64,000 bases of DNA. Origin: Methylocystis sp. L43. Lineage in GTDB: Bacteria; Pseudomonadota; Alphaproteobacteria; Rhizobiales; Beijerinckiaceae. The DNA is taken from contig NZ_JADNRA010000027.1 of the NCBI RefSeq assembly GCF_015709525.1, forward strand, positions 1 through 64,000, in the 5' to 3' direction. The notes beneath the pieces were generated by a model, which searched no databases, was not told the origin of the DNA, and saw only the letters and a program-made list of their open reading frames with translations. A program made the position numbers and the translations under genes. Every line of letters begins with the position of its first letter. The stretch's first letter is position 1. Below, piece after piece: positions 1 through 64,000 of this stretch.

Positions 1-597
<597 letters not shown>

Positions 598-613
598 CCC
601 GTCAACGCATAAG

Positions 614-643
614 CGTCGACCTCCCGCACGCGGGAGGTCGACG
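614..643. terminator. Perfect 14-bp inverted repeat between nifH and nifQ
   Basis: Bases 614-627 and 630-643 are exact reverse complements with a 2-base centre (effective loop 4 or more). There is no good T tract after it, so it may be a factor-dependent terminator, an mRNA 3'-end stabiliser for the abundant nifH message, or a structure that hides the nifQ ribosome site: the GGGAGG before the ATG at 646 lies inside the right arm. Confidence 0.6.
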
Positions 644-645
644 TT

Positions 646-1371
646 ATGTTGTCAGCGGAGCGTGACGTAATGGTGCACGCCTTCCCCAATATCGAGAGCG
701 GCGGCGCCGCATCCACGGCGACGGAGAGCGGGCCAGGCGTTCGTGACGCTGAGAGCGCCTATCGCGATCTGACTGGCGTTTTGCCCGACGCGGCGGATAT
801 CGACGGCGATGCGCATTTCGACCGCCACGTTCTGGCGTCGATCCTCGCCTTAGCGTCGAGCGAGGGCGGAAGTCTTGCGGCGCGAGCCGGTCTGACGGCC
901 GCTGAACTCGGCGATCTTTTTTCTCACTACTTCGCTGCGCGAAACATCGAATCTTCCGGCGACCACGAGACGAGTCTCGTCGACGCGGACGAAATCGAAA
1001 TCGTGCGGGATCTCCTTCTTGAGAATCGCTCCAGCGAGGGCGAGTTCGGTCGTTGGCTCGCCGCGATGATCGCGCGCCGCGCCATGGAGCCCAACCATCT
1101 GTGGGAGGACCTCGGTCTTCGCGACAGATCCGAATTGACGCGGCTGATCGCGCGCCATTTCGCGCCGCTCGCCCGACGCAACGACAAGAACATGCGCTGG
1201 AAGCGGTTCATCTACCGCATGATGTGCGAGAACGACGGTTTCGTCATGTGCAGCACGCCGGTGTGCTCGAACTGTGCTGATTACGCGCTCTGCTATGGCG
1301 CGGAAACCGGGACGAGTCGCGTCGCATCGGCGGCGCAGGCGCCCGCGACGCCCGCCGAACAGACAGTGTAA
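646..1371 (+). CDS. nifQ: Nitrogen fixation protein NifQ (molybdenum donor for FeMo-co)
   Basis: 241 residues. NifQ binds an Fe-S/Mo cluster and supplies molybdenum to FeMo-cofactor assembly on NifEN. The diagnostic C-terminal ligand pattern C-X4-C-X2-C-X5-C (from the Cys of MCSTPVC to that of DYALCYG) lies about 25-45 residues from the end, preceded by the conserved stretch around MRWKRFIYRMMC. The first 50 residues look unconserved. Two starts are possible: ATG 646 with GGGAGG buried in a hairpin, or ATG 670 with CGGAG about 9 bases upstream. The longer form is given. It follows nifH, fitting a nifH-nifQ transcription unit. Confidence 0.93.
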   Translation: MLSAERDVMVHAFPNIESGGAASTATESGPGVRDAESAYRDLTGVLPDAADIDGDAHFDRHVLASILALASSEGGSLAARAGLTAAELGDLFSHYFAARNIESSGDHETSLVDADEIEIVRDLLLENRSSEGEFGRWLAAMIARRAMEPNHLWEDLGLRDRSELTRLIARHFAPLARRNDKNMRWKRFIYRMMCENDGFVMCSTPVCSNCADYALCYGAETGTSRVASAAQAPATPAEQTV

Positions 1372-1389
1372 GTTCATTCGAACAACTTT

Positions 1390-1405
1390 TGTCGAGTTTT
1401 CGACA
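1390..1405 (+). promoter_or_regulatory. NifA upstream activator site TGT-N10-ACA
   Basis: TGT at 1390-1392 and ACA at 1403-1405 are separated by exactly 10 bases in the AT-rich nifQ-iscA gap. It lies about 50 bp upstream of a -24/-12 promoter, the expected layout for NifA activation of sigma54-RNA polymerase by looping. Confidence 0.8.
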
Positions 1406-1453
1406 ATCTCATAATTTGCTGGTCGGACTGGCGGTTTTTGCCCGCGCTGGGGA

Positions 1454-1469
1454 TGGCATGTCGATTGCT
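1454..1469 (+). promoter_or_regulatory. Sigma54 (-24/-12) promoter of the iscA-nifV-cysE-nifW-fixABCX operon
   Basis: The sequence reads TGGCATG-N4-TTGCT. GG at 1455-1456 and GC at 1467-1468 are separated by exactly 10 bases, as sigma54 requires; only one base of TGGCACG differs. It starts about 40 bp before the iscA ATG. All downstream genes to 8557 run in the same direction with short gaps. Confidence 0.85.
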
Positions 1470-1508
1470 TGATACAGGCACAGGCAAGTTCATCTCGGAG
1501 GCTCCAGT

Positions 1509-1829
1509 ATGATCACGGTCTCGCAGGCAGCCGTCGCCGCGGTAAAGGATGCGATGGCGCGGGCCTCTCAACGAGAGGGTGGTCTGCGCATTCTGGTCAA
1601 GGAAGGCGGCTGCGCCGGCTACGAGTATGTCGTCGATCTTGATCCGCAGCAGAGGAACGACGACATCGTCGTCGAGGCCGACGGCGTGCGCGTGCTAATC
1701 GATCCGGCCTCGCGTCCGCGCCTCGAAGGCATGACGCTCGGCTATCGACAGGATCTCGCCGGATCCGGATTCACCTTTGAGAATCCCAACGCAAGCTCCA
1801 CCTGCGGCTGTCAAAAATCCTTCAACTGA
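1509..1829 (+). CDS. HesB/IscA-family Fe-S carrier of the nif operon
   Basis: 106-residue A-type Fe-S carrier, full length for the family, expected to pass iron or [4Fe-4S] clusters to nitrogenase maturation proteins. The three conserved cysteines are present: Cys35 in [10 protein letters not shown] and Cys99/Cys101 in CGCQKSF. GGAGG lies about 8 bases before the ATG. It is the first gene after the NifA/sigma54 promoter, so it is the nif-dedicated copy (often called iscAnif or hesB) rather than housekeeping iscA or erpA. Confidence 0.92.
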
Positions 1830-1912
1830 AGGAGCGCGCGGATGCGTGGAGCGGTTGTGCGGTTGTTCCTTGGTTGCATGGAAGCGGGCGCCTCGAGCGT
1901 TCGTATGAGTCG

Positions 1913-3112
1913 ATGACGACATATGCGCCCCGAAAGAGTTCGCTTCCTCCCGTCGCTTCGCTGACGCAGAGAGCGCTGGATGTGGTGTTGAACGACACCA
2001 CGCTTCGAGACGGCGAACAGGCCCCGGGCGTCGCTTTCACCTGCGAAGAAAAACTCGAAATCGCACGCGCCTTGGCGCGCGCCGGCGTTACTGAACTCGA
2101 GGCCGGAACGCCGGCGATGGGCGCTGTGGAGATCGCGATGATCCGAGCGATCGTCGACGCGCAATTGCCGTTGCGCGCGATCGCCTGGTGCCGGATGCGC
2201 GTCGAGGACGTTGATGCGGCGCTGGCGTCGGGCGTCTCGATGGTCAATCTTTCCGTCCCCGTCTCCGAGACGCAGATACGTGCGAAATTGCGCGGCGGGC
2301 GCGCCCAGGCGCTGGAGATGACGCGGCGCGTCGTCGCCTACGCGCGCGACAAGGGGCTCGACGTCGCAGTCGGCGGCGAGGATTCTTCGCGCGCCGAACC
2401 GGAATTCCTAATGGAGACGATGGCGGTCGCTCAGGCCGCCGGCGCCCGTCGATTCCGGGTCGCCGACACGTTGAGCGTGCTTGATCCTTTCGCCACTTTC
2501 GATCTGATCGGCAAACTGCGCGCGCAGAGCGATCTTGAAATCGAAATCCACTGTCATGACGATTTAGGACTCGCCACCGCCAATACCTTGGCTGGCATCA
2601 AGGCAGGCGCGACGCATGCGTCAGTCACCGTCATTGGGCTTGGCGAGCGCGCCGGCAATGCGCCGCTCGAGGAAGTCGCCGTGGCGGCGCGTCAGCTGCA
2701 CAAATACGAAACCGGGATTGTGCTCACCGAATTGCGCAACGTTGCGGCGCTCGTCTCCGCCGCGGCGCGTCGGCCGATCCCGCTCAACAAATCCATCGTC
2801 GGCGAGCATGTTTTCACACATGAGTCCGGCATTCACGTCGACGGACTGCTCAAGGACCCGCGCACCTATGAAGCTTTCGATCCGAGCATGCTCGGCCGCG
2901 CGCATGAGATCGTGATCGGCAAACATTCCGGTTCGGCGGCCGTCACCGCGAGACTGCGGCAATTGGATTTGGCGGTCAGCGTCGAGGAGCTCGGCGAGAT
3001 CGTCTCCTGCGTGCGCGCCCATGCGCTTGATCACAAGGGGCCCGTCAGCGGCGAAGCCTTGACGTCGATTTGGCGCAACGTCTGTGCGAGCACTCACGCG
3101 AGAGGCATGTGA
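1913..3112 (+). CDS. nifV: Homocitrate synthase NifV
   Basis: About 399 residues. It condenses acetyl-CoA with 2-oxoglutarate to homocitrate, the organic ligand of FeMo-cofactor. The DRE-TIM metallolyase signature [15 protein letters not shown] lies near the N-terminus, and the metal-binding [15 protein letters not shown] and HESGIHVDG motifs follow. ATG 1913 was chosen because residues before it are not typical of the family; a TTG at 1874 is an upstream alternative in the same frame. Its position between iscA and cysE/nifW supports nifV over isopropylmalate synthase (leuA), which would be longer and carry a C-terminal regulatory domain. Confidence 0.95.
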
Positions 3113-3117
3113 GCGTC

Positions 3118-3915
3118 ATGCTCGAACGAGTCGCCACGATGACAAACCAGGCAGCGCAGACCAAGGCGGCGCCCGCGGCGCCCGTGCCGACGCGCTTGCA
3201 ACTGATCCGCGAGGATCTGGCGTGCGTGGCGACTCGTGATCCCGCCGCCCGCGGACGTTTCGAGACGCTGCTCACCTATCCCGGGCTGCACGCCGTCATT
3301 TGGCATCGCCTCGCCAATTGGCTGTGGATCAATGATCATCGCTTCTGGGCGCGTCTGCTCTCCTGGTTCGCGCGCTTTCTGACCAATGTGGACATCCATC
3401 CGGGCGCGACGATTGGCCGACGCTTTTTTATCGACCATGGCGCCGGCGTCGTTATCGGCGAGACGGCGGTCGTCGGCGACGACGTGACGCTTTATCACGG
3501 CGTGACGCTTGGCGGCGTCTCCTGGTCGCCGGGCAAGCGCCATCCGACTCTCGAGGACGAAGTCATCGTCGGCGCCGGCGCAAAAATTCTCGGTCCGATC
3601 ACGATCGGCCGCAATGCGCGGGTCGGCGCCAATTCCGTCGTGATCGAAAGTGTGATGCGCGACGCGACAGTGGTCGGAATCCCGGCGAAGATCGTGCACC
3701 GCGACGTCGGCCGCTGCACATTCGATGGCCGCATCAACCTCAATCACCATTTGATGCCGGATCCGGTCGGCGAGGCATTCTCGGTGTTGCTCGATCGCGT
3801 CGAGTTCTTGGAGACGCGCGTGTCACATCTGCAAAGGCGTCTGCGGGAACGCCAATCGACCATCAAGGCCCCTGATGGCGCCGCGCCAAAGGCGGAGCCG
3901 GCGGAAATCACATGA
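3118..3915 (+). CDS. cysE: Serine O-acetyltransferase (CysE/NifP)
   Basis: About 265 residues. It makes O-acetylserine for cysteine synthesis; nif-linked copies (nifP in Azotobacter) are thought to raise cysteine supply for Fe-S cluster assembly. The left-handed beta-helix hexapeptide repeats are clear from about residue 110 ([35 protein letters not shown]), with the catalytic His of IDHG. The start is uncertain: GTG 3109 overlaps the nifV stop, ATG 3118 follows AGAGG, and ATG 3139 is further in. The last 30 residues look unstructured. The stop overlaps the upstream candidate start of nifW. Confidence 0.93.
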
Positions 3916-3926
3916 AGGAGACCAAA

Positions 3927-4253
3927 ATGTCGGAGCCCGCCGTTCTGGAGCAATTGAAAAAGGCGTCCTGCGCCGAAGAGTTCTTCGCGCTGCTTGGCGT
4001 CGAATATGATCCGAAAGTGGTCAATGTCGCGCGCCTGCATATTCTGCGGCGCATGGGGCAATATCTCTTCAGCGAAGATCTATGCGAACTGGACGACGCG
4101 ACGGTCACCCAGCGCTGCAAGGACTTTTTGGAACGCGCCTACCAGGACTTCCTAACGTCGACGCCGATCGACGAACGTCTGTTCAAAGTTCACAAAGACG
4201 CCGTCAAGCCGGCGGCGCCGCCGTCATTGGTGCAGCTCAACGTTCTGAAGTGA
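3927..4253 (+). CDS. nifW: Nitrogenase-stabilising protein NifW
   Basis: 108 residues, normal length for NifW, which protects MoFe protein from oxygen damage or helps its maturation. Recognisable family features are the EEFFALLGVEYDP stretch, the LHILRRMGQYL helix and the central C-K-DFLERAYQDF segment. ATG 3927 has AAGGAG with a 6-base spacer; an upstream in-frame ATG at 3912 overlaps the cysE stop but has no such site. Expressed with cysE and fixA from the nif-type promoter at 1454. Confidence 0.93.
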   Translation: MSEPAVLEQLKKASCAEEFFALLGVEYDPKVVNVARLHILRRMGQYLFSEDLCELDDATVTQRCKDFLERAYQDFLTSTPIDERLFKVHKDAVKPAAPPSLVQLNVLK

Positions 4254-4282
4254 ACGCTTAAGGAACAACGGGGACAACTCTA

Positions 4283-5125
4283 ATGCATATCGTCGTCTGC
4301 ATGAAGCAAGTGCCCGACTCGGCGCAGATCCGCGTTCACCCGGTGACCAACACGATCATGCGCCAGGGCGTTCCGACGATCATCAACCCATATGATCTGT
4401 TCGCGATCGAAGAAGCGTTGCGGCTGCGCCAAAAATTCGGCGGCGCGGTCACCATTCTCACCATGGGTCCGCCTTCCGCCGAGGACAGTCTGCGCAAGGC
4501 GCTGAGCTTTGGCGCCGATCGCGCGGTGCTGTTGACCGACCGCTTCTTTGCCGGCGCGGACACGCTGGCGACGACATATGCGTTGGCGACGGCGATCCGC
4601 AAGATCGGCGTGGAGTTTGGGCCGCCTCACGTCGTCTTCACCGGCAAGCAGACGATCGACGGCGACACGGCGCAGGTCGGCCCCGGCGTGGCCAAGCGGC
4701 TCGGCCTGATGCAGCTCACTTATGTCTCGCACATCGACAACGTCGATCTTGAGGCGGGAACGATCGACGTCGAGCGGCGCAGCGAAGGCGGCGTTCAGAA
4801 GTTGCGCAGTAAAATGCCCTGCCTGATCTCGGTCCTCGAAGGCGTCAACGAGATGCGCATTGGTTCGCTGAGCGACGCGTTGGCGGCGGCGCGCGCGACG
4901 ATCATCAAATGGAGCGCGCAGGACGCCGGCGTCGAGGACATCACCAAATGCGGGCTGCGCGGCTCGCCGACGATCGTCAAGCGCGTCTTCGCGCCGAAGC
5001 CGCGCGCGGAAAAGGCCCAATTCATCGAACTCGGCGACAAGCCAGGAGACGTCTTCGTCGATGAATTGTTCAAGCGCCGGCCGAAACTCGAATCCGAGCT
5101 CGGACACTTGACGCGCGGCTATTGA
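4283..5125 (+). CDS. fixA: Electron transfer flavoprotein beta-type subunit FixA
   Basis: 280 residues. With FixB it forms the flavoprotein of the FixABCX complex, which bifurcates electrons from NADH to quinone and to the low-potential ferredoxin/flavodoxin that feeds nitrogenase. The EtfB-type start [18 protein letters not shown], the [15 protein letters not shown] loop and the [14 protein letters not shown] segment mark the FixA subfamily. FixB, FixC and FixX follow in order, confirming the nif-linked role. Confidence 0.96.
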
Positions 5126-5147
5126 TCTTGAAACAGGAGCGCGACAC

Positions 5148-6251
5148 ATGAACGACACGGCTAAGGCTCCTGCTCCGGCGGGGCGCGCGGCGGCGAAAAA
5201 AGAGCTGCCCGAACATCTCAAAGCCTACAAGCACGTCTGGGTCTTCATCGAGCAGGAGCGTGGACAAGCGCATCCGGTCTCCTGGGAGCTGATGGGCGCG
5301 GGGCGGATTCTCGCCGATAAGCTCGGCGTCAATCTCGCCGCGGTCGTCGTCGGCGCTCGCAACGAGGCGACGCAGGCGGTCGTGCGCGAAAGCTTCAATT
5401 ATGGCGCAGACCTCGCCTATCTTGTCGCGGACGACATCCTCACCGATTACCGCAATGAGAGCTACACCAAGGCGATGACCGATCTGGTCAACGCCTATCA
5501 GCCGGAAATCCTGCTGCTGGGCGCGACGATTTTGGGGCGCGATCTTGCCGGCTCGGTGGCGACGACGCTGCTGACCGGTCTCACCGCCGATTGTACGGAA
5601 CTCGACGTCGATGCGGAAGGTTCGCTCGCCGCGACGCGTCCGACGTTCGGCGGCTCGCTGCTCTGCACGATCTTCACGCTGAACTATCGCCCGCAGATGG
5701 CGACCGTTCGCCCGCGCGTGATGCCGATGCCGGAGCGAGTCGAAAAGCCGCTCGGCCGGGTGATCGAACATCCGCTCGGCCTGGTGGAAGACGACATTGT
5801 CACGAAAGTATTGTCGTTTCTGCCCGATCGCGATTCGACAAAGTCCAACCTGGCTTTCGCCGACGTGGTCGTCGCGGGCGGCCTCGGCCTCGGCTCTCCG
5901 GAAAACTTCCAGCTCATCCGTCAGCTGGCGAGCACGATCGGCGCGGAATTCGGCTGTTCGCGCCCGCTGGTGCAAAAGGGATGGGTCAGCTCTGATCGGC
6001 AAATCGGCCAGACTGGTAAGACCATCCGACCCAAGCTTTATATCGCCGCGGGCATTTCCGGCGCGATCCAGCATCGCGTCGGCGTCGAGGGCGCGGATTA
6101 CATCGTCGCGATCAACACCGACAAAAATGCGCCAATCTTCGATTTCGCCCATGTTGGAATCGTCACCGACGCGGTACGGCTTTTGCCTGCACTCACGGAA
6201 GCGTTCTCGAAACGATTGTCTCCGCATCAGCGCGACCGTCTAGCGAGCTAG
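5148..6251 (+). CDS. fixB: Electron transfer flavoprotein alpha-type subunit FixB
   Basis: 367 residues. It carries the FAD-binding C-terminal domain of the FixAB flavoprotein. Visible signatures are [16 protein letters not shown], the conserved Arg/Lys segment around [10 protein letters not shown], and [22 protein letters not shown], the ETF-alpha fingerprint near the C-terminus. The N-terminal 40 residues ([18 protein letters not shown]) are typical of FixB rather than housekeeping EtfA. ACAGGAG lies just upstream of the ATG. The gap to fixC is 11 bp. Confidence 0.96.
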
Positions 6252-6262
6252 GGGAGATAGGC

Positions 6263-7570
6263 ATGATCGAAGAAAGATTCGACGCGATCGTAGTTGGCGC
6301 CGGCATGGCCGGCAACGCCGCCGCCCTGACCCTGGCGCGCAAGGGCCTCAAAGTCCTGCAGTTGGAGCGCGGCGAATATTCCGGCTCCAAGAATGTGCAG
6401 GGCGCGATCCTTTATTCCGACATGCTCGAGAAGCTTGTCCCGGATTTTCGTGAGGACGCGCCGCTGGAGCGTCATCTCGTCGAGCAGCGCTTTTGGATGA
6501 TGGACGACAACTCCCATACGGGACTCCATTATCGCTCGGACGAATTCAACGAGGAGCGTCCCAACCGCTACACCATCATCCGCGCGCAATTCGACAAATG
6601 GTTCTCCAAGAAGGTTCAGGAGGCCGGCGCGGTCGTGCTGTGCGAAACCACGGTCCTGGAGCTGCTGCAGGACGCCTATGGAAAAGTCATCGGCGTGCGC
6701 ACGGACCGCAAGAACGGACAGGTCGGCGCCGATGTCGTCGTGTTGGCGGAAGGCGTGAGCGGGCTGCTCGGCACAAGAGCCGGCCTGCGCAAGACGCCCG
6801 ACAAGAGCAATGTCGCTCTGGCGGTGAAGGAAATGCACTTCCTTCCGCAGGAAACTCTGGAAGCCCGCTTCAATCTGCGCGGCGACGAAGGCGCGGTCAT
6901 CGAGGCGGTCGGCACCATCTCGCAAGGCATGACCGGGATGGGCTTCATTTACACCAACAAGGAGTCGATCTCGCTCGGCATCGGCTGTCTCGTCGCGGAC
7001 TTCGAGAAGACGGGACAGACGCCGTACGGACTGCTGGAAAAGTTCAAGCAGCATCCATCGGTGGCGGCGCTCATCGCAGGCTCGGAAGTCAAGGAATACG
7101 CCGCGCATCTGATCCCCGAAGGCGGCTTCAAGGCGATCCCACAGCTTTATGGCGACGGCTGGGTCGTCGTTGGCGACGCCGCGCAGTTGAACAACGCCAT
7201 ACATCGCGAAGGCTCAAATCTTGCGATGACCTCCGGACGGATCGCCGCGGAAGCGATCTTCCAGATCAAATCGCGCCGCGATCCGATGACGAAGGAGAAT
7301 CTGGCGCTCTACAAGAAGATGCTCGACGAGTCCTTCGTCATGAAGGATTTGAAGAAATATCGCGACATGCCGGATCTGCTTCACATTCAGGCGCAGAACT
7401 TCTTCCTGACCTATCCGCAGCTCGTCTCGAAGGCGATGACGAATTTCCTGCGCGTCGACGGCACGCCGAAGCGCGAAAAAGAGAAGACCACGTTCCGCTC
7501 CTTCCTGGCGGCGCGTTCGCTGACAGGACTGGTCGGCGACGCCTTTCGGCTGGCGCGCGCGTGGAGGTAG
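6263..7570 (+). CDS. fixC: FAD-dependent ETF:quinone oxidoreductase-like protein FixC
   Basis: 435 residues. It takes the high-potential branch electrons of the FixABCX complex to the quinone pool. The dinucleotide fold [19 protein letters not shown] is at residues 11-29, followed by [17 protein letters not shown], and a second FAD motif [10 protein letters not shown] lies near residue 300. Unlike mitochondrial ETF-QO it lacks a fused C-terminal Fe-S domain; that job is done by FixX downstream. GGGGAG lies before the ATG. Confidence 0.96.
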
Positions 7571-7606
7571 TTGGGCGTGATGCCCCTCTAGCAACGGAGT
7601 AGGACA

Positions 7607-7903
7607 ATGAGCGCAGAAGCAGCAGTCCGGGTGGAGGACAAGCTTTACCTCAATCGCTATCTCGTCGACGCCGGCCGCGCCCACATCAAGGTGCGTCCGC
7701 ACACCACGCCTTCGCCGCAACTGCTCAGTCTGGTGAACGTCTGTCCGGCGCACTGCTATGAAATGAACTCGACCGGGCAAGTCGAGATCACGACCGACGG
7801 CTGCGTCGAATGCGGCACGTGTCGGATCATCGCCGAGCCGAGCGGCGACATCGAATGGAACTATCCGCGCGGCGGCTACGGCGTGCTGTTCAAATTCGGC
7901 TAA
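7607..7903 (+). CDS. fixX: Ferredoxin-like protein FixX
   Basis: 98 residues, the [4Fe-4S] subunit of FixABCX. The four cysteine ligands expected of the ETF-QO-type cluster are in [10 protein letters not shown] and [12 protein letters not shown], and the protein ends in the common [20 protein letters not shown] lies before the ATG. Directly downstream of fixC. Confidence 0.95.
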
Positions 7904-7942
7904 ATCAATCGACGCCGATCAGCTGCGCAAGGCGAGCCGGGA

Positions 7943-8557
7943 ATGAAATTCTACATGACGCCCGGATCCTGCTCCACGGGCATACACATCCTGCTCGAAG
8001 AGATCGGGCTGGTGTTCGAGGCCTATATCGTCAATCTGGTCAAGGGCGATCACCTCAAGCCGGACTATCTGGCGATCAACCCGCATGGAACGATCCCGAC
8101 TCTGTTGCGCGACGATGGCGTCGCGCTGACGGATTTTCACTCCATCGCGCTTTGGCTTGCGGAGGCCTATCCGCGCCGCAAGCTCCTGCCGGAGAGCGCG
8201 GATGCGCGCGAGTCGGCGTTGGCCGCCATGCATTTTTGCGTACAGCATATTCACGGCGACGGCTTTCGACGCGTGTTCACGCCGGAGCGCTACGCCGGAT
8301 GGCAGGCCGACATCGAGGCGATCAAGTCCGAAGGACGTGAAATCGTCGCCTCGGCGCTGATCGCAATCAATGCGGAACTTGCGGGCAAGGACTATGTCGC
8401 CGGCGGCTTTTCGGTCGCCGACGCGGCGCTGTTCTATGTGGAGTTTTGGGCCGACAAGACGGGCATGACGCTGCCGCGCAATTGCCAGGCGCATTACGCG
8501 CTTATGAAAACGCGCCCGGCCGTCCGTCAGGTGCTCGCTGAAGAAGGCTATCGCTGA
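7943..8557 (+). CDS. Glutathione S-transferase-like protein, nif-linked
   Basis: 204 residues with a bacterial beta-class GST fold: an N-terminal thioredoxin-like half (MKFYMTPGSCSTGIHI, with Cys10 at the beta-class active-site position, and NPHGTIPTL with the cis-proline) and an all-helical C-terminal half (GGFSVADAALFYVEFWA). It sits 39 bp after fixX in the same direction and may be the last gene of the nif/fix operon. The substrate is unknown; protection of nitrogenase metabolism from electrophiles or oxidants is only a guess from position. Confidence 0.88.
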   Translation: MKFYMTPGSCSTGIHILLEEIGLVFEAYIVNLVKGDHLKPDYLAINPHGTIPTLLRDDGVALTDFHSIALWLAEAYPRRKLLPESADARESALAAMHFCVQHIHGDGFRRVFTPERYAGWQADIEAIKSEGREIVASALIAINAELAGKDYVAGGFSVADAALFYVEFWADKTGMTLPRNCQAHYALMKTRPAVRQVLAEEGYR

Positions 8558-8643
8558 TTCAAAGCGCGCGCCTCAGCCGATAGGCTGCGTGAGAGTCGTG
8601 TAAGCGCATCGACCTCAACGTTGATGGATGCGCCACTGTACGC

Positions 8644-9069
8644 TCAATGGCGCTTGTCATGCGCATTATCCGGATCGTTGCGCATCCAATCGGCCAGCTT
8701 TGCGAGATTTTCGCGCAGGCCTTCACGTATGCCGACGTCTTCGATCGTCGCATCCAGCGCGCCGTTCATGCACAGCATCCAGGCGTCGCGCTCGGCCGGA
8801 CCGATGCGCAAATGGCTATGCCGCATGCGCAGGCGCGGATGCCCTTTCTTGGCGGAATAATCCTTGGGGCCGCCGAGCCATTCGGCCAGATAGACCTTCA
8901 AAATGGCGCGCGTCGGTCCAAGATCGTCCGCGTGAACGGCGCGTATGCCGCGCGCTTCCGGTAGTTCGTCCATGTTGCGGTAGAAGGTTTCGACAAGCCG
9001 ATCGACCGTGTCGAAGCCGCCGATGCGATCGTATATGGATACGGTATGGTCGATAGTGGTCGTCGTCAC
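8644..9069 (-). CDS. Group II truncated haemoglobin (TrHbO-like)
   Basis: About 141 residues from a GTG start at 9069 with GAGG upstream; the upstream extension of this frame is a shadow of the neighbouring gene and was left out. Features of a 2-on-2 globin: SIYDRIGGFDTVDRLVETFY (helices A/B, with a Tyr at the B10 position), the proximal His region MRHSHLRIG, and the Trp in DAWMLCM (G8). It lies 11 bp downstream of the YqeB-like gene in a minus-strand operon headed by a sigma54-type promoter. Globins in nif regions are known (GlbN in Nostoc), so oxygen or NO handling during nitrogen fixation is a reasonable inference. Convergent with the GST gene. Confidence 0.88.
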   Translation of the reverse strand: MTTTTIDHTVSIYDRIGGFDTVDRLVETFYRNMDELPEARGIRAVHADDLGPTRAILKVYLAEWLGGPKDYSAKKGHPRLRMRHSHLRIGPAERDAWMLCMNGALDATIEDVGIREGLRENLAKLADWMRNDPDNAHDKRH

Positions 9070-9080
9070 GGACTCGAGCC

Positions 9081-9950
9081 TCAGTGATAACTTACGGTAA
9101 TGGGCCGCGCCCAATGGCGTGCGTGGACCGCCCTGGCGATTACGCGATAGGCGGCGTCCGCTATGGCGCGCCCATATTCGTCGGTGCCTGTCCAAGTCGA
9201 GGCGCGCCCGCGCGGATCGACCTCGACGAGTTTCACGTTTTGCGGCACGACGACCCCGTCGCGCGCAATGCCGCGCAGGAAGCCGTCCATCGGCGAAAGG
9301 ACGCGGTGACCGTCGAGGAGGCCGAGGAGGTAATCCTTGAAGATGCGCGCGCCAACGTCGAGGGGCGTGCGCCAAACGCCATCTCGGGCGGAATAGACGA
9401 AGCGGCCGCGGCCGACGCCGCCAAGATAGCGTGGAACATGGTCGTTGGGCCGAGTTTCGCCGGTTTCGACGAGGTCGCCGGCATGGTCGGGATGCGTCTC
9501 GATGGCGACGTCGCAGTTCAATCCGGCGGCGAAATACGGGCCGAGGCCGATGGCGAGATTGGCGATTTTCCGCAGATTCGTCGTCATACGGTTCTTTTGC
9601 ATTCGCGCGTCGATCAACACGTCCGGCGTGCGAAGCGCGAGGAGATCGGTCAGTTGCAGCGAGGTCACCGCGACGACGCCCGTTACCGTCAACACCCGTA
9701 CGATTTCCAGCGCAGTCTCGCCGCGGTAGCCCTGAATGCCGTCGACTTCGGCGCGATCTTGGAATAGAGCGTCGTGGAACGACATGCCACGCCGAATGAC
9801 AGGCGGGTAAGGGTCGTGACTGAGCACAACGCGGTAGCCCTCCCGCGTCAGACGCGCCGCAACCGCCGAAGCAATCTCATTCGCGCCCAAAATGACCACG
9901 AAGGGGGCGCTTCGATTGGACAGAAATTCGCAGAATCGCACGTGTGTCAT
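9081..9950 (-). CDS. YqeB/EF2563-like protein (molybdenum hydroxylase accessory family, tentative)
   Basis: 289 residues from ATG 9950, which has GGGGGGA just upstream; a TTG 27 bases earlier is the longest frame but has no such site. The N-terminus is a Rossmann-type motif (VVILGANEIASAVAARL) followed by YRVVLSHDPYPPVIRRGMSFHDALF, a pattern I associate with the selenium-dependent molybdenum hydroxylase YqeB/EF2563 family. The middle has LIDARMQKNR and GLGPYFAAGLNCDVAIET, the end is poorly conserved. The biochemical role of the family is not established. In this operon (Rieske protein, 104-aa protein, this gene, globin) a link to molybdenum or redox cofactor handling for nitrogenase is inference only. 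Confidence 0.7.
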   Translation of the reverse strand: MTHVRFCEFLSNRSAPFVVILGANEIASAVAARLTREGYRVVLSHDPYPPVIRRGMSFHDALFQDRAEVDGIQGYRGETALEIVRVLTVTGVVAVTSLQLTDLLALRTPDVLIDARMQKNRMTTNLRKIANLAIGLGPYFAAGLNCDVAIETHPDHAGDLVETGETRPNDHVPRYLGGVGRGRFVYSARDGVWRTPLDVGARIFKDYLLGLLDGHRVLSPMDGFLRGIARDGVVVPQNVKLVEVDPRGRASTWTGTDEYGRAIADAAYRVIARAVHARHWARPITVSYH

Positions 9951-10030
9951 CGTCCCCCCGCGCCCCAGCGAAAGCAAGACGCACGCCAGCGACTGAAGCG
10001 ACGCGCGTCTTCGCGGCGTCGCCGAATGCG

Positions 10031-10345
10031 CTACAAAGCCACGTAAATGAATTTCCCCGCCTTCAGTCCGGGATAATTTTCGCGCAAGGCGTTCGCGATC
10101 TTTCCGACGAGCGTCTTGTCGGCGGCGGCGGAGGCGCCGACAAAATCAGTTCCCTGCATCCAGGTTTCGAAGAAGCAGTGCAGCGTCTCGTCGTAATCGG
10201 CGCCGGTGGGATTGGCGGTCTTGTCGCTAAGATCGGCGACTCCCGCGGCGCTGACCTCAAGACGCCAGTCCCGGTCGTCTTCGACGGACGCCATCAGACT
10301 GGCGAGATCGTCATTCGTCCAATCGGTCTTCAGATCCACCGCCAT
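10031..10345 (-). CDS. Unrecognised 104-residue protein of the nif region
   Basis: Not recognised. A small acidic soluble protein with no membrane segment and a single cysteine (LHCFFETWMQG). It begins MAVDLKTDWTNDDLASLMASVEDD-like and ends in a short basic tail. GGAAGGTGG lies just before the ATG, which supports it as real. It is the second gene of the minus-strand unit Rieske - this - YqeB-like - globin, 55 bp after the Rieske stop. Co-transcription from a sigma54-type promoter suggests a nitrogen-fixation role, but nothing in the sequence says which. Confidence 0.75.
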   Translation of the reverse strand: MAVDLKTDWTNDDLASLMASVEDDRDWRLEVSAAGVADLSDKTANPTGADYDETLHCFFETWMQGTDFVGASAAADKTLVGKIANALRENYPGLKAGKFIYVAL

Positions 10346-10400
10346 GCTCGCCCACCTTCCTTGCGTGATCGCGGTCTCGCAATATGCAGACCAGCGTTGT

Positions 10401-10733
10401 TCAGGGTTCTGCGAAGATCGGCGCTATGCCTTCGGCGTCGATATAGACGACGCCGTCTTCGATCCGCACCGGATATTCGGCGAGCGGCGTCGCATGCTCG
10501 TGGGTGGGTTGACCGCTGTTCATGTCCCACGACCAGAAATGCAGCGGACAGGTCAACGTCGTCCCGTCGAAATCGGCGTCCGCCAAGGGAACATTGGTGT
10601 GCGGACAGACTCCCTGAAACGCCTTTACGACGCCGTCTTCCGGCCAGGCGAGAACGATGAGTTGCGCGTCGGCGATGACCACGCGCATTCCGCCCTCCAT
10701 GAGTGTGTCTTCCTTGCAGACGCGAACAAACAT
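10401..10733 (-). CDS. Rieske-type [2Fe-2S] ferredoxin
   Basis: 110 residues from ATG 10733 (GGAG 8 bases upstream; 16 extra residues in the longer frame are not conserved-looking). Ligands Cys43-X-His45 and Cys62-X2-His65 in CPHTNVPL and CPLHFWSWD match soluble Rieske ferredoxins of the toluene/biphenyl dioxygenase type. There is no oxygenase next to it, so it more likely serves as a stand-alone electron carrier. First gene of the minus-strand operon, 44 bp behind a -24/-12 promoter match. Confidence 0.92.
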   Translation of the reverse strand: MFVRVCKEDTLMEGGMRVVIADAQLIVLAWPEDGVVKAFQGVCPHTNVPLADADFDGTTLTCPLHFWSWDMNSGQPTHEHATPLAEYPVRIEDGVVYIDAEGIAPIFAEP

Positions 10734-10776
10734 GAAGGCGCTCCGTAAGGCTGGCTGCGAATTTGCATCGACGGCG

Positions 10777-10792
10777 AGCAAGATTCGAGCCG
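10777..10792 (-). promoter_or_regulatory. Sigma54 (-24/-12) promoter of the Rieske-globin operon
   Basis: On the minus strand the sequence reads CGGCTCG-N4-TTGCT, with GG and GC exactly 10 bases apart. It matches the -24/-12 consensus except for the first T and one A. The -12 GC lies about 45 bp before the Rieske ATG. No TGT-N10-ACA NifA site was found in the 200 bp upstream, which is hicA coding sequence. Confidence 0.72.
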
Positions 10793-10813
10793 TGACCGAC
10801 GGGAGGCGACGCC

Positions 10814-11056
10814 GTGCATAACAAGCGCCTGGAGGCGTTTCGCAATGATCCGGGCGGCGCCTGGACGCCCGCCGATTTTGAAATCACCGCCTCGCAATAT
10901 GCGATCAAGTTCCGCAAGGTGACGGGAACGCATGTCGTGTTCACGCATCCTTCCGTGCCGAATTGCGTCGCCATCCCCATGAAGGCGAAGGTGAGAAGTG
11001 TTCACGTGAAGGCCTTTGTCGCGATGGTGGACCTCATGGATGAGTTGGACAAATGA
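10814..11056 (+). CDS. hicA: HicA-like mRNA interferase toxin
   Basis: 80 residues, GTG start with GGGAGG upstream. The core FRKVTGTHVVFTHPSVPNCVAIP matches the HicA double-stranded-RNA-binding-like fold, whose conserved His (here His40 in GTHVVF) is the catalytic residue. The C-terminal VHVKAFVAMVDLMDEL replaces the usual GTLRSILKQAGL helix. It overlaps the next gene by an ATGA, the usual hicA-hicB coupling. HicA toxins cut mRNA when not bound by HicB. Confidence 0.82.
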   Translation: MHNKRLEAFRNDPGGAWTPADFEITASQYAIKFRKVTGTHVVFTHPSVPNCVAIPMKAKVRSVHVKAFVAMVDLMDELDK

Positions 11057-11271
11057 GCGAGGCGCCCGGCTATCGAACCGAGCTGGGCCGCGGACCGCCA
11101 GAGGAGGGCGGCTATTACGTGCTGTCTTATCCAGAGATTCCCGGCTGCTTTGGCGTCGGCGACACCGAGGCGGAGGCGGTGGAGGATGGACGCCGGGCGC
11201 TGATCGCCGTGCTCGATGCGCTAAAGGCCGTCGACCGGCCGCCGCCCGAGGCGCGGGGGGAGAGCGCGTGA
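11053..11271 (+). CDS. hicB: HicB-like antitoxin (short form)
   Basis: 72 residues. The partial RNase H-like fold of HicB is recognisable: YYVLSYPEIPGCFGVGDTEAEAVEDGRRAL. It is short and has no C-terminal DNA-binding domain, so either repression of the operon depends on another protein or the pair is not autoregulated in the standard way. ATGA overlap with hicA; its stop overlaps the GTG start of the next gene, giving a three-gene unit. Confidence 0.83.
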   Translation: MSEAPGYRTELGRGPPEEGGYYVLSYPEIPGCFGVGDTEAEAVEDGRRALIAVLDALKAVDRPPPEARGESA

Positions 11272-11729
11272 GGACGGAAAATCATGGCTCCGACACGGCG
11301 GCGCTGCAGGAGTCTGCGGGCTGCGTCAACGCTGTGCCGGCGCTTTCCGTTCCGATGGGGTTCCGGCTTTTGGCGCTGCGTTGCTATCACAATGATCCTG
11401 ATCCGCCTGCCTTCGCCTGGCTCAATCAGCGCATCTTTCGCACGCCCGACCGCATGGGTCGGCACGGGCTGTTTTTTGGCGCCGCCTTTCGACCGGAAAT
11501 CATGGATTGGCTGATTGCACGCGTCGGCCGGCCGTCGTCGCGCGAGAGCGGCAAGCCGCAGCGCAATCCCGACTGGCCAAACATCATCTGGCGTAGCGTG
11601 GAACGGGCGTGGCCCGACGACACGCGCACCACGGAATGGTCGATCGAGGTCGTCTTTGCGAGCGCGGATGTGGCGAAGGCTTTTGCCGAGCGCTGGCGCG
11701 AACGACTGTCCGGCGGATTCGACGGCTGA
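11268..11729 (+). CDS. Unrecognised 153-residue protein coupled to hicAB
   Basis: Not recognised. GTG 11268 overlaps the hicB stop and has GGGGGGAGA just upstream; the longer frame that begins at 11016 is a shadow of hicA/hicB and was not used. The protein is soluble, Trp- and Arg-rich toward the end (RSVERAWPDDTRTTEWSIEV), with no signal peptide or membrane segment. Tight coupling suggests it belongs with hicAB or with the nif region. Convergent with the AAA gene with a 5-bp gap, so no room for a separate terminator. Confidence 0.68.
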   Translation: MRTENHGSDTAALQESAGCVNAVPALSVPMGFRLLALRCYHNDPDPPAFAWLNQRIFRTPDRMGRHGLFFGAAFRPEIMDWLIARVGRPSSRESGKPQRNPDWPNIIWRSVERAWPDDTRTTEWSIEVVFASADVAKAFAERWRERLSGGFDG

Positions 11730-11734
11730 ATCTG

Positions 11735-13432
11735 CTACGCCGCATGCGCCGTGTCGAGGCCGCGAAAGATCGCGCAGCGGCGGAAAACGGCGACGCTCGG
11801 CGGCACATTCTTCTGGTGGCAGAACTTCGCCGTGAGCTTCGCCAACCCCTTTATGTCGCGGCCCGTGGCGGCGGGGAAAATCTCGACGAGGTCGTCGATG
11901 AGCGCGTCATCGACGTTGAGCGCGAATTGCTCGGTCATCACGCGCCAGATGCGGCGCTTCGCGTCAGCGTCTGGCGGGTTGTATTTGATCAGCGCGATGC
12001 AGCGCGAGACGATCGCTTCGTCGATGTCGTCGACGCGGTTCGTCGTCAGGAAAAGCAGACCATTGAAATATTCGAGCACGCGCAGGAAAACGCCGACGAC
12101 GGCGTTCATGGCGATGTTGTCGTCGCGGCGTTTGATGTAGACGTCGGCCTCGTCGATCAGCATCACCGCTCCCCAGCGCTGGGCGCGCGTCAAAATCTCC
12201 TTTAGCGCCGTCTCCATCGTGCCGACGTTGAGGCCCAACTGCCCCGAATGCACGCGGTACAAGGGACGCTGGATGATTTCCGAATAGACCTCCGCGGTCA
12301 GCGTTTTGCCAACGCCGGGCGGGCCGGCGCAAAGCACCGTGGTGCCGCCGGATTTGCCCTGGACGATGTCGTCCATCAGCACGTCCATTTCGGCGGTCAG
12401 AATGTCGATGAGATCCGTCTGCTCCTCCGGCAGCACCAGCTTGCTCTTCAACTCGGGCTGATAGCGATAAAGCCGCATCTCATCGACATGCACCCAGACG
12501 TGATGATGCAGATCGAGATGGAACATCAGAATGTAGGGATGCACAGGAACTTGCGTGAAGAGTCCCGGCGGAATCTGTTCGCGCAGCTCGGCGATTTCGT
12601 CCTCGCCGGAGAAATTGTTGCTCTTGCCCGCCTTGCGCAGGAAATGCCCGAGCACGTCGCCTGGCGCCTCCAGCGTCAGGTTGCGCGCCGAGAGCACCGC
12701 CTCGTCATTGACGAGACGCGCCTCGCCGCCGCTCGTCGAGAGCACGATGACGTCCTTACGCGTCCAGTCCGTATCGCGATGCGTGGCGTTGGGGTCTTCG
12801 GCGTGAAAGCCGGAGCCCTTGCCCGAAAATTGCGCGCCATAGCGGCCGCGCCAATCGAAATAGGTCTCGCTCGCCGCGTCGAAGGCCTCGATCAAAGCCG
12901 GCGTCTCGCGCAGAAAACCTTTGGCGGCGAGGATTTCGCTGATGGTTCGGCCGACGATGTCGGGCGCCATGATGCGCATGAGATTGGTTTGCAGCGTGCC
13001 CTTGGCGTTGGCCTTCAGTTCCACCAGGATCTTGCCGGCCTCGTCGTTGGAGGTCGGCACATAGTCGAAGCGCGTCACGACATAGGGCAGCGCCTTGGCG
13101 GCGACGCTGGCTGTGAACAGCCAGCCGCGTAACCCGTCGGTCGTCATGTATTTGACCAGCGCCGGCAATACGTCTTCGAGATCGCCGGCTTCGAAGCGCT
13201 TGCCCTGCGACTCCAGCGCCGAGCGCAGCGTCGCGAGCTGCGCGGCTCTGGCGCGCAATTCGGGACCCGATTGCTGATACAGCTCTTCGAGGAAGTCGAA
13301 TTCGGCGCCGGAGAGATGCGCAAGATCGAGTTCGACTCTGTCGCCGAAGCGCAGTTGCGACGAGAGCCCCGAATGGGCGGGAAAGCGCGCAATCAGCGCT
13401 TCGACATGCGGCCTTTCGATTTGAATGTTCAT
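11735..13432 (-). CDS. AAA+ ATPase coupled to a SagB-type nitroreductase
   Basis: 565 residues: about 340 N-terminal residues of unrecognised sequence, then one AAA+ module. Walker A is GPPGVGKT (370-377) and Walker B VMLIDEAD (423-430), with a likely sensor-1 LFLTTNRVDDID and arginine-containing DEAIVSRCI. The start overlaps the stop of the SagB-type gene by ATGA, so the two are translationally coupled. Single-AAA proteins of this kind act as remodelling chaperones or Rubisco-activase-like motors; the partner here may be the nitroreductase or a nitrogenase component. The function is inference. Confidence 0.9.
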   Translation of the reverse strand: MNIQIERPHVEALIARFPAHSGLSSQLRFGDRVELDLAHLSGAEFDFLEELYQQSGPELRARAAQLATLRSALESQGKRFEAGDLEDVLPALVKYMTTDGLRGWLFTASVAAKALPYVVTRFDYVPTSNDEAGKILVELKANAKGTLQTNLMRIMAPDIVGRTISEILAAKGFLRETPALIEAFDAASETYFDWRGRYGAQFSGKGSGFHAEDPNATHRDTDWTRKDVIVLSTSGGEARLVNDEAVLSARNLTLEAPGDVLGHFLRKAGKSNNFSGEDEIAELREQIPPGLFTQVPVHPYILMFHLDLHHHVWVHVDEMRLYRYQPELKSKLVLPEEQTDLIDILTAEMDVLMDDIVQGKSGGTTVLCAGPPGVGKTLTAEVYSEIIQRPLYRVHSGQLGLNVGTMETALKEILTRAQRWGAVMLIDEADVYIKRRDDNIAMNAVVGVFLRVLEYFNGLLFLTTNRVDDIDEAIVSRCIALIKYNPPDADAKRRIWRVMTEQFALNVDDALIDDLVEIFPAATGRDIKGLAKLTAKFCHQKNVPPSVAVFRRCAIFRGLDTAHAA

Positions 13433-15084
13433 GTTCGCTCGCGCATCTCTTCAGGGTAGGCGGGGAGCGTCAGCATGCGCGGGTCTTCCAGCGCGGCGCC
13501 GACGGTGAAGTGGTAGACGTCCTGAAAGGCGTATTGCTCTGGCGACAGACCGAGCATCGCGTGGATCTCGTCGTCGAAGAAGCAACCGATCCCCGTGCCG
13601 GAGAGGCCGATGGCGCTGGCCCAGAGATAGAGCGCCTGGCCGATCGCGCCGGCCTCCCAGTGCAGCCGGCGATAGCCGAAGCCGCCGTCCTCTTGAAGCG
13701 TGCGATCGAAATCGGCGATCATCGCGACGGCGAAACAGCCCTTGCCGGCGATCGCCTGGCGGCAGGCGTTCATGCTCGCCTCGCGTTCGACGGCGCCGCG
13801 CCGCAGACGAAAGAGTTTGAGCGGCCCGATCTCGATCGGCGTCCAAAGCAGCGCCAGCGCCGACATCTCGCGCAGCCGCGCCGTTGTTTCGGCGTCGCGC
13901 TGCAGCAGATAGAGACCCGGCTCCACGCCCTCGACGCGATGCACGAAGAGCAGCAGATTCAGGCGCGGCGGCCAGGGGAAAGGCGCCAGGCAAGGCTCGG
14001 CGCCGGGAAGCGTCGACGTCAGCATCGCGCAAAACGCCTCGTGCGAGAGGCGGGCGATCCCGTCCATGCGCTGCGCGCTGCGCCGACGCCGCACCACGCG
14101 CCCGATGTCCGGCAGCGGGAACGGGAAGGCGGGTTTCGGCGCCATGCGCGACAAGGGCTCCACTGTCGGCGTGCGCGGCTTGACGCAGAACCGCGCCGCC
14201 CGGTCAACGAGCGGCCAGCCGTCGTGATCTTCGCTCAAGCGATTGGCCGCGCCCGTCCACGTTCGCGGCGCGCGCGCAAGGTTGGAGACGTCGATGGCGG
14301 GGGGCGCGTTCCCATCAGCGGCGATCCACAAGAGCGCATCAGGATGTTCTTCTTCGCGCCGATGAGAAGCGTCCGGCCGATCGAGTCCGAGCAGCGCCGC
14401 GACGTCGGCGTCGCCCGGTTCGCACAAAAGATGCGCGCGCCAGCCCAGCGCGGCGGCGGCCTGCGCGGCGGCGCCGATCGCATGGCCGACATCGAGTTGG
14501 CAATAGCGAAACGCCCGCTCGCCATATTTCCAGCTCTCGCGCCAGGGGACGGAACTCAGACCGAGCAGAAAGCCGCCCTCGGGCAGAACCAGCGGCGTTT
14601 CAAAATCAGCGCGCCGCTCCAGCGCATGATCTTCCTGCGCATAGTGATAAAGCGCGGCGGTCTCGCCGAGCCCCTCGGCGGCGTTGGCGAGGAGATAGGC
14701 TTCGGTCGGATGCAGATTGCCGGAAGAAGGATTGTTGCGCAGCGCCCACGTCGAGCCTTCGTAACTTTTCCAGGCGCTGATCCCGAAGCCGAGCTCCATG
14801 AACAGGCCGAGCGCCATGCGGTCGAGCGGCGCGGCGCGCAGCGCAGGGCCGGGGAAAGGCGCGGTCTCTTCGCGATCGCGTAACGGCAGTTCGATGCGCG
14901 GTGCGCCCTCGAAGCGCCGGAAGGGCGAAGGCTGCGAGGTCCAATCGAGAAAGGCCGGCCCCAGCGCGTAGCGCGTCGGGGCATGTTTCGTGCGCCGGTG
15001 ATAGCCGCGAATGTCGCTTGGCAGAGCGTCGGCGTCCTGCGGGCGTTCTTTCAGGCTCTGAATTTCGGTTTCGGCGTCCGCCAT
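13429..15084 (-). CDS. SagB/ThcOx-type dehydrogenase with two nitroreductase-like domains
   Basis: 551 residues from ATG 15084 with GAGGAGG upstream; the longer frame to 15543 runs into the intergenic region. The first flavin-domain half carries the SagB-type signature RNNPSSGNLHPTEAYL (about 115-131); the second (from about residue 330) has VVRRRRSAQRMDG, LNLLLFVHRVEG and the FMN-proximal GAIGQALYLWASAIGLSGTGIGCF. SagB enzymes oxidise azolines in peptide natural products, but no YcaO cyclodehydratase or precursor peptide is nearby, so a stand-alone FMN oxidoreductase is more likely here. Coupled to the AAA gene and located between nif genes and the photosynthesis cluster. Confidence 0.88.
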   Translation of the reverse strand: MADAETEIQSLKERPQDADALPSDIRGYHRRTKHAPTRYALGPAFLDWTSQPSPFRRFEGAPRIELPLRDREETAPFPGPALRAAPLDRMALGLFMELGFGISAWKSYEGSTWALRNNPSSGNLHPTEAYLLANAAEGLGETAALYHYAQEDHALERRADFETPLVLPEGGFLLGLSSVPWRESWKYGERAFRYCQLDVGHAIGAAAQAAAALGWRAHLLCEPGDADVAALLGLDRPDASHRREEEHPDALLWIAADGNAPPAIDVSNLARAPRTWTGAANRLSEDHDGWPLVDRAARFCVKPRTPTVEPLSRMAPKPAFPFPLPDIGRVVRRRRSAQRMDGIARLSHEAFCAMLTSTLPGAEPCLAPFPWPPRLNLLLFVHRVEGVEPGLYLLQRDAETTARLREMSALALLWTPIEIGPLKLFRLRRGAVEREASMNACRQAIAGKGCFAVAMIADFDRTLQEDGGFGYRRLHWEAGAIGQALYLWASAIGLSGTGIGCFFDDEIHAMLGLSPEQYAFQDVYHFTVGAALEDPRMLTLPAYPEEMRERT

Positions 15085-15305
15085 GCGGCCTCCTCGTCGA
15101 CTTCTTAATTCAAGAAGGGCGCCCAGTTTTGTGGGTTGAGAATAGCCAACGAGATCAATGACTTTTAAAGGACCGGGAAGGAATGCGCCCAGATAGCGAG
15201 AAAGAATGTCGCACAAGACCGCGACAGTGGAGACGCAACCCGGGGCTTTTGGCCGATAGGTGACATTGTCGGTTCCGCCGCGGCTCGGGCCTGCGGCGAC
15301 CGCAA

Positions 15306-15321
15306 GGGTATGCTTCTTGCT
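15306..15321 (+). promoter_or_regulatory. Possible sigma54 (-24/-12) promoter of the PDR-type reductase gene
   Basis: The sequence reads GGGTATG-N4-TTGCT with GG (15307-15308) and GC (15319-15320) exactly 10 bases apart. The -12 half is perfect, the -24 half weak (T for C at two places, first T missing). It lies about 40 bp before the ATG. No TGT-N10-ACA site was found in the gap from 15085 to 15361, which otherwise shows no gene. Confidence 0.45.
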
Positions 15322-15361
15322 ACTTTCTGCGCTCTGTTCCGCATCTTGATCGGACGACGCG

Positions 15362-16324
15362 ATGGACGAAACTCTGCGTGAAGTGATTGTGGCCAAGAAG
15401 AGCGAGGAGGCCCACAATATGGCCTCGTTCGAACTGGTCGATCCCACCGGCGCCGAACTGCCGACCTTCTCGCCTGGCGCGCATGTCGACGTCACGCTTC
15501 CCGGCGGTTTGGTGCGGCAATATTCCTTGTGCAACAGCGCCACGGAACGCCATCGCTATGTCATTGGCGTGTGGAACGACGCGAACAGTCGCGGCGGCTC
15601 CAAGGCGCTGCATACGCAGGTGAATGTCGGCGACAAATTGCAGGTGGGCTTGCCGAGAAATCGGTTTCGCGTGCCGCGGCAAACGAAACGCGCGATCTTG
15701 ATGGCGCGAGGCATCGGCGTGACGCCGATCCTGAGCATCGCGGACCATCTCAAGCGTCAGAAGATTCCCTTCGATCTGCACTACGTTTACGCGATGATGT
15801 CGCCGGGTTCATTCAGCGAGATGATCGCGACATCGAATTTCGCGGAGAATACGAAATATTATTATGAGGCGAGCGAGCTCAATCAGCTGCTCAATCCGGT
15901 GACCCTTCTGCAGGACCAACCGGAAGAGACGCAGCTCTTCATCTGTGGCGTGGATTGGTGGCAGGATCCGATCATCCACCTCGCCGAGCAGAAAAGTTGG
16001 GCGAAGGAGCGAATCCACGTCGAAAGATTCACTGCGAAAGTGCCGCCGGCCGTGCTCGACAAGGTCTTCGAAGTCAAGATCGCCAGCACGGGCGCCGTAT
16101 ACAAAGTCCCCGGCGACAAGACCGTCACGGCTTTCCTCGAGGAGCAGGGCGTCAAAATTCCCACCTCCTGCGAACAGGGCATGTGCGGAACTTGCAAGAT
16201 CCAGGTCATCGAAGGCGAGGCGGATCATCGCGACAAGCGTCTCTCCGATCAGGAAAAGGCGGACGGCTTTTTTCTGGCCTGCGTCTCGCGCGCCAAGAGC
16301 GACCTGCTGGTGCTGAATTTGTAA
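15362..16324 (+). CDS. PDR/VanB-type flavin reductase with C-terminal [2Fe-2S] ferredoxin domain
   Basis: 320 residues in the order flavin-binding barrel (RQYSLCNS, around 52-59), NAD-binding domain (MARGIGVTPILS) and plant-type ferredoxin. Cluster ligands are Cys270, Cys275, Cys278 (CEQGMCGTC) and Cys307. This is the phthalate dioxygenase reductase layout: electrons pass from NAD(P)H through FMN to [2Fe-2S] and then to a partner. No Rieske oxygenase is adjacent; the Rieske ferredoxin at 10401 or a nitrogenase-related acceptor are possible partners. Divergent from sagB-AAA and last gene before the photosynthesis cluster. Confidence 0.92.
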   Translation: MDETLREVIVAKKSEEAHNMASFELVDPTGAELPTFSPGAHVDVTLPGGLVRQYSLCNSATERHRYVIGVWNDANSRGGSKALHTQVNVGDKLQVGLPRNRFRVPRQTKRAILMARGIGVTPILSIADHLKRQKIPFDLHYVYAMMSPGSFSEMIATSNFAENTKYYYEASELNQLLNPVTLLQDQPEETQLFICGVDWWQDPIIHLAEQKSWAKERIHVERFTAKVPPAVLDKVFEVKIASTGAVYKVPGDKTVTAFLEEQGVKIPTSCEQGMCGTCKIQVIEGEADHRDKRLSDQEKADGFFLACVSRAKSDLLVLNL

Positions 16325-16398
16325 GGCTGCGCGTGGACGCCTTATGGCGTAGACACGGCCCATCGCAGACCCTTGATCGTTCCGCCGGACCGCGCTAG

Positions 16399-16416
16399 TG
16401 TCTACTTATGTTGACA
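16399..16416 (+). promoter_or_regulatory. PpsR/CrtJ operator before (and over) the crtI start
   Basis: TGT-N12-ACA, embedded in the longer palindrome AGTGTC-N10-GACACT. The candidate crtI ATG at 16408 lies in the middle of the operator, so bound PpsR would block the start region or the true start is further downstream. Confidence 0.72.
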
Positions 16417-17937
16417 CTTGCTGAGCGACCCTGCTTGGCGGCGGCCACCGGGAGGAAGCCCCGCGCCGTCTTGATCGGCAGCGGCTTTGGGGGCCTTGCC
16501 GCCGCGATCCGGCTGGGCGTTCGCGGCTACAGCGTCACCGTTCTGGAAAAGCGCGATGTGCCGGGCGGCCGCGCCTCTGTCTATCGTCAAGACGGATTTA
16601 CGTTCGACGCCGGGCCGACGATCATCACGGCGCCCTTCCTTTTCGAAGAGCTTTGGACGCTCTGTGGGCGCCAGATGGCCGACGATATCGAATTGCGGCC
16701 GATGTCGCCCTTTTATCGCATCCGTTTCGACGACGGCGCCTGCTTCAACTACAGCGGCGATATGGATGCGATGCGGGCCGAGGTCGCCCGCTTCTCGCCG
16801 CAGGACGTCGACGGCTTTACGCGCTTCATGGACAAAAGCCGAGAGATCTGTCGCATCGGTTTCGAAGAGCTTGGCGATGTTCCGTTCTCGTCGCCGCTCG
16901 ACATGGCGCGCATCGCCGGCGATCTCATCCGACTTCAGGGCTACCGCAGCGTCTATGGGCTCGTGTCGCAATTCTTCCGCGACGAGCGGTTGCGCACAAT
17001 CTTCAGCTTCCATCCGCTGCTGATCGGCGGCAGTCCGTTTCGCGCCAGCGCGATTTATTGTCTGATCGCGGCGCTGGAAAAGCGTTGGGGCGTGCATTTC
17101 GCGATGGGCGGCACTGGCAGTCTTGTCGCCGGGCTCGTCAAACTCATCGAAAGTCAGGGCGGCGAGATTCGCTGTAATGCGGAGGTCGGCTCCATCATCG
17201 TCGAGAAGGGCGTCGCCAAGGGCGTGCAATTGGCGTCGGGCGAACGCATCGACTCCGACATCGTGGTTTCGAACGCGGACTCAGCCTGGACCTATCGCTA
17301 TCTGTTGCCTGCTTCCGCTCGGCGTCGGTGGAGCGATCGCAAGCTCGATCGCGCCAGCTACTCGATGGGACTTTTCCTCTGGTATTTCGGCGTGCGGCGC
17401 AGATATGAGGACGTCGCGCATCATACGATTCTGCTCGGGCCGCGCTATCGCGAGCTGCTGAAGGACATCTTTCAGCACAAGACCCTCTCCGAAGATTTCA
17501 GCCTGTATCTGCATCGGCCAACGGCGACCGACCCGTCGCTCGCCCCGCCGGGCTGCGATACGTTCTACGTTCTTTCGCCGGTGCCCAATCTCGAAGGCGG
17601 CCAGGACTGGTCAGCGCTCGAGGAGCGCTATCGCCAGAGAATTGAACAGAACCTCCAAGAGACGGTCTTGCCGGGCCTGGCTTCTGAAATCGTCACCTCG
17701 CGGGTCGCGACTCCGCTGAGCTTCGAAGCGGAGCTCAACGCCTTCCACGGCGCGGCCTTCGGACTGGAGCCGATACTGACGCAAAGCGCCTGGTTCCGCC
17801 CGCATAATGCGAGCGAGGACGTGCGCAATCTTTTTCTCGTCGGGGCGGGCACGCATCCCGGCGCCGGACTGCCGGGCGTTCTGTCGTCGGCGCGGATACT
17901 CGACAAGGTGGCGCCCGATGCATCCGTTTTCGCCTGA
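16408..17937 (+). CDS. crtI: Phytoene desaturase CrtI
   Basis: 509 residues. Desaturates phytoene stepwise to neurosporene/lycopene, membrane-associated, FAD-dependent. N-terminal FAD fold LIGSGFGGLAAAIRLGVRGYSVTVLEKRDVPGGRA and the C-terminal CrtI fingerprint LVGAGTHPGAGLPGVLSSARI are intact. The start is uncertain: ATG 16408 has no clear ribosome site and sits inside a PpsR operator; TTG 16435 is the next option that keeps the FAD fold. The 3' end overlaps crtB by 20 bases. Confidence 0.96.
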   Translation: MLTLAERPCLAAATGRKPRAVLIGSGFGGLAAAIRLGVRGYSVTVLEKRDVPGGRASVYRQDGFTFDAGPTIITAPFLFEELWTLCGRQMADDIELRPMSPFYRIRFDDGACFNYSGDMDAMRAEVARFSPQDVDGFTRFMDKSREICRIGFEELGDVPFSSPLDMARIAGDLIRLQGYRSVYGLVSQFFRDERLRTIFSFHPLLIGGSPFRASAIYCLIAALEKRWGVHFAMGGTGSLVAGLVKLIESQGGEIRCNAEVGSIIVEKGVAKGVQLASGERIDSDIVVSNADSAWTYRYLLPASARRRWSDRKLDRASYSMGLFLWYFGVRRRYEDVAHHTILLGPRYRELLKDIFQHKTLSEDFSLYLHRPTATDPSLAPPGCDTFYVLSPVPNLEGGQDWSALEERYRQRIEQNLQETVLPGLASEIVTSRVATPLSFEAELNAFHGAAFGLEPILTQSAWFRPHNASEDVRNLFLVGAGTHPGAGLPGVLSSARILDKVAPDASVFA

Positions 17938-18964
17938 CGTCGCATTCGCCGCTCGAGACGATCATGCCGCCTGCCGAGAGGCGATCAGACAGGGCTCGCG
18001 TTCTTTCTTTGCGGCTTCGTTGATCTTGCCGCGTCGCGTGCGCGCGCCTGCCTATGGGCTTTACGCCTTCTGTCGTCTCTCGGACGACGCCGTCGATGTC
18101 GAAGGCGGCTCCTTTTCCGCCTTGGAACGGCTGCGGGAGCGATTGGCGGGCGCCTATGAGGGCCGTCCGTATCCCGTCGCCGCGGACCGCGCCATGGCGG
18201 ATCTCGTGCGCCGTTACGCCATTCCGCGCGCCGTGCCGGAGGCGCTGCTTGATGGCCTCGCATGGGACGCCGAAGGGCGCCGCTATGAGACGCTCGACGA
18301 ACTCTTCGATTACGCCGCGCGCGTCGCCGGAACCGTCGGCGTGATGATGACGTTGATGATGGGCGCGCGCGCGCCGCAGACATTGGCTCGGGCGTGCGAT
18401 CTCGGGATCGCCATGCAGCTCACCAACATCGCGCGCGACGTCGGCGAGGACGCGCGCGCCGGCCGGCTCTATCTGCCGCTTTGCTGGCTGCGCGAGGCGG
18501 GCGTCGATCCTGAAGGGTTTCTCGCGCGCCCAAACGCAACGCCGGCGCTCAAAGGCGTCGTCGCGCGGCTGCTACGCGAAGCTGACGCGCTCTACACGCG
18601 CGCGCGGCGCGGCATCGCGCAACTTCCTCTTTCCTGTCGGCCCGCGATTCTCGCCGCTGCGATGCTTTATGCCGAAATCGGGCGCGAACTCACGTCGCGC
18701 TGCGCGCTCGATTCGATCACGCATCGCGCGCGCGTCGGCTGCGCTCGAAAGCTGGCGCTCGTCGCCAGAGCCGGCGTCGCGTCGCCCTGGCTTTCGGGCG
18801 GCAAGCCTCTGCCGCCGCTCGACGCCGCGATGTTTTTAATCGAAGCGGTTGCGCATCATCCGGTCCGCCCGCTGCGCGAGGCAGACGAGGGCGCCCTGCC
18901 GCAGTTCCTGCGCGTGCTCGAAATGTTTGAACGTTTGGAGCGGGCCGAACGCTACGGCGACTAG
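17918..18964 (+). CDS. crtB: Phytoene synthase CrtB
   Basis: 348 residues from ATG 17918, inside the crtI 3' end. Condenses two geranylgeranyl diphosphates to phytoene. The two Asp-rich substrate motifs are present: RLSDDAVDVEGG near residue 50 and LTNIARDVGEDARAGRLYLP near residue 170. Cotranscribed with crtI as in other purple bacteria. Confidence 0.96.
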   Translation: MHPFSPDVAFAARDDHAACREAIRQGSRSFFAASLILPRRVRAPAYGLYAFCRLSDDAVDVEGGSFSALERLRERLAGAYEGRPYPVAADRAMADLVRRYAIPRAVPEALLDGLAWDAEGRRYETLDELFDYAARVAGTVGVMMTLMMGARAPQTLARACDLGIAMQLTNIARDVGEDARAGRLYLPLCWLREAGVDPEGFLARPNATPALKGVVARLLREADALYTRARRGIAQLPLSCRPAILAAAMLYAEIGRELTSRCALDSITHRARVGCARKLALVARAGVASPWLSGGKPLPPLDAAMFLIEAVAHHPVRPLREADEGALPQFLRVLEMFERLERAERYGD

Positions 18965-18968
18965 CGCA

Positions 18969-19112
18969 ATGTCGGATGAATATTTCGGCCTCGTCGAAAT
19001 GGTCCTTTCCTTCGGCCTGGTCATCGGCCTATGCGTCTGGCAGCTTTGGGCGCTGGAGAAGGCAAGAAAGCGTCTGCGCGACGAAAAGTCGAAGCCTGAC
19101 GAGAGAGGCTGA
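18969..19112 (+). CDS. Small single-span membrane protein after crtB
   Basis: 47 residues, not recognised. Starts 4 bases after the crtB stop with no strong ribosome site, so translational coupling is likely. One hydrophobic segment (MVLSFGLVIGLCVWQLWAL, about residues 11-29) is followed by a charged tail rich in Lys, Arg, Asp and Glu (KARKRLRDEKSKPDERG). The layout suggests a single-pass anchor with a cytoplasmic basic tail, in a place where a photosynthesis accessory peptide would fit. Confidence 0.6.
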   Translation: MSDEYFGLVEMVLSFGLVIGLCVWQLWALEKARKRLRDEKSKPDERG

Positions 19113-19124
19113 ACTTGCGCGGCG

Positions 19125-20027
19125 TCAGGCGCGGCGCGGCATCCGGAACGGCAGCATCAGCCGGACGAGCGGATTCGCGAAGCGATCGAGCGAGAGACTC
19201 TCATTGATCCAGTTGACCGCCTCGCCCCCAAACTTCGCCGCAACAAGCGAGCGGGAATAGAAGGGCGCGTCCTCGAAGCTGCGCAGCGCCTGCGCGACTC
19301 CATCATCCGCGCGCGTGCGGCGTTGGACGCGCCATTTCGTCGAAGGCAGCGGGGCGAGGGGCGGAGGGTCGAGCGTCTCCATACCCGATGCGCTGAATCG
19401 TAAGGCGAGCGACAGCGGAGCTTCCCGGCGTCGCTCGGCGTCGTAGAGAATTGCGGCGGCGTCGCCGATATTGGCGCGCGACCATGTCCAAAAAGCAAAG
19501 GCCTTTTCGAGCGGCTCGTCGCCGGCGTTCGTGTCGAAATAGCCGTGGCCTTTCCAGCGCAGGTCTGGCGCATCGAGATCAAGCGACACGCGCGCAACGG
19601 GCGCGATCGGCTGCCAGATATGATTGCCCTTGGTCTCCAGCAAAAATTCCTTCGTGTTGATCGCCAGAGGCTTCACAACAATTTCGCCGCGGATCGGTTT
19701 GGGCAGGGGCGCCGCAATCTCGTTGACGCGAATTGTCAGCGCGCCGTCGCGCCATTCCAGCGAGCTCGGTCCGATCAAGAGAACGTCGCGCGTGCGTTTA
19801 AGACTTTGGCGGCCACGTTCGGTCATCGCCCAGCGCGCGCCGCGCGGCCCGTAAAGCGCGACATTGACGGCGCAATGATTGAAGGGGTCGGCCCAACCCG
19901 ACCAGGCGTAATAGGGCGAGAAGACGCTGCCGATGAAGGCGATGACCGTCACACCGTATTCGCCATCATCGCTCAACGCATCGACATACCACCAGCGATA
20001 GCCGCTCGGCGCAACGGCCGCGTCGAA
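19125..20027 (-). CDS. crtC: Acyclic carotenoid 1,2-hydratase CrtC (start unresolved)
   Basis: About 300 residues. Adds water to the ends of neurosporene or lycopene in the spirilloxanthin/spheroidene route. The family N-terminus FDAAVAPSGYRWWYVDALSDDG and the IAFIGSVFSPYYAWSG core are clear, as is the later RWKGHGYFDTNAGDEPLEKAF. No ATG, GTG or TTG lies in frame just upstream of the conserved FDAAVAP: the nearest canonical start is TTG 19976, inside the conserved region, and the frame continues open backwards under crtD. The end coordinate given is the first conserved Phe, not a start codon. Overlaps the crtD 3' end by about 55 bases. Confidence 0.9.
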   Translation of the reverse strand, partial: FDAAVAPSGYRWWYVDALSDDGEYGVTVIAFIGSVFSPYYAWSGWADPFNHCAVNVALYGPRGARWAMTERGRQSLKRTRDVLLIGPSSLEWRDGALTIRVNEIAAPLPKPIRGEIVVKPLAINTKEFLLETKGNHIWQPIAPVARVSLDLDAPDLRWKGHGYFDTNAGDEPLEKAFAFWTWSRANIGDAAAILYDAERRREAPLSLALRFSASGMETLDPPPLAPLPSTKWRVQRRTRADDGVAQALRSFEDAPFYSRSLVAAKFGGEAVNWINESLSLDRFANPLVRLMLPFRMPRRA

Positions 20028-21508
20028 GCAAGGTCCGCCATCAGACTCTTCGCAGCGAGACGACCCGATATCGCCGCCATCGGCACGCCCGGGCCCGGAT
20101 GCGCGCTGCCCCCCGCGAGATATAGACCCGGAAGAAGCGTGCGCGATCCCGGCCGCGTGAAGGAGGCCATCCAGCCGTGCGACGCCTGGCCGTAGATCGC
20201 GCCGCCCGTCGCGGGAAAGAGCTGCGCGAAGTCCTTGGGCGTCGTGCGCGCGATCGCCTGCCGCGGCGCCTGGATGTCGAGACCGCAGTCGGCGAGAAAT
20301 CGCAAGGTCGTCTCCTCGCATTGGCGTAACTCCTCGGTCGAGATGTCTCGCGCGCCATCGACGGCGGGCGCGTTGACGAGCGCGAACAACCTTTCGTCGC
20401 TGGAACGGACGTCTTCGTCGCCGCGATCCTGCGCGCACACATAGACCGTCGGCGCGCGCGGCAGCCGGCGATCGCGGAAGATGTCGTCGAATTCGGCGCG
20501 GTAATCGCGCGAGAAGAACACATTGTGATGGGCGAGGGGAAAGCCGCGAACCCGCGCACGCATGGCGAATGTCACGGCCGAAAGCGACGGCTGCGCGCGC
20601 GTCGCGCTGTTCAGCGCGGCGATCGCGGGCGCGCCGAGAAGCCCCGCGCGCAGCGCGCCGGCGTCGCCGTTCATCACCACCGCATCGGCGCTGATGACCT
20701 CGCCTTGCTCGGTCTCGACGCCGGTGGCGCGCCCGCCCTCGACGAGAATGCGTCTTGCGTTTTGCCCATAGAAAATCCGCGCGCCGCGCGCGCGGGCGAG
20801 ATCGGCAAGCGCGACGGCGAGCCGATGCATGCCGCCTTCGACGCGCCACACGCCGTCCATTTCGACATGCGCGACGAGCATCAGAGTCGCCGGCGCCAAA
20901 AACGGCGACGAGCCGCAATAGGTCGCGTAGCGCCCGAAGAGCTGGCGCAGCCGCGGATCGCGAAAATATTTGCCGAGTTCGTCCCACATCGACGCAAAGG
21001 GCGAAATGCGCGTGAGATTGGCGAGGCCGGAAACGCCGGCGCGGCGCACGAGATCGATCGGGGTCGGCCGCTGCGCGAGAATGAAGGAGTCGCGCAGCGT
21101 CTCGTAGATGCCGCGCGCGCGCGCGCAGAAGCGCGCGAAACCTTCGGCCTCTCTTTTGCCGGCGAAGGCGTGGATGGCGTCAAAGCTGCGCGCCGGATCT
21201 GCGAAAAGATCCAGTCGTTCGCTTTCGCTCCAGGCGTGGCGCGCAAGCGTTTCCAGGCGAAGCAGCTTTACGCGATCGGAAAAATCGGCGTCGGCGTCAT
21301 CAAAGATTTGATCGAAGACCCATCGCATTGTCATGACGGTGGGCCCGGCGTCCAGCGCTAAGCCGCCCGCTTCGATCTCCCGCATCTTGCCGCCGGGAGA
21401 CTGCGCGCGCTCGAGCAATGTGACGTCGAAACCGCGCGTCGCCAGCAGCAGCGCGGAGACGAGCCCGCCGATGCCAGCGCCGATGACGACGACGCGATGC
21501 GTTCTCAT
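19973..21508 (-). CDS. crtD: Methoxyneurosporene/hydroxycarotenoid desaturase CrtD
   Basis: 511 residues from ATG 21508 (GGAAG upstream; an in-frame start 33 bases earlier is less likely). Introduces the 3,4 double bond into hydroxylated or methoxylated carotenoids. FAD fold VVVIGAGIGGLVSALLLATRGFDVTLLERAQSPGGKM at the N-terminus; C-terminal GLYLAGGSAHPGPGVPMAAISG is the CrtI/CrtD family end motif. Paired with crtC on the minus strand and divergent from crtE, which separates it from crtI. Confidence 0.95.
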   Translation of the reverse strand: MRTHRVVVIGAGIGGLVSALLLATRGFDVTLLERAQSPGGKMREIEAGGLALDAGPTVMTMRWVFDQIFDDADADFSDRVKLLRLETLARHAWSESERLDLFADPARSFDAIHAFAGKREAEGFARFCARARGIYETLRDSFILAQRPTPIDLVRRAGVSGLANLTRISPFASMWDELGKYFRDPRLRQLFGRYATYCGSSPFLAPATLMLVAHVEMDGVWRVEGGMHRLAVALADLARARGARIFYGQNARRILVEGGRATGVETEQGEVISADAVVMNGDAGALRAGLLGAPAIAALNSATRAQPSLSAVTFAMRARVRGFPLAHHNVFFSRDYRAEFDDIFRDRRLPRAPTVYVCAQDRGDEDVRSSDERLFALVNAPAVDGARDISTEELRQCEETTLRFLADCGLDIQAPRQAIARTTPKDFAQLFPATGGAIYGQASHGWMASFTRPGSRTLLPGLYLAGGSAHPGPGVPMAAISGRLAAKSLMADLASTRPLRRAAIAGGMSMR

Positions 21509-21599
21509 TCGCTTCCATCCCGATAGCAGATAGCGGCGCACGCGCGCCGCGCCGCTGCGTCACCACGTCGGAAAAAGAGTTGATCGAACTTCCAGCTTG

Positions 21600-21617
21600 T
21601 GTCAATCTATATTGACA
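21600..21617. promoter_or_regulatory. PpsR/CrtJ operator shared by crtD-crtC and crtE-crtF
   Basis: Exact TGT-N12-ACA with an AT-rich centre in the 149-bp divergent gap. Each half also reads as a TTGACA-like -35 element (one per strand), so one bound PpsR tetramer could cover both promoters. Confidence 0.85.
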
Positions 21618-21657
21618 TAAATGAAGACCACAAAACATTACATAGCGGAGGCGGGCC

Positions 21658-22527
21658 ATGCAAATTGCCGACCGTATCGAACAGGCGCTGGACCGCGCCG
21701 TGGCGCTGGCGCAGGGTCCCGGCGCGCCGCCGCTGCTGGCGTCGGCGCTGCGCTACGCCGTATTTCCCGCAGGCCACCGCATCCGCCCGCAGCTTTGCCT
21801 TGCCGTGGCAGGCGCCTGTGGCGACGCCGATCCGGAGTCGGCCGACGCCGCCGCGGCGGCGATCGAACTTTTGCATTGCGCCTCGCTCGTCCATGACGAT
21901 CTGCCCTGTTTCGACGATTCCGCCCTGCGTCGCGGCAAGGCCTCTGTCCACGCCGAATATGGCGCGCCCCTCGCCGTGCTGACCGGCGACGCGCTCATCG
22001 TTCACGCCTTTGCGACGCTTCGGCCGGTCGCGGCGCGCGACCCGGCGCGGATGGCGGCGCTGCTCGGCATCGTGGCCGAGGCGGTCGGATCGCCAGGCGG
22101 CATCGTCGCCGGGCAGGCCTGGGAATGCGAAGTCGCCGTGCCGCTGGCCGATTACCAGCGGGCAAAGACAGGCGCGCTTTTCGTCGCCGCGACGCGTGCC
22201 GGCGCGGCCGCCGCCGGCGTTGACGCCGAGCCCTGGCGCATGCTCGGCGACAAACTCGGCGAGGCCTATCAGGTCGCGGACGATCTGCGCGACGTGCTGT
22301 GCGACGCTGACGAACTTGGCAAGCCCATCGGCCAGGACGCCGTGCGCCTGCGCCCCAACGCCGCGGCGCAGCTCGGCGTCGGCGGCGCCAAGGCGAGGCT
22401 CGAGGAGCTGGTCAAGGGGGCGGTCGAATCCATTCCCGACTGTCCCGGAGCGGCCGAATTGCGCGCGCTGATCAAGGCTCAGACGGCGCTGTTCTTTCCC
22501 AAACAGCTCGCCCGTGAAGCGGCCTGA
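21658..22527 (+). CDS. crtE: Geranylgeranyl diphosphate synthase CrtE
   Basis: 289 residues; GGAGGCGGG before the ATG. Makes C20 diphosphate for both carotenoids and the bacteriochlorophyll tail. First Asp-rich motif HDDLPCFDDSALRRGKASVH near residue 80, second motif YQVADDLRDVL near residue 207. First gene after the shared PpsR operator, 11 bp before crtF. Confidence 0.96.
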   Translation: MQIADRIEQALDRAVALAQGPGAPPLLASALRYAVFPAGHRIRPQLCLAVAGACGDADPESADAAAAAIELLHCASLVHDDLPCFDDSALRRGKASVHAEYGAPLAVLTGDALIVHAFATLRPVAARDPARMAALLGIVAEAVGSPGGIVAGQAWECEVAVPLADYQRAKTGALFVAATRAGAAAAGVDAEPWRMLGDKLGEAYQVADDLRDVLCDADELGKPIGQDAVRLRPNAAAQLGVGGAKARLEELVKGAVESIPDCPGAAELRALIKAQTALFFPKQLAREAA

Positions 22528-22538
22528 GGGGCCGACGG

Positions 22539-23672
22539 GTGTCGGCCGCCTCACATCCCGCGCCTGGCGGTCGCGCCGCTTGGCGCGAACGCTGGCTCAA
22601 CTGGCGCAACGGCCTCGTCGCCGATCCGCGATTCCAGCGCTGGGCGGCGGTTTCGCCGTTCACGCGATCCATTGCGCAGCGCCGCGCCAAGGCGCTTTTC
22701 GATCTTTGCGCCGGCTTCGTCTATTCGCAGATCCTGCTCGCCTGCGTGCGGCTGCGCCTCTTTGAGACGCTCGCGGCCGGCCCGCAGGATGTAAACGAGA
22801 TCGCTTCACGACTCGCACTCTCGCCCGAGGCCGCGCAGCGCCTGCTGCGCGCCGCGGCGTCGCTGCGTCTCTTACGCGCATTGCCGAATGATCGCTTCGC
22901 CCTCGATGATCTTGGCGCCTCGATGCTCGGCAATCCTTCGGTCGCCGCCTTTGTCGAGCATCACACGCTGCTTTACGACGATCTGCGCGACCCGGTCGCG
23001 CTGCTGCGCGGCGAAACGAGGACGCGGCTCTCGGATTTCTGGCCCTACGCCAAAGGCGGCGCCGGGGATGAGGCGGCGTGCGGCGCCTATAGCGAACTGA
23101 TGGCGCGCTCGCAAAAGCTCATCGCGCAAGACGTGCTCGACGCCTATCCGCTCGGCCGCCACAAGTGTCTGCTCGATCTGGGAGGCGGCGAGGGCGCGTT
23201 CGTCGCCGCCGTCGCGGCAAGGCATCCAGCGCTGCGCCTGCAGCTCTTCGATCTGCCGCCGGTGGCTGCGCGGGCGCGCCGCATGCTCGCTGGGCGAGGG
23301 CTCGCGCGCGTCCAGGTTCATGCGGGAAGCTTTCTCGAAGCGCCGCCGCCCACAGGCGCCGACGTCGTGACGCTCATTCGCGTGCTGCACGATCATGACG
23401 ACGCCACGGCCCTCGCGGCGCTGCGCGCGGCCCACGCGGCGCTGCCGCCGGGGGGAAGGCTGCTCGTCGCGGAACCCTTGGCGGAGACGCGGGGGGCGGA
23501 GGAGATCGGCGACGCCTATTTCGGCTTCTATCTGCTCGCCATGGGCAGCGGTCGGCCGCGCCGAAAGGCTGAGATGTTTCAGATCATCCAGGCCACTGGT
23601 TTTGAACGCATTCGCCTCCTCAAATCGCCGCGTCCGCTCTTTGCCAGCGTTCTGACCGCGCACCGAGTGTAA
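22539..23672 (+). CDS. crtF: Hydroxyneurosporene O-methyltransferase CrtF
   Basis: 377 residues, GTG start with GAGGGG upstream. Methylates the 1-hydroxyl group of carotenoids using SAM. Winged-helix dimerisation half first, then the SAM-binding motif LLDLGGGEGAFVAAVAARHP (about 210-229) and VVTLIRVLHDHDD typical of COMT-like enzymes. crtC, crtD and crtF together point to a spirilloxanthin-type end product; crtA is absent here. Confidence 0.94.
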   Translation: MSAASHPAPGGRAAWRERWLNWRNGLVADPRFQRWAAVSPFTRSIAQRRAKALFDLCAGFVYSQILLACVRLRLFETLAAGPQDVNEIASRLALSPEAAQRLLRAAASLRLLRALPNDRFALDDLGASMLGNPSVAAFVEHHTLLYDDLRDPVALLRGETRTRLSDFWPYAKGGAGDEAACGAYSELMARSQKLIAQDVLDAYPLGRHKCLLDLGGGEGAFVAAVAARHPALRLQLFDLPPVAARARRMLAGRGLARVQVHAGSFLEAPPPTGADVVTLIRVLHDHDDATALAALRAAHAALPPGGRLLVAEPLAETRGAEEIGDAYFGFYLLAMGSGRPRRKAEMFQIIQATGFERIRLLKSPRPLFASVLTAHRV

Positions 23673-23685
23673 TATTTACTTGACG
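23668..23685 (+). promoter_or_regulatory. Upstream half-site pair of the bchC PpsR operator
   Basis: TGT-N12-ACG, one base off the consensus, beginning inside the crtF stop region. Ends exactly 8 bp before the perfect site at 23694. Confidence 0.65.
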
Positions 23686-23693
23686 TTTTATTC

Positions 23694-23711
23694 TGTCTTT
23701 ATAAACTGACA
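23694..23711 (+). promoter_or_regulatory. Downstream PpsR/CrtJ operator of bchC
   Basis: Exact TGT-N12-ACA about 50 bp before bchC. With 23668 it forms the tandem pair with 8-bp spacing known from the Rhodobacter bchC promoter, where CrtJ binds cooperatively. Confidence 0.85.
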
Positions 23712-23761
23712 GAATGTCGGGGTAGGTTTACGTTGCCCCAAGCGCGCGCCGCGAAAGGCCG

Positions 23762-24706
23762 ATGATGTTGGAAGCGCTTGCCATCGTCCTTGAAGAGCCA
23801 GGAAGGCTGGCGCTCAGCCGCCTGCCGCTCGACGCGCCCGGCGCCGACGACGTCGTCGTCGAAACCGCCTGGAGCGGAATCAGCACTGGCACGGAGCGAC
23901 TCCTCTATAGCGGGCGCATGCCGGACTTCCCGGGCATGGGCTATCCGCTCGTCCCCGGCTACGAGACCGTCGGCGAAATCGTCGAAGCGGGTCCCGCCAG
24001 CGGCTATAGCGTCGGTCAGCGCGTCTTTGCGCCGGGAGCGACCTGCTACGGCGCCGTTCGAGGACTGTTTGGCGGCGCCGCCTCGCATCTTGTCGTCAAG
24101 GGCGCTCGCGTCGCCGCCATTCCCAGGGAGCTTGGCGACAGAGGCGTGCTGCTTGCGCTCGCAGCCACCGCGCAACACGCGCGCGGCGACGTCGCGGCGC
24201 AAGGCGCCGAGCTCATTGTCGGACATGGCGTGCTTGGACGGTTGCTCGCGCGTCTTTCCGTCGCTGCCGGCGGCGCGCCGACCGTGTGGGAGCGCGATCC
24301 GCAACGCGCCGAAGGCGCCGAAACCTATCTCGTGACGACGCCGGAAGAAGATGCGCGCCGCGACTATCGCGTGATCTATGACGTCAGCGGCGATCCGACG
24401 ATACTCGACGCTCTGATCGCGCGTCTCGCGCCTGGCGGCGAGATCGTTCTCGCCGGCTTTTATGAGCGTCCCCTCGCTTTCGCCTTTCCGCCCGCCTTCA
24501 TGCGCGAGGCGCGCCTGCGGGTCGCGGCCCAGTGGCGCCCTGACGATCTCAAGAGCGTCATTCGTCTCGTCGAAGAAGGACGTCTTTCGCTCGAAGGGTT
24601 GATCACGCATCGGCGCTTCGCGCTGCAAGCGCGAGACGCCTATCCGATCGCCTTCGACGATCCGCGCTGTCTAAAAATGGTTCTCGATTGGAGAGCGGTA
24701 GCATGA
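23762..24706 (+). CDS. bchC: Bacteriochlorophyllide a dehydrogenase BchC
   Basis: 314 residues. Oxidises the 3-hydroxyethyl group to 3-acetyl in bacteriochlorophyllide a synthesis. Medium-chain dehydrogenase fold: ETAWSGISTGTERLLYSGRMPDF near the N-terminus and YPLVPGYETVGEIVEAG are typical of BchC. Two adjacent ATGs (23762 and 23765) are possible. First gene of the bchCXYZ-puf superoperon; the stop overlaps bchX. Confidence 0.95.
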   Translation: MMLEALAIVLEEPGRLALSRLPLDAPGADDVVVETAWSGISTGTERLLYSGRMPDFPGMGYPLVPGYETVGEIVEAGPASGYSVGQRVFAPGATCYGAVRGLFGGAASHLVVKGARVAAIPRELGDRGVLLALAATAQHARGDVAAQGAELIVGHGVLGRLLARLSVAAGGAPTVWERDPQRAEGAETYLVTTPEEDARRDYRVIYDVSGDPTILDALIARLAPGGEIVLAGFYERPLAFAFPPAFMREARLRVAAQWRPDDLKSVIRLVEEGRLSLEGLITHRRFALQARDAYPIAFDDPRCLKMVLDWRAVA

Positions 24707-25719
24707 ATGACGCGCAAGGCTTTCTCACCGCCGACGAACTCGCCAATCCGCCCGCGCATATTCTGCGCGAGGAAGCCGCAATAGAACCAGATCCGGCGCC
24801 GACGACCGCGACCAAAGACACACAAATCATCGCGATCTACGGCAAGGGCGGCATCGGCAAGAGCTTCACCCTCGCCAATCTCTCCTACATGATGGCGCAG
24901 CAGGGAAAGAAAGTGCTGCTCATCGGCTGTGATCCAAAGAGCGACACGACCTCGCTGCTGTTTGGCGGACGCGCCTGCCCAACGATCATCGAAACATCGA
25001 CGAAGAAAAAACTTGCGGGCGACCAGGTCGCGATCGGCGATGTCTGCTTCAAGCGCGACGGCGTCTTCGCTATGGAGCTCGGCGGGCCGGAGGTCGGACG
25101 CGGTTGTGGCGGACGCGGCATCATTCACGGATTCGAGCTCCTGGAAAAGCTCGGCTTCCATGAATGGGGATTTGACTACGTTCTGCTGGACTTCCTCGGC
25201 GATGTGGTCTGCGGCGGCTTCGGCCTGCCGATCGCGCGCGACATGTGCCAGAAGGTCATCGTCGTCGGCTCGAATGATCTGCAGTCGCTCTATGTCGCCA
25301 ACAATGTCTGCTCGGCGGTGGAATATTTCCATAAGCTCGGCGGCAATGTCGGCGTCGGCGGCCTCGTCATCAACAAGGACGACGGCACGGGCGAAGCGCA
25401 GGCCTTTGCGAAGGCGGCCGGCATTCCGATTCTGGCGTCAATCCCGGCCGACGACGACATCCGCCGAAAGAGCGCGAACTACGAAATCATCGGCCGTCCC
25501 GATGGACGCTGGGGCGCGCTGTTCGCCGAACTCGCCGCAAATGTCGCCGACGCGAAGGCGCATCGTCCGACGCCGCTGACGCAGGACGAACTGCTCGGCC
25601 TTTTCTCCGGCGAATCTGTCGGACGCGATGTCGTGCTCGAGCCTGCGACGCCGCAGGACATGTGCGGCGGAACGCTGACGCAAAAACCCTCTCTCGAAGT
25701 CGTCTACGAAGCGATCTGA
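24703..25719 (+). CDS. bchX: Chlorophyllide reductase iron protein BchX
   Basis: 338 residues from ATG 24703, overlapping the bchC stop, GGAGAG upstream. NifH-like ATPase that reduces BchYZ for reduction of the chlorin B ring. P-loop [16 protein letters not shown], switch GCDPKSDTT, and the bridging [4Fe-4S] ligands in GRGCGGRG and DVVCGGFGLP. The N-terminal extension of about 35 residues before the P-loop distinguishes it from BchL (59667) and NifH (1). Confidence 0.96.
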   Translation: MNDAQGFLTADELANPPAHILREEAAIEPDPAPTTATKDTQIIAIYGKGGIGKSFTLANLSYMMAQQGKKVLLIGCDPKSDTTSLLFGGRACPTIIETSTKKKLAGDQVAIGDVCFKRDGVFAMELGGPEVGRGCGGRGIIHGFELLEKLGFHEWGFDYVLLDFLGDVVCGGFGLPIARDMCQKVIVVGSNDLQSLYVANNVCSAVEYFHKLGGNVGVGGLVINKDDGTGEAQAFAKAAGIPILASIPADDDIRRKSANYEIIGRPDGRWGALFAELAANVADAKAHRPTPLTQDELLGLFSGESVGRDVVLEPATPQDMCGGTLTQKPSLEVVYEAI

Positions 25720-25731
25720 GGGAAGCGAAAG

Positions 25732-27273
25732 ATGGATGATCTCGGCTCCAACACGATCGCTCTCGACACGGCGAATGATATCGCCGCCCCGGCGCTGCAG
25801 ACGGATGGGCTCGGCTGTCATGCGGGCAAGGAGAGGCTGCGCTCCGCCGCCGAAGCCGCCGGCATGAGCGAGACGCTCGGCCAATATGCGAAAGACTATC
25901 CGCAAGGCCCGCACGATCAGCCGCAGAGCATGTGTCCCGCCTTCGGATCGCTGCGCGTCGGCCTGCGCATGCGCCGCACGGCGATGGTGCTTTCGGGCTC
26001 GGCCTGCTGCGTCTATGGCCTCACCTTCACCTCGCATTTCTATGGCGCGAAGCGCACCGTCGGCTATGTGCCGTTCAATTCCGAGACGCTCGTCACCGGC
26101 AAATTATTCGAGGACATTCGCGACGCGGTTCACGCCCTCGCCGATCCTGAGACTTATGACGCAATCGTCGTCATCAATCTCTGTGTGCCGACGGCGTCGG
26201 GCGTGCCGCTTCGACTGCTGCCGAAAGAGATCAACGGCGTGCGCATTATCGGCATCGACGTGCCGGGCTTTGGCGTGCCGACGCATGCCGAGGCAAAGGA
26301 TGTGCTCGCCGGCGCCATGCTGCGCTTCGCGCGGCTCGAGGCGGAGCAGGGACCCGTACAGGCGCCGCGCGCGCCGCGCGCCGAGAAGCCGACCGTCTCA
26401 CTGCTCGGCGAAATGTTTCCTGCCGATCCGATACAGATCGGCGCGATGCTGGATCTCATGGGCCTCGCCGCCGGCCCGGTGACGCCGACGCGCGAATGGC
26501 GCGAACTTTATGGCGCGCTGGATTGCACGGCGGTCGCCGCGATTCATCCGTTCTACGCCTCCTGCGTGCGTGAATTTGAATCCGCTGGGCGCGCCGTGGT
26601 GGGTTCGGCGCCCGTCGGTCACGACGGAACGGCCGCCTGGCTCGAGGCGATCGGCGCCGCCTGCAACGTCGCGCGCGAAACGATCGACGCGGCGAAGAAT
26701 CGCCTGCTGCCTGCAATAAAAGGCGCCCTGTCAGCGGCCCCGATCTCCGGACGCGTGACGCTCTCGGGCTATGAAGGCTCCGAGCTGCTCGTCGGACGCC
26801 TGCTCGTCGAGTCCGGCGCCGATCTTCGCTATGTCGGCACCGCCTGTCCGCGCACGCGCTTTTCCGAGGCCGACCGCGACTGGCTCGAAGCGAAGGGCGT
26901 GCATGTGCAGTTTCGCGCCTCGCTCGAACAGGACTTCGCCGCCTTCGACGAATTCAAGCCCGATCTCGCCATCGGCACAACGCCGGTGGTGCAGAAGGCG
27001 AAGCAGAATGCGACGCCGGCGCTCTATTTCACCAATCTCATCTCCGCGCGCCCGCTGATGGGCGTCGCCGGCGCCGGCTCGCTTGCGAAAGTCGTCAACA
27101 CGGCCATCGCAAATCGGGCGCGCTTCGACGAAATGAATGATTTCTTCGAAGGCGTGGGCAAGGGATTCGCGGCAGGCGTTTGGCAGGATGTTCCGCGGGA
27201 CCGTCCCGAGTTCGCTAAGAAGCAGCGCGCGAAAGCCGCGGCGAAGCCCATCGAGGAGATGGGCGCATGCTAG
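25732..27273 (+). CDS. bchY: Chlorophyllide reductase subunit BchY
   Basis: 513 residues. NifD-like half of the catalytic (BchYZ)2 complex. Conserved Cys ligand contexts visible: [13 protein letters not shown] and [16 protein letters not shown] in the first 100 residues. GGGAAG lies 6 bases before the ATG. Overlaps bchZ by 7 bases. Confidence 0.95.
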
Positions 27274-28724
27274 TCCTCGATCACGATCGCGCCGGCGGCT
27301 ATTGGGGCGCCGTCTATGTCTTCACGGCGATCAAAGGCCTACAGGTCGTCATCGACGGTCCTGTCGGCTGCGAAAATCTGCCCGTCACCTCGGTGCTGCA
27401 TTACACCGACGCCCTGCCGCCGCATGAGCTGCCGATTGTCGTCACCGGATTGTCGGAAGAAGAACTCGGGCGCCACGGCACCGAAGGCGCGATGAAGCGC
27501 GCCCACGCGACGCTTGATCCCGACTTGCCGAGCGTCGTCGTCACCGGCTCGATCGCCGAAATGATCGGTGGCGGGGTGACGCCTGAGGGCACCGGCATTC
27601 AGCGCTTTCTGCCGCGCACGATCGACGAGGATCAGTGGCAGTGCGCCAATCGCGCGATGAGCTGGCTCTGGAGCGAATATGGCCTGAAGAAAGGCAAGAC
27701 TCCGAAGCGCAAAGCGCGCGCAGCCGGCGAGAAGCCGCGCGTCAACATCATCGGCCCCTGCTACGGCGTCTTCAACACGCCCTCCGATCTTGCGGAGATG
27801 AAGCGGCTGGTCGAAGGAATCGGCGCGGAAATCAACATGATCTTTCCGCTCGGCAGCCACATCGCCGACACGCCGAAACTCGCGGACGCCGACGTCAACA
27901 TCTGCATGTATCGCGAGTTCGGCCGCCATCTCTGCGAGGCGCTGGAGCGTCCCTATCTGCAGGCGCCGATCGGACTGCACAGCACGACGAAATTTCTGCG
28001 CACGCTCGGGCAAGAACTGGGTCTCGATCCCGAGTCGTTCATCGAACGCGAGAAGCACACGACGATCAAGCCGCTGTGGGATCTGTGGCGATCGGTGACG
28101 CAGGATTTCTTCGGCGCCGCCACATTCGGCATCGTCGCGTCAGAGACCTATGCGCGCGGCGTGCGGCATTTTCTCGAAGACGAAATGGGTCTGCCCTGCG
28201 CCTTCGCCATTGGCCGGCGTCCCGGCGAGAAGACGGACAACGCGGCGGTGCGCAAGGCGGTGAAGGAGACGCCGCCGCTCGTTCTCTTCGGCAGCTACAA
28301 TGAGCGCATGTACGGCGCGGAAGCCGGCGGACGCTCAATCTATATTCCGGCGTCCTTCCCCGGGGCGATCATCAGGCGCCACGCCGGCACGCCGTTCATG
28401 GGTTATTCGGGCGCCGTCTATCTCGTGCAGGAAGTCTGCAACGCGCTGTTCGATGCGCTCTTCAACATTCTGCCGCTCGGGACTGAGCTCGACAAGGTCG
28501 AGCCGACGCCCGCGCGGCTGCATCGCGAGATCGCATGGGATGACGCCGCGAAATCGATGCTCGACGACCTTGTCGAAGCGACGCCGCTGCTGGTGCGCAT
28601 CTCTGCGGCCAAACGCCTGCGTGACGCCGCCGAACGCGCGGCGCGCAGCGCCGGCGACGACATGGTGACGGCGGCGCGCGTCGAACGCGCCCGCGATTTG
28701 GTGATGGAAGGGCGGGGGGCATGA
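27267..28724 (+). CDS. bchZ: Chlorophyllide reductase subunit BchZ
   Basis: 485 residues. NifK-like partner of BchY. N-terminal [20 protein letters not shown] then [18 protein letters not shown], whose Cys is a shared-cluster ligand; GGAG 9 bases before the ATG. Followed directly by the pufQ-like gene and puf operon, the classical superoperon arrangement. Confidence 0.95.
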
Positions 28725-28779
28725 GGCGGCGCAGACCGACGTCGGTGAAAACTCTCGTTCTCGCATGGAAGGAGAAGCC

Positions 28780-29055
28780 ATGAGTTCCGCGATCTATTCG
28801 ACTCCCGATCTTCGCGCGACCGAATTCAAAATCCAGCTGCTGCTCGGCGTGCTGTTCCCGGCGTTCCTCGTCGCGACGGCGGCGCAGCGCCTTTTGCAGC
28901 GCGCGCGCAGCCATGGCGAAGCGCCGCAACCATCGACCGCGTCGGTCGTCGCCGAAGCGCGCGAGAACATGCTGATCGTGATCTCCTACGCCTTGATCGC
29001 GCGCGCGATGTTGCAGAGCTTCGCCCGGGAAAGCCGGGCGGAACGCCTGTCGTGA
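28780..29055 (+). CDS. PufQ-like small membrane protein between bchZ and pufB
   Basis: 91 residues from ATG 28780 with GGAAGGAG upstream. One clear hydrophobic span (IQLLLGVLFPAFLVATAAQRLL, about 18-38) and a C-terminal segment AEARENMLIVISYALIARAM that resembles the end of PufQ. Position, size and membrane character match PufQ, which affects bacteriochlorophyll delivery and complex formation, but sequence similarity is weak by eye and this could be a separate family in this order. Confidence 0.6.
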   Translation: MSSAIYSTPDLRATEFKIQLLLGVLFPAFLVATAAQRLLQRARSHGEAPQPSTASVVAEARENMLIVISYALIARAMLQSFARESRAERLS

Positions 29056-29118
29056 CTCTCGGGTTGCGATGCTACCGCCGCGTAAGGCGTGCGCGGCAAT
29101 TCTAACGGAGGTCAATAG

Positions 29119-29343
29119 ATGGCCATCGAGAGAGAAAGGAGTTCTCTGTCAGGTCTGACAGAGCCGGAGGCTATGGAATTTCATAGCCTCTTCGTCAGGA
29201 GCTTCCTGATCTTCACCTTCATCGCGATCATCGCGCATGTGCTGGTGTGGTTCTGGCGGCCCTGGTTGCCGGGTCCCAAGGGCTACGCTCTGCTCGACGG
29301 CGTGACGAACGCCGCTCATGCGGCGCTGTCGCTCCTCGGCTGA
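29119..29343 (+). CDS. pufB: Light-harvesting 1 beta polypeptide PufB
   Basis: 74 residues. Core [18 protein letters not shown] followed by the single transmembrane helix with the bacteriochlorophyll ligand His in [21 protein letters not shown] lies 7 bases before the ATG. The C-terminal tail of about 20 residues ([19 protein letters not shown]) is longer than in the common 48-55 residue beta chains. Confidence 0.96.
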
Positions 29344-29355
29344 TAGGAGATCGGC

Positions 29356-29553
29356 ATGCACAAAGTATGGCTGCTTTTCGATCCGCGTCGCACGCTGGTC
29401 GCGCTCTTTACCTTCCTGTTCACGCTGGCGCTGCTGATTCATTTCATTCTGCTCAGCACCGACCGCTTCAACTGGCTGGAAGGACCGCGTCCCGCGCGCA
29501 CAGGACAGATCGAACAGACGATTCCCGGCGGCCCGCCCGCCGCAGTCGGCTGA
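29356..29553 (+). CDS. pufA: Light-harvesting 1 alpha polypeptide PufA
   Basis: 65 residues. Typical start [21 protein letters not shown] and single membrane helix with the bacteriochlorophyll-binding His in [11 protein letters not shown], followed by RFNWLEG. Starts 12 bp after pufB. Confidence 0.96.
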
Positions 29554-29577
29554 TCGGTTCGACGCACATCACGCGCT

Positions 29578-29606
29578 GCGGACGGACGCGTTTCGCTTCC
29601 GCCCGC
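29578..29606 (+). other. Probable intercistronic mRNA hairpin between pufA and pufL
   Basis: GCGG-A-CGG (29578-29585) can pair with CCG-C-CCGC (29599-29606) with one mismatch and a 13-base loop. It lies in the 94-bp pufA-pufL gap where stem-loops in other purple bacteria stabilise the pufBA message and set the LH1:RC ratio. No T tract. Confidence 0.45.
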
Positions 29607-29647
29607 GGACGCAGACAATTTGACTGGCATCCGAGGGAGGCGCGGCC

Positions 29648-30472
29648 ATGGCCCTGCTGAGTTTCGAGCGAAAATATCGCGTGCGTGGCGGCACGCTCAT
29701 CGGCGGCGACCTCTTCGATTTCTGGGTCGGGCCGTTTTACGTCGGGTTTTTCGGCGTGACGACAATCATCCTCTCGGCGCTCGGCACGGCGCTGATCATC
29801 TGGGGCGCGGCGATGGGCCCGACCTGGAACATCTGGCAGATCAACATCGCCCCGCCCGATCTTAAATATGGACTGGCGCTGGCGCCGCTGAAGGAAGGCG
29901 GGCTCTGGCAGATCATCACCTTCTGCGCAACCGGCGCGTTCATTTCATGGGCGCTGCGCCAGGTCGAAATCTGTCGCAAGCTCGGCATGAACTATCATGT
30001 GCCCATCGCCTTCGGCTTCGCGATCTTCGCCTATGTGTCGCTCGTCGTGATTCGTCCCCTGCTGCTGGGCGCCTGGGGCTTCGGTTTCCCCTACGGCATC
30101 ATCAGTCATCTCGATTGGGTGTCGAACACCGGCTACCAATATCTGCATTTTCACTACAATCCCGCGCATATGATCGCGGTGTCGTTCTTCTTCGCGACAT
30201 GTTTCGGCTTGTCGCTGCACGGCGCGCTGGTGCTCTCGGCGACCAATCCCGGCAAGGGCGAGGCCGTGAAGACGCCCGCACACGAAGACACATTTTTCCG
30301 CGACTCGATCGGCTACTCCATCGGCACGCTCGGCATTCATCGGCTCGGCCTGTTTCTGGCGGTGTCCTCCGCGTTTTGGAGCGCGGTGTGCATGATCATC
30401 AGCGGCCCGTTCTGGACTCGCGGCTGGCCCGAGTGGTGGAACTGGTGGCTCAATCTTCCCGTCTGGCGCTAA
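29648..30472 (+). CDS. pufL: Photosynthetic reaction centre L subunit PufL
   Basis: 274 residues, five membrane helices. Start [28 protein letters not shown] is diagnostic. Histidines that bind the special pair, accessory bacteriochlorophyll and iron lie in the [24 protein letters not shown] and [18 protein letters not shown] regions. GGGAGG before the ATG. Confidence 0.98.
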
Positions 30473-30490
30473 CGCGTAGGGAGACGAACC

Positions 30491-31468
30491 GTGGCCTATT
30501 ATCAGAACATCTTTACGCAGGTTCAGGTCCGCGCCGATGCGCCGCACCCCGGCGTTCCCGTTCCCGGAATGAAGCGAACGAGTTGGGCGACGTTTTCCCA
30601 TCTTCTCGGACGCATCGGCAATGCGCAGATCGGGCCGATCTATCTCGGCTATCTCGGCACGCTGTCGCTTGTCTTCGGATTCATCGCCTTCGAAATCATC
30701 GGCCTCAACATGTGGGCGTCGGTGAATTGGGATCCGGTGCAGTTCGTGCGGCAATTGCCGTGGCTGGCGCTCGAGCCGCCAAAGCCGCAATATGGAATCA
30801 AAATTTTTCCGCCGCTCAGCGAGGGCGGGTGGTGGCTGTTCGCCGGCTTCTTCCTGACGTCATCCGTGTTGCTGTGGTGGTGGCGCATGTATCGCCGGGC
30901 GCGGGCCTTGGGTCTCGGCACGCATACCGCATGGGCCTTTCTCTCGGCGATCTGGCTCTATCTGGTGCTGGGCTTCATCCGTCCGCTGCTGATGGGCAGC
31001 TGGAGTGAGGCGGTGCCGTTCGGTATCTTCCCGCATCTGGATTGGACCGCGGCCTTTTCCATCCGCTACGGCAATCTCTTCTACAATCCGTTCCACATGC
31101 TCTCGATCGCCTTCCTCTATGGATCGGCGCTGCTGTTCGCCATGCATGGCGCGACGATTCTGGCGGTCGGGCGCTTCGGCGGCGAGCGCGAGATCGAGCA
31201 GATCATCGATCGCGGCACAGCGTCGGAGCGTGCGGCGCTGTTCTGGCGCTGGACGATGGGCTTCAACGCAACGATGGAGTCGATCCACCGTTGGGCCTGG
31301 TGGTTCGCCGTGCTGTGCCCGTTGAGCGGCGGCATTGGCATTCTCCTCACCGGCACCGTCGTCGACAATTGGTATCTCTGGGGCGTGCTGCATGGCATTG
31401 CGCCGGAATATCCGCATGTCTTCGCGCCGGTCGTCGATCCTGCGCTCACTACCGGAGGCGCGCCATGA
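30491..31468 (+). CDS. pufM: Photosynthetic reaction centre M subunit PufM
   Basis: 325 residues, GTG start with GGGAGA upstream. Five helices; ligands and quinone-site regions visible in [29 protein letters not shown] and [17 protein letters not shown]. The C-terminus is extended after [11 protein letters not shown], as in reaction centres that bind a cytochrome subunit, in line with pufC next. Stop overlaps pufC. Confidence 0.98.
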
Positions 31469-32487
31469 GACTGGCTTTCTCTCTCCTCGGCATCGTCGTG
31501 GCGACGCTGCTCACGGTCGCCATGCTGTTCACCCCCGGATGGGTTCGCCCGCCGATCATCAGCACACAGACCGGCTACCGCGGCACGGGCCAGGAGCAGC
31601 TCATCAGCGCCCAGAATAAGCGCATTCTGGAAGCGGCCAATGCTTTGCCGGCGCCGATCGACAAGGCGTCGCCCTCGGGCGAGCGCGCGACCAGCGCCTA
31701 CAAGAACGTGAAAGTGCTGACCGACCTCAGCACGGATGAGTTCAACCGTCTGATGGTCGCCATCACGCAATGGGTGTCGCCCGACCAGGGCTGCGGCTAT
31801 TGCCACACCGACGATCTCGCCGACGACGGCGTTTACACAAAGATCGTCTCGCGGCGCATGATTGCAATGACGCGTGACATCAACAAGGAATGGACGTCGC
31901 ATGTCGGCGATGTCGGCGTGACCTGCTACACCTGTCACCGCGGCCAGCCTGTGCCCAAAAACGTCTGGTACGAAAATCCGGGCGCGCGGCACGCCGGCGG
32001 CATGGCGGCGCATAACTATGGCTTCGGCCATCCATCGACGTCGAATGGAACGACGGCGCTTCCCGTCGATCCGTTCACGCCGCATCTGCTCGGCGACGAT
32101 AATATTCGCGTTGTGGGCAAAACCGCCTTGCCGACCACAAGGGGCGCCTCCATCCAGCAAACGGAGCAGAGCTATGCGCTGATGATGCACATGTCACAAG
32201 CGCTCGGCGTTAATTGCACCTTCTGTCACAATAGCCGCGCATTCCTGGATTGGTCCCAGAGCGCGCCGCAGCGCACGGCCGCCTGGAACGGCTTGCAGAT
32301 GATGCGGGAACTGAACGCCGTCTATCTGGAAACGCTGAAACCTCTCTATCCCGCCAATCGGTTAGGGCCGCTCGGCGACAGCCCGAAGGCCAATTGCGGG
32401 ACCTGTCATCAGGGCGTGAGCAAGCCGCTTTACGGTCAGAGCATGTTGCAGGACTTCCCCGAGCTCGGCGGCAAGGCCGCGCCCTGA
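31465..32487 (+). CDS. pufC: Tetrahaem cytochrome subunit of the reaction centre PufC
   Basis: 340 residues from ATG 31465, overlapping the pufM stop. Periplasmic electron donor to the oxidised special pair. Four CxxCH haem motifs: CGYCH, CYTCH, CTFCH and CGTCH, with Met ligands in helices such as [13 protein letters not shown] and [13 protein letters not shown]. The N-terminal hydrophobic stretch ([16 protein letters not shown]) has no cysteine, so unlike the Blastochloris protein it has no lipobox and is probably held by an uncleaved helix. Last gene of the superoperon. Confidence 0.97.
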
Positions 32488-32500
32488 CCGTCGGCTTTTC

Positions 32501-32535
32501 GCCCGGCCGATGGCCACGTCGGCCGGGCGCTTTTT
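32501..32535 (+). terminator. Rho-independent terminator of the bchCXYZ-puf superoperon
   Basis: Perfect 10-bp GC-rich stem (32501-32510 with 32519-32528), 8-base loop, then GC and five T residues, 13 bp after the pufC stop. The clearest terminator in the window. Confidence 0.92.
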
Positions 32536-32631
32536 AGCCATTTTTGACAACGATGGTCGCGCACGTCTCAATACCGGCAGTTTGGAGCTTTGCTTTCGTT
32601 TCGCTGGGCGCAAAGCAGGGGGGATGACGCC

Positions 32632-32964
32632 GTGTGCACAGTGGAAAGCGCGCTTCAAGATGATTGCGTCAGCGTCGTTCAAAGGCGAGACGACGAAGGC
32701 GCCTATATGATCCGGATCGGGACGCTCGAGACCGTCGTCACCATTCGATTGCGCCGGACCTGGGGTTCGCGCACGGCCTATCGCCTGAGCCACGCGATCA
32801 AGACGCCGCGCCAGCCGAGCCCCTTTTGGAGCTGCGCGTCGGAGGCGGATACGCCAGGCGATGCATTGCGGAAAGCGATCAGCGGCTTCACGATGCATTA
32901 TCGCAAGGCGGTGGGCGAAGGCTACGCGCCAGCCGAAGACTGGCTCGTTCCAGCCGGAAACTAA
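32632..32964 (+). CDS. Unrecognised 110-residue protein downstream of pufC
   Basis: Not recognised. GTG 32632 was chosen because GGGGGGA lies about 8 bases upstream; the open frame extends back to 32590. The sequence looks like a compact soluble domain (MIRIGTLETVVTIRLRRTW, then AISGFTMHYRKAVGEGYAPAEDWLV) with no membrane span. It follows the puf terminator, so it has its own promoter or read-through. Convergent with bchJ. Modest confidence that it is translated. Confidence 0.55.
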   Translation: MCTVESALQDDCVSVVQRRDDEGAYMIRIGTLETVVTIRLRRTWGSRTAYRLSHAIKTPRQPSPFWSCASEADTPGDALRKAISGFTMHYRKAVGEGYAPAEDWLVPAGN

Positions 32965-33054
32965 TCGCGCGCCGTGATTGCGAGGAGCGCAAGCGACCCT
33001 CCCGGGCAGAGCGGCTAAGGGATTGCTTCGCTTTCCGCATAGGGGGCGCGGGGC

Positions 33055-33669
33055 TTACCAGCGCGCCTCAAAGACGCAGGCGGCGGCGCCCGTCGCCGTG
33101 CATTCGGTTTCGGTGACGCTCACCGAAGGCCCGAGCATTTCGCCGAACACACGCTCAAAGGTCGCGGCGAAATATGTGCAGGCCGGCGCTTCTGTAAGGA
33201 GACCCTTGCAGATCGGCGAACCGACGATGCGTAAGCGCAGATGCGGCGCGAATTCATAGGAGAACTCGCCGCTTCCTGAAAACGTCCAGGCATGGCGGGC
33301 GATCGCCGCGACGAGAATCCGCGCCGCAAGCGGACGCGGCGTGATCTTCAGAACGCGTTGGGCCAGCGCGGGAATGCGGTTGGCGAGAAGATATTCGCCG
33401 GTGCGTTGTCCCGCCTCGCGCGAGACCTCGGCGGCTTTCGCTTCGCCAAGCCGGTCAATCGCCGCCCGATGCAGCCGCGCGACGTCGTCTTCGGAAATCA
33501 TTTGCGTCGGCGGCGCGCAGAGATAGCGCGCAAGTCCCGCGTCTTCAAAAATGTCGCGGCGCAGCGGCGCGCCGCATGCGTCGGACAGCGCCGCCGCCAT
33601 TTGCGTGATGGCGTTCGGTCCGATCAGACCGAGGCGCGCCGTCTCGCCTTCAGCGAGCGCGATGCTCAT
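33055..33669 (-). CDS. bchJ: BchJ, V4R-domain protein of bacteriochlorophyll synthesis
   Basis: 204 residues from ATG 33669, overlapping the bchE 3' end by 20 bases. Once assigned as the 8-vinyl reductase; later work gave that role to BciA/BciB and left BchJ as an accessory, possibly a substrate carrier. The C-terminal V4R (4-vinyl reductase) domain is clear: [36 protein letters not shown] and a last [15 protein letters not shown] with the conserved Cys residues. Transcribed with bchE. Confidence 0.9.
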
Positions 33670-35308
33670 GCGGCGTCGCCGATTCGCGCATAATGGCCGG
33701 CTCGAACGGCGCGTCGTCCGCCTGCTCGATGAGCTGTTCCTTGCCGCCGCCGCAGGCCATGGCCTGCGCCGCCTCATGCATCGTGCTGGCGGGGCGCTTA
33801 TGCGTGACCTGCCACTCGACGTCCTCGTCGGCGGCGCGCAGGCGCGTCGCGTCGAAGTTGAACTTCACTTTGGAGCGCGACTGCGGCCCCCAATAGTCGA
33901 CTTTGCCGAGATCATAGAATTTTCGCTCAAAGCCCGCCTTGAGGAAGGCCTTGAGGCAGCCGAGGAGATAGCGTCGTCGCTGTCCGCTGCCCGCCCATGG
34001 ATAGGAGAACAGCGCCTTCTTCATGTAGAAGCGACGATAATTGTTCATCACCCGGTCGAGCAGTTCGCCGCGGTCCATCGCCTGCGGTTTGATGATCGGC
34101 GTGACGAAATTGTATTTTTCATAATCGAAGATTTCGACCTTGTCCCCAAGCTCCTTGAAGAGATCGGAGAACGGCCAGGGCGTGTACATCGACCAGTTGG
34201 CGAGGTCCGGCTTCCAGTCTCGCGCCATCTGATAGGTTTCTTCCAGTGTTTCCGCCGTCTCGTTTTCGAGGCCGACGATGAATTGCGCCTCAACGACGAT
34301 GCCGGCGCTGCGCAGCAGCTCGATCGCCTTCTTATTCTGCGCGACGGTCGTCTCCTTGTTGAAGAGATCCAGCTTTAGTTGCGCCGCCGCCTCGGTGCCG
34401 AGCGAAACATGGATCAATCCCGCTTTGCGGTAGAAGGGCAGGAGCGCTTCATCGCGCAAAATGTCGGTGACGCGGGTATTGATGCCCCAGAGAATATCGA
34501 GCTTGCGGTCGATCAGCTCCTGACAGAAGGCGACGAATTTCTTCTTGTTGATCGTCGGCTCCTCGTCGGCGAGGATGAAGAAGCCGACGCCGTGATCGCG
34601 CATCAGCGTCTCGATCTCGTCGACGACTTTCTTCGGATCGCGAATGCGGTAATCCCGCCAGAACTTCCACTGGCTGCAGAAGCTGCACGTAAAGGGACAG
34701 CCGCGCGCCATATTGGGAATGGCGACCTTCACGCCGAGCGGGATGTAACTGTATTTGTCCCAATTCAGCAGGCTCCAGTCGGCGACGATGGAATCGATAT
34801 CCTTCACCGTCGGCGCCGCGGCGGTCGCGACCGCCTTGCCGTCCTGTGCATATGCGATGCCCTTGATGGCGTCGCGTTGTGCGGGCCAGCCGCCTTCGTC
34901 GATCGTCCGCACAAGATCGACGATGATTTCCTCGCCTTCGCCGCGCACGATGGCGTCGATCCACGGCGCTTCGGCGAGCACCTGGCGATACATGAAAGTC
35001 GCATGGACGCCGCCGAGCACGGCGACGGCCCGGGGCGCCGCCTCCTTGGCGATCTGCAGCACGCGCTCCGCCTTGTAGATCGACGGCGTGATCGAGGTGA
35101 CGCCGACGACATCGGGCGCATAGTCGGCGATCTCTCTGCGCAAATCCTCTTCGCCGATGTCGAAGGTCATTGCATCGATGAATTTGATGTCGGCGTAGCC
35201 GGCCTTCTTGAGTGCGCCGGAAAGATAGGCCACCCAGGCCGGCGGCCAATTGCCGGCGATCTCCGCGCCGCCGGAATGATAATTCGGATGAATGAAAAGG
35301 ATGCGCAT
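33650..35308 (-). CDS. bchE: Anaerobic Mg-protoporphyrin IX monomethyl ester cyclase BchE
   Basis: 552 residues. Oxygen-independent closure of ring E, a B12-binding radical-SAM enzyme. N-terminal cobalamin-type domain ([21 protein letters not shown]), then the radical-SAM cluster Cys204-X3-Cys208-X2-Cys211 in [11 protein letters not shown], with [14 protein letters not shown] downstream. GGAAAGGGA before the ATG. The oxygen-dependent AcsF is not in this window, so pigment synthesis here is geared to anoxic or micro-oxic conditions unless acsF is elsewhere. Confidence 0.97.
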
Positions 35309-35343
35309 GCTTTCCCTTTCCGACGTTTGTCAATTGCGCTGAT

Positions 35344-35361
35344 CGTAAATCATACTTGACG
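35344..35361 (-). promoter_or_regulatory. Degenerate PpsR-like site upstream of bchE (promoter-proximal)
   Basis: CGT-N12-ACG with the AT-rich ACTTGACG core also seen in the first bchC site. Two bases off consensus; 36 bp upstream of the bchE ATG. Confidence 0.35.
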
Positions 35362-35363
35362 TT

Positions 35364-35381
35364 TTGCAACGGAGATTGACA
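35364..35381 (-). promoter_or_regulatory. Degenerate PpsR-like site upstream of bchE (distal)
   Basis: TTG-N12-ACA, one base off the consensus, only 2 bp from the neighbouring weak site. The 106-bp bchE-bchO gap has no other visible element; no TTGAT-N4-ATCAA Fnr/FixK box was found. Confidence 0.4.
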
Positions 35382-35414
35382 TTTCAGGGCGCCATGAACG
35401 CGCGACGGATCGCC

Positions 35415-36347
35415 TCACGGCGTGACGGTGGCCAGTTCTTCGATGGGGCGGCGCTGCGCGGCGTCCCAGAGGTCAAAAATCAATCTCGCGTGCAGCGCGG
35501 GGGCTTCCTCATGCGCCAAATGGCCAAGGCCGCCGATCTCCTGGACGCGCGACGTCGGCAGGCGTGCGGCGATGTTGCGTGCGCTTTGCGGCCGCACGGT
35601 GCGGTCATTGGCGGCGACGATCAGGGCAAGCGGCGTGGCGAGGCGCGGAAGGTCGCGATTGAGCGCATGCAGATCCCAATGCGCCATCATGGCGAGCGCG
35701 CCTTCGACATGCGCCGGATTGCGCATCAGCCTGGCGTAAAGATCGACGCCGCGCGCGTCGAGCGTCGAGCCGGTGCCGGCGAGAAGTCGCGCCACCGCGG
35801 CGCGGTCCGCCGACCAGGCGAAATAGCGCGGCGCGAAAGGGTTGAGGAACAGCGCCTTGGCGAGCGACGGCAGCACGTGGCTGGCGACGCCGCCGAAGGG
35901 CGCGAACGCGCCGTTGAGCGCGACGATCAGTTGCGGCGCGATCGCCTTGTCGAGTTCGAGGCGCGCCGACACGGCGGCGCCGGCGGAGTGGCCAACGACG
36001 ATCTCCGGCGCGGCGCCGAGCGCGCGCAGCAAGGCGGCGAGCGCTTTCGCCATGCCAGGCAGCGATTGCGTAGTCGCGCCCGGCGACGTCGAGAAGCCGT
36101 GGCCGGGAAGATCGGGGGCGATGACGCAAAAACGCGATGCAAGCAGCGGCGCGAGGTCGCGATAGGAGTGCGCCGACGCGCCCGCGCCATGCAACAGCAG
36201 CAGCGGCGGGCCAGCGCCCATGAGCTGGACATGCCAGCAGACGCCGCCGGCTTCGATCATGCGGCTGGCCTCTCGGTTCGGCCAGTCGGCGCCGTCACGC
36301 TCGAGTGTGAGCCGCACGACGGGCGCGAAGAGATGCGGGAGGATCAC
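35415..36347 (-). CDS. bchO: Magnesium chelatase-associated alpha/beta hydrolase BchO
   Basis: 310 residues. Accessory protein of bacteriochlorophyll synthesis of uncertain chemistry. Alpha/beta hydrolase features: oxyanion HG in LLLHGAGASAHSYRDLAPLL, nucleophile elbow GHSAGAAVS, and a late GLGHLAHEEAP with the catalytic His. GTG/ATG start overlaps bchD stop by 4 bases; last gene of bchI-bchD-bchO. Confidence 0.92.
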   Translation of the reverse strand: MILPHLFAPVVRLTLERDGADWPNREASRMIEAGGVCWHVQLMGAGPPLLLLHGAGASAHSYRDLAPLLASRFCVIAPDLPGHGFSTSPGATTQSLPGMAKALAALLRALGAAPEIVVGHSAGAAVSARLELDKAIAPQLIVALNGAFAPFGGVASHVLPSLAKALFLNPFAPRYFAWSADRAAVARLLAGTGSTLDARGVDLYARLMRNPAHVEGALAMMAHWDLHALNRDLPRLATPLALIVAANDRTVRPQSARNIAARLPTSRVQEIGGLGHLAHEEAPALHARLIFDLWDAAQRRPIEELATVTP

Positions 36348-38125
36348 GGCGCCGGCGCGGCCGCGCGCACCGCCTGCGACAGAGTCGCCGCGTCGGCGAA
36401 GGGCATTTTCAGATAGCGGCCGTTCATCGCCTCGGCGATTTTGCGCGTCGGGGCGTCTGCGCGCGCCGCGGCTGCAGGCGAGGAGTCGATGGCGAGCGCC
36501 GCGAGGCCAGGCGCGCGTAAACGCCGCGCCGCGTCGAGCGCGTCGTCGAGCGCTTTGGCGCGATCGGGCGCGCCCTTGCGGTCGATATTGCCGCGCCCGT
36601 CGGTCAGCAAAATCAGAAGCGGCGTCTGGCCCTTGCGCCTGACGCTTTCCGCCAGCGCGCCGGCGGCGTCGAGTCCGTGCGCCAGCGGCGTGCCGCCGCC
36701 GCCCGGCAGCGCCGCGAGCAGCCGCTTGGCGCGCGCCAGCGAACGCGTCGGCGGCAGCAGGATTTCCGCGCTCTTGCCGCGGAAGGCGACGAGGGCGACG
36801 CTATCGCGCCGCACATAGCAATCGGCGAGCAGCAGTTCGATCGCGCCCTTCACCTCGCCGAGGCGCTGCATGGCGGAGGAGCCCGAGGCGTCCACGACGA
36901 AGATGGCGGTGGTTTCGCGACGCTCGCGGAAACGCGTGACGCGAAAATCGTCGGCGCGCACGCGCACGGCGAGCCCCGCGTCGTCAGGCGCATCCACGCG
37001 CCGCAGCGGCTGCCAGGGCGCGGCGGCCCGCAAGGTTTCGATGAGGCAGAGGCGTCCCTCGCGCAGCGCGCCGCGCCTTGCGCCGATCGGCCGGCCGCGC
37101 CGAGCGGAGACGAGAGCGGCGCCAGACTTTCCGCCGCGTGCGGCGGGCGCGCGCGTTCGCGCGTCGGTTGCGAGCCGCGCCAAGACATCGGCCGGAATGG
37201 CGGCGCGGGCGGCGGCGACGATGAGATCGTCGGGCGCCGGCGCCTCGCGCGGCTGCGCATTGTCATTCTTGGGGTCGGCGTCATTTTTCTCTGAGCCGGG
37301 CTCGTCACCCGCCTCCTCGGGAGGGACTTCGCTCTCTTCGATCGGCGGCGCGCAGGTCGCGCGCGGCGCCAGCGCCAGGCAGGCGGCGACCGCGAGGTCT
37401 TCGTCGTCCACCACATCCGCGCAGCGGAGGGCGCAGGACGCGCGGGCGACGCGCAGCGCCAGCAGCGGCGCGCGCAAGGAGTCGATGCCGAGCCGCGCGG
37501 CGGCGGCGACGAGCGCGTCGATCGCCTTGGCAGGCGCGACGACCGACGGGAGTCGCGCGCGCGCCGCCGCCACCTGCGCGGCGCTTGCGCAACGCTCTTT
37601 GACGGCGCGATGGCTCACCTCGCCGAGGTCGAGATGAAATGCGAGGCGGTCGAGCAGCGCCGCTGGCGGCCGCTCGTCATCGTCATGCCCTTCATCGAGG
37701 GCGACGACCCCGATGCGCGTGTGCTGGCGCGCCGAAAGTCCGTCGCGTGCGAGTTCGATCTCGCCTGAATCGAGCGCCGCCGCGATACGCGCCGCCGTCG
37801 CGCCGCCGAGGCGCTCCGCCATGGTCAGCACGAGGACTCCGCCATCGGCTTGCGCGAGCAGGCCGGTTTCGGCGACGGGCCGTCCCGCGCGCAACGTGGC
37901 GGCGAGATCGAGTCCGCCCAGCAAGCGGTCGTCCGAGATGGAGAGCGGGGCGCGGCGCATCGGCGCGCCGCTCGGGAGATAGTCGCGCAGCAGGGCGACC
38001 CAGGCGTCGCGCGCGGGCCCCGGCGGGGTTCTCAGCGAGACGCCGGAACCCAAAGGGTCAACCGCAAACAGCGCCGCGGCATGGCTCGCGCGCGCCCAGG
38101 CGGCGGCCTCGCCGTCGCCGCTCAT
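36344..38125 (-). CDS. bchD: Magnesium chelatase subunit BchD
   Basis: 593 residues. Platform subunit of Mg-chelatase. The N-terminal AAA-like domain has no Walker A lysine motif, as usual for BchD; an acidic, Pro-rich linker (about 270-310, EESEVPPEEAGDEPGSEKND) leads to a C-terminal von Willebrand A domain with the MIDAS motif FVVDASGSSAMQ. Overlaps bchI by ATGA. Confidence 0.95.
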   Translation of the reverse strand: MSGDGEAAAWARASHAAALFAVDPLGSGVSLRTPPGPARDAWVALLRDYLPSGAPMRRAPLSISDDRLLGGLDLAATLRAGRPVAETGLLAQADGGVLVLTMAERLGGATAARIAAALDSGEIELARDGLSARQHTRIGVVALDEGHDDDERPPAALLDRLAFHLDLGEVSHRAVKERCASAAQVAAARARLPSVVAPAKAIDALVAAAARLGIDSLRAPLLALRVARASCALRCADVVDDEDLAVAACLALAPRATCAPPIEESEVPPEEAGDEPGSEKNDADPKNDNAQPREAPAPDDLIVAAARAAIPADVLARLATDARTRAPAARGGKSGAALVSARRGRPIGARRGALREGRLCLIETLRAAAPWQPLRRVDAPDDAGLAVRVRADDFRVTRFRERRETTAIFVVDASGSSAMQRLGEVKGAIELLLADCYVRRDSVALVAFRGKSAEILLPPTRSLARAKRLLAALPGGGGTPLAHGLDAAGALAESVRRKGQTPLLILLTDGRGNIDRKGAPDRAKALDDALDAARRLRAPGLAALAIDSSPAAAARADAPTRKIAEAMNGRYLKMPFADAATLSQAVRAAAPAP

Positions 38126-39255
38126 GCGCCGAAAATCTCCTCGATGGCGCGCGCGACGCGCGTCGCCGAGCCGATATCGTCGAGCGGATTGCGCCGCAGC
38201 CGGTGGCCGAGCGCGAAGGGCGCGACGCGCCGCAGCTGCGCGTCGCCGACGCGCTCCACGCCCTCAAAACTCGCGAGCGCGCGGGCGGCCCGCAACAGCG
38301 TCAGTTCCCCGCGCAGGCCGTCGGCTCCGAGCGCGACGCATAGCATTGCGGCCTTCTCCAGCGCTTCGTCCGGCGCCGCGACGGCGCCCACGCGTTCGCG
38401 TCCCGTCGCAATCCTGCGTCGCAGCTTGTGCTCTTCGACCGACCAGGCCTTGGCGAAGCGCGCCGGATCGCGCTCGAATGCGTCGCGGCGGCGCACGACC
38501 TCAATCCGAACCGGGATGTCGGTCGGCGTCTTCACGTCAACGGCGAGGCCGAAGCGGTCGAGGAGCTGCGGACGCAGCTCGCCCTCTTCGGGGTTGCCGC
38601 TGCCGATCAGCACGAAGCGCGCCGGATGGCGCACGCTCAACCCCTCGCGTTCGACGACATTTTCGCCGGACGCGGCGACGTCGAGCAAAAGATCGACGAG
38701 ATGATCTTCGAGAAGATTGGCTTCGTCGATGTAGAGAAAGCCGCGGTTGGCCTTGGCGAGCAGGCCGGGCTCGAAGGACTTCTCCCCCTGCGTCAGCGCC
38801 CGTTCCAGGTCGAGCGCGCCAACGACGCGATCCTCGGTGGCGCCGAGCGGCAGATCGACGACCGGCGCGCCGCGCAGCGTCGTTTTGAGCGCGCCCTGCG
38901 CGGCGCGTTTTTTGCAGCCGTCGCAAAGCGCGGCGGGCGCTGCGGGATCGCAATTATAGGCGCAGCCGACGACCGAACGCATGGGCGGCAGCAGGCGCGC
39001 CAGCGCGCGCACCGCCGTCGATTTTCCCGTCCCGCGGTCGCCGAAGACGAGCACGCCGCCGACGGACGGATCGATCGCGGCGATCACGAAGGCGAGCTTC
39101 ATGTCGTCCTGGCCGACGATCGCGGTGAAGGGAAATGGCGCGAGCGAGTCGGGCGGCGACAAATTCTGCGCCGCGAGCGCGCCTTCAGCTTGCATGCGGC
39201 GCGCGTCGATGGCGCGCGTCGTTGTTCGTGAAAGCTTGACCGGAAGCGGCGACAT
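38122..39255 (-). CDS. bchI: Magnesium chelatase ATPase subunit BchI
   Basis: 377 residues. AAA+ motor that drives insertion of Mg into protoporphyrin IX. Walker [11 protein letters not shown] (about 74-83), Walker [12 protein letters not shown], and [23 protein letters not shown] (sensor 1 and arginine finger). The first 35 residues are a non-conserved lead. GAGG upstream of the ATG; preceded by a PpsR operator. Confidence 0.96.
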
Positions 39256-39297
39256 GCACGGTCCTCTCGGCTCGGCGCGAAGTGCTTACACGCCATG

Positions 39298-39315
39298 TGT
39301 CATTTTAAATTGACA
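39298..39315 (-). promoter_or_regulatory. PpsR/CrtJ operator of bchI-bchD-bchO
   Basis: Exact TGT-N12-ACA with AT-rich centre (CATTTTAAATTG), 43 bp upstream of bchI. Lies in the 279-bp bchI-ppsR divergent gap, so it might also affect ppsR1. Confidence 0.85.
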
Positions 39316-39534
39316 CCTTTGGCCGCTCCGCGCAAGCTCGCGTGACAGATTTAGTCAATTAATCGGCAGAAATTGACGGCTGTGGCGTAGCATTCTCCAC
39401 CAACAGGGTCCATTCTCTGATGGGGCTGAATGAAACCGGGGGTCTGTTCATGTCTGCTGGCGTCAACGCCGGACGCCTTGAGGGGCTGTGGGACGCCTTA
39501 GCCGGGCCTACCTTCGGCCCGCCGGGGATCGGCT

Positions 39535-40851
39535 ATGACCGATAGGTCCGACACGCGCCCCGATCTGACGCTGACGCTCGACGAAGACGGCGTCATCCAG
39601 AATGTCGTGCGGGCGAAGTCACTGGCGAAGGAGCCGCTCGATGGGTGGCTCGGCCGGCGCTGGGACGAGATGATGGAGCCGGCGATCGACCAGGGCGCGC
39701 TGCAGAAGATCGAGGATGTGCGCTTGGGTGGCGACGCCTCTTGTTTTCGGGTGCGTCAGCGGTTTCCGAGCGGCCGCGAATTGGCGATGGAATATACGAC
39801 CTTCAGTCTTGGCAAAACGGCGGGTTTTGTCGCCATCGGACGTAGTCTCGAGGCGATCAGCGAATTGCAGTCGCGTCTTCAGCTGGCCCAGGAGGCGCGC
39901 GAGCGAGACTACTGGAAAATGCGCGAAATAGAGACGCGCTACCGCACGCTGTTTGATGCGACGAGCGAAGCTGTGGCGCTAGTCAACGTCTCCGATCTTC
40001 GCGTCGTCGAAGCCAATCTCTGCGCCGCCAAGAATCTTGATCTCGCCCCCGGCGCGCCCTTCCTGGCGCGGCTCGATGAGCGCGACCGGCGCGTCCTCGA
40101 TGAGATGCTGGCGAAGACGCGCGAAGAAGGCCGCGCGCCTGGCGTCGTGCTGCGCGTGACGGCGTTCGGCGAACTGTGGAGCCTGCGCGCGTCGTTGATG
40201 AATGCCGAGTCCGGCGCGCTTTATCTTTTCCAGCTCGCGCCGATGCGTGATCCGGGCGCAGCTGATAAGGCCGATGGCTTTTCGATGAGAAGCTTCGTCG
40301 ATCGGATGCCCGACGGCTTTGTCGTCGTCGATCGCGACGGCGTCATACAGGCCGCAAATGGCGCTTTCCTCGATCTCGTGCAGATCGGTTCGGAGGCGGC
40401 GGCGATCGGCCGCAAATTGATGCGATGGCTCTCAAGCCCCGGCGCCGACGCCAATCTGGTGATCGGGCTCATTCAAAAACACGGCGATGTGCGGCGCTTT
40501 CAGACCACGATTGACGGAGAGCTTGGCCAATCGACCGCCGTCGAGATTTCCGCCATCGGCGACGAGGCCTCGCAGCCGAGCTACTTCGGGCTTCTCATCC
40601 GCGATCTTGGTCATCGCCGTGGGACCGCAGAGGCGCCGCCACAGCCGGTCGCCGAGGCATCGGTTGCAGTCGACGATTTCGACAATCGCACGCTCGAGCA
40701 GATCGTCAAGATGACCACCGAAACGATCGAGCGCAAAGCCATTGCGCGCGCGCTTGAACGGTTCCGGGGCAATCGCACGGTCGCCGCCCGCCATCTGGGT
40801 TTGAGCCGGCAGAGCCTGCATGCGAAACTAAAAAAATACCAACGAGAATAG
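39535..40851 (+). CDS. ppsR1: PpsR-family regulator 1 (redox cysteine replaced)
   Basis: 438 residues. N-terminal region, two PAS domains (about 135-230, YRTLFDATSEAVALVN; and 275-375, MPDGFVVVDRDGVIQAANGAF), then a Fis-type helix-turn-helix at the C-terminus (NRTVAARHLGLSRQSLHAKL). Cysteines occur only at 70 and 163. At the position of the PpsR redox Cys before the helix-turn-helix (Cys424 in Rhodobacter, Cys432 in the second copy here) it has Ala in ERKAIARAL. In Bradyrhizobium ORS278 two PpsR copies act in opposite ways; which role this one has cannot be told. Directly upstream of bphP. Confidence 0.94.
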   Translation: MTDRSDTRPDLTLTLDEDGVIQNVVRAKSLAKEPLDGWLGRRWDEMMEPAIDQGALQKIEDVRLGGDASCFRVRQRFPSGRELAMEYTTFSLGKTAGFVAIGRSLEAISELQSRLQLAQEARERDYWKMREIETRYRTLFDATSEAVALVNVSDLRVVEANLCAAKNLDLAPGAPFLARLDERDRRVLDEMLAKTREEGRAPGVVLRVTAFGELWSLRASLMNAESGALYLFQLAPMRDPGAADKADGFSMRSFVDRMPDGFVVVDRDGVIQAANGAFLDLVQIGSEAAAIGRKLMRWLSSPGADANLVIGLIQKHGDVRRFQTTIDGELGQSTAVEISAIGDEASQPSYFGLLIRDLGHRRGTAEAPPQPVAEASVAVDDFDNRTLEQIVKMTTETIERKAIARALERFRGNRTVAARHLGLSRQSLHAKLKKYQRE

Positions 40852-40893
40852 GTTACAACATCCATTCTATTCGCAGGCAGGGGAAGCTAAGCC

Positions 40894-43092
40894 GTGACCC
40901 TCGATCCCGCCGCCTCGCCGGCCTTCGGTCAGGCGAATCTTTCGAATTGCGAACGCGAGCAGATTCATTTCGCCGGCTCGATTCAACCGCACGGCGCACT
41001 TCTGGCGGTTCGTGAGTCGGACGGCGTCATCGTGCAGGAGAGCGGCAACGCAGCTTCCTTTCTTGGCTACGCCCAACCCTTGCGCGGCGCGCATCTGCGC
41101 AAGCTTGGCGGCGACCTCTGGAGCCGCAGCCGCCTTTACCTTGACCGCCCGGTAGACGCCATCCCCGTGGCCCTGCGGTGCGCCGCCGGCGCCAGAGGAG
41201 AGCCCCTCAACGCCCTCTTGCATCGTGCGTCGCATGGCGGCCTCATCGTCGAACTGGAAAATGCCGGCCCGCCGGTCGACTATACGCTCGCGATTCAGCG
41301 GGGCGTCGACACGATCCTCTCATCTTCGACCCTGCGCGCCCTGTGCGACGCCTGCGCCGGGATGTTTCGCGATTTGACCGGCTATGATCGCGTCATGATC
41401 TATCGTTTCGACGACGAAGGTCATGGCGAGGTCTTCTCGGAGACGAAGCGCCCGGAACTTGAAGCTTTTCTGGGCAACCGCTATCCCGCCTCGGACATTC
41501 CGCAGATCGCGCGTCGTCTCTATGAGCGCAACCGCGTGCGGCTGCTCGCAGACGTCGGCTATACGCCGTCGGTTCTCGAACCGCGCCTTTCGCCGCTCAC
41601 AGGCGAAGAGCTCGACATGTCGATGTGCTTCCTGCGCAGCGTGTCGCCCATCCATCTGCAATATTTGAAAAACATGGATGTGGCGGCGACGCTTGTCGTA
41701 TCGCTCATGGTCGGCGGAGAACTTTGGGGCCTGATCTCCTGTCATCATTACGCGCCGCGCCTGATTCATTTCGAGATGCGCGCGGTCTGCGAGTTGCTGG
41801 CTGAGGTCATGGGGACACGCATCGCGGCGCTGGAGAGTTTTGCGCAAGGACAGGCCGAACTCTCGGTGCGCCGTCTGGAGCAGCGCATGATCGAAAGCGT
41901 GACGCGCGACGGAGACTGGCGCGGGGCGCTGTTCGACAGAGCGCGCTCCCTGTTGCTGCCGCTCAACGCCAGCGGCGCCGCGCTGCTGTTTGAAGGCAAG
42001 ACGCAAACCGTCGGCGACGTTCCCGGGTCCGAAGAAATCCGCGATCTCGGTCAATGGCTGGAACGGCGCGTCAACGACGGCGTCTTCGCAACATCCGCGC
42101 TCCCGTCGCAAGAGCCCGCCTTCGCGCCTTTGACAGGGCTCGCCAGCGGAGTGATCGCGACGCGCATTTCCAGCGAGCCGGGCGAACTGCTGATCTGGTT
42201 TCGCAAGGAGCGCGTGCGAACGGTGACTTGGGGCGGCAATCCCTTCAAAGCGCCATCCGATGGGGACGACCCAAACGAGCTTTCGCCGCGCCGCTCCTTC
42301 GCCCAGTGGCACCAGGTCGTCGAGGGCACCTCCGATCCTTGGACCGCCGCGGATCGCGCGGCCGCGCGATTGATCGGCGAGAGCGTCACCGACGTCGTCG
42401 CGCAGTTTCGCTCTCTACGGATTCTTGTCGCGCAAGATCAGCTCGAGCACGTTCTGCGCCAGGTTCATTCCTCCAACCAGCAGATTGTCGTCGCAGCCGC
42501 CGACGGCGCCGTGATCGAAGCGAATTCGGCGCTCAATCTGTTGCTTGGCCTGCCGCGACCGCTTCGTCATCTCGATGAATTAAGCGCCCATTTCGCTGAT
42601 CCCGACGAGGTGGAAAAGAGGTTGCGCGCGCTGCGCGACAGCCACACGCCCTGGCGCGGCGAAGCGCTGCTTGTCGATCGAATCGGCGAAACGCGGCCCA
42701 TCGCCGTGCGCGCCGATCCCGTGCTGGCGTCGCGCGAGCGCATATTGGGATATGTCATTCTTTTCACCGATCTCACCGAGCGCAGGGCGGCGGAGGCGGC
42801 GCGCCGGAATTTTCGCGATAATCTCCTCTTGAGCCAGCGGCGGCTGATGCGGCGCATCGACTCGAGCGCGGCGCTCGCCATCGAGAACGTGATGTCGAGC
42901 ATCATTGACAATGCGCAGCTCGCCGCGCTGGAAATCGCCGACGGTCTGGACACCGCCGGCATTCCGGACACCCTCGAGAGCGTTCGGGCTTCGGTCGCGC
43001 GCGCCGCGGAAGTGCTCGAACATATTTCGGTCGACGGCGCCTCGACCGCGGACGGACGCTCGGCTTCGAAAAGCTACGGCGGAAAAAAATGA
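40894..43092 (+). CDS. bphP: Bacteriophytochrome BphP with PAS output, no kinase domain
   Basis: 732 residues, GTG start with AGGGGA upstream. Photosensory PAS-GAF-PHY core: biliverdin-binding Cys19 in NLSNCEREQIH, GAF motif PASDIP (198-203), PHY tongue PRRSF (465-469). Then a PAS domain (about 515-630) and a helical segment to 715. No H-box, N, G1 or G2 motifs: no histidine kinase. This matches the photosynthetic Bradyrhizobium BrBphP, which controls the PGC by acting on PpsR under far-red light. Following bphO overlaps by ATGA. Confidence 0.95.
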   Translation: MTLDPAASPAFGQANLSNCEREQIHFAGSIQPHGALLAVRESDGVIVQESGNAASFLGYAQPLRGAHLRKLGGDLWSRSRLYLDRPVDAIPVALRCAAGARGEPLNALLHRASHGGLIVELENAGPPVDYTLAIQRGVDTILSSSTLRALCDACAGMFRDLTGYDRVMIYRFDDEGHGEVFSETKRPELEAFLGNRYPASDIPQIARRLYERNRVRLLADVGYTPSVLEPRLSPLTGEELDMSMCFLRSVSPIHLQYLKNMDVAATLVVSLMVGGELWGLISCHHYAPRLIHFEMRAVCELLAEVMGTRIAALESFAQGQAELSVRRLEQRMIESVTRDGDWRGALFDRARSLLLPLNASGAALLFEGKTQTVGDVPGSEEIRDLGQWLERRVNDGVFATSALPSQEPAFAPLTGLASGVIATRISSEPGELLIWFRKERVRTVTWGGNPFKAPSDGDDPNELSPRRSFAQWHQVVEGTSDPWTAADRAAARLIGESVTDVVAQFRSLRILVAQDQLEHVLRQVHSSNQQIVVAAADGAVIEANSALNLLLGLPRPLRHLDELSAHFADPDEVEKRLRALRDSHTPWRGEALLVDRIGETRPIAVRADPVLASRERILGYVILFTDLTERRAAEAARRNFRDNLLLSQRRLMRRIDSSAALAIENVMSSIIDNAQLAALEIADGLDTAGIPDTLESVRASVARAAEVLEHISVDGASTADGRSASKSYGGKK

Positions 43093-43727
43093 CGAGTCGT
43101 GCGTCCGTTCGCGAGGCGCTGCGCGCCGCGACTCGAGAGACGCATCAGCGTTTGCATCGGCATTCCGGACTTTCGGCGGCGGCGCGCGGCGCGATCGGCC
43201 TTGACGATTACCGTCAATTGCTCATGCGGCTCTATGGTTTTCACCTAGCCTTCGAGAATACTCACGCAAGCGCCATGCAGAAGCTCGGCTTTATCGCGAG
43301 TTCGCGCGCTGAGCTTATTGCATTGGATCTCGCCGCGCTCGGGATCATGCGCTTCGATGTTTGCCGCCTGCCGCAGTGCGCGGCGCTGCGTCAGCCTTCG
43401 AGCGAGGCTTGCGCGCTCGGCGCGCTCTATGTGGTCGAGGGCTCTGCGCTTGGCGGCGCGCTGATCGCCGAAGCGCTGGCGCCGGTCGTTGGCGAGGCGC
43501 GCCGGTTTTTTCTCGGCGGCCCGTCACGGCTAGAGGTCTGGCCAGGCCTGCTGGCGCGCGTCGAGACCCTGGCGCCTGGCGTGCAACAAGCGCGCGCAAT
43601 CGACGCTGCGGTCGAAACCTTTCGGATCTTCGAAGAGTGGATGTTCGATTGGCGCGCCGCTCCGTCTGGCCTCGCACGCTTCGCGATCGACGCAAGCAGC
43701 GAAACTAAACGCGGCGTTCCGTCGTAG
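43089..43727 (+). CDS. bphO: Haem oxygenase BphO (biliverdin supply for BphP)
   Basis: 212 residues. Converts haem to biliverdin IX-alpha, the chromophore of the adjacent phytochrome. Proximal His in RETHQRLHRHSGL and the distal-helix motif ALGALYVVEGSALGGALI are clear. ATGA overlap with bphP; 3' end overlaps ppaA on the other strand by 23 bp. Confidence 0.93.
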   Translation: MTSRASVREALRAATRETHQRLHRHSGLSAAARGAIGLDDYRQLLMRLYGFHLAFENTHASAMQKLGFIASSRAELIALDLAALGIMRFDVCRLPQCAALRQPSSEACALGALYVVEGSALGGALIAEALAPVVGEARRFFLGGPSRLEVWPGLLARVETLAPGVQQARAIDAAVETFRIFEEWMFDWRAAPSGLARFAIDASSETKRGVPS

Positions 43728-44613
43728 CCTGGCGCGTCGACGCGCACGGCTGACGCAGGACCAGCTTTTTCGCCAGAATCGTCGCTGTCGCCGCATCAGA
43801 CGCGGTGGCGTCCGCGCCGACCTGCGCAACGAGATTGGGATTGCGTTTGAAGAGGGGCCCCCCGACCATCACGCCGACGTCGGCGTTCGCGGAGGATTCG
43901 CGCACCGCCCGAATGGTGCGCGCCAGCGTCTCCAGCTCCGACTCGGCGCTCAGCGTTATGCCGAAGACGCCAAACCAACCGCTCGCCGAAACGTCGGCGA
44001 CGCCGTCGGCGTCGAGGTCCCTCTCGACGCGTACGTCCCAGGAGGCGTTGCGCATGAACACCGCAACCATGTCGACGCCGAAGACGTGCTTTTCACCGGG
44101 AAGCGTCGCGAGCAGCGCGCGCTGGCGCGGATCGCACGCCGCCGATTCCTCGACGCCGCCGAAGCGGCACATCAGCTTCTGCATGCGTGCGACGCCGAGC
44201 GTGACGTCGATGAAATCGCAGCGGTCCTCTTCCCAAAGAACGCCGAGGTGACGCGCCGCTTCGGCGAGGAGGCCGACGAAAAGCGTTTCGAGCGAATGGC
44301 CTTTCGCCCGCATCTTGTCGAAGAAAGCCGATGATTCTTCGCCGTCGCCATGCGTCAACAGCGCGCCGAAGGTTTCGATCTCCTCGGTTTGAAACGCCTT
44401 CTCCGGTTCATGCGCCGACAGCGCGTGGTGCATCAGCTGGAGACGTGGAACGATGTCGTCGAGGATCACGCAGGCGAGTCGCGCCTGCCGCGCCTGGAGG
44501 TCGGATCGAACGATGACGTCAGGCTCGGGCCATTGAAATTCGTTCGGGCATGGGGACGCGCCAGGGATCGCGCGTCGGGCTGAAGCGGGATCGAATTCGC
44601 CTAGATCGGTCAT
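43705..44613 (-). CDS. ppaA: PpaA/AerR-type B12-binding regulator of photosynthesis genes
   Basis: 302 residues from ATG 44613 with GGGAGG upstream (longer frame unlikely). Antirepressor of the PpsR/CrtJ family. Helical B12-domain-like stretch (FFDKMRAKGHSLETLFVGLLAEAARHLGVLWEEDRCDFIDVTLG) and a flavodoxin-like half with KHVFGVDMVAVFMRNASWDV, in which the His precedes FG as in AerR. The full DxHxxG methionine-synthase motif is absent, as expected for this family. Confidence 0.92.
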   Translation of the reverse strand: MTDLGEFDPASARRAIPGASPCPNEFQWPEPDVIVRSDLQARQARLACVILDDIVPRLQLMHHALSAHEPEKAFQTEEIETFGALLTHGDGEESSAFFDKMRAKGHSLETLFVGLLAEAARHLGVLWEEDRCDFIDVTLGVARMQKLMCRFGGVEESAACDPRQRALLATLPGEKHVFGVDMVAVFMRNASWDVRVERDLDADGVADVSASGWFGVFGITLSAESELETLARTIRAVRESSANADVGVMVGGPLFKRNPNLVAQVGADATASDAATATILAKKLVLRQPCASTRQATTERRV

Positions 44614-44990
44614 CGTCTGGCCTCCCGAGCCGGTCGCCACGGCGATGGCCCGCCGGCGCCCATGCCCCGAAATCATCGTTGTTGCGTTCCGACCTTCCGA
44701 ACGGACATTTCAAGCGCTACAGCTTGACAGCCATCCGGTTTTTTCGGGCGAGCGGCCTCGCCTCTATTATTATGAGAATGAAGAGTTTTTTAACGCTTCC
44801 TGAGTGCGCCGTTCGAGCTCACAGCAGGCCATCGCCCGCGTAAAAGCATTCAAACGCACAAAAACGCGATAGTAAAGCTCAATTGACGGTAGCTTTGCGG
44901 TAAGCTGGAGTGTGTCATGCAGCACGGACACATGCGAGAGCCCGGCAATGGGCTTTAGAATCCGTTCGCTGCGAAATCGCGCAGGGCAGC
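44614..44990. other. 377-bp divergent gap between ppaA and the membrane hydrolase
   Basis: No gene recognised. AT-richer than its flanks around 44740-44790 and 44860-44890. It holds one exact TGT-N12-ACA at 44913 and a TTGACA-like TTGACG at 44884; otherwise nothing definite. Confidence 0.5.
44913..44930 (+). promoter_or_regulatory. Possible PpsR operator upstream of the membrane hydrolase
   Basis: Exact TGT-N12-ACA within TGTGTC-N10-GGACACA, 61 bp before the ATG. Its centre is GC-rich (CATGCAGCACGG), unlike the AT-rich centres of the other sites here, so it may be chance. Confidence 0.4.
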
Positions 44991-46511
44991 ATGATGAAAA
45001 AGATGCGCTCGATTTTTTTTGCGCTGGTCGCATTCAGCGCCGTTACGCTCTCGCTTCACGGTTTATGGGAGTCCGAAGCCGGTCTTGTGATCGAACGTCT
45101 TCACATCGGCGACGCCCCTGTCACGGTGATGCGCAAGTTCGACAGTCCGCCGGCGCCGGCGATCGTGATCGCCCACGGCTTTTCCGGCTCTCAGCAATTG
45201 ATGGCGCCGATCGCAACGACGCTCGCGCGAAACGGCTATGTGGCGGTCACCTTCGACTTCTCCGGGCATGGCCGAAATCCGACGCCTATGCCAGGCGGAC
45301 TCGCCAAACTCGAAACGAGCACGGCGGCGCTCCTCAACGACATCGACGAGGTCGTGCGCTTCGCGCGGCGTCAGCCCTGGGCCGATGGGCGGCTCGCGCT
45401 TGTCGGCCATTCGATGGCCACGGATCTTGTCGTGCGTCACGCGATCCGCGATCCGCAGATCGCCGCGGTCGCAGCGTTTTCCTTCTTCGGCGAAGGCGTC
45501 ACGCGCGAAAGCCCGAAAAATCTCGTCATCATCGACGGCGCATGGGAGTCGCAACGGCTGATCGAGGCCGGCGTGCGCGTCGTTTCGCAAACAGCCGGCG
45601 GGACGGCGCAGGCGGGCGTCACCTATGGCGACATCGCGCGTGGAACCGGGCGCCGGCTGGCGATCGCGCGGGGCGTCGAACATATCGGCGTTCTCTACAG
45701 TCGCGACGCGATGACCGAGACGCTCAACTGGATGAACGCCGTCTTCGGGAGAAGCGAGGCCGGCTATATCGACGCGCGCGGCCCGTGGCTCGCGCTGCTC
45801 TTTGCAGGCCTCATCGCGCTGATGCGGCCGCTCGCGCAGTTCCTGCCGCAAGTCTCGGCCGTTCCGCTTGGCGCAGGGCTGCCGTGGCGGCGCTTGGCGC
45901 CCATCGCCATAGCGCCAGCGTTGCTCACACCGCTTATCTTATGGAAGGCGCCGACTAATTTCCTGCCGATCCTGCTCGGCGATTACCTCGTCGCTCATCT
46001 CGCGGTCTACGGCGTCCTGATATTCGCCGGCCTATGGCTCGCACAGGGAGGCTTGCCAGTCCTTCGACCGCCGTGTTGGAAGCCTCTGCTTGTGGCGGCC
46101 GTGGCGCTTGCCGCTATGTACACGCTCGTTCTCGGTCTGCCGCTTGACGCCTATGTCATCGCTTTCCTGCCGACGGGGGCGCGCGCGCCGCTTGTCCCAA
46201 TAATGTTTATCGGTTGCGCGCTTTATTTTCTTGCCGACGAATGGATGACGCGCGGCCCGGGCGCCGCGCGCGGCGGCTATGTCTTCAGCAAGTTCTGCTT
46301 CATCGCCTCACTTGCGATCGCGGTGGCGCTGAATCCAAGGCGGCTGTTCTTTCTCGTCATTATCGCCATCGTCATCGTCATTCTGCTGACGGTCTATGGG
46401 CTGGTGGGGAGATGGGTCTATGCGCGCACGCGCGATCCCCGCGCCGGCGCGCTCGGCGCCGCCTTCGGCCTCGCCTGGGCGCTGGCCGTCACGTTCCCGA
46501 TCATCGACTGA
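44991..46511 (+). CDS. Alpha/beta hydrolase fused to a multi-span membrane domain
   Basis: About 506 residues. After an N-terminal membrane segment, residues 30-250 form an alpha/beta hydrolase: oxyanion motif IAHGFSGSQQL, strand VAVTFDFSGHGRN, nucleophile elbow GHSMA with Ser141 (the last G of GxSxG is Ala), and a late RGVEHIGVLY with the presumed catalytic His. Residues 275-506 contain roughly seven hydrophobic spans. The substrate is unknown. It lies inside the photosynthesis cluster between ppaA and tspO, where no hydrolase is standard. A role in membrane lipid or pigment ester turnover is only a guess. Confidence 0.85.
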   Translation: MMKKMRSIFFALVAFSAVTLSLHGLWESEAGLVIERLHIGDAPVTVMRKFDSPPAPAIVIAHGFSGSQQLMAPIATTLARNGYVAVTFDFSGHGRNPTPMPGGLAKLETSTAALLNDIDEVVRFARRQPWADGRLALVGHSMATDLVVRHAIRDPQIAAVAAFSFFGEGVTRESPKNLVIIDGAWESQRLIEAGVRVVSQTAGGTAQAGVTYGDIARGTGRRLAIARGVEHIGVLYSRDAMTETLNWMNAVFGRSEAGYIDARGPWLALLFAGLIALMRPLAQFLPQVSAVPLGAGLPWRRLAPIAIAPALLTPLILWKAPTNFLPILLGDYLVAHLAVYGVLIFAGLWLAQGGLPVLRPPCWKPLLVAAVALAAMYTLVLGLPLDAYVIAFLPTGARAPLVPIMFIGCALYFLADEWMTRGPGAARGGYVFSKFCFIASLAIAVALNPRRLFFLVIIAIVIVILLTVYGLVGRWVYARTRDPRAGALGAAFGLAWALAVTFPIID

Positions 46512-46783
46512 GTCTCGCGCGGCGCCCATCGAAGCGCGAGATCGGCGAGATGCGCGAGGAAGGCCATGGCGAGACTTGCGGCGATCGCCAGCGTCGGCGC
46601 GCCCGCGAGGGCGCAGCGCAGCGCGACGAGCAGAGCCGCCCCAGCCAGGAGATTGCAGAGAAAGCCGGCTGGCGGCGGCCCGCCACGGGTGAGTGTTCGC
46701 AGACCAAGAACGCCGATGGCTTCGAGCGCCACGAGGATCAAGATCCAGTCGATGAGTTGCGGGTCTACCATGAAGGCGCTCAT
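46418..46783 (-). CDS. Small membrane protein after tspO
   Basis: 121 residues, not recognised. ATG 46783 overlaps the tspO stop by ATGA, with upstream coding through the tspO end. Three probable membrane spans (LIDWILILVALEAIGVL, FLCNLLAGAALLVALRCAL, LAIAASLAMAFLAHLADLAL). The last 30 residues overlap the 3' end of the hydrolase on the opposite strand by 94 bp and may not be conserved. Last gene of the bchG operon. Confidence 0.7.
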   Translation of the reverse strand: MSAFMVDPQLIDWILILVALEAIGVLGLRTLTRGGPPPAGFLCNLLAGAALLVALRCALAGAPTLAIAASLAMAFLAHLADLALRWAPRETQSMIGNVTASAQARPKAAPSAPARGSRVRA

Positions 46784-47313
46784 GCGCGTTCCGCCGGGCG
46801 TTTGGCCTTGGGCCAATAGGTTGCGAAGGGCTTGTTCAGTTCGACCATGCGCCAGTTGAGACAGCCCGCGAAACTGACCCAGGCGAGATAGGGCAGGAGC
46901 AATGCTGCGGCGAATGTCGAGATCGCGCCGACGGCGACGACGAGCGACAGGACCGACAGCCACAGGAAGATGAGCTCGACCAGCGCCCAGTCGGGCCGCC
47001 GCAGCTTGAAGAACAGCGGGCTCCAGGCGATGTTCAGCACGGCGTTGATCGCAAAGAGCGCCAAAAGCCACACGCGCGCCCCATCGTCCGGCGCCTGTTC
47101 CCAGGCGAGAACGCCGCTCGTCGCGGTCAGCAGGAAAATCACCGTCCATGCCGGGCCGAACAGCCAGTTCGGCGGACGCCATGACGGAAAATTCAAGCCC
47201 TCGTACCAATCGCTGATTTCAGTCGCGAGACCGCCGAGCAGCGCCACGAGCGCGACGATCGCGGTCGCGATGGCGACGAGAGTCCATCGATCGGCCGCGA
47301 GCGAATCCGTCAT
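46780..47313 (-). CDS. tspO: Tryptophan-rich sensory protein TspO
   Basis: 177 residues. Outer-membrane or envelope five-helix protein that binds tetrapyrroles; in Rhodobacter it represses photosynthesis genes in response to oxygen. Signature NFPSWRPPNWLFGPAWTVIFLL and ALFAINAVLNIAWSPLFF are intact. ATGA overlap with bchP. Confidence 0.95.
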   Translation of the reverse strand: MTDSLAADRWTLVAIATAIVALVALLGGLATEISDWYEGLNFPSWRPPNWLFGPAWTVIFLLTATSGVLAWEQAPDDGARVWLLALFAINAVLNIAWSPLFFKLRRPDWALVELIFLWLSVLSLVVAVGAISTFAAALLLPYLAWVSFAGCLNWRMVELNKPFATYWPKAKRPAERA

Positions 47314-48494
47314 GGCGATGCGAGCCGCAAGAGATGCGCGAGATCCTTGAAGAAGATGCGCACATGCGCCATCGGATCGGCGCGCACAAGCTCCTTGTTC
47401 ATATAGGCCTCCCAGGTGAGGCGCTGAACGTCGGGATCCTTGCAGATATTGACGAAGGCCTCGCGCAGCCGATCATTGCGATACCAGAAATATTGCATCA
47501 TCCCGAGAATGAAGAAGACCCGCCCATGCAGCTTCATGAAACGTTTGCGCGCCATCGAAAGCGCGCGCGCGTCGCCCGTGCGCAGGCATTCTTCGACAGC
47601 GTCCGCCGAAAGTCGGCCGCCGAGCATGGCGTAATAAATGCCTTCGCCCGACGCGGGCGCGACAACGCCAGCCGCATCGCCGGCGAGAATGACGTCTCGG
47701 CCATTGTCCCAGCGTTTCAGTGGCTTCAGGGGAATCGGCGCGCCTTCGCGGCGCACGGTCGATGCATCGGAGAGGCCCGTGCCGTCACGCAGATCGCGCA
47801 CAGAGTTTTTAAGTGAAAAGCCTTTGTTGGCGCTTCCCGTGCCGACGCTCATCGTGTCGCCGTGCGGGAAAATCCAGGCGTAGAAATCCGGCGAGAGCGC
47901 GCCGCGATAATGAATCTCGCAGCGATCAGGGTCGCTGGCTTCGGCAGGCGGCGTTTCGATGACTTCATGATAGGCGAAGACGAAGCGTGTCTTATCGGCG
48001 CCGGGCACTTCCTGGCGGCCGACCTGGGAAAGCGCGCCATCGGCGCCGATGACCAAGCGCGCGCGAAGAGAGTGCGGCTCAGTTTCGCCTTTGGCGCGGT
48101 AATGCACGCGCGCAACGCCGTCTTCGTCGCGCGTGATCCTCTCATAGGCGCCGGTCACGCGCATCGCGCCATAAGCAGCCGCGCGGCGGCGCAGCCATTC
48201 GTCAAATTCGCAGCGGTCGATCATGCCGACGAAGCCGCCCTTGATCGGCATGTCGACGGCGACGCCCTTGGGTGAAATCATCCGCGCCGAGGAGACGCGC
48301 GCTTTCAGCAGATGGTCGGGAATGGCGAAGTCGCGAATGAGCCGCGGCGGGATCGCGCCGCCGCACGGCTTGATGCGGCCTGCCTTGTCAATGAGCGCGA
48401 CTTTGCGGCCGCGCCGCGCGAGATCGTGCGCGGCAGTCGCGCCCGCGGGTCCGCCGCCGACGACAGCAACGTCAAAGAGCGCGTCTTCACACAT
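47310..48494 (-). CDS. bchP: Geranylgeranyl reductase BchP
   Basis: 394 residues from ATG 48494 with AAAGGAG upstream. Reduces the geranylgeranyl tail of bacteriochlorophyll to phytyl. FAD fold VAVVGGGPAGATAAHDLARRGRKVALIDKAG at residues 9-39, KPCGGAIPPRLI, and GDAAGVVAPASGEGI mark the family. Between the pucC-like gene and tspO. Confidence 0.95.
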   Translation of the reverse strand: MCEDALFDVAVVGGGPAGATAAHDLARRGRKVALIDKAGRIKPCGGAIPPRLIRDFAIPDHLLKARVSSARMISPKGVAVDMPIKGGFVGMIDRCEFDEWLRRRAAAYGAMRVTGAYERITRDEDGVARVHYRAKGETEPHSLRARLVIGADGALSQVGRQEVPGADKTRFVFAYHEVIETPPAEASDPDRCEIHYRGALSPDFYAWIFPHGDTMSVGTGSANKGFSLKNSVRDLRDGTGLSDASTVRREGAPIPLKPLKRWDNGRDVILAGDAAGVVAPASGEGIYYAMLGGRLSADAVEECLRTGDARALSMARKRFMKLHGRVFFILGMMQYFWYRNDRLREAFVNICKDPDVQRLTWEAYMNKELVRADPMAHVRIFFKDLAHLLRLASP

Positions 48495-48505
48495 CAGCGG
48501 CTCCT

Positions 48506-49831
48506 TTAGGATTGCGCCGTCGCGACATGCGGCGGCAATGGCGCGCTCGCGCGCGCGGGCTGTGGCGAGGCGACTCGGCTCGCGAGCGCGGCCGAGACGA
48601 CGAAGAGCAGGGCTTCGCCAACAAAAACGAGCGAATAGGCCGCGAGCGGCGTCGCGACGGCGAGTTTCGCGAGATCGACCAGAACCGTCGCGCCGAAGCC
48701 GCCGAGGCCGAAGGCGACGGCCTGCGCAGCGCCCCACAGCCCCATGCGCGTGCCGGCGCGCGCGTGCGCGCCTTCGCTCGCGAGGCCCATCATCGACCCG
48801 ATCGCGGCGACCGCGAAAGCGCCGTTGGAAACGCCGAGCGCGAAGACAGATGCGCGCAGCGCCAGCGTGAGTCCGGCGTAGCCGCTTGCCGCGACGCAGA
48901 TGAGCGAAGCGGCTGACGCGGCGCAGCCGGCGACGGTCCACATCCGCAGCGAGCCCAGACGCGGTCCGCCAATCCCGGTCGCGGCGAACGCGACGCCGAT
49001 CATTCCGAGCAGAACGCCGCCGTGCTGGAGGCCAGCGAGCTTCGTGGTCGCGCCGGGAGTCATGCCAAAGACGACGCCGGCGAAGGGCTCAACGAGCAGT
49101 TCCTGCATGCTGTAGGCGAGCATCGAAACGAAGATGAAGATGGTGAACCGGCGCGCCGCCGACTCGCTCCACACCTGCATGAAGGCCGCACGGAAGGGCG
49201 GCCTCTGCGCCGCCGAAACCGGCGATGGGGCGTCCGTCTCCAAACCAATGACGGCGATCGTCGCCGTCAACCAGGCCACGGAGCAGACGCAGGCCGTGAC
49301 GACGACGAGGCGCTGCATCGAAAAGGGATCAAGAAAGTGCCCGGCGAGCGGGGCGCTCACCGCGAAGCCGAGGATCATCATCACCCAAACGGTCGTCGCG
49401 GCGGCGGCGCGGCGCTCAGGCGCGACGCGCGTCGCCAGCATCGCGAGCACCGACGTGCCGGCGGCGCCGGCGCCCATGCCGACGAGAAGAAAGGCGAAAG
49501 CGGCGAGCGCCAAGCCCGCGGCGAGGTTTGTCGCGGCAAGCGCTGTCGCGAGCGCGGCGCCAATTCCGCCGAGCGCCAACGCCGCGAGGCCGCCGACGAT
49601 CCAGGGCGTGCGACGCCCGCCGACGTCGGCGCCATATCCCCAGGCGGGGCGCAGAACCTGGATCGCGTAATGCGAGGCGACGAGCACTCCAGGCACAAAG
49701 GCCGGCAACGCGAGTTCCACCGCCATAACGCGATTGATGGTCGAGGTCATCAGAACGACGACGGCGCCGAGCGCGGTTTGGACAAGTCCGAGCCGGATAA
49801 TGCCGGACCAGGCGAGCGGCGGCGCGTTCAT
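48506..49831 (-). CDS. BCD-family MFS protein (PucC/Bch2/LhaA-like) between bchG and bchP
   Basis: 441 residues, 12 probable helices. Family marks: LVQTALGAVVVLMTSTINRVMAVELALPAFVPGVL at the N-terminus and LRPAWGYGADVGGRRTPWIVGG. Members assist light-harvesting complex assembly or pigment handling; the copy between bchG and bchP is often called ORF428 or bch2. Paralogue of lhaA at 61246. Exact role in this place is not established. Confidence 0.92.
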   Translation of the reverse strand: MNAPPLAWSGIIRLGLVQTALGAVVVLMTSTINRVMAVELALPAFVPGVLVASHYAIQVLRPAWGYGADVGGRRTPWIVGGLAALALGGIGAALATALAATNLAAGLALAAFAFLLVGMGAGAAGTSVLAMLATRVAPERRAAAATTVWVMMILGFAVSAPLAGHFLDPFSMQRLVVVTACVCSVAWLTATIAVIGLETDAPSPVSAAQRPPFRAAFMQVWSESAARRFTIFIFVSMLAYSMQELLVEPFAGVVFGMTPGATTKLAGLQHGGVLLGMIGVAFAATGIGGPRLGSLRMWTVAGCAASAASLICVAASGYAGLTLALRASVFALGVSNGAFAVAAIGSMMGLASEGAHARAGTRMGLWGAAQAVAFGLGGFGATVLVDLAKLAVATPLAAYSLVFVGEALLFVVSAALASRVASPQPARASAPLPPHVATAQS

Positions 49832-49840
49832 CGATGTCCC

Positions 49841-50710
49841 CTATCCACGCATGGCGAAGGCGCTGACCAGCATGCCAAGCACGTAAAGAGTCGTGCCCGT
49901 GGCGTTATAGAAGGGCGCCTGTTCGCGCGGATGTGCGAGAAGTCTGCGCATCAGCGCGAATTGTCCGGCGAGCAGCGCCGCGACGATCGCCGCATAAACA
50001 GGGCGCTCCCAATAGGCGAGAAGTCCAACGACGACGAACTGCGGCGCCGCCATGACGTAGCAGGCGAAGCGCGCCGCTTCATCGACGCCAAGCTGCACCG
50101 GCAATGACAGAACGCCCATGCGACGGTCGCCGTCGACGGACTTGAAGTCGTTCAGGGTCATGATGCCGTGCGCGCCGAAGCTATAGAGCAGGGCGAGCGC
50201 GATGATGCGCCAATCGGGAAGCGCGGCCGCCATCACGGCGGCGCCGGTGAACCAGGGCAGGCCTTCGTAACAGAGCGCGACGGCGGAATTGCCCCACCAG
50301 CCATTCTGCTTCAATCGCAGCGGCGGCGCGCTGTAGACCCATGCGAGAACGAGGCCGAGCACGGCGGCGGCGAACACCCAAAGGCCGAGCGCCGCCGCCA
50401 CGGCGAGCGACAACACGGTCCAGAGGCAGGCGATGTAGAAGCCCCAGCGGCCGGGAATGCGCCCCGAGGGAATTGGCCGGTTCGGCTCGTTGATGGCGTC
50501 GACGTGACGATCATACCAGTCATTGACGGCCTGGCTCGTCGCGCAAACCAGCGGTCCGGCGAGAACCACGCCGGCGAGCGCAAAGGACCAGCGGGAGAGC
50601 GGCGAGACGCCAGACGAAACGATGCCGCAAGCAAAGGCCCACATCGGCGCGAACCATGTGATGGGCTTGAGAAGCTCGAGAACGGCAGCAGGTTTCGGCG
50701 TCTGCATCAT
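49841..50710 (-). CDS. bchG: Bacteriochlorophyll synthase BchG
   Basis: 289 residues, UbiA-type prenyltransferase that esterifies bacteriochlorophyllide with geranylgeraniol. The Asp-rich motif NDWYDRHVDAINEPNRPIPSGRI near residue 63 and the second LNDFKSVDGDRRMG near residue 190 are canonical; about nine membrane helices. First gene of bchG-(pucC-like)-bchP-tspO-small membrane gene. Confidence 0.96.
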   Translation of the reverse strand: MMQTPKPAAVLELLKPITWFAPMWAFACGIVSSGVSPLSRWSFALAGVVLAGPLVCATSQAVNDWYDRHVDAINEPNRPIPSGRIPGRWGFYIACLWTVLSLAVAAALGLWVFAAAVLGLVLAWVYSAPPLRLKQNGWWGNSAVALCYEGLPWFTGAAVMAAALPDWRIIALALLYSFGAHGIMTLNDFKSVDGDRRMGVLSLPVQLGVDEAARFACYVMAAPQFVVVGLLAYWERPVYAAIVAALLAGQFALMRRLLAHPREQAPFYNATGTTLYVLGMLVSAFAMRG

Positions 50711-50736
50711 GCGACGCTATGCTTGACGCTAATTTA

Positions 50737-50754
50737 TGTCAATCTAGATTTACA
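50737..50754 (-). promoter_or_regulatory. PpsR/CrtJ operator of the bchG operon
   Basis: Exact TGT-N12-ACA with AT-rich centre, 27 bp upstream of the bchG ATG and 21 bp after the ppsR2 stop. Confidence 0.85.
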
Positions 50755-50774
50755 CAAAAATGCGGGACGTGGCG

Positions 50775-52217
50775 TCACTCGCCGTCGCCCGCCGCTTCGT
50801 CGTCGTCGAGGTCGCCAAGCCCATAGCGGCGCAGTTTGGTGTAGAGACCCTGGCGGCTGAGGCCGAGCATTTCGGCCGCCGAGGCGCGATTGTCATGCGT
50901 CAGCTCCAGCGCGGCTTCGATGCACAAGCGTTCGATGAGATCGGTGGTTTCGCGCACGAGATTCTTCAAAGGCACGCGGCCGACAAGATCGGCGAACTGC
51001 TCGGCCGTTCGCGGCAGCTCATGGCCGCCGAGCCGCTCGCGGCCGGCGCGCCAGCCGGCGCTGCGGATGCAAAAGCCAAGATAGTGGCGTGCGCCCTCGG
51101 CGACGTCGACGGCGGAAATCTCGACATCTTCGGAGGAGCCGTATTGGCCGCGCGCGAGCGTCGAGAAATGGCGCACGACGCCATGCGTCTGGAGATTGGC
51201 GAAGAGCACCTCGGCGTCGACCCCGGGCCGCCCGATCCAGCGCTCGATCGGTTCGCCGCGCAACTGTTCCTCCGAACCCGCTTGCGCCAGATCCACGAAA
51301 GCCGCATTGGCGGCAAGAATCCGCCGGTTGCTATCGGTCAACGCAAAGGCGTCCGGCATCCGCTCGAGCGCGTTGAGCATGCCGGTCTTTTCGCCCGAGA
51401 GCGCCGTTGCGCCGCTCATCCGCGACAGTATGACAATGATGTTGGCGGCGCCGTCCTGCCGAAACAGCGCGCCAGAAAGCAGTAGCGATTCCCTGCTTTC
51501 GGCGAGCTGGGCGTGGACATTGTCGACGCGCGGCGCGACGAGCAGCGCGGTGACGAAAGACTGCGCGGCGCGGCGGCTCGTTTCGTCGAAAAGATCGCCA
51601 AACTGCGCGCCGATGATTTTCTTGGCGCCCTTGCCGATCAGCGCGAGAGCGGCGGGATTGGCCTCGGCGACTCGATTGCCGGCGCCGTCGAGAATTAAGA
51701 TCGCTTCGGACGCGAGCTGGAACAACAGCCGATAGCGCTTCTCGGCGTTGCGGATGCGGTGATATTCGCGCTCCATCTCCTGTTGCGCCTCGGCGACGCG
51801 CTGCTGCAGCGCGGCGAGCGGCCGAAGATCGCGGCCGAACGCGACGATGGCGCCGCCGGCGGCGGCCCGCACGGCGCTGTAGCGGACCGGAAGATCGGGA
51901 CCCGAAGCCGCCGGATGGTTGACCTGCCGCCCGCGCGGCGTCGTCCCTTTTTGCGCGTCGCGCAGCAGCGCTTCGATTTTCGGCCGGCTCTCGATCGTCA
52001 CCGTATCGAGCCAAGACCGGCCGACCCATTCGCGCACGGGCGCATTGCATTCGGCGCTGGCCGCCGCGTCGATAATGACGCCTTTCGCGTCAACGATGAG
52101 CGTCATATCGGCGGCGGCGGCGAGAAGGCCGGCGACTCCTTGCGCGTCGAGCGCGCCGAGTCGTGCGTCAGCGCTTAGAAATCCCGTCGTGGTCGCGGAG
52201 GAGGGCGCGTCGCTCAC
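50775..52217 (-). CDS. ppsR2: PpsR-family regulator 2 (redox cysteine kept)
   Basis: 480 residues. N-terminal region, two PAS domains (about 160-250, RLLFQLASEAILILDGAGN; and 285-385, MPDAFALTDSNRRILAANAAF) joined by a Q-linker-like helix, and a C-terminal Fis helix-turn-helix (NRASAAEMLGLSRQGLYTKLRRYG). Cysteines at 57, 383 and 432. Cys432 in ERLCIEAALEL corresponds to the redox-active Cys424 of Rhodobacter PpsR; no Cys lies near the Cys251 position. This is the better candidate for the classical repressor. Confidence 0.94.
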   Translation of the reverse strand: MSDAPSSATTTGFLSADARLGALDAQGVAGLLAAAADMTLIVDAKGVIIDAAASAECNAPVREWVGRSWLDTVTIESRPKIEALLRDAQKGTTPRGRQVNHPAASGPDLPVRYSAVRAAAGGAIVAFGRDLRPLAALQQRVAEAQQEMEREYHRIRNAEKRYRLLFQLASEAILILDGAGNRVAEANPAALALIGKGAKKIIGAQFGDLFDETSRRAAQSFVTALLVAPRVDNVHAQLAESRESLLLSGALFRQDGAANIIVILSRMSGATALSGEKTGMLNALERMPDAFALTDSNRRILAANAAFVDLAQAGSEEQLRGEPIERWIGRPGVDAEVLFANLQTHGVVRHFSTLARGQYGSSEDVEISAVDVAEGARHYLGFCIRSAGWRAGRERLGGHELPRTAEQFADLVGRVPLKNLVRETTDLIERLCIEAALELTHDNRASAAEMLGLSRQGLYTKLRRYGLGDLDDDEAAGDGE

Positions 52218-52504
52218 AAAGAGTTTCTTTCGGTTTCGACCAGATACTCCGACAAGCGGTCTGTGCGTTGATGCTTACAAACTCGCCCAAAGCTTAGCAA
52301 GAAGGCTGCCCCTCTCGGCCGCCCCGCGCCGCAACCGGCGCTCGCATGCGATAGCGCGCGCATTGCTCAAGACCTTCCGGCCGAGTCTCGCTGTAATGGC
52401 CGGGACGCGTCGCAATCGTCGCGCGCCGATAAAATTTTTCCGAGTCCAACTGGGACGCCCGCCGGCGCCTACTTTCTAAGGACCATAAACCAGGACCGCG
52501 GTTT

Positions 52505-52522
52505 TGTCATGTAAACATAACG
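52505..52522 (+). promoter_or_regulatory. PpsR-like site upstream of bchF (distal)
   Basis: TGT-N12-ACG, one base off consensus. Overlaps the next site by two bases. Confidence 0.45.
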
Positions 52523-52538
52523 TCAATTTTAGTTGACA
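52521..52538 (+). promoter_or_regulatory. PpsR-like site upstream of bchF (proximal)
   Basis: CGT-N12-ACA with the AT-rich centre CAATTTTAGTTG that resembles the perfect sites elsewhere here; contains TTGACA. The stronger of the two bchF candidates. Confidence 0.6.
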
Positions 52539-52559
52539 CTTTCCGCCAAACGGCCTTAA

Positions 52560-54431
<1,872 letters not shown>

Positions 54432-54434
54432 GCC

Positions 54435-55935
54435 ATGCAGCTGACGCTCTGGACCTATGAAGGACCGCCGCATGTCGGCGCCATGCGGGTGGCGGCGGCC
54501 ATGCGCGGCTTGCATTACGTGCTGCATGCGCCGCAGGGCGACACCTATGCCGATCTTCTTTTCACGATGATCGAACGGCGCGATATGCGCCCTCCAGTGA
54601 CCTATACGACTTTCCAGGCGCGCGACCTCGGCGCCGATACGGCGGAACTGTTCAAGAGCGCGGCGCGCGAGGCCTATGAGCGTTTCTCCCCCCAGGCGAT
54701 GATCGTCGGGGCGTCCTGCACGGCGGAGCTGCTGCAGGACGACCCCGGCGGTCTCGCCAAGGCGCTCGATCTGCCATGTCCCGTCATTCCGCTCGAACTG
54801 CCCGCCTATCAGAAAAAGGAGAACTGGGGCGCGTCGGAGACTTTCTATCGTCTCGTGCGCGGCCTTGCTGGCGCGCGCCGCGATAGGCCATCACGCGCTC
54901 GCAAGAGCTGCAATATTCTTGGCCCAACGGCGCTGGGCTTTCGTTGCCGCGATGACGTGCGCGAGATCGAAAAGCTGCTCGCAACGCTCGGCGTCGACGT
55001 CAATGTCGTCGCGCCGCTTGGCGCCAGTCCGAAGGATCTGACGCGCCTCGGCGACGCCGACTTCAATGTGCTCCTTTATCCGGAAATCGGGCTCGCCGCC
55101 GCGCAATGGCTGGAGCGCGCGCATGGCCAGCCCTTCACCCGCAGCATTCCGATCGGCGTCGGCGCGACGCGTGACTTCGTCGTGGAAGTCGCCCGGATGG
55201 CCGAAATCGATCCCGCGACGGCGTTGGAGACGAATGACTCGCGCCTGCCTTGGTATTCGCGCTCGGTCGACTCGACCTATCTCACCGGCAAGCGCGTCTT
55301 CATCTTCGGCGACGCGACGCACGCCATCGCCGCCGCGCGCATCGCGCAGGATGAACTCGGCTTCGAGGTCGTCGGCCTTGGAACCTATGCGCGTGAATTT
55401 GCGCGCGACGTTCGCGAGGCCGCCGCGCGCTACGGCGTCGAGGCGCTCGTCACCGACGACTATCTCGACGTCGAAGCGAAAGTCGCCGAACTGCAGCCCG
55501 AACTCGTGCTTGGGACGCAGATGGAGCGTCATATCGCCAAGCGGCTCGGCCTTCCCTGCGCGGTGATCTCGGCGCCCGTGCATGTGCAGGATTTCCCCGC
55601 CCGCTATTCGCCACACATGGGGTTCGAAGGCGCGAATGTGATCTTCGATTCCTGGGTTCATCCGCTGATGATGGGGCTTGAGGAACATCTTCTGACGATG
55701 TTTCGCGACGACGCCGAATTCCATGACGGCGCCGCGCCCTCGCATCTCGGAGAGGAACAGGAGCCTCGGCGGCCATCTTCGGCGGCGGTCGTGAGCGACA
55801 TCGTCCTCGCCTGGGCCGACGACGCCGAGAAGGAGCTGAAGAAAATCCCGTTCTTCGTGCGCGGCAAAGCGCGCCGAAACACCGAGAAATTCGCCGCCGA
55901 GCGCGGCCTTGCGACCATCACCGTCGAGACGCTCT

Positions 55936-55964
<29 letters not shown>
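54435..55964 (+). CDS. bchB: Dark-operative protochlorophyllide reductase subunit BchB
   Basis: 509 residues. NifK-like partner of BchN; supplies the unusual Asp ligand. Start [20 protein letters not shown], then [17 protein letters not shown] and [16 protein letters not shown], and a C-terminal MgPCY-like domain ([25 protein letters not shown]). Ends within bchH. Confidence 0.95.
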
Positions 55965-60547
<4,583 letters not shown>

Positions 60548-60548
<1 letters not shown>

Positions 60549-61249
60549 TGACGACGCCAAGCTATGTCGCAAGACGCGGCGAACTCGAGGCCTATTTCGA
60601 CCGGACCGCTGTCGAGGCATGGAAGCGCCTGACCTCCGACGCGCCGGTCAATCGCATTCGCGCCACGGTGCGCGCCGGCCGCGAGGCCATGCGCAACAGG
60701 CTGTTGTCCTGGCTGCCGCAGGACCTGCGTGGCCAGCGTTTGCTCGACGCCGGTTGCGGCACGGGCGCGCTGGCGATTGAGGCGGCGCGTCGCGGCGCCG
60801 AGGTCGTTGCGGTCGATCTTTCGCCGACGCTGATCGCTCTGGCGCAAGAGCGCGCGCCCCGCGATTTCGGCGCGGGCCGCGTGACCTTCGCCGTTGGCGA
60901 CATGCTGAATCCGGCCTTTGGGCGTTTCGATCATGTCGTCGCCATGGACAGTCTGATCCATTACGAGGGCGCCGATATCGCGCGAACGCTCGCCGCTTTG
61001 GCGCCGCGCGTCGACGGCAAGCTGATCTTCACCATCGCGCCGCGCACGGCGGCCCTTGCGGCGATGCACGCCCTCGGACAGCTGTTCCCGCGCGGCAATC
61101 GCTCCCCGGCCATTGCGCCGATCGCGCTTTCTTCGCTCGAACGGCAGATGGCGGCGCAGAAAGCCCTCGGCGATTGGCGCGTCGCGCAAAGCGAGACGAT
61201 CGTCAGCGGCTTTTATATCTCGCAGGCTGTGGAGGCGCGACGCTCATGA
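60548..61249 (+). CDS. bchM: Mg-protoporphyrin IX methyltransferase BchM
   Basis: 233 residues, ATG overlapping the bchL stop (TGATG). SAM-dependent methylation of the C13 propionate. SAM motif LLDAGCGTGALAIEAARRGAEVVAVDLSP near residue 70; the end SETIVSGFYISQAVEARR is typical. Confidence 0.95.
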
Positions 61250-62688
61250 ATCGCGCCAGCGCCGTTCTGGTCAAAGGCCTGATGCGCATCGGTCCGCAGA
61301 TTCTGCCCTTTGCGGACGCAGGCTCAGCCGAACTGCCGATGCCGCGTCTGCTGCGGCTCTCGCTGTTCCAGGTGACGGTCGGCATGGCGGCGGTGCTGCT
61401 CATCGGCACGCTGAACCGCGTGATGATCGTCGAACTCGGCGTGCCCTCCTGGCTTGTCGCGCTGATGCTGTCGCTGCCGCTGCTCTTTGCGCCGTTGCGC
61501 GCACTCATCGGCTTTCGCTCCGACACGCATCGCTCGGTGCTCGGCTGGCGGCGCGTGCCTTACATCTGGTTCGGCACCATGCTGCAGTTCGGCGGCTTGG
61601 CGATCATGCCGTTCTCACTGCTCATCCTTTCAGGCGACACGACGGGACCGATTATCATCGGACAGGCGGCGGCGGCCTTGGCGTTCTTGCTAGTCGGCGC
61701 AGGTCTGCACACGGTGCAAACGGTCGGTCTCGCGCTCGCCACCGATCTCGCGCCCGCGCATACGCGCCCGCGCGTCGTCGCGCTGCTGTGCGCCATGCTG
61801 CTCGTCGGCATGGGCGTAAGCGCGCTCGCCTTCGGCGCGCTGCTTGCAAATTTCAGCGCCATCCGCCTCATTCAAGTCGTGCAGGGCGCCGCCGTCGTGA
61901 CGATGGTCCTAAACTGCGTCGCGCTGTGGAAACAAGAAGCGCGCGGCGCTCTCCCACCCTTACAGAACGTCGACTTCTCGGAAGCCTGGAAGCGTTTCGC
62001 GAGCACCGGCCGGGCGCGACGGCGGCTGTTCGCGACCGCGCTCGGCACCGCCGGCTTCAGCATGCAGGACATCTTGCTCGAACCCTATGGCGGGCGCGTG
62101 CTGCACTTGCCTGTCAGCGCAACAACGGCGCTCACCGCGATGCTGGCGCTCGGCAGCGGCGTGGGACTCGCCATCGCGGCGCGATGGCTGACGCGCGGCG
62201 CCGACGCTCACCGCGTCGCCGGCGTTGGCGCGGTCGTCGGCGTCATCGCCTTCTTCGCGGTGATCTTCGCGGCGCCGGCGGATTCCTCAACGCTGTTCAG
62301 CATCGGCGTCACGCTGATCGGGCTCGGCGGCGGCCTTTTTGCGCATGGCACGCTCACCGCCTCCATGCAGACGGCGCGGCCGGAAGATCGCGGTCTCGCG
62401 CTCGGCGCATGGGGCGCCGCGCAGGCGACCGCGGCCGGTCTCGCGATTGCGGCGAGTGGCGTGATCAATGACGCGGGCTCGATGCTTGCCGCCAGCGGCG
62501 CGCTGGGCGAGGCGCTTGTGAGTCCTGCCAGCGGCTACGCCATCGTCTACGCCATCGAAATCCTCCTGCTGCTCGCGACGGTCGTCGCGATCGGACCTTT
62601 GGTCCGCTTTACGAAACAGGACGGCGAAGCGCCGACGGACTTCGATCTCGTTCCCAATTCAAGTTTCAACTCCGGAGTGATGCAATGA
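61246..62688 (+). CDS. lhaA: Light-harvesting 1 assembly protein LhaA (PucC family)
   Basis: 480 residues, 12 probable helices, GGAGGCG before the ATG. Needed for LH1 assembly. Family marks: LSLFQVTVGMAAVLLIGTLNRVMIVELGVPSWLVALML and FRSDTHRSVLGWRRVPYIWFGTMLQFGG. Position between bchM and puhA distinguishes it from the paralogue at 48506. Confidence 0.95.
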   Translation: MNRASAVLVKGLMRIGPQILPFADAGSAELPMPRLLRLSLFQVTVGMAAVLLIGTLNRVMIVELGVPSWLVALMLSLPLLFAPLRALIGFRSDTHRSVLGWRRVPYIWFGTMLQFGGLAIMPFSLLILSGDTTGPIIIGQAAAALAFLLVGAGLHTVQTVGLALATDLAPAHTRPRVVALLCAMLLVGMGVSALAFGALLANFSAIRLIQVVQGAAVVTMVLNCVALWKQEARGALPPLQNVDFSEAWKRFASTGRARRRLFATALGTAGFSMQDILLEPYGGRVLHLPVSATTALTAMLALGSGVGLAIAARWLTRGADAHRVAGVGAVVGVIAFFAVIFAAPADSSTLFSIGVTLIGLGGGLFAHGTLTASMQTARPEDRGLALGAWGAAQATAAGLAIAASGVINDAGSMLAASGALGEALVSPASGYAIVYAIEILLLLATVVAIGPLVRFTKQDGEAPTDFDLVPNSSFNSGVMQ

Positions 62689-63452
62689 TACGCGGAGCCA
62701 TCACCAGCAACATCGATGTTGCGCAGGTTGTCCTTTACGCCTTCTTCATCTTCTTCGCCGGCCTCGTTTTCTATCTTCGTCGCGAGGATCGCCGCGAGGG
62801 CTACCCACTGGAGTCCGAAGTTGGTCCGCAAAGAGATCGCGGGTTCTTGCTGATCCCGACGCCCAAGATCTTCCTGCGGGGGGACGGCGCTAAAATTCAA
62901 GCGCCCAATTTTGAACGCGATACGCGAGCGCCGAACGCCACGAAAGTGGCGGTCTGGCCTGGCGCGCCGCTGACCCCGAACGGCGATCCCATGCTCGCCG
63001 AGGTTGGACCCGGCGCCTTTGCGCTGCGCGCCGATGTGCCGGAGAAAATGCACGACGGCCGCGATCTCATCGCGCCATTGCGCATCGCCACAAATTTTGC
63101 GGTGTCGAGCGAAGATCCCAATCCCATTGGCATGGAGGTCGTCGCCGCGGATCGACGCATCGCTGGCGTCATCAAGGACGCTTGGGTTGATCGCGCGGAA
63201 GACTTTCTGCGCTTCTATGAAGTCACGCTGAGCGAGGGTCGAGGCGACGTCCTTCTGCCCGTGCCCTTCGCCAAGGTCGACGGCGCGAGGCGGCAGATTC
63301 ATGTCGAAGCGATCCTTGCCGATCAGTTCGCCAACGTTCCAAGGACACGCAATCCCGATCAGGTGACGCTGCTCGAGGAAGAAAAGATCGCCGCCTATTA
63401 TGGCGCGGGCACGCTCTACGCGACGCCCGCAAGAGTGGAGCCGCTGCTGTGA
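62685..63452 (+). CDS. puhA: Photosynthetic reaction centre H subunit PuhA
   Basis: 255 residues. Single N-terminal helix (IDVAQVVLYAFFIFFAGLVFYLRREDRREGYPLE) and cytoplasmic PRC-barrel domain. Caps the L/M core and shapes proton entry to QB. The tail EEEKIAAYYGAGTLYATPARVEPLL is typical. ATGA overlap with lhaA; overlaps puhB by GTGA. Confidence 0.97.
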   Translation: MIRGAITSNIDVAQVVLYAFFIFFAGLVFYLRREDRREGYPLESEVGPQRDRGFLLIPTPKIFLRGDGAKIQAPNFERDTRAPNATKVAVWPGAPLTPNGDPMLAEVGPGAFALRADVPEKMHDGRDLIAPLRIATNFAVSSEDPNPIGMEVVAADRRIAGVIKDAWVDRAEDFLRFYEVTLSEGRGDVLLPVPFAKVDGARRQIHVEAILADQFANVPRTRNPDQVTLLEEEKIAAYYGAGTLYATPARVEPLL

Positions 63453-64000
63453 AGGCCATCAATCTCGAGAAGCTCTTGCCGGAAGACGTTCCACAAGGAG
63501 AGCGCATCCTGTGGCACGGCCGTCCTCAGTGGACGAGTCTCTTCCGCCGCGCCTACCGAGGCGACGTTGTCGCCGGCTACTTCGCGGCGCTGACCGCGTG
63601 GAACGTCTTCGATGCTGCGGTTGAATCTGGGGCGGGGTCCGCCGCGCTGGCGGGCGCTCGCACCCTGGCGATCGGTCTTGGCGCGCTGGCGCTGCTTGCC
63701 TTGCTCGCCTGGGCCTCGGCCCGCACGGCGCTCTTCATTATTACCTCGCGCCGCGTCGTGATGAAGATCGGGGTCGCCTTACAGGTCTTTTACAATCTGC
63801 CGTTTTCGCAGATTAGAGCCGCGGGCTTGCGCATCGAAAGCGACGATTCGGGCGATGTCATGCTGACGCTCTCACCCGACAAGCGAATCGGCTACCTGCA
63901 TCTATGGCCCTTCGCGCGCCCGTTCCGCTTCGCGCATCCAGAGCCGGCGCTGCGCGGACTCGCCGATGCAAGACATGTCGGCGATATCTTGGGGCGCGCG
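63449..64000 (+). CDS. puhB: Reaction centre assembly protein PuhB (3' end outside window)
   Basis: 184 codons are open to the last base; GTG 63449 overlaps the puhA stop. PH-like bPH2 membrane protein needed for reaction-centre assembly. Seen: LPEDVPQGERILWHGRPQW at the start, two central hydrophobic spans (including TLAIGLGALALLALLAWAS), FIITSRRVVMKIGVALQVFYNLPFSQI, and GYLHLWPFARPFRFAHPEPALRGL. The usual length is about 200-215 residues, so little is missing. Confidence 0.93.
   Translation, partial: MKAINLEKLLPEDVPQGERILWHGRPQWTSLFRRAYRGDVVAGYFAALTAWNVFDAAVESGAGSAALAGARTLAIGLGALALLALLAWASARTALFIITSRRVVMKIGVALQVFYNLPFSQIRAAGLRIESDDSGDVMLTLSPDKRIGYLHLWPFARPFRFAHPEPALRGLADARHVGDILGRA

Follow-up and report, generated by a model that had tools for sequence, protein, structure and literature searches.

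The window analysed here, a 64,000-nucleotide stretch of Methylocystis sp. L43 (contig NZ_JADNRA010000027.1, positions 1 to 64,000), opens within nifH, which is followed by nifQ-iscA-nifV-cysE-nifW-fixABCX, and a gene for a SagB-type flavoprotein (sagB) and a neighbouring gene for an AAA ATPase therefore lie where a nif region ends (Table 1). The ATGA shared by the sagB stop and the AAA start was read directly in the sequence, bearing out the translational coupling proposed in a preliminary description of this DNA, and the ORFs and strands agree with its account of a pair divergent from a reductase gene. Homologues of the genes at 7943..10781 recur near AAA or SagB genes in other diazotrophs, as judged by reference-protein searches, and these genes may also be accessory to the nif region.

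Table 1. Features of the nif region and of the sagB-AAA-reductase locus (window coordinates)
Feature	Position	Strand	Basis or remark
nifH, cut by contig edge	1..597	+	
nifQ	646..1371	+	PF04891, 184 bits
NifA-type element TGT-N10-ACA at 1390 and sigma54 site at 1454 (10/11)	1390..1469	+	upstream of iscA-nifV
iscA-like, nifV, cysE, nifW	1509..4253	+	
fixABCX	4283..7903	+	
GST (+), truncated globin (-), YqeB-like (-), 104-aa ORF (-), Rieske ferredoxin (-)	7943..10781		
AAA ATPase, 565 aa, member of nif-linked clade	11735..13432	-	ORF, PF00004, nifD co-occurrence, tree
AAA core, residues 366-479, Walker A GPPGVGKT, Walker B LIDEAD	11996..12337	-	key residues invariant in alignment
N-terminal half of ATPase, residues 1-340	12413..13432	-	without Pfam family over cut-off
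ATGA overlap, sagB stop / AAA start	13429..13432	-	read in sequence
Two-domain SagB-type nitroreductase-fold protein, 551 aa	13429..15084	-	TIGR03605, start site, fold match
Divergent promoter region, sagB / reductase	15085..15361	.	alignment of 8 regions
Putative PDR-type reductase (flavin, NAD, C-terminal 2Fe-2S)	15362..16324	+	domain matches, linkage to sagB

The flavoprotein, the ATPase and the reductase

The flavoprotein ORF begins at an ATG at 15084 behind AGGAGG and not at the GTG that starts the raw ORF farther upstream. Scanned from 13429 to 15000, it contained two nitroreductase stretches (PF00881) and a SagB domain over the curated cut-off (TIGR03605; 98.2 versus 78.4), as expected for the two-domain SagB-type enzyme described earlier, while a score of 80.9 against a cut-off of 240 places it outside SagB_rel_DH_2 (TIGR04511). 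Fold matches were obtained to 3eo7, ThcOx, BmdC and McbC. The first of these, Ava_2154 of Anabaena variabilis, is a putative double nitroreductase that matched over the full length of both domains (E of 3.4e-48 by sequence profile and 3.9e-25 by fold), at ~22% identity and with no name beyond putative nitroreductase. The window protein has the TIGR03605 domain and the nitroreductase fold in common with the FMN-dependent oxidases SagB, ThcOx and McbC but, unlike them, carries two nitroreductase halves per chain and has nif surroundings. The motif WKYGER is invariant in the SagB-type alignment, and by analogy with these oxidases its Tyr is a candidate active-site residue. The domain score, together with the match of one half to ThcOx, BmdC and McbC, could be read as peptide-azole (RiPP) chemistry, in which the protein would oxidise a peptide like its counterparts in microcin or streptolysin clusters. 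We disfavour this reading as very unlikely, since YcaO was absent from the scanned neighbours on either side of sagB (a subset of the ORFs) and from the genes annotated next to five plasmid homologues, and the best structural match is 3eo7, not a peptide oxidase. No sign of a standard azole-peptide cluster was seen among the scanned neighbours, as the preliminary description had maintained.

For the ATPase, the AAA core scored 63.9 bits against PF00004 (cut-off 21.2), and a Pfam scan placed no family over its cut-off on residues 1-340, so that the N-terminal half noted earlier as unrecognised is still so. In this half, five His within residues 298-315 are invariant (alignment A1, 62 sequences), and distant non-nif relatives align along its 340 residues. 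The classical AAA unfoldases CDC48/VCP, PAN and Rix7 match the AAA core (approximately residues 364-543), but their best matching stretches leave out the N-terminal half and, unlike them, the window ATPase is nif-linked. A structure model was fairly confident for most of residues 1-320 and fell below pLDDT 50 for residues 326-485, in the AAA part, a possible reason being the high similarity among the 62 aligned sequences. A fold search with this model against PDB chains gave no match at E<=0.001, which is no evidence of a new fold. With 12.4 bits versus an equivalog cut-off of 459, the ATPase is not a CbbX, and this Rubisco activase serves only as an analogy for how an AAA protein might restore activity to a metabolic enzyme. 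We also considered an anti-phage or mobile-element function for the ATPase, given the weak similarity of its AAA domain to IetA (45 bits, and 55.1 bits in a second search) and the occurrence of distant paralogues on plasmids. This explanation is disfavoured as extremely improbable, given that the score is far under the IteA/IetA equivalog cut-off of 510, that there was no protease among the scanned neighbours and that the close clade of the ATPase tracks nifD, as detailed below.

In the reductase, Fer2 was over cut-off, FAD_binding_6 and the NAD domain were under their Pfam cut-offs, and the best NCBIfam matches were PDR-type reductases, each below its own cut-off. The weak sigma54-like site reported before this gene was found again as the -24/-12 sequence GGGTATGCTTCTTGCT (15306-15321, + strand), with 8/11 consensus letters, and is identical in 8/8 aligned regions, these being the window and seven relatives, all close kin (locus L025 was left out because its spacer is 1998 bases long). 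A search upstream of the window's own sagB revealed no good sigma54 site. The reductase adjoins sagB in 17 of the 18 genus genomes that have the reductase, and its link to the flavoprotein holds in the Methylocystis group.

Co-occurrence with nitrogenase genes

With the close AAA clade defined at >=65% identity, 80 close loci were obtained, and nifD was over its curated cut-off in 65 of the 79 carrier genomes surveyed (31/40 and 34/39; L026 was left out as it comes from the same assembly as L023), versus 41 genomes in a 398-genome phylum sample that includes the window's own genome. The clade is thus found mostly in nifD-bearing genomes, not mainly outside diazotrophs, which upholds the proposed link with nitrogenase. 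The same does not apply to photosynthesis, which had been named as an alternative partner process: on a rough reading of 61 relatives, BchL/BchX-type proteins were present with only 8 of 26 AAA carriers, the ATPase occurring in 8/15 genomes with such proteins versus 18/46 without. In a tree of 38 close rows and 10 others, a branch 2.96 changes per site long (support 100/99) parts 41 rows, namely the close rows with G066, G070 and G135, from seven non-nif paralogues, and by sequence the close clade is distinct from the latter. The 41-row side includes rows that lack nifD over cut-off (L028, L053, L055, L070 and L087 among them) as well as L026, whose genome was not nifD-tested under that locus. 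Eight genus-level genomes without convincing nifH had neither AAA nor sagB, and in two genomes (G028 and G035) AAA was present and nifH absent by a rough nifH test. By single-sequence search, the ATPase was found in 8/398 phylum-sample genomes and in only 4 of the 41 nifD-positive ones, the window's own counted, although at most three candidates per genome were scored in the AAA and sagB searches of this sample and some members may be missed. The ATPase is therefore dispensable for fixation in general.

Only 22 of the 80 AAA loci had a core nif gene in the flanking sequence retrieved, which extended up to 8 kb. Genes near AAA elsewhere included nifS/iscA, DIMCO-type genes or nifK/nifE (neighbour identities at AAA and SagB loci were taken from reference-protein searches), and in Methylococcus EFPC2 the ATPase gene is downstream of nifV-nifW-grxD-bolA. 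Sigma54-type sites often precede AAA: sites with at least 9/11 consensus letters lay <=500 bp upstream at 36/76 loci, where 5.35 were expected, part of these matches falling in coding sequence (6/36 certainly, in sagB), and sites with at least 10/11 lay there at 11 loci versus 1.15 expected. The 76 loci are those with enough upstream DNA in a list of 77 AAA rows that omits L025, L080 and L085. Such sites sometimes precede the SagB operon as well, a site of >=10/11 facing it from between the operon and nifH having been identified by eye at 5 of 12 nifH-divergent loci (L148, L153, L154, L158 and L168). As a separate matter, a conserved small partner encoded directly upstream of AAA was sought; only the L040 and L050 proteins matched each other, and there is therefore no family-wide partner of this kind.

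For sagB, a profile search found the gene in 46/398 phylum-sample genomes, 21/41 with nifD and 25/357 without. The relation of SagB alone to diazotrophy is accordingly mixed: the 21 of 46 carriers with nifD support it, and the 25 of 46 without nifD speak against it. Among 50 of the 79 nifD-surveyed AAA genomes, 45 had sagB, on one contig with nifD in 28/45 and within 10 kb of nifD in 21/45; in 19 of those 21 it was divergent from nifHDK. In Methylococcus EFPC2, nifHDK is divergent from RR-trHb-hyp-Rieske-hyp-ArsC-SagB-rhodanese. When ten nifD-positive sagB genomes of the phylum sample were opened, sagB was near nif genes in three, and the stretch fetched from the other seven held no nif reference gene, several of these contigs being short. 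SagB lies in or beside the nif clusters of many proteobacterial diazotrophs. The SagB tree puts the window protein and the SagBs divergent from nifHDK in different clades and weakly unites the window protein with non-nif copies; its association with nif may therefore be of independent origin.

Relationship of the two genes and possible functions

Across 37 genus-level genomes, sagB was present in 26/26 AAA carriers and AAA in 26/27 sagB carriers. The genes are adjacent in 20 of the 26 Methylocystis-group AAA genomes and also in Methylocella silvestris and Methylosinus loci. This arrangement, the ATGA overlap and the presence of sagB in 45/50 AAA genomes would fit a dedicated pair, with the SagB-type flavoenzyme itself as the protein that the ATPase loads, activates or unfolds, much as the preliminary description envisaged an assembly system. 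Outside the Methylocystis/Methylosinus group, however, the two genes are usually unlinked, with AAA near genes for GST or an FAD-oxidoreductase, nifS/iscA or nif genes. In addition, SagB is commoner than AAA in the phylum sample, 42/46 sagB genomes there lack AAA, and 5/50 AAA genomes are without SagB at the threshold used. Because adjacency is mainly confined to the Methylocystis/Methylosinus group, we consider a motor dedicated to the flavoenzyme unlikely. The ATPase and the SagB-type protein share a nif context and form an operon in Methylocystaceae and Methylocella silvestris, and they are not an obligate pair.

Since relatives of the ATPase are mostly in nitrogen-fixing genomes and SagB is often beside nitrogenase, both are candidate nitrogenase helpers. 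We favour as probable the explanation that they are accessory genes of nitrogen fixation, encoding a flavoenzyme with a redox role, which the reductase would supply with electrons, and an ATPase that would remodel a client in nitrogenase or metallocluster assembly. The ATPase may assemble into a ring and use ATP to remodel nitrogenase or an Fe-S/FeMo-co assembly client, which its N-terminal half would recognise. The SagB-type protein is a putative FMN oxidoreductase to which, in Methylocystis, the divergent reductase might pass electrons from NAD(P)H; the redox step of the SagB-type protein would support or protect nitrogenase or its cofactor assembly. A more specific and rather speculative version is a nitrogenase activase, that is, a nif-specific ring AAA with its own client-recognition half and a flavin redox partner, resetting or repairing nitrogenase or the FeMo-co scaffold in oxygen-exposed diazotrophs. 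Nitrogenase depends on many helper proteins, all of which must be known for its transfer to new hosts, and the AAA clade and SagB flavoprotein are testable candidates for its cofactor assembly, repair or oxygen protection.

A further explanation, possible though doubtful, is protection against oxygen, NO or ROS, with SagB as an FMN oxidase/reductase that scavenges oxidants on behalf of nitrogenase, alongside the truncated globin, Rieske protein and GST, and the ATPase clearing or repairing damaged protein. In nif clusters, SagB repeatedly has genes for truncated globin and a Rieske protein nearby, bacterioferritin is present in three of the SagB nif stretches, and the named carriers are mainly aerobes or microaerobes. 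A COX1 comparison does not help this explanation, as COX1 occurs in 381/398 phylum genomes and is therefore uninformative on an association with oxygen; the sole nifD-positive genome without it has sagB.

As accessory genes of nitrogen fixation, the AAA clade and the SagB flavoprotein are uncharacterised as far as our literature searches reach; searches with AAA terms returned nothing on this ATPase and no AAA term together with nif. Three reports describe nitroreductase genes. In Azoarcus, azo2278, with two nitroreductase domains, is reported to be ~490-fold induced under nitrogen deficiency (PMC8467165); azo2278-azo2280 of Azoarcus olearius can be likened to the SagB family by description only, and the passages on these genes mention no AAA protein. 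Similarly likened by description only, the cyanobacterial genes all1424-all1427 of Anabaena PCC 7120 are annotated as nitroreductase and ankyrin in a cluster called N-fixation-associated (PMC7065334). Finally, Avin_02400 is a nitroreductase gene in a vanadium-nitrogenase operon (PMC9542535).

Association of the AAA ATPase with nitrogen fixation

Relatives of the AAA ATPase (AAA) were collected by a genome-contig scan, keeping the best 80 of 250 loci (65-99% identity), and nifD was surveyed in 79 genomes (locus L026 was left out, its assembly being common to L023). NifD above the curated cut-off was detected in 65 of these AAA-carrying genomes (31/40 and 34/39), compared to 41/398 genomes of an evenly drawn phylum sample (Fisher p ~7e-38, a statistic that ignores relatedness), which upholds the nitrogenase link proposed in the preliminary description. 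Any nifD-model match at 1e-30, which may be a related gene such as nifE, was found in 36/40 and 37/39; the six carriers without a match are five metagenome bins and a draft Methylosinus sporium genome. In the phylum sample, the AAA query matched only 8/398 genomes, the window's own among them. Half of these eight genomes have nifD; the others carry three distant relatives (42-53% identity) and one frame-broken closer member. AAA is therefore a marker of some diazotrophs rather than of all. A link to photosynthesis, the other partner suggested, was not apparent. BchL/BchX-type matches (below the nifH cut-off; the window's confirmed by family) were present in 15/61 relatives, and AAA occurred in 8/15 genomes with such matches versus 18/46 without.

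AAA flanks were compared with reference proteins drawn from an annotated Methylococcus record, from the window itself and from a few of the loci. At 22/80 loci, at least one of the core genes nifH, D, K, E, N, X, V or W turned up in the flank, the stretch covered being shorter than 8 kb for many contigs. The gene order is nifHDK, fdx, GST, AAA, FeS(CCG), nifEN, nifX in a Methylobacillus bin (L166) and nifV-nifW, ferredoxins, grxD-bolA, zinc ribbon, AAA in Methylococcus sp. EFPC2. In Bradyrhizobium, Azorhizobium and Afipia, the genes after AAA are iscA and nifS; in Methylobacter they encode a rhodanese, an ankyrin and a dinitrogenase FeMo-co-type (DIMCO) protein. Recurring genes at other loci code for GST, an FAD oxidoreductase, an FAH-family protein and SelO. 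At 36/76 loci, a sigma54 -24/-12 site (at least 9/11) lies no more than 500 bp ahead of the AAA start, whereas random stretches drawn from the 76 loci predict 5.35; for sites of at least 10/11 the figures are 11 observed and 1.15 expected. Six of the 36 are Methylocystis matches inside the sagB coding sequence, and further matches >300 bp upstream may fall in the preceding gene. An anti-phage function for AAA is disfavoured, as scores were far under the cut-off and the gene is linked to nif. We found no earlier report of an AAA ATPase linked to nif in the literature searched, most subscription journals being outside the reach of the search.

The close members are strongly constrained, with a mean column identity of 76% over 62 sequences, in all of which the key Walker residues and five His between positions 298 and 315 are invariant. 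The 48-row tree, rooted at its midpoint, has a branch of 2.96 (100/99) that sets 41 rows, made up of the close clade and three others, apart from seven plasmid and heterotroph paralogues; the order among these seven is unsure given their long branches. The wider family probably has other roles, since distant relatives (~41-53% identity; loci L110, L111, L117) adjoin an Abhydrolase_2 or annotated esterase gene; two genomes with such relatives (G306, G312) lack nifD, and the third relative is on a Variovorax plasmid.

We also noted TGT-N10-ACA palindromes ~30-43 bp upstream of AAA at three Methylophilaceae loci (L073, L075, L090). They follow the sigma54 site, which is not where a NifA element usually lies. 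In some Methylocystis-type genomes (L026, L029, L031, L033), AAA has a second context beside nifS-like genes; at L026 an iscA-like gene is nearby and a 659-aa protein without a Pfam match lies upstream. The 89.6 kb plasmid of Methylococcus sp. EFPC2 (L168, L113) carries nifHDK, nifENX, nifV, nifW, ISC-type genes, SagB and AAA together.

Gene linkage in the window and in the genus

The window is contig C26 of a 4.06 Mb genome, and its AAA is 99% identical to those of Methylocystis rosea SV97 and Methylocystis sp. H62, which marks the genome as Methylocystis-like. Given the nif genes that precede it, the AAA-sagB pair lies at the far end of a nif region, ahead of carotenoid and bacteriochlorophyll genes. 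The iscA-nifV genes are preceded by a NifA-type element and a sigma54 site (10/11).

Features of the nif region in the window
Feature	Position	Strand or orientation	Basis or remark
nifH	window begins inside the gene
nifQ, iscA-like gene, nifV, cysE, nifW, fixABCX	downstream of nifH
AAA ATPase	11735-13432	-	ORF; start overlapped by sagB end (ATGA)
Two-domain SagB-type protein	13429-15084	-	ORF; ATGA overlap with AAA start
Reductase, C-terminal 2Fe-2S domain	start 15362	divergent from sagB	ORF and domain scan

Among 37 Methylocystis-type genomes, AAA and sagB are both present in 26, sagB alone in one and neither in ten. The pair is adjacent in 20/26, the other six having the genes on different contigs or apart. 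Neither gene was found in eight genomes without a convincing nifH, several of them incomplete (G001, G003, G008, G013, G015, G019, G027, G029). Against this, two AAA carriers (G028, G035) also show no nifH, and among nifH-positive genomes both genes are missing from G010 and G022 and AAA is missing from G033; the nifH count is rough, the gene being repeated and fragmented at contig ends. Eighteen of the genomes have the reductase, and all of these have sagB; the two genes are neighbours in 17, in divergent orientation in 13 (with a 2 kb gap in one) and with the reductase upstream on the same strand in four. In genomes outside this group, AAA and SagB are as a rule not linked. Reductase and SagB are therefore reasonably read as a redox couple in Methylocystis, whereas AAA and SagB form an operon that is specific to the lineage and joins two nif-linked genes. 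The same loose linkage speaks against the ATPase-driven flavoenzyme assembly system first proposed, and we disfavour AAA as a dedicated assembly motor.

Presence, linkage, co-occurrence and conserved promoter-like elements are directly observed. Judging from family knowledge, AAA would have ring ATPase activity and SagB would carry out FMN redox chemistry, with electrons probably coming from the reductase. Our preferred reading gives AAA and SagB accessory roles in nitrogen fixation, close to the assembly or repair of metalloclusters or to redox protection.

In the sagB-reductase spacer (15085-15361), blocks besides the sigma54-like site are kept in 8/8 aligned relatives, one being GGTGACATTG, part of a GACA-T-TGTC palindrome; these are possible operators. 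After the nif region (16408-60548) come crtI-family, CrtB-like and CrtD genes and bchX, bchY, bchZ and bchL. Photosynthesis genes are thus found in a Methylocystis-like methanotroph genome, and BchL/BchX-type proteins also occur in 9/36 genus relatives.

The two-domain SagB flavoprotein

With a profile of 12 members, the SagB family was detected in 45 of 50 genomes chosen for carrying AAA and in 46/398 phylum genomes (21 with nifD, 25 without). In the 45, SagB is on the nifD contig in 28 and within 10 kb of nifD in 21, where 19 of the genes run divergent from nifHDK. The recurrent order is nifHDK and, on the opposite strand, genes for a response regulator, in some cases a truncated globin and a Rieske protein, and then ArsC/Spx-type, SagB and ankyrin proteins. 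When ten phylum-sample genomes with nifD and sagB were opened, sagB was near nif genes in three (L176, L177, L178); the stretch around sagB, on some contigs short, held no nif reference gene at L164, L173, L174, L175, L179, L180 and L181.

The window SagB belongs to a Methylocystaceae/Methylocella clade (12 rows, 100/100, stem 1.07). It clusters with copies on plasmids or in genomes lacking nif, but this grouping is weakly supported. It falls outside the clade that includes the nifHDK-divergent SagBs (31 rows, 100/96), so the nif links of the two clades may be independent.

In the structure predicted for SagB (mean pLDDT 83), PDB 3eo7 is matched over the full length, and ThcOx, BmdC and McbC over roughly one half. 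Both ThcOx and BmdC are FMN-binding proteins, the latter with a conserved Tyr in its active site (PMC8795117, PMC5108345). A WKYGER motif is invariant in the SagB alignment, and we suggest its Tyr as a candidate counterpart of that residue. YcaO was not found among the scanned neighbours, which agrees with the initial view that this is not a standard azole-peptide cluster and disfavours azole-peptide chemistry for SagB.

Two reported systems resemble SagB by description only. PMC8467165 gives azo2278 of Azoarcus olearius two predicted nitroreductase domains, reports 490-, 373- and 443-fold induction of this gene and two neighbours, and urges study of how they relate to N2 fixation. Anabaena all1424-all1427 (nitroreductase, ankyrin, CBS) is listed among clusters associated with N fixation in PMC7065334. 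Finally, on the Polaromonas plasmid pE3SP1 (L171), SagB overlaps a SelO-type gene at its end, and the genes around it are NifU-like, BolA, FdxA, LipA and MoaA genes; the 15.6 kb inspected held no nif structural genes.
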